Source: a virus
Direction: 5' to 3' (one strand)
Virus record (IMG/VR): IMGVR_UViG_3300010354_000249
Coordinates: 1-36,374 of that record
Length of the DNA: 36,374 bases
Made by a program: the position numbers and the translations under genes. Below are positions 1-36,374 of this stretch, in pieces (within the stretch, counting starts at the first letter, position 1; each line of letters starts with the position of its first letter). The notes below the pieces were generated by a model, which was given only the letters and a program-made list of their open reading frames with translations, was not told the origin of the DNA and did not search any database.

Positions 1-123
1 GACTGGGGGTAGAAATCTGGACGGTTGACATGCTCAAACCAAACTGACTTGTCAGTGCGTTTGATACAGATCACAGGGAAATCGCTATGAGCGCAGGTCA
101 GAGTCCCGAAGTAGACCTGTCCA
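1..123. repeat. Terminal direct repeat, left copy
   Basis: Positions 1-123 are identical to 36252-36374. The gene at the join reads through continuously once one copy is removed, so this is the overlap of a circular or circularly permuted genome written out linearly. It could instead be a short genuine terminal repeat, but it lies inside a coding sequence, which is more like an assembly overlap. Confidence 0.95.
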
Positions 124-140
124 ACTTCAAAGGATGTCAT
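1..140 (-). CDS. Small hypothetical protein, N-terminal part (gene split by window edges)
   Basis: Reading leftwards, an ATG at 140-138 opens a frame (begins MTSFEVGQVYFGT) that stays open to base 1. It continues in the right-hand copy down to a TAA at 36145-36143, giving an 82-residue protein. The start lies 3 bp after the stop of the upstream gene (144-323), as in an operon. No family is recognised. The protein is small, soluble and rich in aromatic residues (Trp, Phe, Tyr). Confidence 0.75.
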   Translation of the reverse strand, partial: MTSFEVGQVYFGTLTCAHSDFPVICIKRTDKSVWFEHVNRPDFYPQ

Positions 141-143
141 GGG

Positions 144-323
144 TTAGCGAATGGCAAGTTTTTGAGCTACTAGAAACTGAACCTGTTTCATGTGCTTTGC
201 AACTTTGCGCTTTGCCTTGCTGCACTCGGTCCAGTCAGCACGAGCAAAGGAGTGCTGGTATTGAGTTTGAGCTTCTGCTAGCAGTTGCTTGACTGCTGCG
301 AGTTCGGTTTCGATAGAGGTCAT
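144..323 (-). CDS. Small coiled-coil-like hypothetical protein
   Basis: A 59-residue protein from ATG 323-321 (MTSIETELAAVKQ). It is helical and rich in Ala, Gln and Lys with a basic C-terminal half, suggesting a short coiled coil or nucleic-acid-contacting peptide. A TTG 39 bases further upstream (362) would add 13 residues. The ATG is preferred because the sequence becomes typical of a helical protein only from there. It belongs to the leftward early operon. Function unknown. Confidence 0.6.
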   Translation of the reverse strand: MTSIETELAAVKQLLAEAQTQYQHSFARADWTECSKAKRKVAKHMKQVQFLVAQKLAIR

Positions 324-412
324 TGTTGAGATGTTGGTGATGGGCTTGTGCCCATGAACCAACTATAACCCATAAAAGGTCCAAACTGGTTCCTTTTAGG
401 AATGTTTACAAG

Positions 413-676
413 TCAGTCCTGCTGCCCGTGCTTCATCGACGGAAACTTGCTCCTCCTCGCATCAGCAGCCTGACGACTTTCAGTCCTTGGCTTCGACGAG
501 CCGCTTCCCTTTGCTCGCTTGCGCCCGTGGATCGCGTAACGCTTGGCGCTGATCTCCTGCGCATCAGCCATAGCTTCGTAGTAACCAGGCGGCGCCAGGT
601 CAGGACGTTTCTCGAAAATCTCTGTCCAGTTGAGGTCGGTCAAAACGGCAGCTCCGTCAATTTGAACGCGTCCCAA
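413..676 (-). CDS. Hypothetical basic protein downstream of the exonuclease
   Basis: An 87-residue protein starting at TTG (676-674), overlapping the end of the exonuclease gene by 37 bp, so translation is probably coupled. The N-terminal half is acidic and aromatic (IDGAAVLTDLNWTEIFEKRP). The C-terminal half is strongly basic (RKRAKGSGSSKPRTESRQ) and looks like a disordered nucleic-acid-binding tail. I recognise no family. A leftward recombination-operon accessory role is inference from position only. Confidence 0.6.
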   Translation of the reverse strand: MGRVQIDGAAVLTDLNWTEIFEKRPDLAPPGYYEAMADAQEISAKRYAIHGRKRAKGSGSSKPRTESRQAADARRSKFPSMKHGQQD

Positions 677-1251
677 GCATCAACCCAAGCCATCAAGCAC
701 TCGTCAGGCTCGCTCTGAATCAGCCTGCAGCGCCCTGGTCCAACAACCACTGTGTAGCAACCATCCACAGTCAGGGTTGGGTGGTGGTCGATCAGCATTG
801 CAAGGTAACCACCAAGTTGTGCCTTTGCTGGCTTGCGGCGATCTACAGCAGTTTCGTTGCCAACTGTTTTGAGGTCACCAAGAATGACTTTTCCGTTAGG
901 GCTGCGCAGTAAAAAATCAAAACTGCCGCCAACACCTTTTCGCGCATCACACAGCCTGTACTCCACTGCCAACGGCTCAGAATCACGCAGTAGCCAGCAG
1001 TCCTGCAGAGCCTTTGTCCACTCGTCGTAGTCGGTATCTGGCAGCTCCTGCCCAGTGAGCATGGCTTCGCAGAATCCGTGAACGTCGTTGCCGCGTGGAG
1101 CCCAGATGTGCTTTGTCCGCTCGAACTGCGCTGCCTGTTCAGGACTGGTCTTGTTAGTGACACGCGAGACGCTGAACGGTAACCACCTGCCCTTGAAGCG
1201 ATAACGGTGCAGCCCGGCATGGAATTCCAGGTCCGGTATTGGGTCCAACAT
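640..1251 (-). CDS. PD-(D/E)XK exonuclease, RecB/Cas4-like
   Basis: This 203-residue protein carries the ordered motifs of the RecB-family nuclease core: His58 in RGNDVHGF, Glu97 in VEYRL, Asp112 in GSFDF, Asp126 and Lys128 in LGDLKT, and Gln145 with Tyr149 in QLGGYL. Proteins of this family resect DNA ends in a metal-dependent way. Together with the annealing protein (31634-32332), SSB and RusA it would make a phage recombination set. It is the first gene of the leftward block. Its ATG (1251-1249) overlaps the candidate rightward promoter, so the two directions share control DNA. Length fits a stand-alone phage nuclease. Family is confident; exact polarity and substrate are not visible. Confidence 0.82.
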   Translation of the reverse strand: MLDPIPDLEFHAGLHRYRFKGRWLPFSVSRVTNKTSPEQAAQFERTKHIWAPRGNDVHGFCEAMLTGQELPDTDYDEWTKALQDCWLLRDSEPLAVEYRLCDARKGVGGSFDFLLRSPNGKVILGDLKTVGNETAVDRRKPAKAQLGGYLAMLIDHHPTLTVDGCYTVVVGPGRCRLIQSEPDECLMAWVDAWDAFKLTELPF

Positions 1252-1266
1252 GGGTTAGGTTATGAT
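1239..1266 (+). promoter_or_regulatory. Candidate rightward early promoter
   Basis: TTGGGT (1239-1244), a 16-bp spacer and TATGAT (1261-1266) make a sigma70-type promoter 49 bp before the ATG at 1315. It overlaps the start codon of the divergent exonuclease gene and is followed at once by a palindrome (1271-1289), a typical repressor arrangement. Confidence 0.55.
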
Positions 1267-1270
1267 CCCA

Positions 1271-1289
1271 GTAGGGCACCACACCCTAC
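1271..1289. promoter_or_regulatory. Palindromic operator-like site
   Basis: Perfect 6-bp inverted repeat GTAGGG-N7-CCCTAC lying just 3' of the -10 box at 1261-1266 and 26 bp before the start codon of a ribbon-helix-helix-like protein. The position fits autoregulation, and control of the divergent exonuclease operon. Confidence 0.5.
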
Positions 1290-1314
1290 CACAAAAGTTC
1301 CACTTGTACAGCAA

Positions 1315-1479
1315 ATGATTAGTGAAAGCATCAAGATTGCAGTAGACAAAAATCTGCTTGATCGCATTGAACTCATCCGTCCCTCATACCAAACAAAGAA
1401 AAGTTACATCAATATGCTTTTAGACCAAGCGATTACAAAAATAGAAAACGAAACCAGAAGCAAAACAGAAGCCTGGTAA
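1315..1479 (+). CDS. Ribbon-helix-helix-like small regulator
   Basis: A 54-residue protein beginning MISESIKIAVDKNLLDRIE. A short beta-strand-like segment (IKIAVDKNLL) followed by two predicted helices (RIELIRPSY, then KKSYINMLLDQAITKI) matches the size and layout of CopG/Arc-type repressors. The ATG at 1315 was chosen because the upstream extension to 1207 is antisense to the exonuclease and has no such character. It sits alone in the divergent control region, directly downstream of a promoter with a palindrome, so it is a good candidate for the early-control repressor. The fold is inferred from pattern only. Confidence 0.6.
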   Translation: MISESIKIAVDKNLLDRIELIRPSYQTKKSYINMLLDQAITKIENETRSKTEAW

Positions 1480-1510
1480 CACTAGGCTTTACAGCGGCTT
1501 TCATTTGAGT

Positions 1511-1549
1511 AAAATAAAAAGCCGCCCACCCAGGACCGGGGAGGCGGCT
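1511..1549 (-). terminator. Rho-independent terminator, leftward orientation
   Basis: AGCCGCC (1520-1526) pairs with GGCGGCT (1543-1549). Read on the minus strand the hairpin is followed by TTTTTATTTT. There is no minus-strand gene to its right, so it would stop antisense transcripts leaving the initiator/origin gene before they enter the control region. Confidence 0.6.
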
Positions 1550-1577
1550 GTCACCCAAAGGCACTCATCAAGTCTAC

Positions 1578-2369
1578 ATGAAGGCTGCTATCAAGTCAAC
1601 TGCGTTTGCAGTTGCACCATATGATCTACTCGATTCAGGGTTAGACCCGCGAGCAATCGTTGTTTACCTGTGGCTACATCGCTTTGGCTGGAATTCGCCA
1701 AAAGGTTGTTATGCCTCACTTCAGACAATCTCAGAGCGATCCGGTGTAACCAGGAAGATGGTACAACGCTCGCTTAGCACCCTAGTTCAAACCGGTTGGA
1801 TCCAGGTCGAGAAACGTCCTGGGTTTACCGCCGTGTATCACGTCACCATCGACCACCCAGGTCAAAAACGACCTAGGTCAAAACCAACCCAGGTCGAAAT
1901 CGACCCAGGTCAAAAACGACCTATGGGTCAGGTCAAAAACGACCTAGGGGGTCAGGTCGAAATCGACCTACAAACAAAAACCCATTACCAAGAACCCATA
2001 ACAAAAACCCTTTTAAAGCTGGAAAGCGAGTTTCCAGCAGTGTCAGAACGGGCTAAGCAGCGGACAAGGACAAAAGGCTCAGAAGCCTTCGAGCAGTTCT
2101 GGAAGCTGTACCTATCCGCACCGGTCAGAGCAGCCAGTCAGTCGAAGCCGAAAGCACTGGCGCAGTGGAATAAAATCCTCCGGACGGAATCAGCGGACAC
2201 GTTGACCAAGGCGCTTGAGACGGAAATCCAGTTTCAGCAGCAAGCCGGTGACGCCTTCGTCAGTCCACTGCCCGACTGCTTCCGCTGGCTGCGTGACGAG
2301 CGGTACGCAACGGTGAGCGAGCGTCCTGCTGGTGCTCAACACATCAACCACGAACACTACGTTTTCTGA
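1578..2369 (+). CDS. Replication initiator-like winged-helix protein
   Basis: A 263-residue protein. Residues about 10-95 look like a winged helix-turn-helix: a conserved AIVVYLWLHRFGW helix, then LQTISERSGVTRKMVQRSLSTLVQTGWIQVEKRP. This resembles phage replisome organisers and plasmid-type initiators. Residues 94-131 are a low-complexity linker (QKRP, VEIDP, QVKNDL units) encoded by an iteron array, as in lambda O, where the origin lies inside the initiator gene. The C-terminal part (about 165-225) is helical with FEQFWKLYLSAP, a pattern seen in DnaD/replication-adaptor proteins. No helicase or primase gene is present, so its role is probably to mark the origin and recruit the host replisome. 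Confidence 0.7.
   Translation: MKAAIKSTAFAVAPYDLLDSGLDPRAIVVYLWLHRFGWNSPKGCYASLQTISERSGVTRKMVQRSLSTLVQTGWIQVEKRPGFTAVYHVTIDHPGQKRPRSKPTQVEIDPGQKRPMGQVKNDLGGQVEIDLQTKTHYQEPITKTLLKLESEFPAVSERAKQRTRTKGSEAFEQFWKLYLSAPVRAASQSKPKALAQWNKILRTESADTLTKALETEIQFQQQAGDAFVSPLPDCFRWLRDERYATVSERPAGAQHINHEHYVF
1859..1969 (+). repeat. Iteron array (probable replication origin)
   Basis: Six 16-bp units start at 1859, 1875, 1891, 1907, 1930 and 1954. The commonest form is AGGTCAAAAACGACCT; variants include AGGTCGAAATCGACCT, a perfect palindrome. The first four are head-to-tail with no gap, and the last two are spaced by 7 and 8 bp. A degenerate copy occurs near 1802-1820. Because 16 is not a multiple of 3, successive units are read in different frames, so selection acts on the DNA rather than on a peptide repeat. 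Confidence 0.85.
1970..2012 (+). other. A-rich origin-unwinding-type region with 8-mer repeats
   Basis: Directly after the iterons one strand is strongly A-rich and carries AAAAACCC (1976-1983), AAGAACCC (1990-1997) and AAAAACCC (2003-2010) at 14- and 13-bp spacing, followed by TTTTAAA. The arrangement (iterons, then regularly spaced A-rich repeats) mirrors known initiator-gene origins such as lambda ori. Confidence 0.55.
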
Positions 2370-2686
2370 TGGCGCTCAAACTTTTCGACTACGACAACCG
2401 GAACAAGTACGTCCACCAGGTCTTTGACAACAAGGAGCGGATTTCACCGAAGACCGTTTACCGCCTCGCTGGCTCGCAGCACTTCGCTGAAACCGAGTTA
2501 GGCGATCCACGTTTCCACTACAGCCCAGTTGCCAGCGAGCACTGCATCGGCATGTACGACAGCGATGGCTATTACTGCACCTACTGCCCGCCAGTGGCTG
2601 CTGCAGGCGTCAAGGACCCTGTTGGACGGTTTGTGCGGCATCCATGGGCACACGAGGAGCGGCAGCGGCAGGAGGCATTCTCCTGA
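2369..2686 (+). CDS. Hypothetical early protein with Cys-Tyr-rich motif
   Basis: A 105-residue protein, ATG overlapping the initiator stop by one base (TGATG). The C-terminal half has DSDGYYCTYCPP, a single CxxC that could bind metal but is too little for a full zinc finger. It begins with MALKLFDYDNRNKYV. I recognise no family. The operon position right after the initiator suggests a replication or early takeover role; that is inference. Confidence 0.6.
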   Translation: MALKLFDYDNRNKYVHQVFDNKERISPKTVYRLAGSQHFAETELGDPRFHYSPVASEHCIGMYDSDGYYCTYCPPVAAAGVKDPVGRFVRHPWAHEERQRQEAFS

Positions 2687-2928
2687 TGGCTACCAAACGC
2701 CTACAGCGCCTTTGTACTGAACACGGTGCCCGTCAGCTCCTGCAACGCCTCGTTGATTCAGGTCGCTGCACCATCGAAGACTTTGACCGTCCACCTCCAG
2801 GCGACATCAATCCCAGCACCTACCGCAATCTGCTACGCGATCCAGAGCAAACTGCAGAGCCCAAGGTTCAAGTCACCGATCCGCGTGACTTCCAGCCTGA
2901 ACCAGCTGAAACCCCGCTTCCGTACTGA
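2686..2928 (+). CDS. Hypothetical early protein
   Basis: An 80-residue protein from the ATG at 2686 that overlaps the previous stop (TGATG). A longer start at 2644 would overlap the previous gene and is not favoured. Residues 1-35 (MATKRLQRLCTEHGARQLLQRLVDSG) form a likely helical segment and the C-terminus is Pro/Glu-rich. No family recognised. Confidence 0.55.
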   Translation: MATKRLQRLCTEHGARQLLQRLVDSGRCTIEDFDRPPPGDINPSTYRNLLRDPEQTAEPKVQVTDPRDFQPEPAETPLPY

Positions 2929-2931
2929 GCT

Positions 2932-3276
2932 TTGACCGAAAAACGCACCGCCGTAAAAGTTGGCTTGACACCTGACGAGAACGCACACATCACCCGCCAA
3001 GCCCAAGCACTTGGCATGGATCGCTCCACACTCATGCGCCTACGCGCTCTAGGAGACCCTGCAGTCGGCGCTGGTGGCTCCGTAGCCCCTCTCACCCTGA
3101 ACGCCTACCACCGCGCCGTACAGGCTGCTCTAGCCGCCTCTCGTGGCTGTGCACCGCGTCCGATCATCGAGGCAATCGCTGCCGCCGTCCTCAACACCAT
3201 CTACAAACCCCCCACTGATGACAAAGCGCAAACGCGTCAAAGCCAGCCCACAGGAGCTGCTCAAACTGATGGATGA
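2932..3276 (+). CDS. Ribbon-helix-helix / MobC-like DNA-binding protein
   Basis: A 114-residue protein starting at TTG 2932 (MTEKRTAVKVGLTPDENAHI). The N-terminus shows the strand-helix-helix pattern of RHH proteins related to plasmid mobilisation MobC and CopG: KRTAVKVGLTPDENAHITRQ, then ALGMDRSTLMRLRALG. The remainder is Ala-rich and helical. It may be a transcriptional regulator or accessory DNA-binding factor of the early operon. No relaxase is present, so conjugative mobilisation is not suggested. Confidence 0.6.
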   Translation: MTEKRTAVKVGLTPDENAHITRQAQALGMDRSTLMRLRALGDPAVGAGGSVAPLTLNAYHRAVQAALAASRGCAPRPIIEAIAAAVLNTIYKPPTDDKAQTRQSQPTGAAQTDG

Positions 3277-3385
3277 CTACTTAACTGCGCTCTACCACCA
3301 GCACCATGACCCAGAGAGACCGCCTGAACTCGCTGATCGAATCAGCCGCTTTATCAGTCCAGCCGACTTTGGAAAACTTGTCTGA
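3218..3385 (+). CDS. Small hypothetical protein
   Basis: A 55-residue protein from ATG 3218 (MTKRKRVKASPQELLKLMDD), overlapping the end of the RHH gene by 59 bp. The basic N-terminus is followed by an amphipathic helix. It also overlaps the next ORF by 80 bp in another frame, so one of the two could be spurious. Both have plausible amino-acid composition. Confidence 0.4.
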   Translation: MTKRKRVKASPQELLKLMDDYLTALYHQHHDPERPPELADRISRFISPADFGKLV

Positions 3386-3488
3386 TGGCTGCGTACGCGT
3401 TTGCATCGGCGATATCTGTGGCACTGTCTCGTCACATCATCTGGTTGAACCTAAGATCAACCAACTTCGTCAAGCGTTAAATCAATAA
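3306..3488 (+). CDS. Small hypothetical protein before the sugar cassette
   Basis: A 60-residue protein (MTQRDRLNSLIESAALSVQ...) ending one base before the UXS start codon at 3490, a spacing typical of co-translated neighbours. It contains two central Cys in CVRVCIGDICG. Family unknown. It overlaps 3218-3385 by 80 bp. Confidence 0.45.
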   Translation: MTQRDRLNSLIESAALSVQPTLENLSDGCVRVCIGDICGTVSSHHLVEPKINQLRQALNQ

Positions 3489-3489
3489 C

Positions 3490-4425
3490 ATGATCCACCT
3501 TGTCACCGGAGCAGCAGGTTTTATAGGCTCACACCTTGTTGACACATTGCTCAAAAAAGGTGACAAAGTAATCGGCGTTGATAACTTCTACACAGGCAGA
3601 AGCGAAAACATACAGCAGCACTACAGCAACGGTTCATTCATCTTCCATCAAGATGATGTAGAAACAGTTGACATCCATCCTGTCGTTGATCAAATCTGGC
3701 ATCTCGCTTGCCCAGCAAGCCCAGTTCACTACCAGCGTGATCCTCTAAAAACGATTCGCACTTGCTACGAGGGCACGTTAAATATGCTCCGCCTGGCTCA
3801 AAACACAGGCGCCAGAATCCTTCTCGCCAGTACGTCAGAAATCTACGGCGATCCTCTCGTTCACCCTCAAACTGAAAACTATCTAGGCAACGTTAATACC
3901 CTTGGTCCAAGGGCTTGCTACGACGAAGGTAAGCGTATTGCTGAAACTCTTGCCTTTAATTACTGGATGCAGCACAGCGTTTCAATACGCGTTGCCAGAA
4001 TCTTCAATACATACGGACCACGAATGGCTATCGAAGATGGTCGTGTCATCTCTAACTTCATTGTTCAAGCTCTACAAAATAAACCGCTAACGATCTACGG
4101 CAGCGGCAACACCACAAGATCCTTCTGCTACGTCTCAGATACAGTCGCTGGCTTGCAGCACATCATGAACGCCAACGGCGACTGGGTTTTTAATGTTGGC
4201 AACCCACAAGAAATCACACTATCATTCCTTGCTAAACAAATCATCCAAAAAATAAACCCAGCATTAACTTCCACCTACCACGCCAAGCCGCAAGACGATC
4301 CTCAGCGCAGGATGCCTGACATTGCAAAAATCACTGTGTCAACTGGCTGGACGCCACAAGTCACACTTGACGACGGTTTAACACAAACGATAACCTACTT
4401 TAAAGATCAGCTTGTAAATGTTTGA
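3490..4425 (+). CDS. uxs: UDP-glucuronate decarboxylase (UDP-xylose synthase)
   Basis: A 311-residue extended short-chain dehydrogenase. Rossmann motif GAAGFIG at 7-13 and Asp31 bind NAD. The signatures are specific for UDP-glucuronate decarboxylase rather than a generic epimerase: HLACPASPVHYQ (71-82), ASTSEIYGDPLVHPQ (113-127), YDEGK (Tyr144, Lys148), RVARIFNTYGPRM, and TRSFCYVSD (209-217). Thr115, Glu117, Tyr144 and Lys148 correspond to the catalytic residues known in the human enzyme. The reaction converts UDP-glucuronate to UDP-xylose plus CO2. Length matches soluble bacterial forms. It is the first gene of a four-gene overlapping cassette ending in a glycosyltransferase, for which it probably supplies or starts the donor sugar. 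Confidence 0.9.
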   Translation: MIHLVTGAAGFIGSHLVDTLLKKGDKVIGVDNFYTGRSENIQQHYSNGSFIFHQDDVETVDIHPVVDQIWHLACPASPVHYQRDPLKTIRTCYEGTLNMLRLAQNTGARILLASTSEIYGDPLVHPQTENYLGNVNTLGPRACYDEGKRIAETLAFNYWMQHSVSIRVARIFNTYGPRMAIEDGRVISNFIVQALQNKPLTIYGSGNTTRSFCYVSDTVAGLQHIMNANGDWVFNVGNPQEITLSFLAKQIIQKINPALTSTYHAKPQDDPQRRMPDIAKITVSTGWTPQVTLDDGLTQTITYFKDQLVNV

Positions 4426-4657
4426 AATTGACGGCTGGTATTTTTTCTACCAGTCACCTGCGCTAATCCTGACACAAATGCCAGGCGGCGTTAAAACACA
4501 CCGTGCTGTTCAGGGTTTTGTTACAACAATCGATGATGCCAAACTGCTCGCAAGTCGTATAATCCCAGCGATGATCCAAAACCCGGATGCTTACCAGCTA
4601 CCTCACGCCGTCCGTCAAAGCATCCGTCTAACCAATCAGCATGACATCGATCAATAG
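4418..4657 (+). CDS. Small hypothetical protein of the glycosylation cassette
   Basis: A 79-residue protein overlapping UXS by 8 bp and the ParB-like gene by 17 bp, so it is translationally embedded in the cassette. Starts MFEIDGWYFFYQSPALIL, suggesting a compact beta-rich N-terminus, followed by a helical segment. No signal peptide or membrane span. I do not recognise it. Its invariant embedding suggests an accessory subunit of the cassette (inference). Confidence 0.6.
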   Translation: MFEIDGWYFFYQSPALILTQMPGGVKTHRAVQGFVTTIDDAKLLASRIIPAMIQNPDAYQLPHAVRQSIRLTNQHDIDQ

Positions 4658-5408
4658 CCTTAAGCACGATCATAAAAACGCTCGTAAGCGTACTGATCGC
4701 TCTGCAATGCTCATTGCAGAATCCCTCAAGCGTTACGGTGCCGCTCGCTCTATCGTCATCGACGAAGACAACCGTATCCTTGCCGGTAACGGCACCATCG
4801 AAGGTGCTAAAGCCGCTGGCATCAAAAATGTACGCATCATCGACGCAGAAGGTGATGAAGTCATTGCCGTCAGGCGATCTGGTCTTACAGAAGACGAAAA
4901 AGTTGGTCTTGCATTAGCTGATAACCGCACCAGCGATCTCAGCGAGTGGGATGGCGCCATGCTCCATCAGCTCAGCGAAGAGCACGACATCTCTGCTTGG
5001 TTCGATAAAAAAGAACTAGAAGACCTCTTCGGCACTGAAGAAGTCCTAGACGAAGACAGCCCATACACAAACAAAACCAACGCGCCGATCTACGAGCCCA
5101 CTGGTGAGATCCACAAACCCAAGCAGCTTTACGATCCAACCAAAACAAATCAGCTCATTGCTGAAATCGAAAACGCTGACATCCCTGATGACGTAAGGGC
5201 TTTCCTTATCTCAGCCGCTCATCGCCACACAGCTTTCAACTACAGCAAAATTGCTGACTTCTACGCAACGGCACCAAAAGAAATCCAAACACTCTTCGAG
5301 GACTCTGCACTAGTCATCATCGACTTCGAACAGGCAATCCAAAACGGTTTTGTTAAACTCGACCAAAGCGTAGAAGAAGCCTTTAAACAGGATCATCCTC
5401 ATGCGTAA
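4641..5408 (+). CDS. ParB-like domain protein with cassette-specific C-terminal domain
   Basis: A 255-residue protein. Residues about 1-100 are a ParB/Srx-type N-terminal domain: it has the loop ILAGNGTIEGAKAAG (46-60), equivalent to the phosphate-binding loop of ParB, then VRIIDAEGDEVIAVRR and LADNRTSDLSEWD. Residues about 148-240 form a second conserved-looking domain (PIYEPTGEIHKPKQLYD ... HRHTAFNYSKIADFY ... SALVIIDFEQAIQNGFV). Phage and MGE proteins of this layout are often coupled to DNA methylases or modification genes rather than to a ParA partition ATPase, and no ParA is present here. It overlaps the glycosyltransferase start by 8 bp. Likely roles are targeting or gating DNA modification; a CTPase/nuclease activity is possible but unshown. 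Confidence 0.72.
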   Translation: MTSINSLKHDHKNARKRTDRSAMLIAESLKRYGAARSIVIDEDNRILAGNGTIEGAKAAGIKNVRIIDAEGDEVIAVRRSGLTEDEKVGLALADNRTSDLSEWDGAMLHQLSEEHDISAWFDKKELEDLFGTEEVLDEDSPYTNKTNAPIYEPTGEIHKPKQLYDPTKTNQLIAEIENADIPDDVRAFLISAAHRHTAFNYSKIADFYATAPKEIQTLFEDSALVIIDFEQAIQNGFVKLDQSVEEAFKQDHPHA

Positions 5409-6258
5409 TGACTTCTGCGTTTTTATCCTGTCAAACCGTAGACCGGATAACATCAAAACCCTAGAAACACTCCAACGCTCTGGTTACACCGGCAAATGGT
5501 ACATCGTCATTGATGACGAAGATCCAACCGGCGATCAATACAAAACTACCTATGGCGATAAAGTCCTAATCTTCTCAAAGGCTAAAGTCGCGCAAACAAC
5601 AGACTCTTGCGACACTTCAAAAGACAGACGCACTCCCCTATGGGCTCGTAACGCCTGCTGGGATCTAGCTAAAAAGGTCAACTGCCGGTTCTTCTGTCAA
5701 CTCGACGACGACTACAGCTGGTTCGCTTACCGTCGCATCGGTCGTAAAAATCCAGCAGAACCGCCAAAGTATTCCAACTTCCGCGCCGAAAGCCTAGACA
5801 TCATCTTCGCTGGCATGGTCCAATTCCTTCAGGAAACACCATCCGTCTCCAGCATCGCCTTCTCACAAGGTGGTGACTACAACACAGACTCACTCAAAGC
5901 AAGACGAGTCCTGCGTAAAGCAATGAACTCATTCTTCTGTGACTCTGAACGACCATTCAACTTCATCGGTAAATTCAACGATGACGTCAATACCTACATC
6001 TCACACGGTGCCACAGGCAAACTATTCTTCACCTACTGCCCAATCCAACTAGAACAAGCCCAAACTCAAAAGAACAAAGGCGGCATCACTGAAGCCTATA
6101 AAGAAAGCGGCACCTACGTAAAATCTTTCTACACCGTCATGATCTCTCCATCCTCAACATGGATTGAACTCATGGGTCACTCAAACCCACGTCTACACCA
6201 CACACACGATTGGAATAAAGTATGCCCTAAAATCATTCATGAAAAATATCGCCGTTAA
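5401..6258 (+). CDS. TET/JBP-associated-type glycosyltransferase (TAGT / GREB1-like)
   Basis: A 285-residue GT-A-like glycosyltransferase. Visible family signatures in order: FILSNRRPDN (8-17), IVIDDEDP (35-42), the DxD-type metal/donor site LDDDY (101-105), SQGGD (155-159), RKAMNSFFC (172-180), FNDDVNTY (192-199), GTYVKSFYTVM (237-247) and HH (266-267). These match TAGT proteins of phages, relatives of the C-terminal domain of eukaryotic GREB1, which were proposed to glycosylate hydroxymethylated bases in DNA. No TET dioxygenase, cytosine methylase or hydroxymethylase is visible here, so the acceptor is unknown. The gene overlaps the ParB-like gene and follows UXS, implying a pentose donor. 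Confidence 0.82.
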   Translation: MRNDFCVFILSNRRPDNIKTLETLQRSGYTGKWYIVIDDEDPTGDQYKTTYGDKVLIFSKAKVAQTTDSCDTSKDRRTPLWARNACWDLAKKVNCRFFCQLDDDYSWFAYRRIGRKNPAEPPKYSNFRAESLDIIFAGMVQFLQETPSVSSIAFSQGGDYNTDSLKARRVLRKAMNSFFCDSERPFNFIGKFNDDVNTYISHGATGKLFFTYCPIQLEQAQTQKNKGGITEAYKESGTYVKSFYTVMISPSSTWIELMGHSNPRLHHTHDWNKVCPKIIHEKYRR

Positions 6259-6299
6259 TATGCTATACCTACAATACAATCAGCCATTGGTTCCCTAAA

Positions 6300-6623
6300 A
6301 TGGCAGGACATCGCGGTACTAAAGCAGAAACTGAACTACGCGCTCAACGCTTCGCTCGCATCATCGCGAACGGTGGCCGTAGATCAGACTGCATTCGATT
6401 CGCCGCAGAAAACTGGGGGGTTGGTCCTCGCTCCTGTGATCAATACTTAGCTCTTGCTCGTGAACAGCTCAAAGCAGACTGGGACATTGAGCGACCGCAA
6501 ATGATCGCTGACCTACTCTCCCAATGCTCCACACTGCAAATTGAAGCCCGTCGCGCTGGGCAATATCACATCGCACTAGGCGCCATCAACACTGCCGCAA
6601 GACTCGCGCAGCTCTGTTCATGA
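6300..6623 (+). CDS. terS: Terminase small subunit
   Basis: A 107-residue protein with an N-terminal helix-turn-helix-like region (ELRAQRFARIIANGGRRSDCIRFAAENWGVGPRSCDQYLALA) and a helical C-terminus for oligomerisation. It overlaps the large subunit by 4 bp (ATGA). It would recognise the packaging site and load the motor. The 41-bp gap before it contains TACAAT (6275-6280), a possible -10 box for late transcription, but no clear -35. Identification rests on HTH pattern plus position. Confidence 0.75.
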   Translation: MAGHRGTKAETELRAQRFARIIANGGRRSDCIRFAAENWGVGPRSCDQYLALAREQLKADWDIERPQMIADLLSQCSTLQIEARRAGQYHIALGAINTAARLAQLCS

Positions 6624-7969
6624 GCATCCTCGCTGCTGGACCAGAAGGTAATGTCCTACAGCAGCTCAACCATTCAGGTGAACTGATCAATACCGATCAG
6701 CTGCTACAGCGCATTAAAGCTGACCTACACCCTGGACAACTTGCCTTTGTAGACGACAACTCAACACAGATCATTGGCATCAGCGCAGGATACGGCGCAG
6801 GTAAAACCCGTGCCCTATGCGCTAAAGCCGTCATGCTCGCAGCGGTCAATCAAGGGTTTATCGGCGCTGTCATGGAGCCGACCGGACCTTTGATCCGCGA
6901 CATCTGGCAGAACGACTTCGAGCAGTTCCTAGAAAACTACGACATCCCCTACACCTTCAGGGCATCACCGCTCCCTGAATACATGCTCCACTTACCAGGC
7001 GGTGACACAAAAATCCTCTGCCGTAGTTTCGAGAACTGGTCACGCATCATCGGCTTGAACCTTGCTTGGGTGCTTGCCGACGAGATCGACACCGTAACGC
7101 CCAGCATCGCCAATAAAGCCTTCCCTAAGATTCTTGGTCGTCTACGCGCTGGTAACGTCCGGCAGTTTGGCGCAGCATCCACACCAGAAGGTTTCCGCTG
7201 GATGTGGACTACCTTCGGTAGCGAGCAGGCTAAAGACCGTGACGACCGCAAGCTCATCAAAATGCGGTCAGCAGATAACCCACATCTGCCACCAGACTTC
7301 ATCGAGCGTCTAGAAGCCAACTATGACCCAAACCTTCTTAAGGCTTACCTAGAAGGCGAGTTCGTCAACCTAACAACTGGTGTTGTCTACGACCGCTTCG
7401 ACCGCACCAAGCATGTCGTCAGCAGCCTGCCAGATACCGACCGCGAACCGTTACGCATTGGCGTCGACTTCAACGTTGGCAACATGTCAGCCATTATCGG
7501 CGTCAAGCTAGACAGCAATCTGCTCGTCATCGACGAGATCAGCGGTGCTCACGACACCGATGCCCTGGCGCAGCAGATCAAAGCACGCTACCCAGATCGC
7601 AGGATCTATATCTACCCTGACGCGTCCGGCGGTAACCGCAGTACCAACGCTAGTCAAACCGACATCCAGATCCTTGAAAGCTACGGCATGTCGAACCAGT
7701 CACCACGAGCGAACCCGCCAGTGCGTGACCGTGTAGCTGCCGTCCAAGCATTGCTCGAAAACGGCAAAGGGCAGGTGCGCCTACAGGTCAGCCATACCTG
7801 CAAACGTCTGATCGAGTGCCTCGAACTCCAGTGCTACACAGAAAAGGGCGATCCTGACAAGGATGCTGGGCACGACCATATGAATGATGCCCTTGGCTAC
7901 CTAGTGTGGCGTGAGTTCAACCCACTCCACGCTGGTGCTGGTAGAGGTACTGGCATCAGGCTGTATTAG
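6620..7969 (+). CDS. terL: Terminase large subunit
   Basis: A 449-residue packaging motor. ATPase half: Walker A AGYGAGKT (56-63), Walker B AWVLADEID (149-157, Asp154/Glu155), and coupling motif AASTPEG (185-191). Nuclease half, RNase H-like: Asp283 in GVDFN, Asp305/Glu306 in VIDE, Asp334 in YPDASG, and Asp419/Asp423 in HDHMNDALGY. All key residues are present, so it should be fully active. It resembles the SPP1/T4-type two-domain terminases. It packages DNA into the prohead, and its phylogeny could indicate headful versus cos packaging. No cos site is apparent. Confidence 0.93.
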   Translation: MSILAAGPEGNVLQQLNHSGELINTDQLLQRIKADLHPGQLAFVDDNSTQIIGISAGYGAGKTRALCAKAVMLAAVNQGFIGAVMEPTGPLIRDIWQNDFEQFLENYDIPYTFRASPLPEYMLHLPGGDTKILCRSFENWSRIIGLNLAWVLADEIDTVTPSIANKAFPKILGRLRAGNVRQFGAASTPEGFRWMWTTFGSEQAKDRDDRKLIKMRSADNPHLPPDFIERLEANYDPNLLKAYLEGEFVNLTTGVVYDRFDRTKHVVSSLPDTDREPLRIGVDFNVGNMSAIIGVKLDSNLLVIDEISGAHDTDALAQQIKARYPDRRIYIYPDASGGNRSTNASQTDIQILESYGMSNQSPRANPPVRDRVAAVQALLENGKGQVRLQVSHTCKRLIECLELQCYTEKGDPDKDAGHDHMNDALGYLVWREFNPLHAGAGRGTGIRLY

Positions 7970-7979
7970 TGGTTATACT
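7950..7979 (+). promoter_or_regulatory. Candidate promoter before cyAbrB gene
   Basis: CTGGCA (7950-7955), an 18-bp spacer and TATACT (7974-7979), the last overlapping the space just after the terL stop and 28 bp upstream of the ATG at 8007. The -10 matches consensus at five of six bases. Confidence 0.45.
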
Positions 7980-8006
7980 CAGCGGCGTCCCGGTTTTACC
8001 CTACTA

Positions 8007-8348
8007 ATGCTCACCGGCTCCGAACTGCTCGCCAAAGTCAAAGAATGTGGCGACATGAACAAGTCTGATCTCGTCCGCGAGTGTGGCTACGTCAAAGGCG
8101 AGAAGCTCTGCTTCACCCAGTTCTACGAAGCACTACTCGAAGCAAAAGGCTTTGAACTCAAGCCCGCTGCTAAGCGTGGTCGCAGCCTGACCTACAAAAC
8201 CAAAGTGCAGTTCAACGGCAAACTGTCCATTGGCGAAGGTTACGTTCAGGAAATGGGCTTCAAGCCTGGCGATGAGTTTGAAATCAAACTTGGTCGCAAG
8301 TCTGTTACCCTTTCTGCCGCTACCAGTGAACAACCTGTAGCAGCCTAA
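8007..8348 (+). CDS. cyAbrB-type transcriptional regulator
   Basis: A 113-residue protein closely following the cyanobacterial AbrB layout: N-terminal LTGSELLAKVKECGDMNKSDLVRECGY ... LCFTQFYEALLEAKG, then C-terminal AbrB-like module RSLTYKTKVQFNGKLSIGEGYVQEMGFKPGDEFEIKLGRK. In cyanobacteria these proteins bind DNA broadly and tune carbon/nitrogen metabolism and cell physiology. The ATG at 8007 was chosen because the family begins at this point; the upstream extension overlaps terL. A private promoter appears to precede it. In the phage it may act as a host-mimicking regulator or nucleoid-type protein. It strongly points to a cyanobacterial host. Confidence 0.88.
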   Translation: MLTGSELLAKVKECGDMNKSDLVRECGYVKGEKLCFTQFYEALLEAKGFELKPAAKRGRSLTYKTKVQFNGKLSIGEGYVQEMGFKPGDEFEIKLGRKSVTLSAATSEQPVAA

Positions 8349-8377
8349 ACTGATTCATAGCCTGCGCGATAAAACTG

Positions 8378-9826
8378 GTGTACTCCGGCTTCGCTCATTA
8401 CGACCGCCAACTGACCAGTCGCGTCGCGCAGGTCAATGATCCTAACGCTGCTTGGCGTAATCAAGAACCACACTGGATCTTGATCGAAGACCTGATCGGC
8501 GGCACCTATGAAATGAGGCGCCGCCACAGGCGTTACCTACCACAAGAACCACGCGAACTAGACGAGAGCTACGACAACAGGCTTGCTCGCTCTGTTCTTG
8601 CACCGTATTACGTCCGGTTGGAGCGGATGCTCGCCGGCATGTTGACGCGCAAGCCGGTCAGGTTAAACGATGTATCTGATCTGGTCCGTGAGCAGTTATT
8701 TGACGTAGACCTGCTCGGTAACGACCTCAACGTCTGGACATATGAAGCCGCACGGAAGATGGTGCGTTACGGGCATGTTGGCGTGCTTGTGGATGCACCT
8801 GCTGCTGGTGAAAACGGAAGACCGTATTGGGTCAGCTATACGCCGCGTGACATCCTAGGTTGGCGCACTGAACTGAAAGATGGAGCGCAACAGCTCAGTC
8901 AGCTTCGCCTAATGGAAAAGGTCATCGTTGCTGATGGCGAATACGGCGAAAAGGAAGTCGAACAAGTACGCGTTCTTACCCCTGGTGGGTTTGAGATCCA
9001 CCGCCGCGATGAAAAGTCTGGCAGCTTTGAAGTCTTTGACAGAGGTACGACAACGCTAGATCGTATTCCCTTCAGCGTTGCATATGCCAACCGCATCAAC
9101 TTTATGGAATCTCGCCCGCCGATGGAAGACATCGCGGAGCTAAACCTTAAGGCGTATCAGATCCAATCTGATCTAGACAATCAGCTGCATATCAGCGCAG
9201 TGCCGATGCTGGCGTTCTTCGGTTTCCCGTCTGCTGCTGAAGAGGTATCCGCTGGTCCTGGTGAGGCTATTGCCTTCCCATCAGAAGGACGGGCAGAGTA
9301 CATCGAGCCAAGTGGCAATAGCTTTGAAGCACAGTTCAAGCGTCTAGAACAGATCGCCTATCAGATCAACGAACTAGGTCTGTCTGCTGTTCTCGGTCAG
9401 AAACTATCGGCTGAAACCGCAGAGGCGAAGCGTATCGACCGCAGTCAAGGCGACAGCACCATGATGGTGATCGCTCAAAACATGCAGGATCTCATCGACA
9501 ACTGCCTGACTTATCACGCGGAGTATCTCAACATCACAGAAGTTGGCAGCTGCTACGTTAACCGCGACTTCCTTGGCTCTCGTCTTGAACCTGCTGAAAT
9601 CCAAGCACTACTGCAGCTCTACACAGCAGGCACTATCACGCAGAAGACACTGCTCGATCAGCTCAGCGAGGGCGAAATCCTTGGCGATGACTTTGACGTA
9701 GAAGAGGAGCTAGAAGCCACTCAGAATGGCGGGCTAATCGAAATGGCGCAACCTCAACCACAGCAAATGCAACAAATGCCTGAAGAGTCGCCGGACAACG
9801 AATCTATCGAACAAATCCCGGCATGA
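8378..9826 (+). CDS. Portal protein (DUF4055 family)
   Basis: A 482-residue protein starting at GTG 8378. The segment RYLPQEPRELDESYDNRLARSVLAPYY followed by LAGMLTRKP is diagnostic of DUF4055 portal proteins. A long central alpha/beta region follows, then the typical stem/wing helices (LNLKAYQIQSDLDNQLHISAVPML; KRLEQIAYQINELGL; AETAEAKRIDRSQGDS). The C-terminus is Gln/Met/Glu-rich. It forms the dodecameric channel at one capsid vertex, through which terminase packages DNA and to which the neck attaches. Confidence 0.88.
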   Translation: MYSGFAHYDRQLTSRVAQVNDPNAAWRNQEPHWILIEDLIGGTYEMRRRHRRYLPQEPRELDESYDNRLARSVLAPYYVRLERMLAGMLTRKPVRLNDVSDLVREQLFDVDLLGNDLNVWTYEAARKMVRYGHVGVLVDAPAAGENGRPYWVSYTPRDILGWRTELKDGAQQLSQLRLMEKVIVADGEYGEKEVEQVRVLTPGGFEIHRRDEKSGSFEVFDRGTTTLDRIPFSVAYANRINFMESRPPMEDIAELNLKAYQIQSDLDNQLHISAVPMLAFFGFPSAAEEVSAGPGEAIAFPSEGRAEYIEPSGNSFEAQFKRLEQIAYQINELGLSAVLGQKLSAETAEAKRIDRSQGDSTMMVIAQNMQDLIDNCLTYHAEYLNITEVGSCYVNRDFLGSRLEPAEIQALLQLYTAGTITQKTLLDQLSEGEILGDDFDVEEELEATQNGGLIEMAQPQPQQMQQMPEESPDNESIEQIPA

Positions 9827-9833
9827 TGTAACC

Positions 9834-10109
9834 ATGCTGATGTGGCAGATGATGGGCGCTTTTAAGAAACCACGCAAGCAACAACTATCTTGCGTGCAAG
9901 GCACACTGCCGCCTGATCTATTTGCCATCGTCAGGGTGTCATGGTTTAAACAGGGCAGAATCTACGCTGTAGAAGAAATGAACATCGAAGATGCTGGTGA
10001 TGATACCGGTGAAGCATTGATAATGCTATTCAAAGAAGCATTAAAGCAAGGCGCTGACGTTTACTCAATTACAGCCTGTCATCCTGCTGACATCGGGATA
10101 GATCCGTGA
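9834..10109 (+). CDS. Small hypothetical head-module protein
   Basis: A 91-residue protein between portal and the Mu-F-like gene, overlapping the latter by 4 bp. It begins MLMWQMMGAFKKP; later in-frame ATGs (9849, 9852) are alternatives. The latter half (EEMNIEDAGDDTGEALIMLFKEALKQGADVYSITACHP) is acidic and helical. No family recognised. Confidence 0.55.
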   Translation: MLMWQMMGAFKKPRKQQLSCVQGTLPPDLFAIVRVSWFKQGRIYAVEEMNIEDAGDDTGEALIMLFKEALKQGADVYSITACHPADIGIDP

Positions 10110-11299
10110 GCACTCCAGCAAGCCTGTACCGTAACGCGATTGACCTAAACCGCTACAGCAATAGCGTTGCCAAACAGATCGTCGTCTCCTACAACGACAT
10201 CATCATTGATGCGGTCAATCAGTTGCGCACGATTGATGACCTAGCAGCACCAGTTAAGGCTGCAAGACTGCGTGCAATCCTCGCGCAGTTGAAAGACTCG
10301 CTTGCTACTTGGTCTGATGCCAGCATTAATACAGTAGCTGGTGAACTGCAAGGCTTAGCACTATTACAGTCCGAGTTTGTAGAAGATCAGTTGAAACGCG
10401 CTTTGCCTGCCGGTGCTCGCAGCGCAGTTAACACCGTAGAAATCAGCCCGCAGTTTGCGCAGTCTGTCGTTACAACTGATCCTACGCAGATCAACGTTGT
10501 TACGCTAAGCGATGACCTAATTGCAGCTGTAGAAGGCGCACCGCAAACTTACAGCTTGACCGCTGCTAAAGGCGCAACCATCACGCTGCCAAATGGACAG
10601 GTTGTACAGAAAGCATTTCGTGGTATCGCAGCAGATCAAGCCGAGCGGTTCTCACAGATTGTGCGGAATGGCCTGCTGACAGGCGAACCAACACGCGATA
10701 TTGCCAAACGTTTAATCGGCAATCTGCAGTTAGGTGATACAGGTAGCGTCCGTCAGCTAGCGCAGAAAGGTGGCGAGCTAACACAGGCGACAGACAATCA
10801 AGTCATGACGCTCGTTCGCACCAGTGTTAATCAAGTAGCCAATGCAGCCAGCCAACAGGTCTATGAAGCCAATCAAGACATCACTAAAAAGTATCGCTAC
10901 GTGGCAACACTGGACGCCCGCACCAGCAGCATTTGTCGTGCATTGGATGGTCGAGAGTTTGAATACGGTAAAGGTCCTACACCACCACAGCACTTCAACT
11001 GCCGCAGTACGACTGTCCCAGTTATCGATTACAAAGCATTAGGCTTTGATCCACCGCCGCCTGGTAAGCGTGCCAGCATGGATGGTCCGGTGCCTGCTGA
11101 TCTGTCTTACGGCCAGTGGCTAGCCAAACAAGACGCTGCCACCAAAGCCGAAGTGCTAGGCAAGGAAAAAGTGCCCTACTTCAACATGCTTGTTGAGAAG
11201 TATGGTGGCAAAGATGCTATCGCCAAGCTTGTCCGCGATGATGGCAGCGAACTAACTTTGGAACAACTTACGAGACGTTATGGAGCTACCGAGTCTTAG
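10106..11299 (+). CDS. Mu gpF / SPP1 gp7-like minor head protein
   Basis: A 397-residue protein starting at GTG. The C-terminal half has the head-morphogenesis domain: LVRTSVNQVANAASQQVYEANQ, then KYRYVATLDARTSSICRALDGREF, and PPQHFNCRSTTVPV, with the conserved Cys/His pattern of the Mu-F family. The N-terminal half is mostly helical. Such proteins bind the portal during prohead assembly and may be injected. Position directly after the portal is canonical. Confidence 0.85.
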   Translation: MSTPASLYRNAIDLNRYSNSVAKQIVVSYNDIIIDAVNQLRTIDDLAAPVKAARLRAILAQLKDSLATWSDASINTVAGELQGLALLQSEFVEDQLKRALPAGARSAVNTVEISPQFAQSVVTTDPTQINVVTLSDDLIAAVEGAPQTYSLTAAKGATITLPNGQVVQKAFRGIAADQAERFSQIVRNGLLTGEPTRDIAKRLIGNLQLGDTGSVRQLAQKGGELTQATDNQVMTLVRTSVNQVANAASQQVYEANQDITKKYRYVATLDARTSSICRALDGREFEYGKGPTPPQHFNCRSTTVPVIDYKALGFDPPPPGKRASMDGPVPADLSYGQWLAKQDAATKAEVLGKEKVPYFNMLVEKYGGKDAIAKLVRDDGSELTLEQLTRRYGATES

Positions 11300-11561
11300 G
11301 CACTTCAGGAATGAAGGCATCTTCCATATCAAAAGCGATGTGGTAGAAGCGTTACACGGCGAAGCATGGATTCCTGCTGTTTACACAGATAAAGGCTGGG
11401 CAACTGCTGACGGCTCTACACTGCTCACAGGTATTGAAGACTGGCGTCATGGCGAAGAAACCGACCAAGGCGGACAAGAAAATCAGCAAAGTGATGAGAG
11501 AATACAAAGCCGGGACGCTGAAAAGCGGCAAGCCCGGACCAGGAAAAGGACCAACCATTAA
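11280..11561 (+). CDS. Hypothetical protein overlapping the next gene
   Basis: A 93-residue ORF whose ATG overlaps the end of the Mu-F gene. The first 57 residues (MELPSLRHFRNEG ... TLLTGIEDWRHG) look like a real folded sequence. The last 36, which overlap 11449-11637 in another frame, are charged and low-complexity. If real, the two genes overlap by 113 bp. Function unknown. Confidence 0.45.
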   Translation: MELPSLRHFRNEGIFHIKSDVVEALHGEAWIPAVYTDKGWATADGSTLLTGIEDWRHGEETDQGGQENQQSDERIQSRDAEKRQARTRKRTNH

Positions 11562-11637
11562 AAGCCGCAAGCAGGCGATAGCAATCGCTCTGAGTGAGGC
11601 TGGTAAGTCCAAAAAACAACCTAAAAGCAAGAAGTAA
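11449..11637 (+). CDS. Small Lys/Gly-rich protein (DUF6496-like)
   Basis: A 62-residue, extremely basic protein (MAKKPTKADKKISKVMREYK ... GKPGPGKGPTIKSRKQAIAIALSEAG) of a type common in phage head modules, where it resembles DUF6496. The charge suggests nucleic-acid contact inside the capsid or a disordered assembly factor. The ATG at 11449 was preferred to 11434 because the family starts MAKK. It is followed without a gap by the next gene (stop 11637, start 11638). Confidence 0.65.
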   Translation: MAKKPTKADKKISKVMREYKAGTLKSGKPGPGKGPTIKSRKQAIAIALSEAGKSKKQPKSKK

Positions 11638-11868
11638 ATGGCAATCGGCATCGGATCACGCGTCAGCTGGGTTTACCAAGGCGTTCGCACCTTCGGTAAA
11701 GTCACTGGCACTGCTAGTAAGCGTGCAACCATCAGCACTCAAAGTGGTGGACAGGTTGTCAGGCTGGCTCAGCCAGGTGATCCGGTGCTTGAGATCAAGT
11801 CTGAATCCACTGGCGCCAAGGTTTTGAAGCTGCGATCTGAACTGCGCGAAGCTCCGCTCAAAAAATGA
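11638..11868 (+). CDS. Small SH3/Tudor-like protein (DUF2945-like)
   Basis: A 76-residue protein: GSRVSWVYQGVRTFGKVTG at 6-24, then IKSESTGAKVLKLRSELREA at the end. This layout follows the DUF2945 (HVA1/Tudor-like) family, a small beta-barrel found in bacteria and phages. Its role in the head module is unknown. The gene overlaps the next by 4 bp (ATGA). Confidence 0.6.
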   Translation: MAIGIGSRVSWVYQGVRTFGKVTGTASKRATISTQSGGQVVRLAQPGDPVLEIKSESTGAKVLKLRSELREAPLKK

Positions 11869-12137
11869 TCACCTATCGCGGCGAGCAGTTTGACGGCTAC
11901 AACAAGCCGAAGCGGACGCCGAAGCATCCGACCAAATCACACGCGGTGCTCGCCAAGGAAGGTGACAAGATCAAGCTGATCCGCTTCGGTCAGCAGGGCG
12001 TTAGCGGTAGTCCAGCTCGTGAAGGCGAATCAAAAGCAGCAGAGGCGCGACGGGCATCATTTAAAGCTCGTCACGCCAAGAACATCGCTAAAGGCAAGAT
12101 GTCTGCTGCATTTTGGGCTGACAAGGAAAAGTGGTAG
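11865..12137 (+). CDS. Small basic head-associated protein (DUF5872-like)
   Basis: A 90-residue protein: the pattern YRGEQFDGYNKPKRTPKHPTKSHAV, a basic middle, and C-terminal RRASFKARHAKNIAKGKMSAAFWADKEKW. This resembles the DUF5872-type proteins of cyanophages and other marine phages (KPxRTP ... RKSFRARH ... YWxCKxW), except that the usual Cys residues are replaced by Ala/Asp. Likely an internal capsid or DNA-associated protein, inferred from charge and context. Confidence 0.6.
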   Translation: MITYRGEQFDGYNKPKRTPKHPTKSHAVLAKEGDKIKLIRFGQQGVSGSPAREGESKAAEARRASFKARHAKNIAKGKMSAAFWADKEKW

Positions 12138-12321
12138 CCTCCTCGCAATGAATCCAGTCTTTTAACTCAGCAACATACCGCCGCAGGTCTTGCGCTTTAG
12201 CAGCGTGCCAGCCGAAACCTGTTTGACGATATAACTGCTCATGTCTGTCAATAGCATTTAACGCCTGTTTGATTAAAGGATTCCACGGCTCACGAATAGG
12301 AGTATTCCATTCGCGTGTCAT
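12088..12321 (-). CDS. Small hypothetical protein on the opposite strand within the head module
   Basis: A 77-residue reading frame from ATG 12321 (MTREWNTPIREPWNPLIKQ...); another ATG at 12342 adds 7 residues. It fills the only sizeable gap among rightward genes (12138-12371) and its helical sequence (NAIDRHEQLYRQTGFGWHAAKAQDLRRYVAELKDWI) looks genuinely coding. The 3' end overlaps the preceding rightward gene by 50 bp. It behaves like a moron: a single opposite-strand gene inserted in structural genes. Function unknown. Confidence 0.6.
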   Translation of the reverse strand: MTREWNTPIREPWNPLIKQALNAIDRHEQLYRQTGFGWHAAKAQDLRRYVAELKDWIHCEEATTFPCQPKMQQTSCL

Positions 12322-12371
12322 CAGTGCTTTCGCTGGTACCATATCAGCGTAATTAAGCCTGCGGCTTATCC

Positions 12372-13049
12372 ATGTCAGACGAACAACAAACCACAGAGTC
12401 TGCGACTACTGGGGTTGAAGCTGAAGTGTTGCAGCGCAGCGTCGAGGCACTTGAGCGTAAAAACCAAGAACTGATTGCTGAACTGCGTCAAGCCAAATCC
12501 AAAGCACCGAAGCTACCGGATGGGGTAAACGTCGATGAGCTGCTCGAATTCAAACGCAACTACGAACAGCAACAACTCGAATCACAAGGCAAGTATCAAG
12601 AAGCAAGACAGGCTTTGGAGCAGCAGTTCCGCGAGGCGACGGCGGAAAAGGACAAGCGCATCTCAGAACTTGAAGCCCGCGTCCGCGAACTTGAGCTGTT
12701 GACACCAGCAGTCAGCGCCCTGGCTGACATCGTGCATGATCCTGATCTGGTGATGAAAACCAAGCTGTCGCCAGATAAGATCGAGCGCGAAGCCGATGGC
12801 ACCGTCGTTGTCGTAGATGGCTACCAGCGCACACCAGTGCAGGAATGGGCAAAGCAACTGCCAGCTTGGATGCAAAAGCAACCCAAGCCTCAAGGCAGCG
12901 GCGCACCCGTTGGTCGCAGCAGCGGCGACATCCCAGCAGGTATCAAAAACCCGTTCCTGCCTGAATCTTTCAACCTCACAGAACAGTCACGTCTATTCCG
13001 TACTGACCGTGATTTGTACGAGAAGTTAAAAGTAGCAGCAGGACGTTAG
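12372..13049 (+). CDS. Capsid scaffolding protein
   Basis: A 225-residue protein, Gln/Glu/Lys-rich with a long coiled coil (about residues 15-115: VEALERKNQELIAELRQA, FKRNYEQQQLESQGKYQEAR, ISELEARVRELELL) and a basic, Gly/Pro-containing C-terminus. It lies directly before the major capsid gene. Composition, coiled coil and place are those of scaffolding proteins that organise procapsid assembly and are then lost. No protease domain is visible. Confidence 0.75.
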   Translation: MSDEQQTTESATTGVEAEVLQRSVEALERKNQELIAELRQAKSKAPKLPDGVNVDELLEFKRNYEQQQLESQGKYQEARQALEQQFREATAEKDKRISELEARVRELELLTPAVSALADIVHDPDLVMKTKLSPDKIEREADGTVVVVDGYQRTPVQEWAKQLPAWMQKQPKPQGSGAPVGRSSGDIPAGIKNPFLPESFNLTEQSRLFRTDRDLYEKLKVAAGR

Positions 13050-13133
13050 TATTTATGTGTTCGCTCGTGATGGCTGCGCCACGCTGAGCCTAGGGCTGCG
13101 CCCAAACCGTAAACCAATCTTGAGGATTCCACC

Positions 13134-14156
13134 GTGGCGACCCTTCGCTCCGATGTAATCATCCCTGAGGTTTTTACTCCGTATGTGATCGAGCAATCGA
13201 CTCTGCGGAATCAGTTCCTCTCCAGCGGCGTTGTGCAGCCGATGGCAGAACTGAACGCAACCGAGGGCGGTGATTTCGTCAACGTTCCTTTCTGGAAAGC
13301 CAATCTTTCTGGCGATCTGGAAGTTCTGTCCGATTCTTCTAGCCTGACCCCTGGCAAAATTACTGCCGACAAGCAAGTTGGCGTGATCCTGCACCGTGGT
13401 CGTGCCTTTGAGGCTCGTGACCTCGCAGCTCTTGCTGCTGGTTCCGATCCGATGGCTGCTATCGGCGCAAAAGTGGGTGAGTACGTTGCTAACCAGCAAC
13501 AGGCTGACCTGTACAAGTGTCTGGAAGGTGTGTTCGGCGCTCTGACCGGCTCCGATACACCTGCTTTTGACGCACTGCGTTTTGATACCAGCGGCGCTAC
13601 TGCACTTGGTCCCCGTCAGGTGGCTAAAGCTCGCTCAATCCTTGGCGATCAAGGCGACAAGCTCACTGCCGTTGCTATGCACTCGGCTTGCTACTACGAC
13701 CTCGTAGAGCGCAAGGCGATTGACTATGTGACCCAGAGCGAAGCTCGTCTGAGCACCAATCCTTCTGGAGCTACCACCATCAACGCCTTTGGCGGTTCGA
13801 TGGCTGCAGCTTATGGCGATGTGCGCGTTCCGACCTTCATGGGTCTCAACGTGATTGTCTCTGACGACATCACCAACAGCTCTGGTAATTACGCTTGCTA
13901 TTTCTTCACCCAAGGTGCTATCGCCTCTGGTGAGCAAGCTGCGATGAACACTGAAACCGACCGCGACATCCTCGCTAAGTCGGATGCAATGTCCATCGAC
14001 ATGCACTACATCTACCACCCCGTTGGTGCTAAGTGGGCCGTGACCACCACGAACCCCACCCGTGCTCAGCTCGCAACCGTGGGCAACTGGAGCAAGGTGT
14101 ACGAAACCAAGAACATTGGTATCGTGCGTGCCACCATCACTTCCAACTTCGATTGA
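13134..14156 (+). CDS. Major capsid protein
   Basis: A 340-residue protein with GTG start (13134) preceded by a TTGAGGA ribosome-binding site. The sequence TLRSDVIIPEVFTPYVIEQSTLRNQFLSSGVV, then GDFVNVPFWKANLSGD and HRGRAFEARDLAAL, is of the HK97-fold coat type seen in DUF4055-portal phages (Gp13-like major capsid proteins). No separate prohead protease is seen and the N-terminus has no long delta domain, so scaffolding is supplied by the preceding gene. High Ala/Gly/Ser content and strong ribosome sites are consistent with abundant expression. Confidence 0.85.
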   Translation: MATLRSDVIIPEVFTPYVIEQSTLRNQFLSSGVVQPMAELNATEGGDFVNVPFWKANLSGDLEVLSDSSSLTPGKITADKQVGVILHRGRAFEARDLAALAAGSDPMAAIGAKVGEYVANQQQADLYKCLEGVFGALTGSDTPAFDALRFDTSGATALGPRQVAKARSILGDQGDKLTAVAMHSACYYDLVERKAIDYVTQSEARLSTNPSGATTINAFGGSMAAAYGDVRVPTFMGLNVIVSDDITNSSGNYACYFFTQGAIASGEQAAMNTETDRDILAKSDAMSIDMHYIYHPVGAKWAVTTTNPTRAQLATVGNWSKVYETKNIGIVRATITSNFD

Positions 14157-14171
14157 TAGGAGGAACTGACG

Positions 14172-14543
14172 ATGGCTTCTGTTTTTGAGACAACTGCTGG
14201 CTCTGCTATTGGCTACGTCTCCGGCAACGGCGGCGCTGTCACTCAAGCCACCAGCAAGTCCACTGGTGTCACCCTCAACAAAGCTTGTGGGGCGATCACC
14301 ATGAACGGCGCAGCACTGGCTGACGCTACTACCGTTAGCTTCACCGTCACCAACAGCGTTGTTGCTGCTAGTGATGTTGTGATCGTTAACCACTCCTCGG
14401 GTGGCACCGCTGGTGCTTATACCGTTGACGCCAATGCCATTGCGGCTGGATCCTTTGCGATCTCCGTGCGCAATGTGTCTGGCGGTTCGCTTAGCCAAGC
14501 CATTGTGCTTAGCTTTGCCGTAATCAAGGGCGCTGCTGCCTGA
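14172..14543 (+). CDS. Capsid decoration-type protein
   Basis: A 123-residue beta-rich, Ala/Ser/Thr/Val protein directly after the capsid gene, preceded by a perfect AGGAGG (14158-14163) eight bases before the ATG. The segment TVSFTVTNSVVAASDVVIVNH ... AGAYTVDANAIAAGSFAISV ... SQAIVLSFAVIKG is typical of a small repeating beta-sandwich found next to capsid genes in environmental phages. Probably coats the capsid surface. Strong SD suggests high copy number. Confidence 0.7.
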   Translation: MASVFETTAGSAIGYVSGNGGAVTQATSKSTGVTLNKACGAITMNGAALADATTVSFTVTNSVVAASDVVIVNHSSGGTAGAYTVDANAIAAGSFAISVRNVSGGSLSQAIVLSFAVIKGAAA

Positions 14544-14734
14544 TGGGACTGTTCGCCTTCCGGCGACTGCGTGAACTTGAGGCTGCTTCTAACGAGGCAG
14601 CCTCTTTTCCTATTGCAGAGCCTGCACCTAAACTTGAAATACCAGAACCAGCGCCCGCTGTAACTGAAGATGGCAATTTCAATCGACGCAACAGTGGGCG
14701 GCGCAAACGCCAACAGTTATCTGACGCTGAATGA
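14543..14734 (+). CDS. Small Pro/Glu- and Arg-rich protein
   Basis: A 63-residue protein, ATG overlapping the previous stop (TGATG). It begins MGLFAFRRLRELEAASNEAASFP, continues with a PAPKLEIPEPAPA linker and ends RRNSGRRKRQQL. Overlaps the next gene by 65 bp. Small proteins of this pattern (MGLFAFRRLRE...) occur in many phage head modules; role unknown. Confidence 0.55.
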   Translation: MGLFAFRRLRELEAASNEAASFPIAEPAPKLEIPEPAPAVTEDGNFNRRNSGRRKRQQLSDAE

Positions 14735-15236
14735 CGCGCAAGCCATCATCGATGGTTTTGTAGAAGATGATGACGTTGTGGCATGGGGTACTGCCACAAC
14801 AGATCAAAAGAATCGTGCTTTATATACTGCTGCTCAACGCCTTGACCGTGAACGATTTCTAGGCGCACGAGCAACTGACACTCAGGCATTACAGTGGCCC
14901 AGAACAGGAGTACGTAAGCCAGATACCTACATCAATACCTACGCGGTTGGTTTTCCATTTCGTATTACAACTGACTATTACACAGACACTGAAATTCCAG
15001 ATCAGGTCAAAAAAGCACAAGCTGTCTTGGCGGTTTATCTGAACAGTAACAAAGACGGCATGGGGCTTAGCGGACTTGAAGATTACAAGTCAGTCAGCAT
15101 CGGTAGCCTTAGCGTTACGACTGCAGGTGCTAGCAGCATGGCAACTGGGGCTGATCGTGTACCGCCAATCTTTGAGCGGTATCTGACTGGGCTTAGAATT
15201 AGTGGACCAGGTAACTTTTCCATCAAACGGAGTTGA
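14670..15236 (+). CDS. Head-tail connector (DnaT-like family annotation)
   Basis: A 188-residue protein. MAISIDATVGGANANSYLTLNDAQAII ... AQRLDRERFLGAR ... LQWPRTG is the pattern of phage proteins labelled putative DnaT-like ssDNA-binding but placed where the gp6-type connector/adaptor belongs. The N-terminal helical bundle and WPR motif fit an adaptor sitting below the portal. Context favours adaptor, not DNA replication. Confidence 0.75.
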   Translation: MAISIDATVGGANANSYLTLNDAQAIIDGFVEDDDVVAWGTATTDQKNRALYTAAQRLDRERFLGARATDTQALQWPRTGVRKPDTYINTYAVGFPFRITTDYYTDTEIPDQVKKAQAVLAVYLNSNKDGMGLSGLEDYKSVSIGSLSVTTAGASSMATGADRVPPIFERYLTGLRISGPGNFSIKRS

Positions 15237-15238
15237 AC

Positions 15239-15475
15239 ATGGCTGACAACGACTCCTACAACATTGGATTTGAGTACATCAGCGACACTGCCGCGCATAC
15301 TGGTCGATTCTGGAAGCTGTATGCGTTGGCAGATGCGGTGATTAGCACTGCGACTGTGCAAAATGCAAGTGGGAATACCTTTACATCTGTACCGCTTGGC
15401 AAGGGCGATGAGATTGAAGGTGTCTTCACTAGCGTGACGCTGGCTTCAGGCAAGATCATTGCTTACAAGATTTGA
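15239..15475 (+). CDS. Small beta-rich virion-type protein, copy A
   Basis: A 78-residue protein from ATG 15239, with GGAG at 15229-15232. It shares a pattern with the next gene: DTAAHTGRFWKLY, then GNTFTSVPLGKGDEIEGVFTSVTLASGKIIAYKI. This is a tandem paralogous pair. It may be a head or neck decoration protein; the exact role is unknown. Confidence 0.65.
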   Translation: MADNDSYNIGFEYISDTAAHTGRFWKLYALADAVISTATVQNASGNTFTSVPLGKGDEIEGVFTSVTLASGKIIAYKI

Positions 15476-15477
15476 TC

Positions 15478-15726
15478 ATGAGTTACTCAGCCGTCTACGG
15501 AATTGATTACGCCAAAGGCGCGACGTTTATTGGCAATACGGCTACGCATACTGGGCGCTGGGCTGCGATTCACTTCACAACCAATGCTCAGATTGACGCT
15601 ATTACGGCACAAAATTACGACGGCAATACCTTGTCTGGTCAATCAATGAGTGCTTCAACCACGCTTTACGGCGTATTTACCAGCATTAAATTGCAAAACG
15701 GTCATTGTGTTGCCTATAAACTCTGA
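15478..15726 (+). CDS. Small beta-rich virion-type protein, copy B
   Basis: An 82-residue protein from ATG 15478, paralogous to 15239-15475: NTATHTGRWAAIH aligns with DTAAHTGRFWKLY, GNTLSGQSMSAS with GNTFTSVPLGKG, and LYGVFTSIKLQNGHCVAYKL with IEGVFTSVTLASGKIIAYKI. The pair probably arose by tandem duplication and forms related subunits of the virion. Confidence 0.65.
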   Translation: MSYSAVYGIDYAKGATFIGNTATHTGRWAAIHFTTNAQIDAITAQNYDGNTLSGQSMSASTTLYGVFTSIKLQNGHCVAYKL

Positions 15727-16082
15727 TGGCACTTGCATCCTCGCTACGGAAAGTTGCCAGCAAGCTGATGCTGAAGTTCGGCGGCGAGGTGACATTTCGC
15801 AGGGTGACAACTGGCGCTTACAACACGAGCACGGGAGCTGCTACGCCAACTGTTGCTACGACCACCGTCCGTGGTGTGCTGGAGGATGTGAACGAACGTG
15901 AGGTTAACGACCTCGTTAAAAGCACAGACAAAAAGCTGACGATTGCTGCGGCTGACTTAAGCTTTGAGCCTGTTGTATCTGATCAAGTTACTGTTGCTAG
16001 TCGCATCATGCAGATTGTGCAAGTCACAAAAATTGAGCAAGATAATACCGCGATTGTGTTTGAGATCTTCTTGAGGGAATAA
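15726..16082 (+). CDS. Head closure / head-tail adaptor-like protein
   Basis: A 118-residue protein overlapping the previous stop (TGATG). The sequence LMLKFGGEVTFRRVTTGAYNTSTGAATPT and later VTVASRIMQIVQVTKIEQDNTAIVFEIFLRE is the beta-barrel layout of SPP1 gp16 / head-closure Hc1 proteins. It would seal the connector after packaging. The order connector - closure - gp10-like - terminator supports it. Confidence 0.7.
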   Translation: MALASSLRKVASKLMLKFGGEVTFRRVTTGAYNTSTGAATPTVATTTVRGVLEDVNEREVNDLVKSTDKKLTIAAADLSFEPVVSDQVTVASRIMQIVQVTKIEQDNTAIVFEIFLRE

Positions 16083-16083
16083 C

Positions 16084-16485
16084 ATGGCACGCGTTATCAG
16101 GTTTGAAGATATTGGCAAGTACACGCAAGAGCAGTTTGAAAAGCTGCTGCGCGTTGCAGTACTTGAAACTGATTCACGCCTAAAGCAAGAAAGCCCTGTT
16201 GATACAGGCAGATTTCGCGCAAGCTGGGCAATCGGGCAAAATTCTGCTCCATTCCGCGGACAGCCTGAAGGCACTTACTCTCAGGCACCACCGCTTGCTG
16301 TTAATTACCAGCTTGGGAGCGAAAAGGCTGGCAATGTCTACAGCATACACAACAACTTGCCATACGCCGATCCGCTTGCTGCTGGTTGGAGTAAACAGGC
16401 ACCATCTGGCTGGGTTGATAACGTTGCCAAGAATATGCAGACTTGGGTTAACGCACAAGCTGATCGCATCGGACGGGAATCATGA
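16084..16485 (+). CDS. HK97 gp10-like neck / tail completion protein
   Basis: A 133-residue protein. The motif LRVAVLETDSRLKQESPVDTGRFRASW is characteristic of the HK97 gp10-like family (the VDTGxLRxS motif). Later LPYADPLAAGWSKQAPSGWV matches the family's end. It lies between head-closure and tail-terminator genes, and overlaps the next gene by 4 bp. Confidence 0.82.
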   Translation: MARVIRFEDIGKYTQEQFEKLLRVAVLETDSRLKQESPVDTGRFRASWAIGQNSAPFRGQPEGTYSQAPPLAVNYQLGSEKAGNVYSIHNNLPYADPLAAGWSKQAPSGWVDNVAKNMQTWVNAQADRIGRES

Positions 16486-16913
16486 GTCTTAATACAATCC
16501 GTGCTGCAATCGAAGGGCGAATCGCAACTGAGTTTGCCGCGTCACCTGCATTGCAAGTCGCATATCAAAATGTTCCGTTCACGCCACCAAATAACGCAAG
16601 CTGGATTCAAACAAACATCGTCTGGGGTGATTCTGCTTACCTGACGATCCTGACCTCAGCTACTCGTGGCACTGACGAAGGCTACGACCGCAGAAATGGT
16701 ACCTTGTCGTTCAATATCTTCTGCCCACGCGGACAAGGGGTAGGTGCTGCGCTAACCATCGCGCAACGCTGTATCGACTTGTTCTCACGTTTACAGCTGC
16801 AAAATATTAAGTTCGATGCCGCTTCTGGACCGCGCATCATTGAACCGGCTGGACCGGAAGGGTTTTATCAAGCTCAAGTGTCCATAACCTTTGAGGCTTA
16901 CGAGCAAAGCTAG
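16482..16913 (+). CDS. Tail terminator-like protein (DUF4128)
   Basis: A 143-residue protein: LNTIRAAIEGRIATEFAASP, then NGTLSFNIFCPRGQGVGAALTIAQRCIDLF and ISITFEAY-like end (VSITFEAYEQS). This is the alpha/beta layout of DUF4128 / lambda gpU-like tail terminators, which cap the tail tube before head joining. Position immediately before the tail tube gene is canonical. Confidence 0.75.
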   Translation: MSLNTIRAAIEGRIATEFAASPALQVAYQNVPFTPPNNASWIQTNIVWGDSAYLTILTSATRGTDEGYDRRNGTLSFNIFCPRGQGVGAALTIAQRCIDLFSRLQLQNIKFDAASGPRIIEPAGPEGFYQAQVSITFEAYEQS

Positions 16914-16942
16914 ACTTGGTTTAGCCACCTACCGTTCACAAC

Positions 16943-17710
16943 ATGGCTACTGTTCTGTCCGGTACGTCCGGCGCTCTCTACTACAAGCCTGCTGGCACCA
17001 AGGGCACATTTGGTGAAGCCAATGTGTCTGTGGCAAATGATGAGATCACAGTTGCGACCTACCTCAACTTCAAGGTTGGCGATCCTGTGGTATTTAGCGT
17101 CGTCAACACTGAAACTGGCGCTGCTGGTACTGGCACTCTGCCTGCTGGTATCAGTGCTGCGACAACTTATTACGTCATTGGCTATACAGCTTCGACTGGC
17201 GTAATGCAGGTTTCTGCAACGCTTGGCGGTTCTACCGTTGCGATCACAGACGACGGTACTGCGGTTACCCCTAATGCATTCCAAGTTGCATACGCATCGT
17301 ATGCCGCAGTTGGTGATGTACGCGAGTGGTCGTTTGAAATGACCCGTGAGGAAATCGATGTAACCACCATCGGTCAATCACTTGGTCAGTATGCACCATT
17401 CCGTAGCTACATCACTGGCTTTGCTGATGGTCAAGGAAGCTGCACGGTTTATACGACTGATGATGATACCAATCTGTCCAACCGCATGATCCAAGACGTG
17501 ATCCAGCGGCAGCAGACTGGTGCATCGTTCAAACTGTATATCGACCGTGTGCTAAGTGGTGGCAATGTTAGCTCCACTCTTAGCCGTAGCGTTGAGTTTG
17601 AGGCTGTATTGACTTCTGCAAGTCTGACCGTCAACCCTGACGATGCTCAGACCGTGGAAATCGCCTTCCGTCCCGCCGGTACTCCCACTTTCGACTTCAG
17701 CAAGAGCTGA
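16943..17710 (+). CDS. Major tail (tube) protein
   Basis: A 255-residue protein. The tube domain is recognisable in GDVREWSFEMTREEIDVTTIG, RSYITGFADGQGSCTVY, QQTGASFKLYIDRV and FEAVLTSASLTVNPDDAQTVEIAF. Between residue about 25 and 115 there is a Thr/Gly/Val-rich beta-type insertion (NFKVGDPVVFSVVN ... TTYYVIGYTASTGVMQVSATLGG), which probably decorates the outside of the tail. A strong terminator follows. Confidence 0.82.
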   Translation: MATVLSGTSGALYYKPAGTKGTFGEANVSVANDEITVATYLNFKVGDPVVFSVVNTETGAAGTGTLPAGISAATTYYVIGYTASTGVMQVSATLGGSTVAITDDGTAVTPNAFQVAYASYAAVGDVREWSFEMTREEIDVTTIGQSLGQYAPFRSYITGFADGQGSCTVYTTDDDTNLSNRMIQDVIQRQQTGASFKLYIDRVLSGGNVSSTLSRSVEFEAVLTSASLTVNPDDAQTVEIAFRPAGTPTFDFSKS

Positions 17711-17733
17711 TAACTTGAATTGGGAGATGACTT

Positions 17734-17761
17734 GCCCCTGGGTTGCACCGGGGGCTTTTTT
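17734..17761 (+). terminator. Rho-independent terminator after major tail protein
   Basis: GCCCC...GGGGC stem with an inner GG/CC (17734-17755) followed by TTTTTT (17756-17761). Partial termination here would keep the capsid and tail-tube messages more abundant than tape-measure and tip messages. Confidence 0.8.
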
Positions 17762-17793
17762 ATGCTTAAAGTAGAGCGCAAAGATTGTCTTTT

Positions 17794-18141
17794 ATGTCTC
17801 CTGCTCAGCCTGTGCGTGCTCTTGATCGCCTAAAGAAGGCTGCAAACCTTATGCCCATCCGTAAGGTTGTAACACTTAGCGATGGCTCTGAGTTTGAGTT
17901 TTGGCACACTGCGCTGACGATGGCGGAGCGCGAGCGTGCAACCAAAGCTGCCAACAGCAACGATCCGAATGCTTTGGCGATTCAGCTTCTAGTGCAAAAG
18001 GCGCAAGATGAAAACGGTAACCGCATGTTCCAAGCTGGCGAAGTAGCTGAGCTTAAAAACGAGGTACGTGACAGTGATCTGCAGCGGATCATTTTGGCGC
18101 TGATCCAAGACGACGTGGTGGAGATTGACACGGGAAACTAA
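17794..18141 (+). CDS. Tail assembly chaperone, short form (gpG-like)
   Basis: A 115-residue protein from ATG 17794 (MSPAQPVRALDRLKKAANLM); a TTG at 17785 adds three residues and is less likely. It lies between tail tube and tape measure, the place of lambda gpG. Its last sense codons ACG GGA AAC are followed immediately by TAA and contain the slippery heptamer GGGAAAC, allowing a -1 shift into the next reading frame. The protein binds the tape measure during tail assembly. Confidence 0.8.
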   Translation: MSPAQPVRALDRLKKAANLMPIRKVVTLSDGSEFEFWHTALTMAERERATKAANSNDPNALAIQLLVQKAQDENGNRMFQAGEVAELKNEVRDSDLQRIILALIQDDVVEIDTGN

Positions 18142-18317
18142 GTCAGGAGCTAAGGCGGGATAACCTGCTGATGCTCCAGTTGTCGCTTGCCAAAGAGCTT
18201 GGCTGTACGTTGGCTGAGCTTTTAGAGCGTATTACGCCTGAAGAACTGCTTTTGTGGAATACCTTTTTTAAGATCGAGCGCGAAGAGGAAGCCAAGGCAG
18301 CAAGAAAGCGTAGGTAG
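18129..18317 (+). CDS. Tail assembly chaperone, frameshift extension (gpT-like)
   Basis: The -1 frame is open from 18129 to the TAG at 18315-18317. After the shift at 18138 it adds about 59 residues (LSQELRRDNLLMLQLSLAKE ... LAELLERITPEELLLWNTFF ... KIEREEEAKAARKRR). The LAxxLgxtlaeLlerItpeEl..W..F pattern is the classic T domain that recruits tail-tube subunits. It is probably made only as the fused G-T product; an internal ATG at 18171 exists but lacks a good ribosome site. Confidence 0.82.
   Translation, partial: HGKLSQELRRDNLLMLQLSLAKELGCTLAELLERITPEELLLWNTFFKIEREEEAKAARKRR
18132..18138 (+). other. -1 programmed frameshift slippery site GGGAAAC
   Basis: In phase with the upstream gene it reads G GGA AAC, the X XXY YYZ rule, and is followed at once by the TAA of the short form. 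It resembles lambda's G GGA AAG. A weak 5-bp stem (GGAGC 18146-18150 with GCTCC 18173-18177) lies downstream. Confidence 0.82.
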
Positions 18318-18343
18318 AATCGATGTATCGCTAAGGGTTTACC

Positions 18344-20323
18344 GTGAGCGTCGTTGCCAATATCGCGGTCAACCTAGACGCCAGCAAAGCTCTGGCAGGA
18401 CTGAAAGGTTTAGACGGCGCGATTAAAGGACTTGGTGGTGGTATCACCAAGATTGGTCAGCAAATGTCTGGCTTGGCAGGAATTGCCGCGAGCATTGGCG
18501 CCGGTGCTGCTGTCAGCGGATTTGTTAAAGCTGGAATTGAAGCAGATAGAACTGGAAAAACAATCAAAGCTTTATCGGGACAGTACAAAGAAACAGAAGG
18601 TGTAACCAAACTGGCTTCTGATGCAGCTGAAAAATATGGTCTAGGACAAACAACAGCTGCAAAAGCGGTTGCCGATCTCTACGGGCGTTTGCGTCCAATG
18701 GGCGTCAGCCTTGACAATATTGGCAAGACGTTTACTGGCGTCAATAATGCAGCCGCCATGATGAATCTGTCTGCGGCAGATACAGAAGGCGTCATGCTGC
18801 AGCTCAGTCAGGCCATGGGCTCTGGCGCTTTGCAGGGTGATGAGTTGCGTTCGATCATGGAGCGTTTGCCCATGGTTGGTCAGGCTGTCGCCAAAGTCAT
18901 GGGTGTAACTGTTGGCGAGGTCAAACAACTTGGCGCTGACGGAAAGATCACGACAGATGTAATCATTAAGGCAATGGGTGAATTGAATAAAATCAAGCCA
19001 CCGCCGCCAGATCCATACAAACTATTCCAAGCTGCCTTAGAAAATCTAAATACAACAATCGGAACTCAGTTGCTGCCTATATTTACGCCACTTGTTCAAA
19101 AATTATCTGAAGTCATTGCCAAATTCAAAGAGCTTGGAGTTGGAGCAACTATTGCGCAGACATTGAAGCCAATCGGCGATTTTATGATTGGTCTCCTTGA
19201 CGCATTTACGAAACTTCCTGAGCCAGCTCAAAAGCTGATTATCGCTCTAGGTGCAATCACGATTGCTTTTTCGTTGATCGCAGTTCCGCTGGGTATCGTA
19301 ATTTCTGCATTTGGAACAATCATCACCGCAGTTGGCGGATTGATTTCCGCATTTAGTGGGCTGTCCATATTGGCGACTGTTGCTGGTTGGCTGGGAGCCC
19401 TTGGTCCAGCACTTACAGCCATCGTTGCATTGCTGACTGGTCCGGTTGGCATTGTCATAGCTGTGGTAGCTGCTGGTGTTGCAATTTATGCTTTTCGGGA
19501 CAAGATCGGCGATGCTTTTAAGGGGATTGGCAAATGGTTCCAAGACCTAATTGGTGGATTTGGAATTTTCATCAAAGAAGCCGGTAAAGCCGCAGCTGCT
19601 TTTGTTTCTAATTTCTTTAAGCCATTAACAGAAAATTGGTCAGCTATTACGAATGCCATTCAGCAAGGCGCAATACTCGTTTTTAATTTATTGACAAAGC
19701 CGTATAGGGATGCTTGGCAATTCATAAACACACAATTCATTCAGCCACTTAAGGCTGTATTTCCAAATCTTGTAAACTTCATCAAAAGTATTGGTTCAAA
19801 AATTACCGATGCGCTTGCCGCTCCTTTTAAGGCAGTAGCAAACATTGTCAAAAGCGTATTTAATAGCGTCATTGGCATTATTGAGCGTGCGTTGAATATT
19901 GCTGTTAGCGGGATCAACAACCTAATCAAGGCTGCTAACAGTCTTCCTGGCCCAGATCTGCCAACAGTGCCTCAAATTAAGTTGCCACGATTTGCTGAAG
20001 GTGGCGTTGTTACCCGTCCGACACTGGCGCTTGTTGGGGAAGGTGGTGAGCCTGAGTACATCGTTCCGCAAAGCAAGGCTGACGCATTTGCTCAGAATTG
20101 GATCTCTGGGCGTCAAGGCGCTGCAGCAATTCCAAACTCCACCGCAAGTGGCAGTAGCACCACCGTTCCTTCAATCAACATTCAAACTGGACCTGTCACT
20201 CAAATGGAGGGCACAAGGTACGTGACGATGGGCGATCTTGAATCTGCATTGCAGACAATGGCAATCGCGCTGACGAATACCAATCGCTCCGCCGGTGCTC
20301 GCCGTTACGCAGGAGTTCGCTGA
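18344..20323 (+). CDS. Tape measure protein
   Basis: A 659-residue protein with GTG start. N-terminal Ala/Gly-rich helical region, then the TP901-type tape-measure core (DRTGKTIKALSGQYKETEGV ... AMGSGALQGDELRSIMERLPMVGQAVAKVMGVTVGEVKQLGADGKI). Residues about 295-385 are strongly hydrophobic with several possible membrane spans. The C-terminus has RFAEGGVVTRPTLALVGEGGEPEYIVP. It sets tail length: at about 0.15 nm per residue, roughly 100 nm, a siphovirus tail. Hydrophobic part may form the DNA channel in the host membrane. Confidence 0.9.
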   Translation: MSVVANIAVNLDASKALAGLKGLDGAIKGLGGGITKIGQQMSGLAGIAASIGAGAAVSGFVKAGIEADRTGKTIKALSGQYKETEGVTKLASDAAEKYGLGQTTAAKAVADLYGRLRPMGVSLDNIGKTFTGVNNAAAMMNLSAADTEGVMLQLSQAMGSGALQGDELRSIMERLPMVGQAVAKVMGVTVGEVKQLGADGKITTDVIIKAMGELNKIKPPPPDPYKLFQAALENLNTTIGTQLLPIFTPLVQKLSEVIAKFKELGVGATIAQTLKPIGDFMIGLLDAFTKLPEPAQKLIIALGAITIAFSLIAVPLGIVISAFGTIITAVGGLISAFSGLSILATVAGWLGALGPALTAIVALLTGPVGIVIAVVAAGVAIYAFRDKIGDAFKGIGKWFQDLIGGFGIFIKEAGKAAAAFVSNFFKPLTENWSAITNAIQQGAILVFNLLTKPYRDAWQFINTQFIQPLKAVFPNLVNFIKSIGSKITDALAAPFKAVANIVKSVFNSVIGIIERALNIAVSGINNLIKAANSLPGPDLPTVPQIKLPRFAEGGVVTRPTLALVGEGGEPEYIVPQSKADAFAQNWISGRQGAAAIPNSTASGSSTTVPSINIQTGPVTQMEGTRYVTMGDLESALQTMAIALTNTNRSAGARRYAGVR

Positions 20324-20784
20324 TGACAAACAGAAGTCAATCCGTATATTTAAGGGTCTTCTCAGGGGCGACTGATTTCCAGCGTTGGCAGTCTTACTAC
20401 GTCAATCAGACGATCACATTTGATAGCAAAACTTGGAATTATCACCCTTTTACGATTGATGCTTTTACAGGAGGCAGCACTCCAGGCGAACGTTTCACGC
20501 TGCAAGTTCCGGCCACAAACGAGGCTGTTGAAACGTTTACTTACGCCTTAGGACTGAACTGGTTGTGCGAAGTCAAAATGTATGAGTTCAATACGCTTGC
20601 CACACAAACAGCGCCATCTGCTAGTCAGGTCTTGATTGCCTCTGTGTTCGGTGAAGTCGTAGAAGTGCGCGGCGGGTTTACATCCTTGTCAGTGACCCTA
20701 GGATCAGGGCTGGCACCCGTTGGAGCACAAGCCCCACCCCGCACGTACACCACGGCTCTGGTCGGCACTCCCCTACGGATATGA
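20323..20784 (+). CDS. Minor tail / distal tail protein
   Basis: A 153-residue protein overlapping the tape measure stop by one base and the next gene by 4 bp. Beta-rich: DFQRWQSYYVNQTITFDSKTWNYHPF ... AVETFTYALGLNWLCEV ... VRGGFTSLSVTLGS. Size and place suggest a distal tail or lambda gpL-like protein linking the tube with the tip. Identification is mostly contextual. Confidence 0.6.
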   Translation: MTNRSQSVYLRVFSGATDFQRWQSYYVNQTITFDSKTWNYHPFTIDAFTGGSTPGERFTLQVPATNEAVETFTYALGLNWLCEVKMYEFNTLATQTAPSASQVLIASVFGEVVEVRGGFTSLSVTLGSGLAPVGAQAPPRTYTTALVGTPLRI

Positions 20785-23201
20785 GCGAATTTGAATTTAC
20801 AGAGCCACTGTTTGTTTCTCGTGCACAAAGCGAGGCGATCAGCACACCGCTGCAGGATGACGCAGCCGCTGGCGCCACTTCACTTGACTCTGATCAGCAG
20901 GCAGTTGTTTTAGGCGAGCCGATCCCGATTGTTTTTTGCCGCCGCATTGACAGCATCGGTGGCGTGCTGGTTAGTCCTAAGGCAACAGAGGCGGCATACA
21001 GCAATAACGGCGTTACAAATCAGCTAACGGTCAACCTGGAACTGGTTCTAAGCGAAGGCGAGCTGCCTCTGGTTCAGGTCCGTGATGTCTTCCAGCGGGC
21101 TTGCCGTGTTGGTACTTGGGCTCAAGCGTATGACGCCCGTGCAGGCACTTGGAACCCGGGTAACACGGTAACCGTCGTCGCTGGTAAAACCCCCTGGAAC
21201 TGCCCTTACTACTGCGGCACCAGCGGAAGTTACGACAATATGACGACGCTGAGTTATACAAACACGCACGCAGATGCAGATGAAACATGGAACAAACAGG
21301 TTCACGTCTTTGTGCGCAATGGGATACAGGTAACGCGCATCATTGATAACGTCGTAGGTTCTAGCAATAACTTTGTCGATCTTGTTCTGTACCTGATTGC
21401 GCAGACAAATCGCGTCCCAAGCACGTTGATTGACTCGGCAGCGATGCTGACCGCTGCTCAATTCACAAATACCAACGGATTCCTGTTTAACGGCATCGTC
21501 CAAGCATCTACCAACCTTGAGGAATGGTTGTATAACACGAGCGCAGGATTCCTATTGCGCTTCTGTGATCGCGCCGGAAAGAAAATCCTCAAAGCACGCC
21601 TGCCGATCAACAACGATTACACGATCAAAACAACAGCAATCACGGCCGAGTACAAATTTACCGAAAACGATATTTTGCCTAACGGCTTTGAAATCGACTA
21701 TGTACCACTGGAGCAACGCCTGCCAGCCTGCATTGTGGTGCTGTGGCGCCAGCAGCCAGACGACGACATTGGCATCATCCGCACCACAGAAGTGCGTTTT
21801 ACTGGTGAGGCGCTGACTGGTCCATACGAGCAGTACGACCTAAGCGAATACTGCGCTTCCGAGAATCACGCGGTCAAGGTCGGCACTTACTACGCCGCTC
21901 GCCGCAAATACATTACGCACAGCCTGCGCATCCAAGTCCGCCCCGGTGCCTTCAATAGCACGTTGGAACTAGGCGACATTGTGCGCGTTCAGCTGGCACG
22001 GGAGACAGACGTTACTGACTACGCAATCCACGATTTTTATTACGAAGTAGACCGCATCAGCAAAGCCACCAGCGGCGCTGTGACTCTGGACCTAACGCAC
22101 TTCCCGATTGATGAACAAAACCGTAGTCTTGTGGCACTAAAAGTTGCTGAAGCTGTTGGCGCTGGTTACACGATGGCAACCGGCAGAACGGACTTTTCCT
22201 GTGATATTGCGGGGCGTCGTACAGACAGTTCAAGCATTGCCAATACACCAGATCCTGATCCACCGATTCTTCCTGACCCGGACAATTTTGAATACACCGT
22301 ACCGACTCCGACAATTACATCTGACACCACGCCAATTACATTCGGACCCGACAATGCAACCATTCCAGGCGGACGCAATGCTGTCCTTGGCCTAGCAGGA
22401 GCAAGCAGTCCATCTGGCGACACGACAAATCCAGAAGATCCGATTGAAGAAACTGCGCCTGCAATCACTGGGGCAACTGGTGACTTTGGTCGTCCGTTAA
22501 ATGGCGACGATTTAGAGACCGCACCTACGTGTCCAAACGGTCAAGTCACCTGGTACAAGCGACCCAAAGACGGTGGTGAGCGCAGTCAAGTACAGCAAGA
22601 CAATTTGGTCGGCAGTGCAACAAGCACCTATACCGTTGGCACTGAGGATATTGATTACACGATTGAAGCTGATAGCCGTTGCCCTGATCCGAGTTCTCCA
22701 GATGGCTACGGATCGCCAGTCACGCAAACAACTGGTCCTGTAGAGGCAAACTACAACTTCTATAATTACGTCCGCTGGACCGGAACAAAAACAACACCTT
22801 CTGGTGCAACTGCGTATACGTCTGCATGGCTAAACATTTCCGCTGGAAATATGGCAGCAACCATAAGCGGTGTTTGGGGCTGTGTCGGCAATGTTCCGCT
22901 TGCAGTCAACGAAGGGACGACATGCCCAGCTGTTGGACCAGTCAACTGGAGAGCATCTGTCTACACAACTAATAAAAATACAAATCCAACAGGTCTATAT
23001 GGGATTGGAGACTTGTCCTACTACGACAAGTTTGCTGCATTTAACTCAAGCCCATGCTCTAGCCCTACAACAGGTTTTAGCTGGGCAGGCACTGTAGAAG
23101 GCCGCACGCTATCAGTAGCTGGAAAGTGGGAGTTCAGTGTTGACGGCAGTACCGTCGCAGCAGAATGGGAAGGTCGCACAGACCAAAGTGAGGGCGAGTA
23201 A
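20781..23201 (+). CDS. Tail-tip / host-specificity (J-like) protein
   Basis: An 806-residue protein. Residues about 30-480 carry the tip-attachment core: DQQAVVLGEPIPIVFCRRIDSIGG, then VHVFVRNGIQVTRIID-like region, SSNNFVDLVLYLIAQTNRVP, TSAGFLLRFCDRAGKKILKA and HSLRIQVRPGAFNSTLELGDIVRV. The last 300 residues are different: Pro/Asp/Thr-rich linkers, then Cys-containing beta domains (SRCPDPSSPDGYG, WGCVGNVPL, GTTCPAVG, SSPCSSPTTG) that look like variable receptor-facing modules. It forms the central tail hub and likely contacts the host surface. Confidence 0.8.
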   Translation: MSEFEFTEPLFVSRAQSEAISTPLQDDAAAGATSLDSDQQAVVLGEPIPIVFCRRIDSIGGVLVSPKATEAAYSNNGVTNQLTVNLELVLSEGELPLVQVRDVFQRACRVGTWAQAYDARAGTWNPGNTVTVVAGKTPWNCPYYCGTSGSYDNMTTLSYTNTHADADETWNKQVHVFVRNGIQVTRIIDNVVGSSNNFVDLVLYLIAQTNRVPSTLIDSAAMLTAAQFTNTNGFLFNGIVQASTNLEEWLYNTSAGFLLRFCDRAGKKILKARLPINNDYTIKTTAITAEYKFTENDILPNGFEIDYVPLEQRLPACIVVLWRQQPDDDIGIIRTTEVRFTGEALTGPYEQYDLSEYCASENHAVKVGTYYAARRKYITHSLRIQVRPGAFNSTLELGDIVRVQLARETDVTDYAIHDFYYEVDRISKATSGAVTLDLTHFPIDEQNRSLVALKVAEAVGAGYTMATGRTDFSCDIAGRRTDSSSIANTPDPDPPILPDPDNFEYTVPTPTITSDTTPITFGPDNATIPGGRNAVLGLAGASSPSGDTTNPEDPIEETAPAITGATGDFGRPLNGDDLETAPTCPNGQVTWYKRPKDGGERSQVQQDNLVGSATSTYTVGTEDIDYTIEADSRCPDPSSPDGYGSPVTQTTGPVEANYNFYNYVRWTGTKTTPSGATAYTSAWLNISAGNMAATISGVWGCVGNVPLAVNEGTTCPAVGPVNWRASVYTTNKNTNPTGLYGIGDLSYYDKFAAFNSSPCSSPTTGFSWAGTVEGRTLSVAGKWEFSVDGSTVAAEWEGRTDQSEGE

Positions 23202-23569
23202 TGGCTAACTTTCCAGCACTCAATCCACAATCTCGTACATACACCCCTGGAGCTGCGCCATCCACGCCACTTGGGGCACTAGACGGTGACGAATTGATGG
23301 TGCGTCACGCCAATGTCGTCAACGGTTATACGCTCCGACTTGGCTTTACAGGACTCACACAAGCCCAGCATTTTGAAATCACGAGCCACTACATGTTGCA
23401 CGGCAGATTTGAGCCGTTCGATTTAGACCCAATTACACTTTTGGGATCTGGGCTGACATTTCCTTCCGGCTATAGCTGGATCTATGTCAAAGCACCAGAC
23501 ACAACGTATACGCCTGATGTGATCTCCGTTAGCGTTGAACTGGAGCTGGTGGCGCCGTACACGCTATGA
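23201..23569 (+). CDS. Minor tail protein, paralogue 1
   Basis: A 122-residue protein overlapping the J-like gene by one base (TAATG). Pattern MVRHANVVNGYTLRLGFTGLTQAQHFEITSHYM ... YSWIYVKAPDTTYTPDVISVSVELELV is shared with the following gene, so the two form a paralogous pair of tip-associated beta proteins. Specific role unknown. Confidence 0.65.
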   Translation: MANFPALNPQSRTYTPGAAPSTPLGALDGDELMVRHANVVNGYTLRLGFTGLTQAQHFEITSHYMLHGRFEPFDLDPITLLGSGLTFPSGYSWIYVKAPDTTYTPDVISVSVELELVAPYTL

Positions 23570-24081
23570 CCGTATTCCCGACGCTTGTTCCAAACGAAAT
23601 CGGCTTTGATATGGGCCGCGCCAACATTAGCGAGGTCTCCACTTTCGCTGGTCCGGTCCGCTTCCGCCACAGTAAAGCAGTCAACAATCAGGTTTTACGC
23701 ATTGTTTACCGGGGGTTGAGTCAGACGCAAGTTGCAACCTTGCGGCAGCACTACTACGAAAATCAAGCCTCACTGTCGTACTTCACGGTTCCAGTGGACA
23801 TTTGGGGCGGCTTAACTGTCGTGTCGCCCAGCTCGTTGTATCGGTATGCATCGGCACCGGAAGAGGAGCACACCGGGCTGTATTACAACGTCAGCTTCAG
23901 TCTGCGCGTTATTGACGGAATCAACCTGCTGTACATCTTGGATTGTGGCGATGCCAGCTTGCCGGCAACAACCGCGTTTAGCTCCTTTGCCTTCGTGGGC
24001 TATCAGCCGTTCACGTTAAATGGTGCCGGGGCTAGTGTTACAGCTACGCTTGTTTTACAAGGCGGAGGCGCAAGCCAGTGA
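23566..24081 (+). CDS. Minor tail protein, paralogue 2 with extra C-terminal domain
   Basis: A 171-residue protein. FRHSKAVNNQVLRIVYRGLSQTQVATLRQHYY ... YRYASAPEEEHTGLYYNVSFSLRVI aligns with paralogue 1. After residue about 125 it adds a Ser/Thr/Ala-rich tail ending in TATLVLQGGGASQ. Overlaps its neighbours by 4 bp on both sides. Probably part of the tail tip. Confidence 0.65.
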   Translation: MTVFPTLVPNEIGFDMGRANISEVSTFAGPVRFRHSKAVNNQVLRIVYRGLSQTQVATLRQHYYENQASLSYFTVPVDIWGGLTVVSPSSLYRYASAPEEEHTGLYYNVSFSLRVIDGINLLYILDCGDASLPATTAFSSFAFVGYQPFTLNGAGASVTATLVLQGGGASQ

Positions 24082-26471
24082 CCACTCCAACCACAGTTCA
24101 AGTACGTCTGCAGATCCGGGCTGACACGGCTGCCAACTGGGCATCGGTCAACCCGGTGCTGCTCGCCAACGAACTGGGACTGGAGTCGGACACCAAGAAA
24201 TTTAAAATCGGCAATGGCTCTAGCACATGGGGCAACCTTGCCTATTTCCCGTCGATTGTTTCGGGTGGCACGGTTCTCGGCAACTTAGAAATCGGCACCA
24301 CTGGCACGCTGACGTTTGAGGGCAGCACTGCCGATGGTTTTGAGACCACATTGGGCGTGGTCGATCCGACTGCAGACCGCACGATTCTGCTGCCGAACCA
24401 GAGCGGAACTGTGGTTGTCGGCGGAAATGCCAGCATCACAAACGCAGATATTGCCGCCAATGCTGAAATTGCTGTTAGCAAGCTTGCTGATGGCGCTGCC
24501 CGTCAAGTTCTGCAGACTGATGCCGCTGGCACGGGCGTTGAATGGACAGATAATGTCGATATTCCCGGCACGCTCGATGTAACCGGAGTTGCAACATTTG
24601 ATTCTTCAGTGACCATCACTGGAGATTTAACAGTAAATGGAACTACTACGAATATCAATACTCAAAATCTTGTTGTAGAGGATAAAAATGTCATCCTTGG
24701 CGACGTTGCAACACCTACTGATATAACAGCTGACGGCGGTGGCATCACGCTTAAAGGCGCCACCGATAAAACAATCAACTGGGTCGATTCCACGGATGCA
24801 TGGACTAGTAGCGAGCGATTCAGTGTGCCGCTTGGTAGCGCATCTGCACCATCGCTGACATTTACTGGTGATCCCAATACCGGCATTTATTCACCTGGCG
24901 CAGATCAAGTAGCCATCAGCACTAGCTCCTCTGAGCGCATTCGCATCGGAGCAAATGGTGAGATCGGATTGGGTGGTGCTAACTACGGCACCAACGGGCA
25001 AGTTCTGACGAGTTCTGGAACTGGCGCTGCGCCGACTTGGACAACTCCATCGGCAGGCAACACTGACAAGATTGAGGAAGGCAACACATCCGCCGAAGTG
25101 ATTGATACCGGCAGCGATGGCCGGTTTGTGGTGACGACGGAAGGGACGGAGAGGCTTCGCGTTACCTCGACAGGGCTCGTGGGCATAGGGACTAGTTCGC
25201 CTGCTCAAAGACTTCATGTATCAGGTAGCAATGCCGGTGGATTCCAAGTAACAAATGCGGATAACTCGGATGCCATTTCGCTATTTGTGCGAGGCGGCAA
25301 TCCTATTAACTCAACAACAGACAACGCTGTTTTGCACGTTGGTCAGCGGTCTGATGTTTCAATTATTACCACAGGGCGTGTAGGGATTGGCACCTCGACG
25401 CCTGGCAAAGCTTTAGAAGTTGCTGTCGGCTCTAGTAGCGCACTCCGTATTTCAAGGGCAGGGGCAGGCGAGGCTGATTTCTCTGTCGACGCATCTGGAA
25501 ATGTTGTTTACGACTCAGGGATTGGTGATGGTCACATTTTCCGTGTTGATGGTGGTGTTGAACGCTGCAGGCTAGATAGTTCGGGAAGATTGCTGGTTGG
25601 TACGTCTAGTGGCCTTAACGATGCACGTCTTCAGGTCGTAGGCAACACAGGTGGTGATCCGGGACGCATAGATATTCGACGCAATGCTGACAATCCCACA
25701 GCAAATAGTGAGATTGGCACCATTCGCTTTTCTGACCTAAATGGTGCAAGCGGTCAGTACGCAACCATTCAGTGTTTTGCTGATGCAGCGAGCACTTCTT
25801 CTGGTGACCTTCCAGGGAGACTGGTGTTCTCCACCACCAGCGATAACTCTGCATCACCCTCCGAACGACTCCGCATCGCCAGCACTGGAGCCCTCGGTCT
25901 TTCCGGCGCTAACTATGGTTCATCCGGTCAAGTTCTAACGTCGCAAGGTTCTGGTGCAGCTCCGCAGTGGGCGACGCCTTCTGGAGGTTTAACATTACTT
26001 TCAACAATCACCGCAAGTGCAGTAAATACAGTTGATTTTACAAGCGGATTCAGCTCCTCGTACATTGACTATTTTATAAGCATCGACAACTTTTCGCAGA
26101 ATAGCGGAGAGCTGCACTTCTTCGTTTCTACTGATGGTGGTTCTAGCTACGTTAACACCGGTTATCGCAATGCTGGGGCGGTTATTTCCCAAAGCTCAAT
26201 ATTTTCACAAGTCAATGGACAACTGAAGATCACAAGCTGGACTGGCGTAAACAGTGAAGGAATCTTCAGAGTCTCTCTTTATGGTGCTTATGCTACAACA
26301 AGAAAGTTAGTAGTTTCGGATTCTTCATTCAATCTTAGCGGATCAATAGTGTATGGCAGGTACACGACATCTGTTGACACAACATCGGTTGTAAATGCTT
26401 TTAGGATAAAGGCCGAAGGTACTGGTAATATTACCGGCACCTTTAGGCTTTTTGGCGTCACCAAAATCTAA
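24078..26471 (+). CDS. Tail fibre / receptor-binding protein
   Basis: A 797-residue protein with GTG start. N-terminus (RLQIRADTAANWASVNPVLL ... KFKIGNGSSTWGNLAYFP) is the attachment domain seen in major-tropism-determinant-like fibres. The shaft has repeated beta motifs: GIGTSSPAQRLHVSG, GIGTSTPGKALEV and VGTSSGLNDARLQVVG, plus two copies of GANYGxxGQVLTSxGxGAAPxWxTPS (about residues 297-330 and 610-640). The C-terminal 150 residues (SSYIDYFISIDNF ... FFVSTDGGSSYVNTGY) look like a jelly-roll receptor-binding head. Followed by its chaperone gene. Confidence 0.85.
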   Translation: MTTPTTVQVRLQIRADTAANWASVNPVLLANELGLESDTKKFKIGNGSSTWGNLAYFPSIVSGGTVLGNLEIGTTGTLTFEGSTADGFETTLGVVDPTADRTILLPNQSGTVVVGGNASITNADIAANAEIAVSKLADGAARQVLQTDAAGTGVEWTDNVDIPGTLDVTGVATFDSSVTITGDLTVNGTTTNINTQNLVVEDKNVILGDVATPTDITADGGGITLKGATDKTINWVDSTDAWTSSERFSVPLGSASAPSLTFTGDPNTGIYSPGADQVAISTSSSERIRIGANGEIGLGGANYGTNGQVLTSSGTGAAPTWTTPSAGNTDKIEEGNTSAEVIDTGSDGRFVVTTEGTERLRVTSTGLVGIGTSSPAQRLHVSGSNAGGFQVTNADNSDAISLFVRGGNPINSTTDNAVLHVGQRSDVSIITTGRVGIGTSTPGKALEVAVGSSSALRISRAGAGEADFSVDASGNVVYDSGIGDGHIFRVDGGVERCRLDSSGRLLVGTSSGLNDARLQVVGNTGGDPGRIDIRRNADNPTANSEIGTIRFSDLNGASGQYATIQCFADAASTSSGDLPGRLVFSTTSDNSASPSERLRIASTGALGLSGANYGSSGQVLTSQGSGAAPQWATPSGGLTLLSTITASAVNTVDFTSGFSSSYIDYFISIDNFSQNSGELHFFVSTDGGSSYVNTGYRNAGAVISQSSIFSQVNGQLKITSWTGVNSEGIFRVSLYGAYATTRKLVVSDSSFNLSGSIVYGRYTTSVDTTSVVNAFRIKAEGTGNITGTFRLFGVTKI

Positions 26472-26486
26472 GGAGGCAATCCTAAA

Positions 26487-26768
26487 ATGACCTTATACCA
26501 CGCAACAGAAAACGGCATCATTCCATTTACTCAGGAGGAAGAAGCGCAAGCTCTTATTGAGCAGCAAGAGTATTTAGCAAAAGAAGTCACAAAAAAAGCA
26601 TCTTCTATTCGCGAAGAACGCAATCGTCTACTTACTGAAAGCGATTGGCGGGCACTAGCTGACCAAACACTCACTGACGAATGGCGTGACTACCGGCAAG
26701 CACTTCGGGACATAAGCTCTCAAGAGGGTTTTCCTGAGTCTGTTGCTTGGCCTCAAAAGCCTGATTAG
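26487..26768 (+). CDS. Tail fibre assembly chaperone-like protein
   Basis: A 93-residue protein with AGGAGG (26471-26476) ten bases before its ATG. The C-terminal half, RNRLLTESDWRALADQTLTDEW then DYRQALRDISSQEGFPESVAWPQKP, is the phage tail assembly chaperone (APC) pattern found directly after tail-fibre genes. The N-terminus (LYHATENGIIPFTQEEEAQ) is typical too. It would help fold or trimerise the fibre. Confidence 0.82.
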   Translation: MTLYHATENGIIPFTQEEEAQALIEQQEYLAKEVTKKASSIREERNRLLTESDWRALADQTLTDEWRDYRQALRDISSQEGFPESVAWPQKPD

Positions 26769-26802
26769 TAGTCCCCTTCGATACTGGTTTTGCGCAGCAT
26801 GA

Positions 26803-26841
26803 GTCTGGCAGGCACATTCTTTGTCAGCCAGACACGTTTTT
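26803..26841 (+). terminator. Rho-independent terminator after tail genes
   Basis: GTCTGGC (26803-26809) pairs with GCCAGAC (26827-26833), followed by TTTTT (26837-26841) after ACG. It marks the boundary between the tail module and the lysis/accessory group in a 135-bp gap. Confidence 0.6.
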
Positions 26842-26903
26842 GAGCAAAGCTGCTAGTCCACGTCACTACTCACCCTTAGACTCGCCTTATCACCATCGCA
26901 CCC

Positions 26904-27218
26904 ATGGCTGACACCGTTTTTACTTGGAACGTGGCGCAAATGGAGCGCCATACAGCTGATGGGATTGTGTTCACGGTTCACTACACCGTGGACGCATTCA
27001 GCGATCCTTATCGTGTAGGCGCCTATGGGAGCGTGGGACTTGAGCAGCCCGAGGGCACTGTCATCCCCTACGCCGATCTCACCCCAGAGATTGTGATCGG
27101 TTGGGTGAAAGACAAACTCGGCGGCGATGAAAAGGTTGCTGAGATTCAGGCTGCTCTCCAAGCACAGCTTGATCAACAGCGCACTCCGACCACCGCTCAA
27201 GGCTTGCCGTGGCAGTAA
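26904..27218 (+). CDS. Conserved-type cyanophage hypothetical protein (DUF7936-like)
   Basis: A 104-residue protein (MADTVFTWNVAQMERHTADGI...). The pattern of an N-terminal WNVAQMER ... ADGIVFTVHYTVDAF and a C-terminal IVIGWVKDKLG helix is known from cyanophage tail-end genes. It overlaps the next small gene by 10 bp. Function unknown; virion association is possible. Confidence 0.6.
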   Translation: MADTVFTWNVAQMERHTADGIVFTVHYTVDAFSDPYRVGAYGSVGLEQPEGTVIPYADLTPEIVIGWVKDKLGGDEKVAEIQAALQAQLDQQRTPTTAQGLPWQ

Positions 27219-27343
27219 AAAGCAAAACCGGCACCGCGCGGATCGACCACCAGCCCGGTAAGCCTAAAAAGACTCGTCAAGGGCAAGGACAAAATAGTCT
27301 GCCTAACCACGGTCGCAAAAAGACACGCGGGCAAGGTCGCTAA
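27209..27343 (+). CDS. Very small basic protein
   Basis: A 44-residue protein from GTG 27209 (MAVKSKTGTARIDHQPGKPK ... LPNHGRKKTRGQGR). Extremely basic and rich in Gly, Lys, Arg and Gln with two related KKTRxGQG units, probably disordered. I recall near-identical small proteins in other cyanophages at the same position, which is why I call it real despite its size. Confidence 0.65.
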   Translation: MAVKSKTGTARIDHQPGKPKKTRQGQGQNSLPNHGRKKTRGQGR

Positions 27344-27360
27344 ATTAAAAGCACGGGTTG

Positions 27361-27627
27361 ATGTTATGCCTCACAATGGACAGCCACGAAGAGGTATACG
27401 CGGCGCCGCCTGAGCAACCGAATCCGTTTAACCAAGCCGTCCCAGCCCTTTTGACCGCAGCGGTTTTAGGGTTGGGCGGTCTTTTTATGCAGGTTGCCAA
27501 ACTAGATCAATCTGTCAACACCGTAGTTGCCGATATCCAGGAGCTTAAAAACGATAGTAAGGAGCGATTGGCGGATCTTGAAGGAAGGGTTAGGCAAATT
27601 GAAATGACGGTTGGCAGATACAAATAA
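27361..27627 (+). CDS. Membrane protein with coiled coil, holin/XhlA-like
   Basis: An 88-residue protein from ATG 27361; ATG 27376 (MDSHEEVYAAPPEQ) is an equally plausible start giving 83 residues. It has one hydrophobic segment (PALLTAAVLGLGGLFMQVA) followed by a coiled coil (LDQSVNTVVADIQELKNDSKERLADLEGRVRQIE). This topology and the neighbourhood of the endolysin suggest a lysis-accessory protein. Family not certain. Confidence 0.6.
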   Translation: MLCLTMDSHEEVYAAPPEQPNPFNQAVPALLTAAVLGLGGLFMQVAKLDQSVNTVVADIQELKNDSKERLADLEGRVRQIEMTVGRYK

Positions 27628-27659
27628 CGCCGTACACTGAATGAAAGCGTTGAATCCTC

Positions 27660-27797
27660 ATGGACCCAACCACTGCTGCCGTCATTGCAATCATCATTGC
27701 CGCTGGTTCTGAAATCATCAGCCTGCTGCCGATCAAGGAAAACAGCTGGATTCAACTGATTCTGAAAGCCCTTAAGGTGCTGTTCCCAAAGCGTTGA
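27660..27797 (+). CDS. Very small membrane protein, possible holin
   Basis: A 45-residue protein (MDPTTAAVIAIIIAAGSEII...) with one transmembrane helix (residues 6-24) and an amphipathic, basic C-terminal helix (WIQLILKALKVLFPKR). It lies two genes before the endolysin and ends overlapping the next start. Single-span proteins of this size can act as holins or antiholins. Candidate only. Confidence 0.6.
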   Translation: MDPTTAAVIAIIIAAGSEIISLLPIKENSWIQLILKALKVLFPKR

Positions 27798-28054
27798 ACG
27801 CTGATGCGGTATGGTTGGCGCGGTTTGGCGATAAGGACTGGCGGCATCATTTACGCCGCTGGGCACAAGACAATAAGTTCGAGAAAACGCTAAAACCGCG
27901 TCTAGACATTGAGGAGCAACGCTGGCACGCTGCGCAGCTTTTACCACCTACGCCAGTTGTCATCCATGAACTACCGGATGATGAATTGCAGACTGGCGAA
28001 AGCCGGAAGCTAGGCGGTGCAATGGAAATCAAATCTCCTTGGGCTGATCAATGA
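27794..28054 (+). CDS. Small hypothetical protein of the lysis group
   Basis: An 86-residue protein whose TTG start overlaps the TGA of the preceding gene, and which overlaps the endolysin by 4 bp. Starts MNADAVWLARFGDKDWRHHLRRW; basic/aromatic N-terminal half and acidic C-terminal half (HELPDDELQTGE). No membrane segment. Unknown role. Confidence 0.55.
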   Translation: MNADAVWLARFGDKDWRHHLRRWAQDNKFEKTLKPRLDIEEQRWHAAQLLPPTPVVIHELPDDELQTGESRKLGGAMEIKSPWADQ

Positions 28055-29109
28055 GCACGATTCAACTGCGTGATGCTGCCAAGCATTTCAAGCAGCTACC
28101 GCATCAGCTAGCAGCATGGGACTGGCTGCAAGAGCGTATTGATAAGGAGACGCTAGATCAGTTTGCTGAGCTGTATCGCGCTGATCCTGTCGTCAAGGAA
28201 CCGTTGCCTGCTGCATGGTTAGCGCCTGCGTTGAAGATCATCAAAAAATGGGAGGGCTGCAGGCTAGAAGCGTACATTTGCCCTGCTGGTGTTCCAACTA
28301 TTGGCTATGGCGCTACCAGGCTGGCGAACCGTGCCGTACGCATGGGCGATAAGATCACGCAGCAGGAAGCAGATCAAATGCTGCTGCATGAGGTTGAGAA
28401 CCTGTTTTCACCTGGCGTTTTTGAATTGCTGCCGCTGGCGAAGAAATGGCGCGGTGAGCAGGTGGCAGCCATCGTTAGTTTTGCCTACAACGTAGGTTTA
28501 GGTGCGCTGGAAGAAAGCACGCTACGCAAACGCCTTCTGGCTGGTGAAGATGCCAATAAAGTTGTGATCGAGGAGCTGCCACGCTGGAATAAAGGTGGTG
28601 GCAAGGTGTTAGAAGGGCTTGTTAATCGACGGAAGGATGAAGTTGCATTATTTACTGGCGGTGCATTGCCTAAGCAGCAAGAGCCAGTCAAGCTGCGCCC
28701 TACATCACCGTTTAACGCCAAGCTGACACCACATATTGCTATCGGCGAGTTTGCTTTATACAAAGAAGATCGGCGTTTTGCTGCTGACTATCAAATCAAG
28801 ACTGCTACAGAGCTGGCTGAGTTTTTAGAGAAAGTACGAGCATACTTTGGCGGTAAGCCTTTGATCATTACCAGCGGCTATCGTCCACCTGCTATCAATC
28901 GCATGGTTGGAGGAGCTAGCAGTTCAGAGCATTTATACGATGCGCCTGATGTAGGAGCTGTTGACTTCTATATCGAAGGGGCAGATATATATAAGGTACA
29001 AGAGTATTGCGATAAGCATTGGCCGTATAGCGTAGGCTATGGAGCACCAAAAGGATTTGTGCATCTTGGTATGCGTAAAGGACGCCCGCGTGTACGTTGG
29101 AACTACTGA
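28051..29109 (+). CDS. Bifunctional endolysin: GH24 lysozyme + M15-type peptidase
   Basis: A 352-residue protein. Residues 1-50: helical cap (RDAAKHFKQLPHQLAAWDWLQ). Residues 58-210: lysozyme fold with catalytic Glu68 (KKWEGCRLEAY), Cys77 and Thr83 in CPAGVPTIGYGATR, the E-8-C-5-T spacing of P1 Lyz-type muramidases. Residues about 240-352: peptidase M15A-like domain with IITSGYRPPAIN, SSEH, GAVDF and FVHLG providing zinc ligands. It would cut both glycan strands and peptide cross-links of peptidoglycan. No signal peptide, so it needs a holin. Last gene of the rightward block; its stop overlaps an opposing gene. Confidence 0.88.
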   Translation: MSTIQLRDAAKHFKQLPHQLAAWDWLQERIDKETLDQFAELYRADPVVKEPLPAAWLAPALKIIKKWEGCRLEAYICPAGVPTIGYGATRLANRAVRMGDKITQQEADQMLLHEVENLFSPGVFELLPLAKKWRGEQVAAIVSFAYNVGLGALEESTLRKRLLAGEDANKVVIEELPRWNKGGGKVLEGLVNRRKDEVALFTGGALPKQQEPVKLRPTSPFNAKLTPHIAIGEFALYKEDRRFAADYQIKTATELAEFLEKVRAYFGGKPLIITSGYRPPAINRMVGGASSSEHLYDAPDVGAVDFYIEGADIYKVQEYCDKHWPYSVGYGAPKGFVHLGMRKGRPRVRWNY

Positions 29110-29270
29110 TACTTATGCTGCGCTAACTGAAGCACATAGCACTCACATAAGTGATAGTAAAACGCAGTCGCTTCATAATCACGCCCAAACTGCCGCGTCA
29201 TTCCAGCATATGTAATCTCCCACACTATCCCATTTGATGTAACCATCTTTTCCAGTTTTGGTGGCTTCAT
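29103..29270 (-). CDS. Small hypothetical protein at the convergence point
   Basis: A 55-residue protein from ATG 29270-29268 to TAG 29105-29103 (MKPPKLEKMVTSNGIVWEIT...). Well-formed composition with aromatic and charged residues (YHLCECYVLQLAQHKYQ). Its end overlaps the endolysin stop tail to tail by 7 bp. It is the last gene of the leftward block. Function unknown. Confidence 0.6.
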   Translation of the reverse strand: MKPPKLEKMVTSNGIVWEITYAGMTRQFGRDYEATAFYYHLCECYVLQLAQHKYQ

Positions 29271-29302
29271 CGGGCTAGCCTAAAGTAATACGTGCTACAG
29301 CT

Positions 29303-29698
29303 ATGTCTTGGGGTGACTGGATGGTTGTAGAGTTCTCCATCGAGGAAGAACTGCAAATTGAAAGCCAAGCAAGAACTGTACTTCATTGTGGCGACACCAC
29401 AGAAGTTGCTAAATTGTGCTCCTCGCTAGTTAAGCAAAACGCGTATTACAGCAAGCTTTTACGTCAGGCGACAGGTCATATTGCTCAGTTAGAAATGGAA
29501 GCCTTTTTAGCCGAAGAGACTAAATTACAGTACGGGTCTGATGGTTCTGGTCAGTCTCGTCAAGATGACACTCAGGACCAAAACCCGTTTCTAGAACCTC
29601 TGTTGACAGTCCTGTCGTTTGTTGTGTCTTGCGCGTTTGCCGTTCATCGTCTATGGCGGCGAGTGAAACCAGCCAAGACTCCAAAGCATCACGACTAG
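29303..29698 (+). CDS. Small tail-anchored protein, weakly NblA-like N-terminus
   Basis: A 131-residue protein. The N-terminal half (FSIEEELQIESQARTV ... EVAKLCSSLVKQN AYYSKLLRQATGHI) is helical and weakly recalls the phycobilisome-degradation protein NblA (LSLEQEF ... QMM ... YxxLLK), a known cyanophage gene. But the spacing differs and the C-terminus has a membrane span (LLTVLSFVVSCAFAVHRLW) with a basic end. The NblA resemblance is therefore only a hypothesis. It is a lone rightward gene among leftward ones, and its last 179 bp are antisense to 29520-29855. Confidence 0.6.
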   Translation: MSWGDWMVVEFSIEEELQIESQARTVLHCGDTTEVAKLCSSLVKQNAYYSKLLRQATGHIAQLEMEAFLAEETKLQYGSDGSGQSRQDDTQDQNPFLEPLLTVLSFVVSCAFAVHRLWRRVKPAKTPKHHD

Positions 29699-29855
29699 GT
29701 GTTTTCGGTGCCAGTCCTAGAAACTTGCGCAGTTCCTTGACATCACGCACAATAATGCTCACGCCAGACGAGTAAGCAATAAAAACACGCCCATCAAAAT
29801 CGACGTAAGTTTCAACGGACTGAAACCTGCTGATCGCTAGCCTATCCCGCTTCAT
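29520..29855 (-). CDS. Small hypothetical protein of the leftward operon
   Basis: A 111-residue protein, ATG 29855, overlapping the zinc-ribbon gene by 14 bp. The core (SRFQSVETYVDFDGRVFIAYSSGVSIIVRDVKELRKFLGL) is a plausible compact alpha/beta fold. The C-terminal 40 residues are polar and Thr/Gln-rich, and this is the stretch antisense to 29303-29698. Unknown family. Confidence 0.6.
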   Translation of the reverse strand: MKRDRLAISRFQSVETYVDFDGRVFIAYSSGVSIIVRDVKELRKFLGLAPKTPSRDALESWLVSLAAIDDERQTRKTQQTTGLSTEVLETGFGPECHLDETDQNHQTRTVI

Positions 29856-30084
29856 AGAACCTCCAGTTGATCATTGGCTTTCGTGATTTACCGCTGCATT
29901 TCCAGGTCACAGTACCTTTGATGACATACTGCTCAGGTTGCTGCACGGTATAAAAGCGATGCCCACAAGATACGCATTTTCTGGCACGCCAAAAACTGCG
30001 ATCTTCACCACGTTCTGTTGTTACGACATCAGTCAAGTGTGAGTCACATTCAGGACATGGCGGACCCATCTTGTTCGCTGGCAT
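29842..30084 (-). CDS. NrdR-like zinc-ribbon protein
   Basis: An 80-residue protein: CPECDSHLTDVV ... RARKCVSCGHRFYTVQQPE. The two CxxC pairs and the HRFYT ending copy the zinc ribbon of the NrdR repressor of ribonucleotide reductase genes, but the ATP-cone domain is missing. Probably a phage DNA-binding regulator or adaptor rather than a true NrdR. Lies 3 bp downstream of the sigma-factor gene, so the two are co-expressed. Confidence 0.75.
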   Translation of the reverse strand: MPANKMGPPCPECDSHLTDVVTTERGEDRSFWRARKCVSCGHRFYTVQQPEQYVIKGTVTWKCSGKSRKPMINWRFYEAG

Positions 30085-30087
30085 GGT

Positions 30088-31008
30088 TTAACCCCAACCC
30101 CAGATCAAGCTGGAGCTGCTGCTCTGTGCCTGGTTCTTTTTTGGCGGTCCCTTCCTTAAGATTAGTTTCATTTCATTTTCAGCGATGTGGACTTTTCGTT
30201 TAGTTGCATCTTGCGCAATGTTTAATGTCCTGGCAATTTCTCGAATGGATCGCTGATTGTTGTCGTTTAACCCGTGACGCAGCTCGATGATCTGTCTGCT
30301 TGAAGCACTCATGTAACTTAACGCCTGATGCACAGCCTCAATTTTTGTATCTTGCTCAAGTTCATCGCCAACAGGATCGTCTTGTGCTGCGATGAGTTCG
30401 ATGTAGGTGCTGGCTTCGCCTGAGCTGTTGACTTGAGCATCCAGACTGCCAGCGTCGATAGAAGCTGCCAGATAATCCTTCATTGCTTTTGGCGTTACGT
30501 TGGCAACTTCAGCGCACTGTTCAATGCTTGGATTAACGCCGTGCAAACGGTTGTAGTCCATGGTGAAGAACCGAGCTTTGCGTAATGCGTCGCTAGCACC
30601 AGACGGCAGTTTGATGATGCGATCCTGTATCTGAATCGCACGCATGATGCCTTGCCTGATCCACCAGTACGCATAAGTGCTGAACTTGTATCCCCGTTCA
30701 GGATCAAATAGTTCTACGGCACGGATCAATCCGATATTGCCTTCCTGCACCAGATCTGGCATGGTTAGGCGATTGGTTAGGTGCTTGTATTTTTTGGCGA
30801 CACCAACCACAAGGCGTAGGTTGCCTTGAATCATTCGTTGCTTGGCACGCTTACCGATTTTGATGATTCGCAGTTCAGCTTTTGTTGGTTGATCGCTGCA
30901 GATCTCGCCCATTCGTTTAATGGCATGACCGAGTTCAATCTCCTCTGCTGCGGTTAGCAAAGGGATTTTTCCGATCTGATTGAGGTAGTCGCGCAGCGTG
31001 TCAGACAT
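30088..31008 (-). CDS. RNA polymerase sigma-70 family factor (RpoD-like)
   Basis: A 306-residue sigma factor. Region 1.2: DTLRDYLNQIGKIPLLTAAEE (3-23). Region 2: NLRLVVGVAKKY, DLVQEGNIGLIRAVELFDPE and KFSTYAYWWIRQGIMRAIQ (about 63-136). Region 3 around 145-190. Region 4 (about 225-290): MSASSRQIIELRHGL ... SIREIARTLNIAQDATKRKVHIAENEM. It lacks region 1.1 like group 2 cyanobacterial sigmas. The region 4.2 helix departs from the usual TRERVRQIE motif, so -35 recognition may differ from host promoters. It probably redirects host polymerase to phage promoters. A terminator hairpin lies 15 bp upstream of its ATG. Confidence 0.92.
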   Translation of the reverse strand: MSDTLRDYLNQIGKIPLLTAAEEIELGHAIKRMGEICSDQPTKAELRIIKIGKRAKQRMIQGNLRLVVGVAKKYKHLTNRLTMPDLVQEGNIGLIRAVELFDPERGYKFSTYAYWWIRQGIMRAIQIQDRIIKLPSGASDALRKARFFTMDYNRLHGVNPSIEQCAEVANVTPKAMKDYLAASIDAGSLDAQVNSSGEASTYIELIAAQDDPVGDELEQDTKIEAVHQALSYMSASSRQIIELRHGLNDNNQRSIREIARTLNIAQDATKRKVHIAENEMKLILRKGPPKKNQAQSSSSSLIWGWG

Positions 31009-31039
31009 CAGGACAAAAGAAAGGGGGCGTTTAGCCCCC
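31009..31039 (-). terminator. Terminator between ssb and the sigma-factor gene
   Basis: GGGGGC (31023-31028) and GCCCCC (31034-31039) enclose a five-base loop; on the minus strand the hairpin is followed by TTTCTTTT and then, within 15 bases, the sigma-factor ATG. It may act as an attenuator controlling how much sigma is made by read-through from ssb. Confidence 0.72.
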
Positions 31040-31085
31040 GGGTAGGGTAATGCAGAACGAACGTGACTGCAAAGGCTGTTACAGC

Positions 31086-31424
31086 TCAGAAAGGCATGTC
31101 AGCATCGTCGGCTGCAGCCTTCTGTCGTGCAGGCAACGTGAAGTCGTTGACAGCTACATCGAGAGATGCGCCAGGGCTGCCATCTTTACGCTCAAACGTT
31201 TCGATGTAAGCCTGTCCTGTCACGGTGACTTGACTGCCTTTTGTGAGGTAGTCATCGACGACCTTTGCGCGTGGACCCCATACAGCACAGCGGAGCACTG
31301 TTGTATGTTCTTCCCCTTTGACCTTTTTGTTGACCATCAGGGTGAAATTAGCAACCTCACGGTCACCAACAGTTTTGAGTTCAGGGTCAGCGGCGAGATT
31401 GCCTACTGCGGTAATTTGGAGCAT
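31086..31424 (-). CDS. ssb: Single-stranded DNA-binding protein
   Basis: A 112-residue OB-fold SSB: MLQITAVGNLAADPELKTVGD, then REVANFTLMVNKK, RCAVWGPRAKVV, LTKGSQVTVTGQAYIETFER. The acidic tip DDADMPF matches the conserved C-terminus that docks SSB partner enzymes. Shorter than bacterial SSB, with almost no linker. Overlaps the previous gene by 22 bp. Works with the annealing protein and nuclease. Confidence 0.93.
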   Translation of the reverse strand: MLQITAVGNLAADPELKTVGDREVANFTLMVNKKVKGEEHTTVLRCAVWGPRAKVVDDYLTKGSQVTVTGQAYIETFERKDGSPGASLDVAVNDFTLPARQKAAADDADMPF

Positions 31425-31618
31425 GAGCCGAAGAACTTCGAGAGGATAATTGAAAGAGCTTGTTGTGGTGTGTACTGACGTGCCTGCATAAAGTGCTCTA
31501 ACTGCGTCCGCAGATGCGGTGGTAGCAGTTCAAGATCAGCAGGGAGATGAGGCTTCATGATGTTGCGTTGTGCGGCGTAAGCTGCTGCCATCTGAGCGTG
31601 CATCATCTCATCCGTCAT
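31403..31618 (-). CDS. Small hypothetical protein between annealing protein and SSB
   Basis: A 71-residue protein (MTDEMMHAQMAAAYAAQRNI...). Helical, Met/Gln/Ala-rich; LPPHLRTQLEHFMQARQYTPQQALSIILS could be a small DNA-binding or protein-interaction domain. Overlaps ssb by 22 bp. Function unknown. Confidence 0.6.
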   Translation of the reverse strand: MTDEMMHAQMAAAYAAQRNIMKPHLPADLELLPPHLRTQLEHFMQARQYTPQQALSIILSKFFGSCSKLPQ

Positions 31619-31633
31619 GGCACTGTCGTGGGT

Positions 31634-32332
31634 TTAGGTGGACAGTCGCTCCTGGATAAACAGCAGGTGTTTAGGGAGCGTGATGTGAGCAGTCATTAGC
31701 TCACCTTCTGGCACCGCAAACTCTTTATTGAACTCTTTGATGATCTTGTTGCGTTTAACAACAGGCTCAGCAGCTAACAGATCACGGATCGACTTGAGAT
31801 CCTTATCTGTAATTGGGAGTTCTTCAGGGTCAAGCTCTGGTGCCGGTTCTTCCTTTGTAGCAGCGGCAACAGGCTTTGCTTTTGCAGGAGCTGGCGGTGC
31901 AACAGTTATTGATGCTGGTTCACCTTTAGCCTCTTCTACTTCCTCTCTCGCCCACAGCTCATAACCAAGGCTAAAAAAGTAGGCTGCTGCAGCACAGAGA
32001 CCACGACGATGGGTATCTGTTAAAACGCGGCAGGAGACTTTTTCGAAAGCTACAGGTTGATTCCTGTGATCTTGACAAGGGTATGGAAAACAGACGGTAG
32101 ATTCCCCATCAGGACCACGGAAGTAGCCCATGATGTAGCCAGTACCGTCTGGTGCTTTCCAGACGTGGCTACCGTTGTCATCTTGCATCAGGGCAAACTG
32201 CCACCCTGGTGCTTTGGTGTGTAGGTGATTAGCGATCCGTGCCCAGCTGACGTAGTCTGCGGCGTAGGATCCAGTCCCTTTACGGAATACATCATCTTTA
32301 GTGATGATGCCCGCGAGGTTAGGGTAAGTCAT
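31634..32332 (-). CDS. DUF1071-like single-strand annealing protein
   Basis: A 232-residue protein. SYAADYVSWARIANHLHTKAPGWQFALMQDD, then YIMGYFRGPDGESTVCFPYP and VSCRVLTDTHRRGLCAAAAYFFSLGYELWA follow the DUF1071/Erf-like layout: a YxSWA start, a WxF strand, and the 'R.l.d..RrglC.a.A..fgLG.eLW' helix. Residues 140-175 are an Ala/Pro/Glu linker and the last 55 residues form an acidic helical tail. Proteins of this class anneal complementary DNA in phage recombination. Supported by neighbouring SSB and RusA. Family assignment is by pattern memory. Confidence 0.68.
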   Translation of the reverse strand: MTYPNLAGIITKDDVFRKGTGSYAADYVSWARIANHLHTKAPGWQFALMQDDNGSHVWKAPDGTGYIMGYFRGPDGESTVCFPYPCQDHRNQPVAFEKVSCRVLTDTHRRGLCAAAAYFFSLGYELWAREEVEEAKGEPASITVAPPAPAKAKPVAAATKEEPAPELDPEELPITDKDLKSIRDLLAAEPVVKRNKIIKEFNKEFAVPEGELMTAHITLPKHLLFIQERLST

Positions 32333-32775
32333 GAGGCGTTTTGTGTAAGCGCAGTGAGCGTGATAACAGCGCCAGGTTGTTCGTTTGCTGTGCAGTAACG
32401 CTTGGTAGCGGTGACAGTAACAACTTGACGGTCATCGTCAAAAAGGACACCAGTAAGGGCATCGTTAGTTGAGCGAATCAGCTTTTCAATGTCGCCATTT
32501 CGAGCTGAAGTGCAATGTTGGGGGGCGGACGGGAGGACGGTATTCTTTTTCCCATAGTGGGATGATGGTCGAAGGAACCGGAAGACCACCGAAAGGGACA
32601 TTGCTGGAGTGGTGTCCCATTTGGCAGGTTTGACGGCTAGGGCTGTGAACTTAACGTCCTGCCGCCATGGTTTGACATTCTTACTGGATTCCACCATTAC
32701 ACCGTTGCCCATGTGCCGCTTTGATCCTTGGGGCGCTGGCAACCCATGGACGGTGAAGGTGATGGAGTCGTTCAA
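32329..32775 (-). CDS. RusA-type Holliday junction resolvase
   Basis: A 148-residue protein: FTVHGLPAPQGSKRHMGNG (7-25), a central basic region, and GDIEKLIRSTNDALTGVLFDDDRQVVTV (94-121). RusA enzymes use a DxD(N/K) motif and a later DD to bind metal; here the motif is D95-I-E97-K98 with D113-D115. Glu for the second Asp is a conservative but unusual change. Resolves recombination junctions or branched packaging substrates. Overlaps neighbours by 4 bp on both sides. Confidence 0.85.
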   Translation of the reverse strand: MNDSITFTVHGLPAPQGSKRHMGNGVMVESSKNVKPWRQDVKFTALAVKPAKWDTTPAMSLSVVFRFLRPSSHYGKKNTVLPSAPQHCTSARNGDIEKLIRSTNDALTGVLFDDDRQVVTVTATKRYCTANEQPGAVITLTALTQNAS

Positions 32776-33083
32776 GATGTCATGCGAAGCTGGTAGAAGA
32801 CTGTCACATTTCTCTGTGCAAGTCCAGCGTCAATGTCTTGTTCTTTAATGGTGCGAATAGCTTGCTCAGCTACCTTGCTGTGCTTGTAGCTATTGCGAGT
32901 GCAGCGGATGTACCTTGCGTTGTCGAACTCGTAGATACCGTCGTCGGTTTGGTGCTCGTCAAGCTCGCCTAGTGCCATGGCACCTTCTAGCTGATCTTTT
33001 AGGAAGGCTTCGCGGGCGTCTAGCTCATCACGTTCTGCACGCAGTGAGATGAGTTCATTAATTAGATCCTTGGCGGTGGTCAT
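32772..33083 (-). CDS. Small coiled-coil protein of the recombination operon
   Basis: A 103-residue protein. N-terminal coiled coil (KDLINELISLRAERDELDAREAFLKDQLEGAM), then an acidic linker and an alpha/beta segment (YEFDNARYIRCTRNSYKHSKV). Its overlap with rusA by 4 bp indicates coupling. Unknown function. Confidence 0.6.
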   Translation of the reverse strand: MTTAKDLINELISLRAERDELDAREAFLKDQLEGAMALGELDEHQTDDGIYEFDNARYIRCTRNSYKHSKVAEQAIRTIKEQDIDAGLAQRNVTVFYQLRMTS

Positions 33084-33262
33084 TGTGCGCGTTGGGCGGT
33101 GGGGCAGAGGAGCTGTTGCTGCTCGATGTACTGCAGGGTGATACCTGCTGTGATGACTGCTGCTAGACAGAAGAAAAAAGGCAGACTGAAGCGTAGTGAT
33201 GGGCGAGAGTAGGAATCCATCAGGACGTACAGCCCGCGCTTGAGGCGGACGGTGCGTTTCAT
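33080..33262 (-). CDS. Small single-span membrane protein
   Basis: A 60-residue protein: basic start (MKRTVRLKRGLYVL), one transmembrane segment (FSLPFFFCLAAVITAGITLQYI), and a short polar tail. N-in topology is expected from the positive charges. Overlaps both neighbours by 4 bp. Role unknown; early membrane proteins often affect the host envelope or superinfection. Confidence 0.6.
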   Translation of the reverse strand: MKRTVRLKRGLYVLMDSYSRPSLRFSLPFFFCLAAVITAGITLQYIEQQQLLCPTAQRAQ

Positions 33263-33468
33263 GCGGCGGTGATCCTGATGCGGTTGGTGAGGTCTTGGAT
33301 CAGATCACGCCCGTAATCGCTACCGGGGTCGCTGCCGTAACGGCGGAGGACTTCGGCTGCCAGCTCGATCAGTGTGTCGCCTAGTTCGTTGCAGATGTAG
33401 TCGTCGAGATCGCTAGCGAGGTCACGGGCTAGCTGGGTCTCTTCTGCAGCGGTGAGGTCGTAGGTCAT
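33259..33468 (-). CDS. Small acidic helical protein
   Basis: A 69-residue protein (MTYDLTAAEETQLARDLASD...), acidic, with an amphipathic helix and YGRDLIQDLTNRI near the end. First gene after a candidate promoter and operator-like palindrome (33492-33544), so it starts a sub-operon that includes rusA, the annealing protein and ssb. Unknown family. Confidence 0.6.
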   Translation of the reverse strand: MTYDLTAAEETQLARDLASDLDDYICNELGDTLIELAAEVLRRYGSDPGSDYGRDLIQDLTNRIRITAA

Positions 33469-33491
33469 GGGACTTGTTGCGCATTGGGCGG

Positions 33492-33507
33492 TGAGGCATC
33501 TGCCTCA
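33492..33507. promoter_or_regulatory. Palindromic operator-like site
   Basis: Perfect inverted repeat TGAGGCATCTGCCTCA, 7-bp arms around TC. It lies between a candidate -10 box (33515-33520, minus strand) and the start of the gene at 33468, where a repressor would block transcription of the recombination sub-operon. Confidence 0.5.
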
Positions 33508-33514
33508 TGGAACC

Positions 33515-33544
33515 ATTATGGCACCAAAAAGGGTGGAAAGTAAA
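33515..33544 (-). promoter_or_regulatory. Candidate leftward promoter of the recombination sub-operon
   Basis: On the minus strand TTTACT (33544-33539), an 18-bp spacer and CATAAT (33520-33515). It overlaps the terminator of the preceding dcd gene, so dcd transcription ends as this one begins. Confidence 0.45.
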
Positions 33545-33556
33545 GCCATTCCACCC
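33526..33556 (-). terminator. Rho-independent terminator after dcd
   Basis: GGGTGGAA (33531-33538) pairs perfectly with TTCCACCC (33549-33556); on the minus strand the stem is followed by TTTTT (33530-33526). It ends the leftward transcript 25 bp after the dcd stop. Confidence 0.8.
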
Positions 33557-33580
33557 CTGAAGCAAAATGAAAAGTGCCGC

Positions 33581-34111
33581 TCAGCCCTGTTGATCGAGCT
33601 GCTTAGATCCGGTGGTGCTCAGATCCTTGTTGTAGTGACCGACCTGCGCGTAGCTCAGCACAGGTTTCTGGCTCATACGGAAGAACACCATCTGACCAAT
33701 CTTCATGCCTGGATACAGCGGCAGCGGCAGTAGCTGGCGGCTGTTCTTTAGCTCCAGTGTCAGCACGCTGCCATTCCAACCTGGATCTGCGTAGCCAGCG
33801 TGAAGGTTTTCGTATCCTTCCCGTGCGCGGCTTGACTTGAGGAAGAACAAGCCAGCGATGTTTTCTGGCATGTTGAAGACCTCGATGGTCTGAGCAAGGA
33901 TGAACTGCCCAGGCTTTAGCTCGTAGGGATTGTCTGCAGTGCGTCCTGCAATGCTGAGTGGGCGCATGTCTAGGTTCTCTGCAGACTCGATCATGATCGT
34001 GTCACCAAGACGCAGATCAAGACTGGCTGGATTGACCAATGCCTCTTCATAGTTTTGCACCATGCCATCGGTGCAGAGTGCTTTAATCTCGTAGTCGCAG
34101 AGGATGGTCAT
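33581..34111 (-). CDS. dcd: dCTP deaminase (Dcd/dUTPase fold)
   Basis: A 176-residue protein from ATG 34111 (MTILCDYEIKAL). Motifs: NPASLDLRLGD, then MPENIAGLFFLKSSRAREGYENLHAGYADPGWNGSVLTLELKN, and PLYPGMKIGQMVFF. These hold the SSxAR substrate site and the ADPGxxGxLTLE catalytic Glu of dCTP deaminases. The enzyme turns dCTP into dUTP, feeding thymidylate synthesis, and lowers dCTP. A longer open frame to 34351 would add 80 residues with no match to the family and is not favoured. A terminator follows the stop. Confidence 0.88.
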   Translation of the reverse strand: MTILCDYEIKALCTDGMVQNYEEALVNPASLDLRLGDTIMIESAENLDMRPLSIAGRTADNPYELKPGQFILAQTIEVFNMPENIAGLFFLKSSRAREGYENLHAGYADPGWNGSVLTLELKNSRQLLPLPLYPGMKIGQMVFFRMSQKPVLSYAQVGHYNKDLSTTGSKQLDQQG

Positions 34112-34347
34112 TGATTGGTTTGACTGAAGCTTGAATTTAGTTGTTGGGGACTTACAAACGGAAAGCTGCTTACACGGTGCCTCTAAAAGGGAGAACGCAC
34201 CCCTGTGGAACCACACCGCGTCCTCGCTGGGAACCTGTAGCTTCACGCGCTTGGGAGTCGTACTCCACCAGTTAGCCCGACCAGTGGCATCCCCTGCGCA
34301 GGCAGCAAGCCGAACAACGGGATCAGTTGCTCCGTTACGCCCCACCA
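34112..34347 (-). other. Structured leader region upstream of dcd, no convincing gene
   Basis: About 236 bp between a small ORF and dcd. The frame is open but its translation does not look like a protein family. On the minus strand several hairpins are visible: CCTGCGCAGG palindrome, GGAG-TACGA-CTCC, TGTGG-TT-CCACA, and GGTGC ... CTC-CCTTTTA-GAG-GCACC. It may be a structured RNA or 5' leader controlling dcd. I checked for tRNA and the glutamine-riboswitch core and did not find either. Confidence 0.4.
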
Positions 34348-34533
34348 TCACTGCTCGTGATAATGCTTTGTTGCATCTAGTTGCCAGCAGTATTCAAGAT
34401 AGGCAACTTGCCACTCTGCTTCGCTATCAAGCATATATCGCTGAATCGGACTGAGCTTAATGCAGTCTTCAGCAGGAATACGATCAAACGAAGCAAGAAT
34501 ACGCTTGCAGATAAACCACAAAGCACGAAGCAT
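34348..34533 (-). CDS. Small hypothetical protein
   Basis: A 61-residue protein (MLRALWFICKRILASFDRIP...), Trp/Tyr/Cys-rich with a basic hydrophobic start and an acidic middle. It overlaps the stop of 34533-35210 by one base, so it is co-translated. Function unknown. Confidence 0.55.
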   Translation of the reverse strand: MLRALWFICKRILASFDRIPAEDCIKLSPIQRYMLDSEAEWQVAYLEYCWQLDATKHYHEQ

Positions 34534-35210
34534 TACTCTTGATCCTTGTTGAAGTTAACAACCTCAGTGACAGCGCCTTTGAAGCCGTGGTAATACAACA
34601 CGCCTTTACGCTGCTCGTCTGGGCAGAAACATTCATAGCGAAGATCACGCACGATGTCGGTTAAAAGTGACAGAGCGTCATTCATTTCAAAAATTGCGTT
34701 TGAATGACACTCATCAGAATCGTCGTCATACCACCGGCACATTGCGTTGTTGACACAGCTTTGAACAACTTTGAGCTGTGCTTCATATTTTTCAAGCCAT
34801 TCACCCTTCAGGACCAGACGCTGCAGTTTGTCCTGGTGCATTTCTTTCTGTCGCTTTTCAGCGTCAATTTTGTTCTGATCCATCCTGGGTGTTGTCAAAG
34901 TGCGCTCCTTGATAGCAGCTTGGGTTTCAGACGGTTGGTTGGCTAAAGGCAAAGCCCAGGCGATCAGGTCATTACCGTTTTGTGCAGGACCACGAATGGC
35001 AGCACGGATAGGAACTGTAGAAGGCACGACTGCCCACCAGTCCTCATGGTCTGGCTCAAATACGATCACATCAGCAAAGCCCTCGACCGGCGAGTGCATA
35101 AACGCGGTTTTACCGCCTTGCTTTTTGCCGTTTTTTACGGTTTGCTCAAGGTTGCGCCAGCGATACGGCACAGCCTCGATTGATTTTGGGTAGTTGATCG
35201 TTTTAGTCAT
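34533..35210 (-). CDS. Hypothetical protein, largest unknown of the leftward block
   Basis: A 225-residue protein. N-terminal part YRWRNLEQTVKNGKKQGGKTAFMHSP and FADVIVFEPDHEDWWAVVPS looks alpha/beta; a central charged helix (QNKIDAEKRQKEMHQDKLQRLVLKGEWLEKY) is followed by CVNNAMCRWYDDDSDECH and ECFCPDEQRKG, a possible Cys-metal cluster. No family recognised. It overlaps 35207-35410 by 4 bp. Confidence 0.65.
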   Translation of the reverse strand: MTKTINYPKSIEAVPYRWRNLEQTVKNGKKQGGKTAFMHSPVEGFADVIVFEPDHEDWWAVVPSTVPIRAAIRGPAQNGNDLIAWALPLANQPSETQAAIKERTLTTPRMDQNKIDAEKRQKEMHQDKLQRLVLKGEWLEKYEAQLKVVQSCVNNAMCRWYDDDSDECHSNAIFEMNDALSLLTDIVRDLRYECFCPDEQRKGVLYYHGFKGAVTEVVNFNKDQE

Positions 35211-35410
35211 GAGAAGCCCTCTTCAAGGTCAACGGTGATGCCACATTCATTCCAGAGACGTGCGGCATAAAGTTTGCGCAGCTCGCGCACTTCACTTGCT
35301 TTTTCCCAGTTGGCGTGGCGCAGGAAATAGTATTCGCGCTTTGTTTCCCAGGTGTAGCCGGTGAACATAAGTTCACTGGGAACTGATTTAACAAGATTGC
35401 GATAGTTCAT
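35207..35410 (-). CDS. Small hypothetical protein
   Basis: A 67-residue protein (MNYRNLVKSVPSELMFTGYT...), basic and aromatic with a helical core (FLRHANWEKASEVRELRKLYAARLWNECGI). Overlaps both neighbours by 4 bp (ATGA). Unknown role in the early leftward operon. Confidence 0.6.
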   Translation of the reverse strand: MNYRNLVKSVPSELMFTGYTWETKREYYFLRHANWEKASEVRELRKLYAARLWNECGITVDLEEGFS

Positions 35411-35637
35411 CGGCGGCGCGTGTGAAACATCTCTGTCAGTTTGGCATTTAGTTTGATGATTTCGTCAGCCCAACTGCCGGCTTCAATTTCAGCATTTCCA
35501 CTTTCAGGATCGACGAGGGTGTTGTGAGCATTTCGGGCTAACTCATACAGCAGATCAAGTTCAACAGCATCGAACTGACAGACGTAGATGTGATCATGCC
35601 TGTTGCTACTGGTGCAGTCTGGATCAAGCTGTTTCAT
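35407..35637 (-). CDS. Small hypothetical protein
   Basis: A 76-residue protein from ATG 35637 (MKQLDPDCTSSNRHDHIYVC...). Longer starts up to 35754 would run antiparallel-frame over the upstream gene and are not supported. Helical middle (AVELDLLYELARNAHNTLV), then ELIKLNAKLTEMFHTRRR-like end. Overlaps its upstream neighbour by 14 bp. Unknown. Confidence 0.6.
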   Translation of the reverse strand: MKQLDPDCTSSNRHDHIYVCQFDAVELDLLYELARNAHNTLVDPESGNAEIEAGSWADEIIKLNAKLTEMFHTRRR

Positions 35638-35830
35638 TTTTAGACCTCCATTCTCCACACCAATCTTCAGAAAAAACATCTGGCTGCTTCCAGAAAATGT
35701 CTGACGAATCAGTAGTGGCAATTGGTTTTGGTGCGTATCGTCGGCATAGACCATCCACCTGATCTATCTCTCGATAAAACCTACAGTTACAGCAAGCCTG
35801 ATTTTCAAGAGAAGTTTTAAAGCTTGTCAT
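35624..35830 (-). CDS. Small Cys-rich (zinc-ribbon-like) protein
   Basis: A 68-residue protein with GGAGG about 7 bases before its ATG. Pattern ACCNCRFYREIDQVDGLCRRYAPKP ... DVFSEDWCGEW has four or five Cys arranged as in small metal-binding phage proteins (CxxCxxF ... GxCRRxxP ... DWCGEF). Probably binds Zn or Fe-S. Specific role unknown. Confidence 0.68.
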   Translation of the reverse strand: MTSFKTSLENQACCNCRFYREIDQVDGLCRRYAPKPIATTDSSDIFWKQPDVFSEDWCGEWRSKNETA

Positions 35831-35949
35831 CGCTGAACCTCCTGTGTGCCGCTATGGGTACTGCCGTGATGGCCGCTGGCTTCAATGCTGATCATGGCAA
35901 AGACTGATGCAGCAAATAGGAAGCAGATGAAGTTGTTAACGACGTTCAG
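35827..35949 (-). CDS. Possible very small membrane peptide
   Basis: An uninterrupted 40-codon stretch between two genes, starting with CTG (35949) and ending on TGA overlapping the next ATG. It encodes one membrane-type segment (FICFLFAASVFAMISI) and a His/Ser/Gly-rich tail. The only in-frame ATG (position about 35895) leaves 22 residues. No standard start codon makes this a low-confidence call. Confidence 0.3.
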   Translation of the reverse strand: MNVVNNFICFLFAASVFAMISIEASGHHGSTHSGTQEVQR

Positions 35950-35953
35950 CGTT

Positions 35954-36139
35954 TTAGTAGCTGTTCCACGCGTCCGCTTGCGGGACGTATTCGACGTGGA
36001 ACGTCGCACCCTCGATGCGACAGGAACGTCTGAGAATGTCAAGCTTGTCGTAGGCGACAGCTTCGAGAAACGCGGCAGTGCCGGTTGGGACGGTGCGTGT
36101 TCCAAGGTCATCGGTAACAGTGCAAAAGACTTCGTACAT
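35954..36139 (-). CDS. Small hypothetical protein
   Basis: A 61-residue protein (MYEVFCTVTDDLGTRTVPTG...) starting 3 bp after the stop of the junction-spanning gene. The layout (TAAFLEAVAYDKLDILRRSCRIEGATFHVEYVPQADAW) suggests a small alpha/beta fold. A longer overlapping frame (35827-36288) in another register is judged a shadow. Unknown function. Confidence 0.6.
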   Translation of the reverse strand: MYEVFCTVTDDLGTRTVPTGTAAFLEAVAYDKLDILRRSCRIEGATFHVEYVPQADAWNSY

Positions 36140-36142
36140 GGA

Positions 36143-36374
36143 TTAGATGGTAAGCGGATCAAAGTCACCGCCTGTAGTTTTTGTGCTGCTGATATACCAA
36201 CGACGAAACATGGCAGCTTCGCAGTCGTCGTACTTATGAATCTTGCAGCGTGACTGGGGGTAGAAATCTGGACGGTTGACATGCTCAAACCAAACTGACT
36301 TGTCAGTGCGTTTGATACAGATCACAGGGAAATCGCTATGAGCGCAGGTCAGAGTCCCGAAGTAGACCTGTCCA
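36143..36374 (-). CDS. Small hypothetical protein, remainder of the junction-spanning gene
   Basis: This is the body and C-terminus of the 82-residue protein whose start codon is at 140-138 on the minus strand. Reading only the right end would give a false internal start at 36325. The stop is 3 bp before the start of the next leftward gene (36139). Function is unknown. The Trp/Phe/Tyr/Cys-containing sequence has no transmembrane segment or recognisable motif. Its integrity is the main evidence that the genome is circular or permuted. Confidence 0.75.
   Translation of the reverse strand, partial: GQVYFGTLTCAHSDFPVICIKRTDKSVWFEHVNRPDFYPQSRCKIHKYDDCEAAMFRRWYISSTKTTGGDFDPLTI
36252..36374. repeat. 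Terminal direct repeat, right copy
   Basis: Identical to 1-123. Collapsing the two copies gives a 36,251-bp circle. Confidence 0.95.

Follow-up and report, generated by a model that had tools for sequence, protein, structure and literature searches.

The window, the whole stretch of viral DNA analyzed here, is a record of 36,374 bp. Its first 123 bases recur at its end, which gives a circular map of 36,251 bp. Rfam and tRNA scans of this DNA returned no match. The gene at 1578–2369 (plus strand) has 263 codons and encodes a protein of 263 amino acids that matches the Pfam family HTH_36 (41.4 bits against a cut-off of 25, E 1e-10). Residues 13–248 match phrog_270, replication initiation protein (E 1.4e-22), and weak matches to O-like PHROGs were also obtained (e.g. 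phrog_391, E 3e-7). By these profiles, the protein is a predicted replication initiator of the HTH_36/phrog_270 families.

The AF2 model of the initiator displays an N-terminal winged helix (wHTH; residues about 10–90, with blocks at pLDDT 75–91), a linker predicted to be disordered (residues about 96–163, pLDDT below 50) and a helical C-terminal domain (residues about 166–240); the pTM of the model is 0.36 and only its local domains are trusted. The segment with the predicted recognition helix corresponds to residues 56–72 (1743–1793, plus strand; helix 59–72 by DSSP) and carries the motif TRKMVQR. A PDB sequence search with the initiator gave no match, and a fold search with its wHTH returned only generic winged helices, none with an E below 0.001. 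The next gene (2369–2686) has no PHROG and no Pfam family, and no lambda P-like helicase loader was recognized there; the gene at 2644–2928 has no PHROG match. It is followed at 2932–3276 by a gene for a small protein with a marginal match to a NikA-like mobilization protein (PF21983, 27.3 bits against a cut-off of 27).

Six 16-bp units are located inside the initiator gene on the plus strand, confirming the count given by the initial annotation. The first four are contiguous (1859–1874, AGGTCAAAAACGACCT; 1875–1890, AGGTCAAAACCAACCC, with a degenerate right arm; 1891–1906, AGGTCGAAATCGACCC; 1907–1922, AGGTCAAAAACGACCT), and the fifth (1930–1945, AGGTCAAAAACGACCT) and sixth (1954–1969, AGGTCGAAATCGACCT, self-complementary at 14 of 16 positions) follow after gaps of 7 and 8 bp. 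The AGGTC-N6-GACC(C/T) unit that had been described is exact in five of the six, but the unit at 1875 has AACCC, with one mismatch. A search tolerating three or fewer mismatches to the 16-mer AGGTCRAAAHCGACCY gave six plus-strand matches in the genome, all of them these units. Terminator-like matches on the minus strand (1869–1959) were rejected, as they are the iteron palindromes read as hairpins. Base shuffles of the initiator gene contained 0.05 units on average, with a maximum of 2, versus the six observed, and synonymous-codon shuffles contained 2.6, reaching six in 11 of 2000; protein composition thus accounts for part of the array, but not for all of it. Since the protein itself favors the units, shuffling one gene is a weak test, and a comparison of relatives was used instead. 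The six units start in codon frames 2, 0, 1, 2, 1 and 1, which bears out the earlier remark that the 16-bp period is out of step with the codons. Arrays of five and six units are offset by 15 bp, a 16-bp unit less one base of spacing, so that the reading frame is kept.

The array is followed by an A-rich tract with three AAYAARAACCC-type repeats (1970–2016, plus strand, 32% G+C), the proposed unwinding element. The three elements reported previously, AACAAAAACCC, ACCAAGAACCC and AACAAAAACCC, were found at about 1973, 1987 and 2000 with spacings of 14 and 13 bp. In strand stability, the tract ranks in the bottom 1% of 45-bp stretches, but it is the minimum of neither the genome nor its neighborhood. 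Both repeat sets fall within the linker that is disordered in the AF2 model. The conserved tract runs beyond position 2012, where the initial annotation had ended it, to an unstranded inverted repeat directly after the A-rich repeats, GCTGGAAA-GCGAG-TTTCCAGC (2018–2038), a third element of the putative origin that had been missed. Each of the 19 relatives that combine class A or B iterons with C-terminal type 1 has a perfect inverted repeat of 8–9 bp at this place; among 12 distinct sequences, 100% of the cells are paired, with compensatory changes at three of the eight pairs. In relatives of C-terminal type 2, its place is almost always taken by GGCGC-AA-GCGCC or CGCGC-AA-GCGCG, and the same scan found no such repeat in either of the two class-E type-1 loci or in several others.

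Comparison of relatives indicates that the repeats are conserved as DNA. Among 13 sequences that share the iteron class and the C-terminal type, codons for the same residue differ in 57% of comparisons over the wHTH and 47% over the C-terminus; this figure falls to 6.6% in both the iterons and the A-rich repeats. Synonymous change over the repeats is seven- to eightfold below that in the rest of the gene; conservation of the array in relatives, suggested earlier as a check, is seen as a collapse of synonymous variation exactly over the array and the A-rich tract. Within one protein, a single DNA unit yields GQKRP, QVKND(L) or RSKT(T), and 25 of the 33 relatives with at least three class-A units use all three codon frames. 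Since the units are read in all three frames, the conservation is of DNA. Synonymous conservation, three-frame reading and the predicted linker together support the previous view that the array is maintained for its DNA sequence, with a disordered linker tolerated in the protein.

Several iteron classes occur among the relatives, and behind nearly all of the arrays stands one and the same A-rich motif. AAYAARAACCC repeats at 13–15 bp are also present in cyanophage KBS-S-2A and in a distant metagenomic phage group, where they are translated in another codon frame. Because the iterons there are different while the A-rich element is the same, the A-rich doublet alone was searched, as DNA, in 2.9 million viral contigs. 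Among the 80 matches listed, most are winged-helix initiator genes with the doublet directly after an iteron array; matches outside initiators (e.g. L111, L121 and L147) were treated as chance. This search selects for the motif, and the fair test is the set of loci found by protein similarity, in which the motif occurs at least once in 81 of 82 loci, the exception ending at a contig edge, and in about equal numbers in the three codon phases (50/43/41). A stricter doublet occurs twice in 84,980 bacterial and archaeal genomes. One occurrence, in a metagenome-assembled genome (MAG) of the cyanobacterium Aphanothece saxicola, lies in a related winged-helix initiator gene (L264:6853–7824), where the A-rich repeats come after CCCCC...GGGGG palindromes; this locus could belong to a prophage or to a phage contig binned with the MAG. 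The other, a Bacteroidales tandem repeat outside any long initiator gene, was taken as chance. When the genomes were scanned with the wHTH alignment, no relative turned up. The same A-rich repeats precede C-terminal domains of at least two kinds that look different, the PDCFRWLRD and SGWGDVF types (L080, L072, L126 and the window).

The occurrence of the motif with different iteron classes and two C-terminal types suggests that it is read by something shared by all of them, perhaps a host factor or a common property of the initiators. Its constancy beside unrelated iterons suggests a specific signal, rather than mere A+T content, and such a signal bears on origin melting and helicase loading. 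Chances are about even that, across a whole group of cyanobacterial phages, a constant and sequence-specific element, AAYAARAACCC at 13–15 bp, is a shared melting or helicase-loading signal combined with interchangeable specificity cassettes of recognition helix and iterons.

The iteron class follows the recognition helix across 55 distinct wHTHs; the classes were defined by simple motifs, selected once the sequences had been inspected. All 33 wHTHs with a [ST]RKxxQR helix, the class-A type to which TRKMVQR of the window belongs, are accompanied by GGTC-N6-GACC arrays, versus at most one such unit with each of the other 22. Helices of the form S(Q/E)xV(I/V)RR go with CCCCT...AGGGG iterons in seven of seven. 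Five of the 55 (L218, L242, L243, L244 and L259) gave no class count in the automatic scan; for these, the arrays were classed by visual inspection of the contig sequences and carry less weight. Three loci of the CEK class (L212, L214 and L217) mix GGGTC...GACCC and GGAGC...GCTCC units in one origin; these arrays are possibly intermediates in a change of specificity.

Near-identical phage contigs show this correspondence at close range. Two contigs with class-A iterons (L224 and L226) and one with class-C iterons (L248) are 88–99% identical in the flanks (about 1.5 kb on the upstream and about 1.4 kb on the downstream side), but only 62–67% identical over a block of about 300 bp that contains the recognition half of the wHTH and the iterons. 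Within this block, SRKVIQR is replaced by SQLVIRR, three differences among a larger set, and the iterons switch from GGTC-N6-GACC to CCCCT...AGGGG. In the comparison of L080 with L072 and L064, identity climbs from background to 90–100% within and after the A-rich repeats. Mapped onto a phylogeny of the C-terminal domain, the iteron class requires 12 changes, versus an average of 12.9 for shuffled labels, and the cassettes therefore reassort freely against this domain. Phages thus appear to swap the iterons and the recognition half of the winged helix as one cassette, leaving the A-rich repeats and the C-terminal domain in place. Judged from sequence evidence, the initiator and its putative origin are modular, the DNA-binding domain and origin being exchanged against a conserved C-terminal domain. 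The diversity of cassettes may be driven by selection against cross-recognition, or against origin-targeting by competitors. The near-isogenic pairs constitute a natural experiment, which makes the specificity code of this wHTH family directly testable.

The iteron array and A-rich tract are very probably a phage replication origin of the lambda type, located, as originally proposed, within the initiator gene; family assignment, synonymous conservation and the matching of helix and iteron class all support this reading. Because the recognition helix matches the iteron class, we infer that the winged helix recognizes the palindromic 16-bp units, with one dimer probably bound to each. Initiator dimers coating the iterons would strain the A-rich tract, and the loaded array would melt the adjacent A-rich repeats. 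The C-terminal domain would then bring the helicase machinery to the opened strand, and the inverted repeat would close the origin on its far side. GC skew over the circle, which had been suggested as a check, located no origin: its maximum lies near 0.35 kb and its minimum at 8.6–15 kb. The peak near 0.35 kb is where transcription diverges, and its sign is opposite to that of a bacterial origin; GC skew follows transcription and was rejected as evidence for an origin.

The array might instead be an operator with which the initiator would repress or adjust expression of its own gene or of an antisense transcript. It is palindromic, its presumed reader has a wHTH that resembles those of transcription regulators, and iteron-bearing replicons often combine origin and operator roles. 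However, the array begins about 280 bp into the coding sequence, no unit is found at the promoter, and an operator would have no need for the A-rich repeats and the inverted repeat (mostly present) that come after it, which makes this explanation unlikely. A site for partition or packaging instead of replication would agree with the plasmid centromere-binding proteins among the best fold matches of the wHTH (none significant), and with the ParB-like protein encoded at 4641–5408. This assignment is very unlikely, given that the presumed reader belongs to replication-initiator families, that the site falls within the initiator gene, next to an A-rich tract, and that its class follows the initiator helix.

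It is extremely unlikely that the repeat is a feature of the protein, a repetitive flexible linker with the DNA regularity as a by-product. The retention of 2.6 of six units on average in synonymous shuffles of the single gene would fit such a linker, but the three peptides (GQKRP, QVKND or RSKTT) read from one DNA unit in one protein, the reduced synonymous change and the A-rich repeats starting in all codon phases argue against it. The replication origin remains the preferred reading of the array and its A-rich tract.

The host of the phage is probably a cyanobacterium, as related loci are found in KBS-S-2A (Synechococcus) and the Aphanothece MAG. Elsewhere in the genome, a ParB-like/nuclease-like protein is encoded beside a TET-associated glycosyltransferase (4641–6258; PF20691, E 2e-31), and a dCTP deaminase-like gene lies apart from this pair at 33581–34351; these predicted functions hint at a modified, glycosylated base in the phage DNA. 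A recombination pair, a Sak-like single-strand annealing protein and an exonuclease, is encoded on the minus strand (31634–32332 and 640–1251), and could promote cassette exchange. The phage also encodes an RNA polymerase sigma factor (30088–31008, minus strand; phrog_351, E 2e-62).

The lambda origin has four iterons inside gene O, spaced 20–24 bp, each an inverted repeat with a central A tract, and O acts as a dimer (PMC7466680). The initial annotation was therefore mistaken in regarding palindromic units as unlike those of lambda (TCCCTC-AAAAC-GAGGGA in L032); palindromy is a likeness to lambda, not a difference. In both systems, inverted-repeat iterons lie inside the initiator coding sequence with an A-rich asymmetric tract directly beside them, after the iterons. 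An imperfect inverted repeat, seen by eye, comes after the A-rich tract of lambda, where the window also has an inverted repeat, and extra iterons in Stx phages add in-frame residues as they do in the family of the window. The window differs from lambda in its six shorter, partly contiguous units, in an A-rich tract of constant AAYAARAACCC repeats, and in that no P homologue is seen next door. The window initiator has no match to PF04492 (Phage_rep_O) at E up to 1, whereas lambda O matches this family, and hhalign of the two proteins gave a weak alignment (probability 2%). Although the origin would work like that of lambda, these comparisons tend not to support a common protein family with lambda O.

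The gene layout is shared by CPKG_00028 of KBS-S-2A (L030), annotated only as a hypothetical protein, which has a wHTH 46% identical to that of the window, a repeat array and the repeat AATAAAAACCC, with a different iteron (CCCCAAAAGGTGG) and recognition helix (KPDHVRQ). Prochlorococcus phage MED4-184 was set aside: its A-rich direct repeats differ in sequence, and it shows no clear array of palindromes. A literature search, with most subscription journals outside its scope, found no paper on iterons or such origins in cyanophages. In the PLE satellites of Vibrio cholerae, the RepA_N domain and an iteron-bearing ori covary and are swapped as a module (PMC8263062). As in the window family, the C-terminal domain is conserved while the DNA-binding domain and origin are exchanged; however, PLEs are satellites with an intergenic origin and a RepA_N domain. 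In the window family the iterons are inside the gene, and the domain and its target therefore move as one contiguous block. The proposed origin is of a known kind, represented by lambda ori in gene O and by the modular RepA/ori of PLE satellites, while the cyanophage family, its constant A-rich element and its natural cassette swaps appear to be new.

Follow-up and report, generated by a model that had tools for sequence, protein, structure and literature searches.

TAGT glycosyltransferases were reportedly introduced by Iyer et al. in 2013, along with the TET/JBP-TAGT systems. The locus described here resembles those systems in having a TAGT as the presumed base glycosyltransferase, but differs in that no TET/JBP dioxygenase gene was found among the 50 and 35 records of two sets, a search run without a positive control. 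Phage T6 encodes a member of the same Pfam family (PF20691, 3.7e-9) in a gene overlapping one annotated as thymidylate synthase, which we take to be the dCMP hydroxymethylase. T6 also carries the AGT gene, and no partner domain 1 (described below) was detected in it, whereas our locus has a ParB-like protein, a partner domain, the terminase and a UDP-xylose synthase (UXS) instead. The beta-glucosyl-HMC-alpha-glucosyltransferase of T2 and T6 shares with our protein its phage origin, the PF20691 domain and a GT-A fold, and the T6 enzyme places glucose on glucosyl-hmC in DNA (PMC13216743, PMC13390438). Of the T-even glucosyl-hmC pathway, the dCMP hydroxymethylase was not found in our virus or in the relatives searched, one large Vibrio phage excepted, and the alpha-glucosyltransferase was found neither in the relatives searched nor among the main ORFs of the window. 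Solitary phage TAGTs without alpha-GT or beta-GT, present in 288 of 753 genomes, are flagged as potential novel transferases and acknowledged as an open question in the accessible portions of one survey, which report no partner domains, no linkage to ParB or terminase genes and no nucleotide-sugar genes (PMC13216743).

Pentoses on phage DNA, there on cytosine and with the UDP-pentose supplied by the phage, are described for Thanatos (PMC12838424) and RB69 (PMC6024577). Thanatos relies on a UDP-xylose pyrophosphorylase together with further candidate enzymes, whereas our virus encodes a UXS that would decarboxylate UDP-glucuronate and a TAGT as the predicted transferase. The coupling of a ParB-fold domain to a modifying enzyme also has a precedent in phage ParB-methyltransferase fusions (phrog_498; PMC12704722); here the effector is instead a glycosyltransferase specified by a separate gene and joined through a dedicated partner domain. 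The word "glycosyltransferase" is absent from the main text of the PNAS survey of ParB-fold proteins (PMC12704722). In the literature searched we met no description of a UXS-ParB-TAGT combination, in agreement with the suggestion made from the sequence alone, while an earlier mention of ParB-TAGT (e.g. in Iyer et al. 2013) is possible. Solitary TAGTs here gain a concrete module, with dedicated partner domains, a ParB-fold protein and a recurrent place beside the terminase genes, and at some loci a dedicated nucleotide-sugar supply which predicts the sugar. This module is well supported and very probably real; DNA as its acceptor is supported only moderately.

The window, that is, the whole stretch of DNA analysed, is the 36,374-base IMG/VR virus record IMGVR_UViG_3300010354_000249. 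It derives from a cyanobacterial virus, the terminase of which shares 73–75% DNA identity with those of cyanosiphophages S-H1 and KBS-S-2A; neither of these two phages carries a TAGT. The sequence-only reading had proposed a single unit of four rightward genes overlapping by 8, 17 and 8 nt (Table 1; the third gene, for the ParB-like protein, occupies 4641–5408). The overlaps proved exact, but the gene run extends beyond what was first stated: a 60-aa ORF stops 1 nt before UXS, and the TerS/TerL genes begin 41 nt after TAGT. Conservation of both reading frames, ParB and TAGT, across 22 close relatives (80–99% identity for TAGT, 75–99% for the C-terminal part of ParB) shows that they do not represent a chance ORF pattern. 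ORF79 could not be accepted as a homolog of the approximately 70-aa ORF of the relatives, as the sequence link is marginal and suggestive only (profile score 11.6 bits; 1,000 shuffles reach at most 7.6). Shortly upstream of the cassette a gene for a NikA-like protein with a TTG start (2932–3276) is conserved in part of the clade.

Table 1. Features of the UXS-ParB-TAGT cassette and its flanks in the window
Feature	Position	Strand	Basis or remark
60-aa ORF	3306..3488	+	Left border of the UXS insertion relative to relatives
UXS: UDP-glucuronate decarboxylase (UDP-xylose synthase), putative donor supply gene	3490..4425	+	PDB match to human UXS1; catalytic residues
ORF79, small protein	4418..4657	+	Relatives have an ORF of about 70 aa at the same place
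ParB/sulfiredoxin-fold N-terminal domain	4641..5027	+	phrog_620, phrog_498; PDB ParB family
TAGT partner domain 1, without Pfam family	5028..5405	+	Co-occurrence with TAGT; alignment of ParB proteins
TAGT glycosyltransferase, GT-A; DxD region 5704-5712, HH motif 6196-6201	5401..6258	+	PF20691
TerS-like small protein directly before large terminase	6300..6623	+	phrog_34910 (family without assigned function); TerS by position only
Large terminase, conserved neighbor of ParB-TAGT	6620..7969	+	Pfam Terminase_6N/6C; synteny

The identities assigned to the three larger genes were upheld. Gp4 of the cassette is a TAGT [PF20691, 2e-31; 109.8 bits against a gathering score of 27.5], its AlphaFold2 model (pLDDT 88) matching in Foldseek the GT-A folds of SpsA, SunS and GnT-I. 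Residues D103, D104, H266 and H267 are invariant in the family alignment, and the acidic metal-binding motif fits GT-A. The PHROG label "beta-glucosyl-HMC-alpha-glucosyltransferase" was not accepted as the function of this protein. The product of the first gene is a UXS, with human UXS1 as its best PDB match [8e-105] and the next SDR protein far behind [9e-38]; it retains the NAD motif and the TSE...YxxxK signature (T115-S116-E117, Y144 and K148 conserved). No UDP-glucose dehydrogenase was detected among the window ORFs scanned, and the enzyme needs UDP-glucuronate from the host. The third protein is ParB-like [phrog_620, 1e-33], with a weaker match to the ParB-methyltransferase proteins of phrog_498; it has no Pfam match, and the profile of its family matches ParB/Noc/Spo0J structures at 3e-10. 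In the alignment the P-motif, GHxR in relatives, reads GNGT in the window and six close relatives, so that the arginine expected of a ParABS-type ParB is replaced; no parA was named among the cassette neighbors in a general family scan. As this arginine is needed for NTP binding in the ParB-fold proteins studied (PMC12704722), its replacement suggests that NTP binding has been lost from the ParB of the window's clade, which counts against the reading proposed below.

Among ParB proteins of TAGT loci the N-terminal ParB part is variable and the C-terminal domain conserved. The latter, which we call partner domain 1, comprises the last 125 or so residues, bears the motif YTxK..P.YEP...RHxxFNYxxIAxYY...ExSALVIID and is matched by no Pfam model. 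Structure gave it no identity either, the model of ParB having a pTM of 0.43 and no informative match. Its distribution follows that of TAGT: in the viral scan all 78 further loci among the matches listed (a few of them re-cut copies of contigs seen earlier) carry a TAGT no more than 1.5 kb downstream; in bacterial genomes 48/48 among the matches listed have a TAGT, 46 of them adjacent, and all 28 GenBank phage records with the domain are also TAGT records. These counts describe the closest matches rather than frequencies, the viral contigs being fragmentary and partly redundant. Conversely, 85 of 87 TAGT loci possess the domain, the remaining two starting at a contig end. It appears as a stand-alone protein in about one locus per five or six (for example in Vibrio jumbo phages or L077, in which it follows TAGT), some of these being cut by contig ends. 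Partner domain 1 is apparently an obligate companion of TAGT, and the strictness of the pairing suggests one functional complex.

A second TAGT subfamily offers a parallel. A scan with TAGT-2 returned 80 loci, with ParB in 75 of the 79 counted. Here the C-terminus of ParB carries a different domain of about 65 residues (partner domain 2, consensus WEGMPEFEQEDKTAYRKIIVHFETEEDVEEFAKLI...) which ends at the start of TAGT (median distance -2 nt), is found in 76/79 TAGT-2 loci against 0/206 TAGT-1 loci, and in seven ORFs forms the N-terminal part of a fused TAGT protein. That two seemingly unrelated partner domains occupy one and the same position speaks for a complex of ParB, partner and TAGT, and together with the natural fusions they bear out the ParB-TAGT partnership that had been surmised. 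A true UXS lies directly downstream in six TAGT-2 loci, and a further 15 have another nucleotide-sugar SDR gene near TAGT. Several of these loci are of unusual build. In L289 (3218–4525) the gene immediately preceding TAGT and UXS encodes a natural fusion of an OCH1-like sugar transferase (Gly_transf_sug) with ParB and partner domain 2, and in L315 (6001–7644) a TAGT upstream of an SDR gene is fused to a SAM methyltransferase domain, which suggests a methylated product. From a reading of the sequence, with no Pfam match, TAGT and the SDR gene of L310 and L317 may be separated by an additional glycosyltransferase gene. Two tandem TAGT ORFs, each with a fused partner domain 2, occur at L378:5569–8287 on a Vibrio phage contig of 148,180 bases.

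Within the window's own clade the constant core is ParB-TAGT-TerS-TerL. ParB-TAGT-TerS is kept in the 22 close relatives and is mostly followed by TerL and the portal gene where the contig extends that far. UXS is an optional, sporadic insertion in this clade, since apart from the window it stands in this place only in L012, where it is cut by the contig end, and is absent from the remaining close relatives whose region is covered; L002 is cut before that point, and L016 has a UXS of 55% identity elsewhere, on the minus strand next to an exonuclease-like gene. UXS is missing from at least 47 of 50 ParB-TAGT records. The clade gave a first impression of UXS as a mere passenger, which was dropped after the reverse search, in which the best 80 viral loci by UXS similarity to the query were searched for TAGT. 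Of these loci, 16 have a TAGT from the second subfamily, most often adjacent or one gene apart; the five checked against Pfam matched PF20691 at 1e-36 to 1e-47. The window's order UXS-ParB-TAGT-TerL recurs in L223, L224, L244, L247 and L291, and the order ParB-TAGT-UXS-TerL in L242, L289 and L304–L307. ParB was matched in 11 of the 80 loci, all of them with TAGT (none without). Several of these contigs are near-duplicates, and we estimate perhaps eight independent lineages. Aphanizomenon UXS records, which carry polysaccharide genes, were excluded from this evidence. It had been conceded that the proposal would fall if UXS were never linked to TAGT or ParB; such a link does exist, and as a functional link it is supported by its reappearance at viral loci that are unrelated and have other versions of TAGT and ParB. 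In most close relatives UXS is missing from the neighborhood.

The surroundings of the pair are equally recurrent. ParB-TAGT lies no more than one or two genes before the terminase genes in P22-like prophages of E. coli, in Lactobacillus phages jlb1 and c5 (where it is beside the cos site), in Nocardia phage NTR1 and in Porphyromonas phages; in halovirus HHTV-2 it is some 3 kb before the large terminase subunit, and in a Vibrio jumbo phage it is located away from the terminase. A large terminase was detected within 5 kb downstream in 93 of the 174 loci with room for it, and among ORFs sampled from the loci without a detected terminase at least 28/60 proved to be terminases. This location suggests a late action on DNA before packaging.

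As a whole we read the locus as a ParB-targeted phage glycosylation module with a pentose donor which acts late on DNA, a tentative reading to which we give somewhat less than an even chance. UXS would turn host UDP-glucuronate into UDP-xylose, as its family does, and TAGT would take its sugar from an NDP donor; the recurrent linkage points to this pentose, or a compound made from it, as the most probable one. Binding of TAGT is probably the task of the C-terminal partner domain of ParB, as indicated by the obligate pairing and by the fusions of the second subfamily, and the ParB fold, by analogy with ParB and its methyltransferase homologs, may bring the complex to DNA about to be packaged, which would be marked or protected late. 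The nucleotide-sugar enzyme may be exchangeable, with UXS serving in some phages; its lack in most close relatives implies that TAGT works without it there. The same lack, the in-place UXS of just two members of the clade and the low share of ParB-TAGT records with the gene would fit a TAGT using a common host hexose beside a UXS that is an unrelated auxiliary metabolic gene (e.g. for envelope polysaccharide) landed in the same operon. We regard this as rather improbable because UXS has come together with ParB-TAGT independently elsewhere among viruses, in two arrangements, and the same slot is also occupied by other genes of nucleotide-sugar metabolism; the recurrent linkage outside the clade makes a pentose donor plausible, and we consider it probable.

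The acceptor is more evenly balanced, DNA and protein standing at about equal chances. The sequence-only reading had seen no base-modifying genes. For a hydroxymethylase this holds in the window record, where no thymidylate-synthase fold (PF00303) was found, and for a C5-methylase (PF00145) in 50 relatives, mostly fragmentary records; the TET/JBP negative was obtained without a positive control. PF00303 was present in one of 50 relatives, a large Vibrio phage, and in none of the 40 records of the UXS/TAGT-2 set, and PF11440 (alpha-glucosyltransferase) in none of 49 relatives nor in the window's main ORFs scanned; the T6 control matched in the searches of the 40 records and of the 49 relatives. 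N6/N4 methylases occur in seven of 50 relatives. Nor is the earlier idea that the host supplies the modified base likely as a general answer, because 885 of 5,426 complete E. coli genomes hold at least 80% of the ParB-TAGT pair, and to our knowledge E. coli makes no hydroxylated DNA bases. Of the pentose-on-DNA proposal, then, the gene identities, the UXS link and the ParB-TAGT partnership stand, while the searches detected none of the known enzymes that could provide a hydroxylated base for DNA to serve as acceptor. GREB1 is a reported protein glycosyltransferase, and that precedent, with the missing hydroxyl source, favors a protein target such as the terminase, the portal, ParB itself or a host DNA-binding protein, ParB then only localizing the enzyme and UXS supplying its donor; the terminase neighbors and the invariant tyrosines of a partner domain tied to TAGT would suit it. 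As a complete account we still judge this unlikely, since ParB domains are otherwise fused to DNA methyltransferases in phages (PMC12704722) and the characterized phage TAGT, that of T6, works on DNA (PMC13216743), both of which favor DNA as the acceptor.

Should DNA be the acceptor, the module would provide a hypermodification route without a known base-oxidation step, of relevance to evasion of restriction and CRISPR. A broader version, in which ParB-fold adaptors widely bring TAGT to DNA lacking a pre-installed hydroxyl, independently of TET or hydroxymethylase, with phage-made pentose donors and sometimes extra glycosyltransferases or methyltransferases at packaging, is possible but doubtful. 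Very improbable, in our view, is an anti-defense or superinfection system directed at incoming or host DNA rather than at the phage's own. Its frequency in E. coli prophages, a moron-like slot and a cassette GC content of 46–48%, lower than that of the terminase and portal genes, would agree with such a role, but PADLOC returned no defense match save a weak methyltransferase match of ParB, and the position next to terminase, shared by unrelated phages, speaks for the virion pathway.

The E. coli prophages open the question to tests in a laboratory host. In K-12 itself the Rac prophage gene ynaK (L095:5878–6141) is a truncated ParB of the intact ParB-TAGT prophages, 96% identical over 75 residues, from which TAGT is gone; ydaY, considered as a TAGT remnant, gave no match. 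Elsewhere in the window a dCTP deaminase-like gene (33581–34351, minus strand; PF22769, phrog_1663) may influence the pools of cytosine nucleotides.
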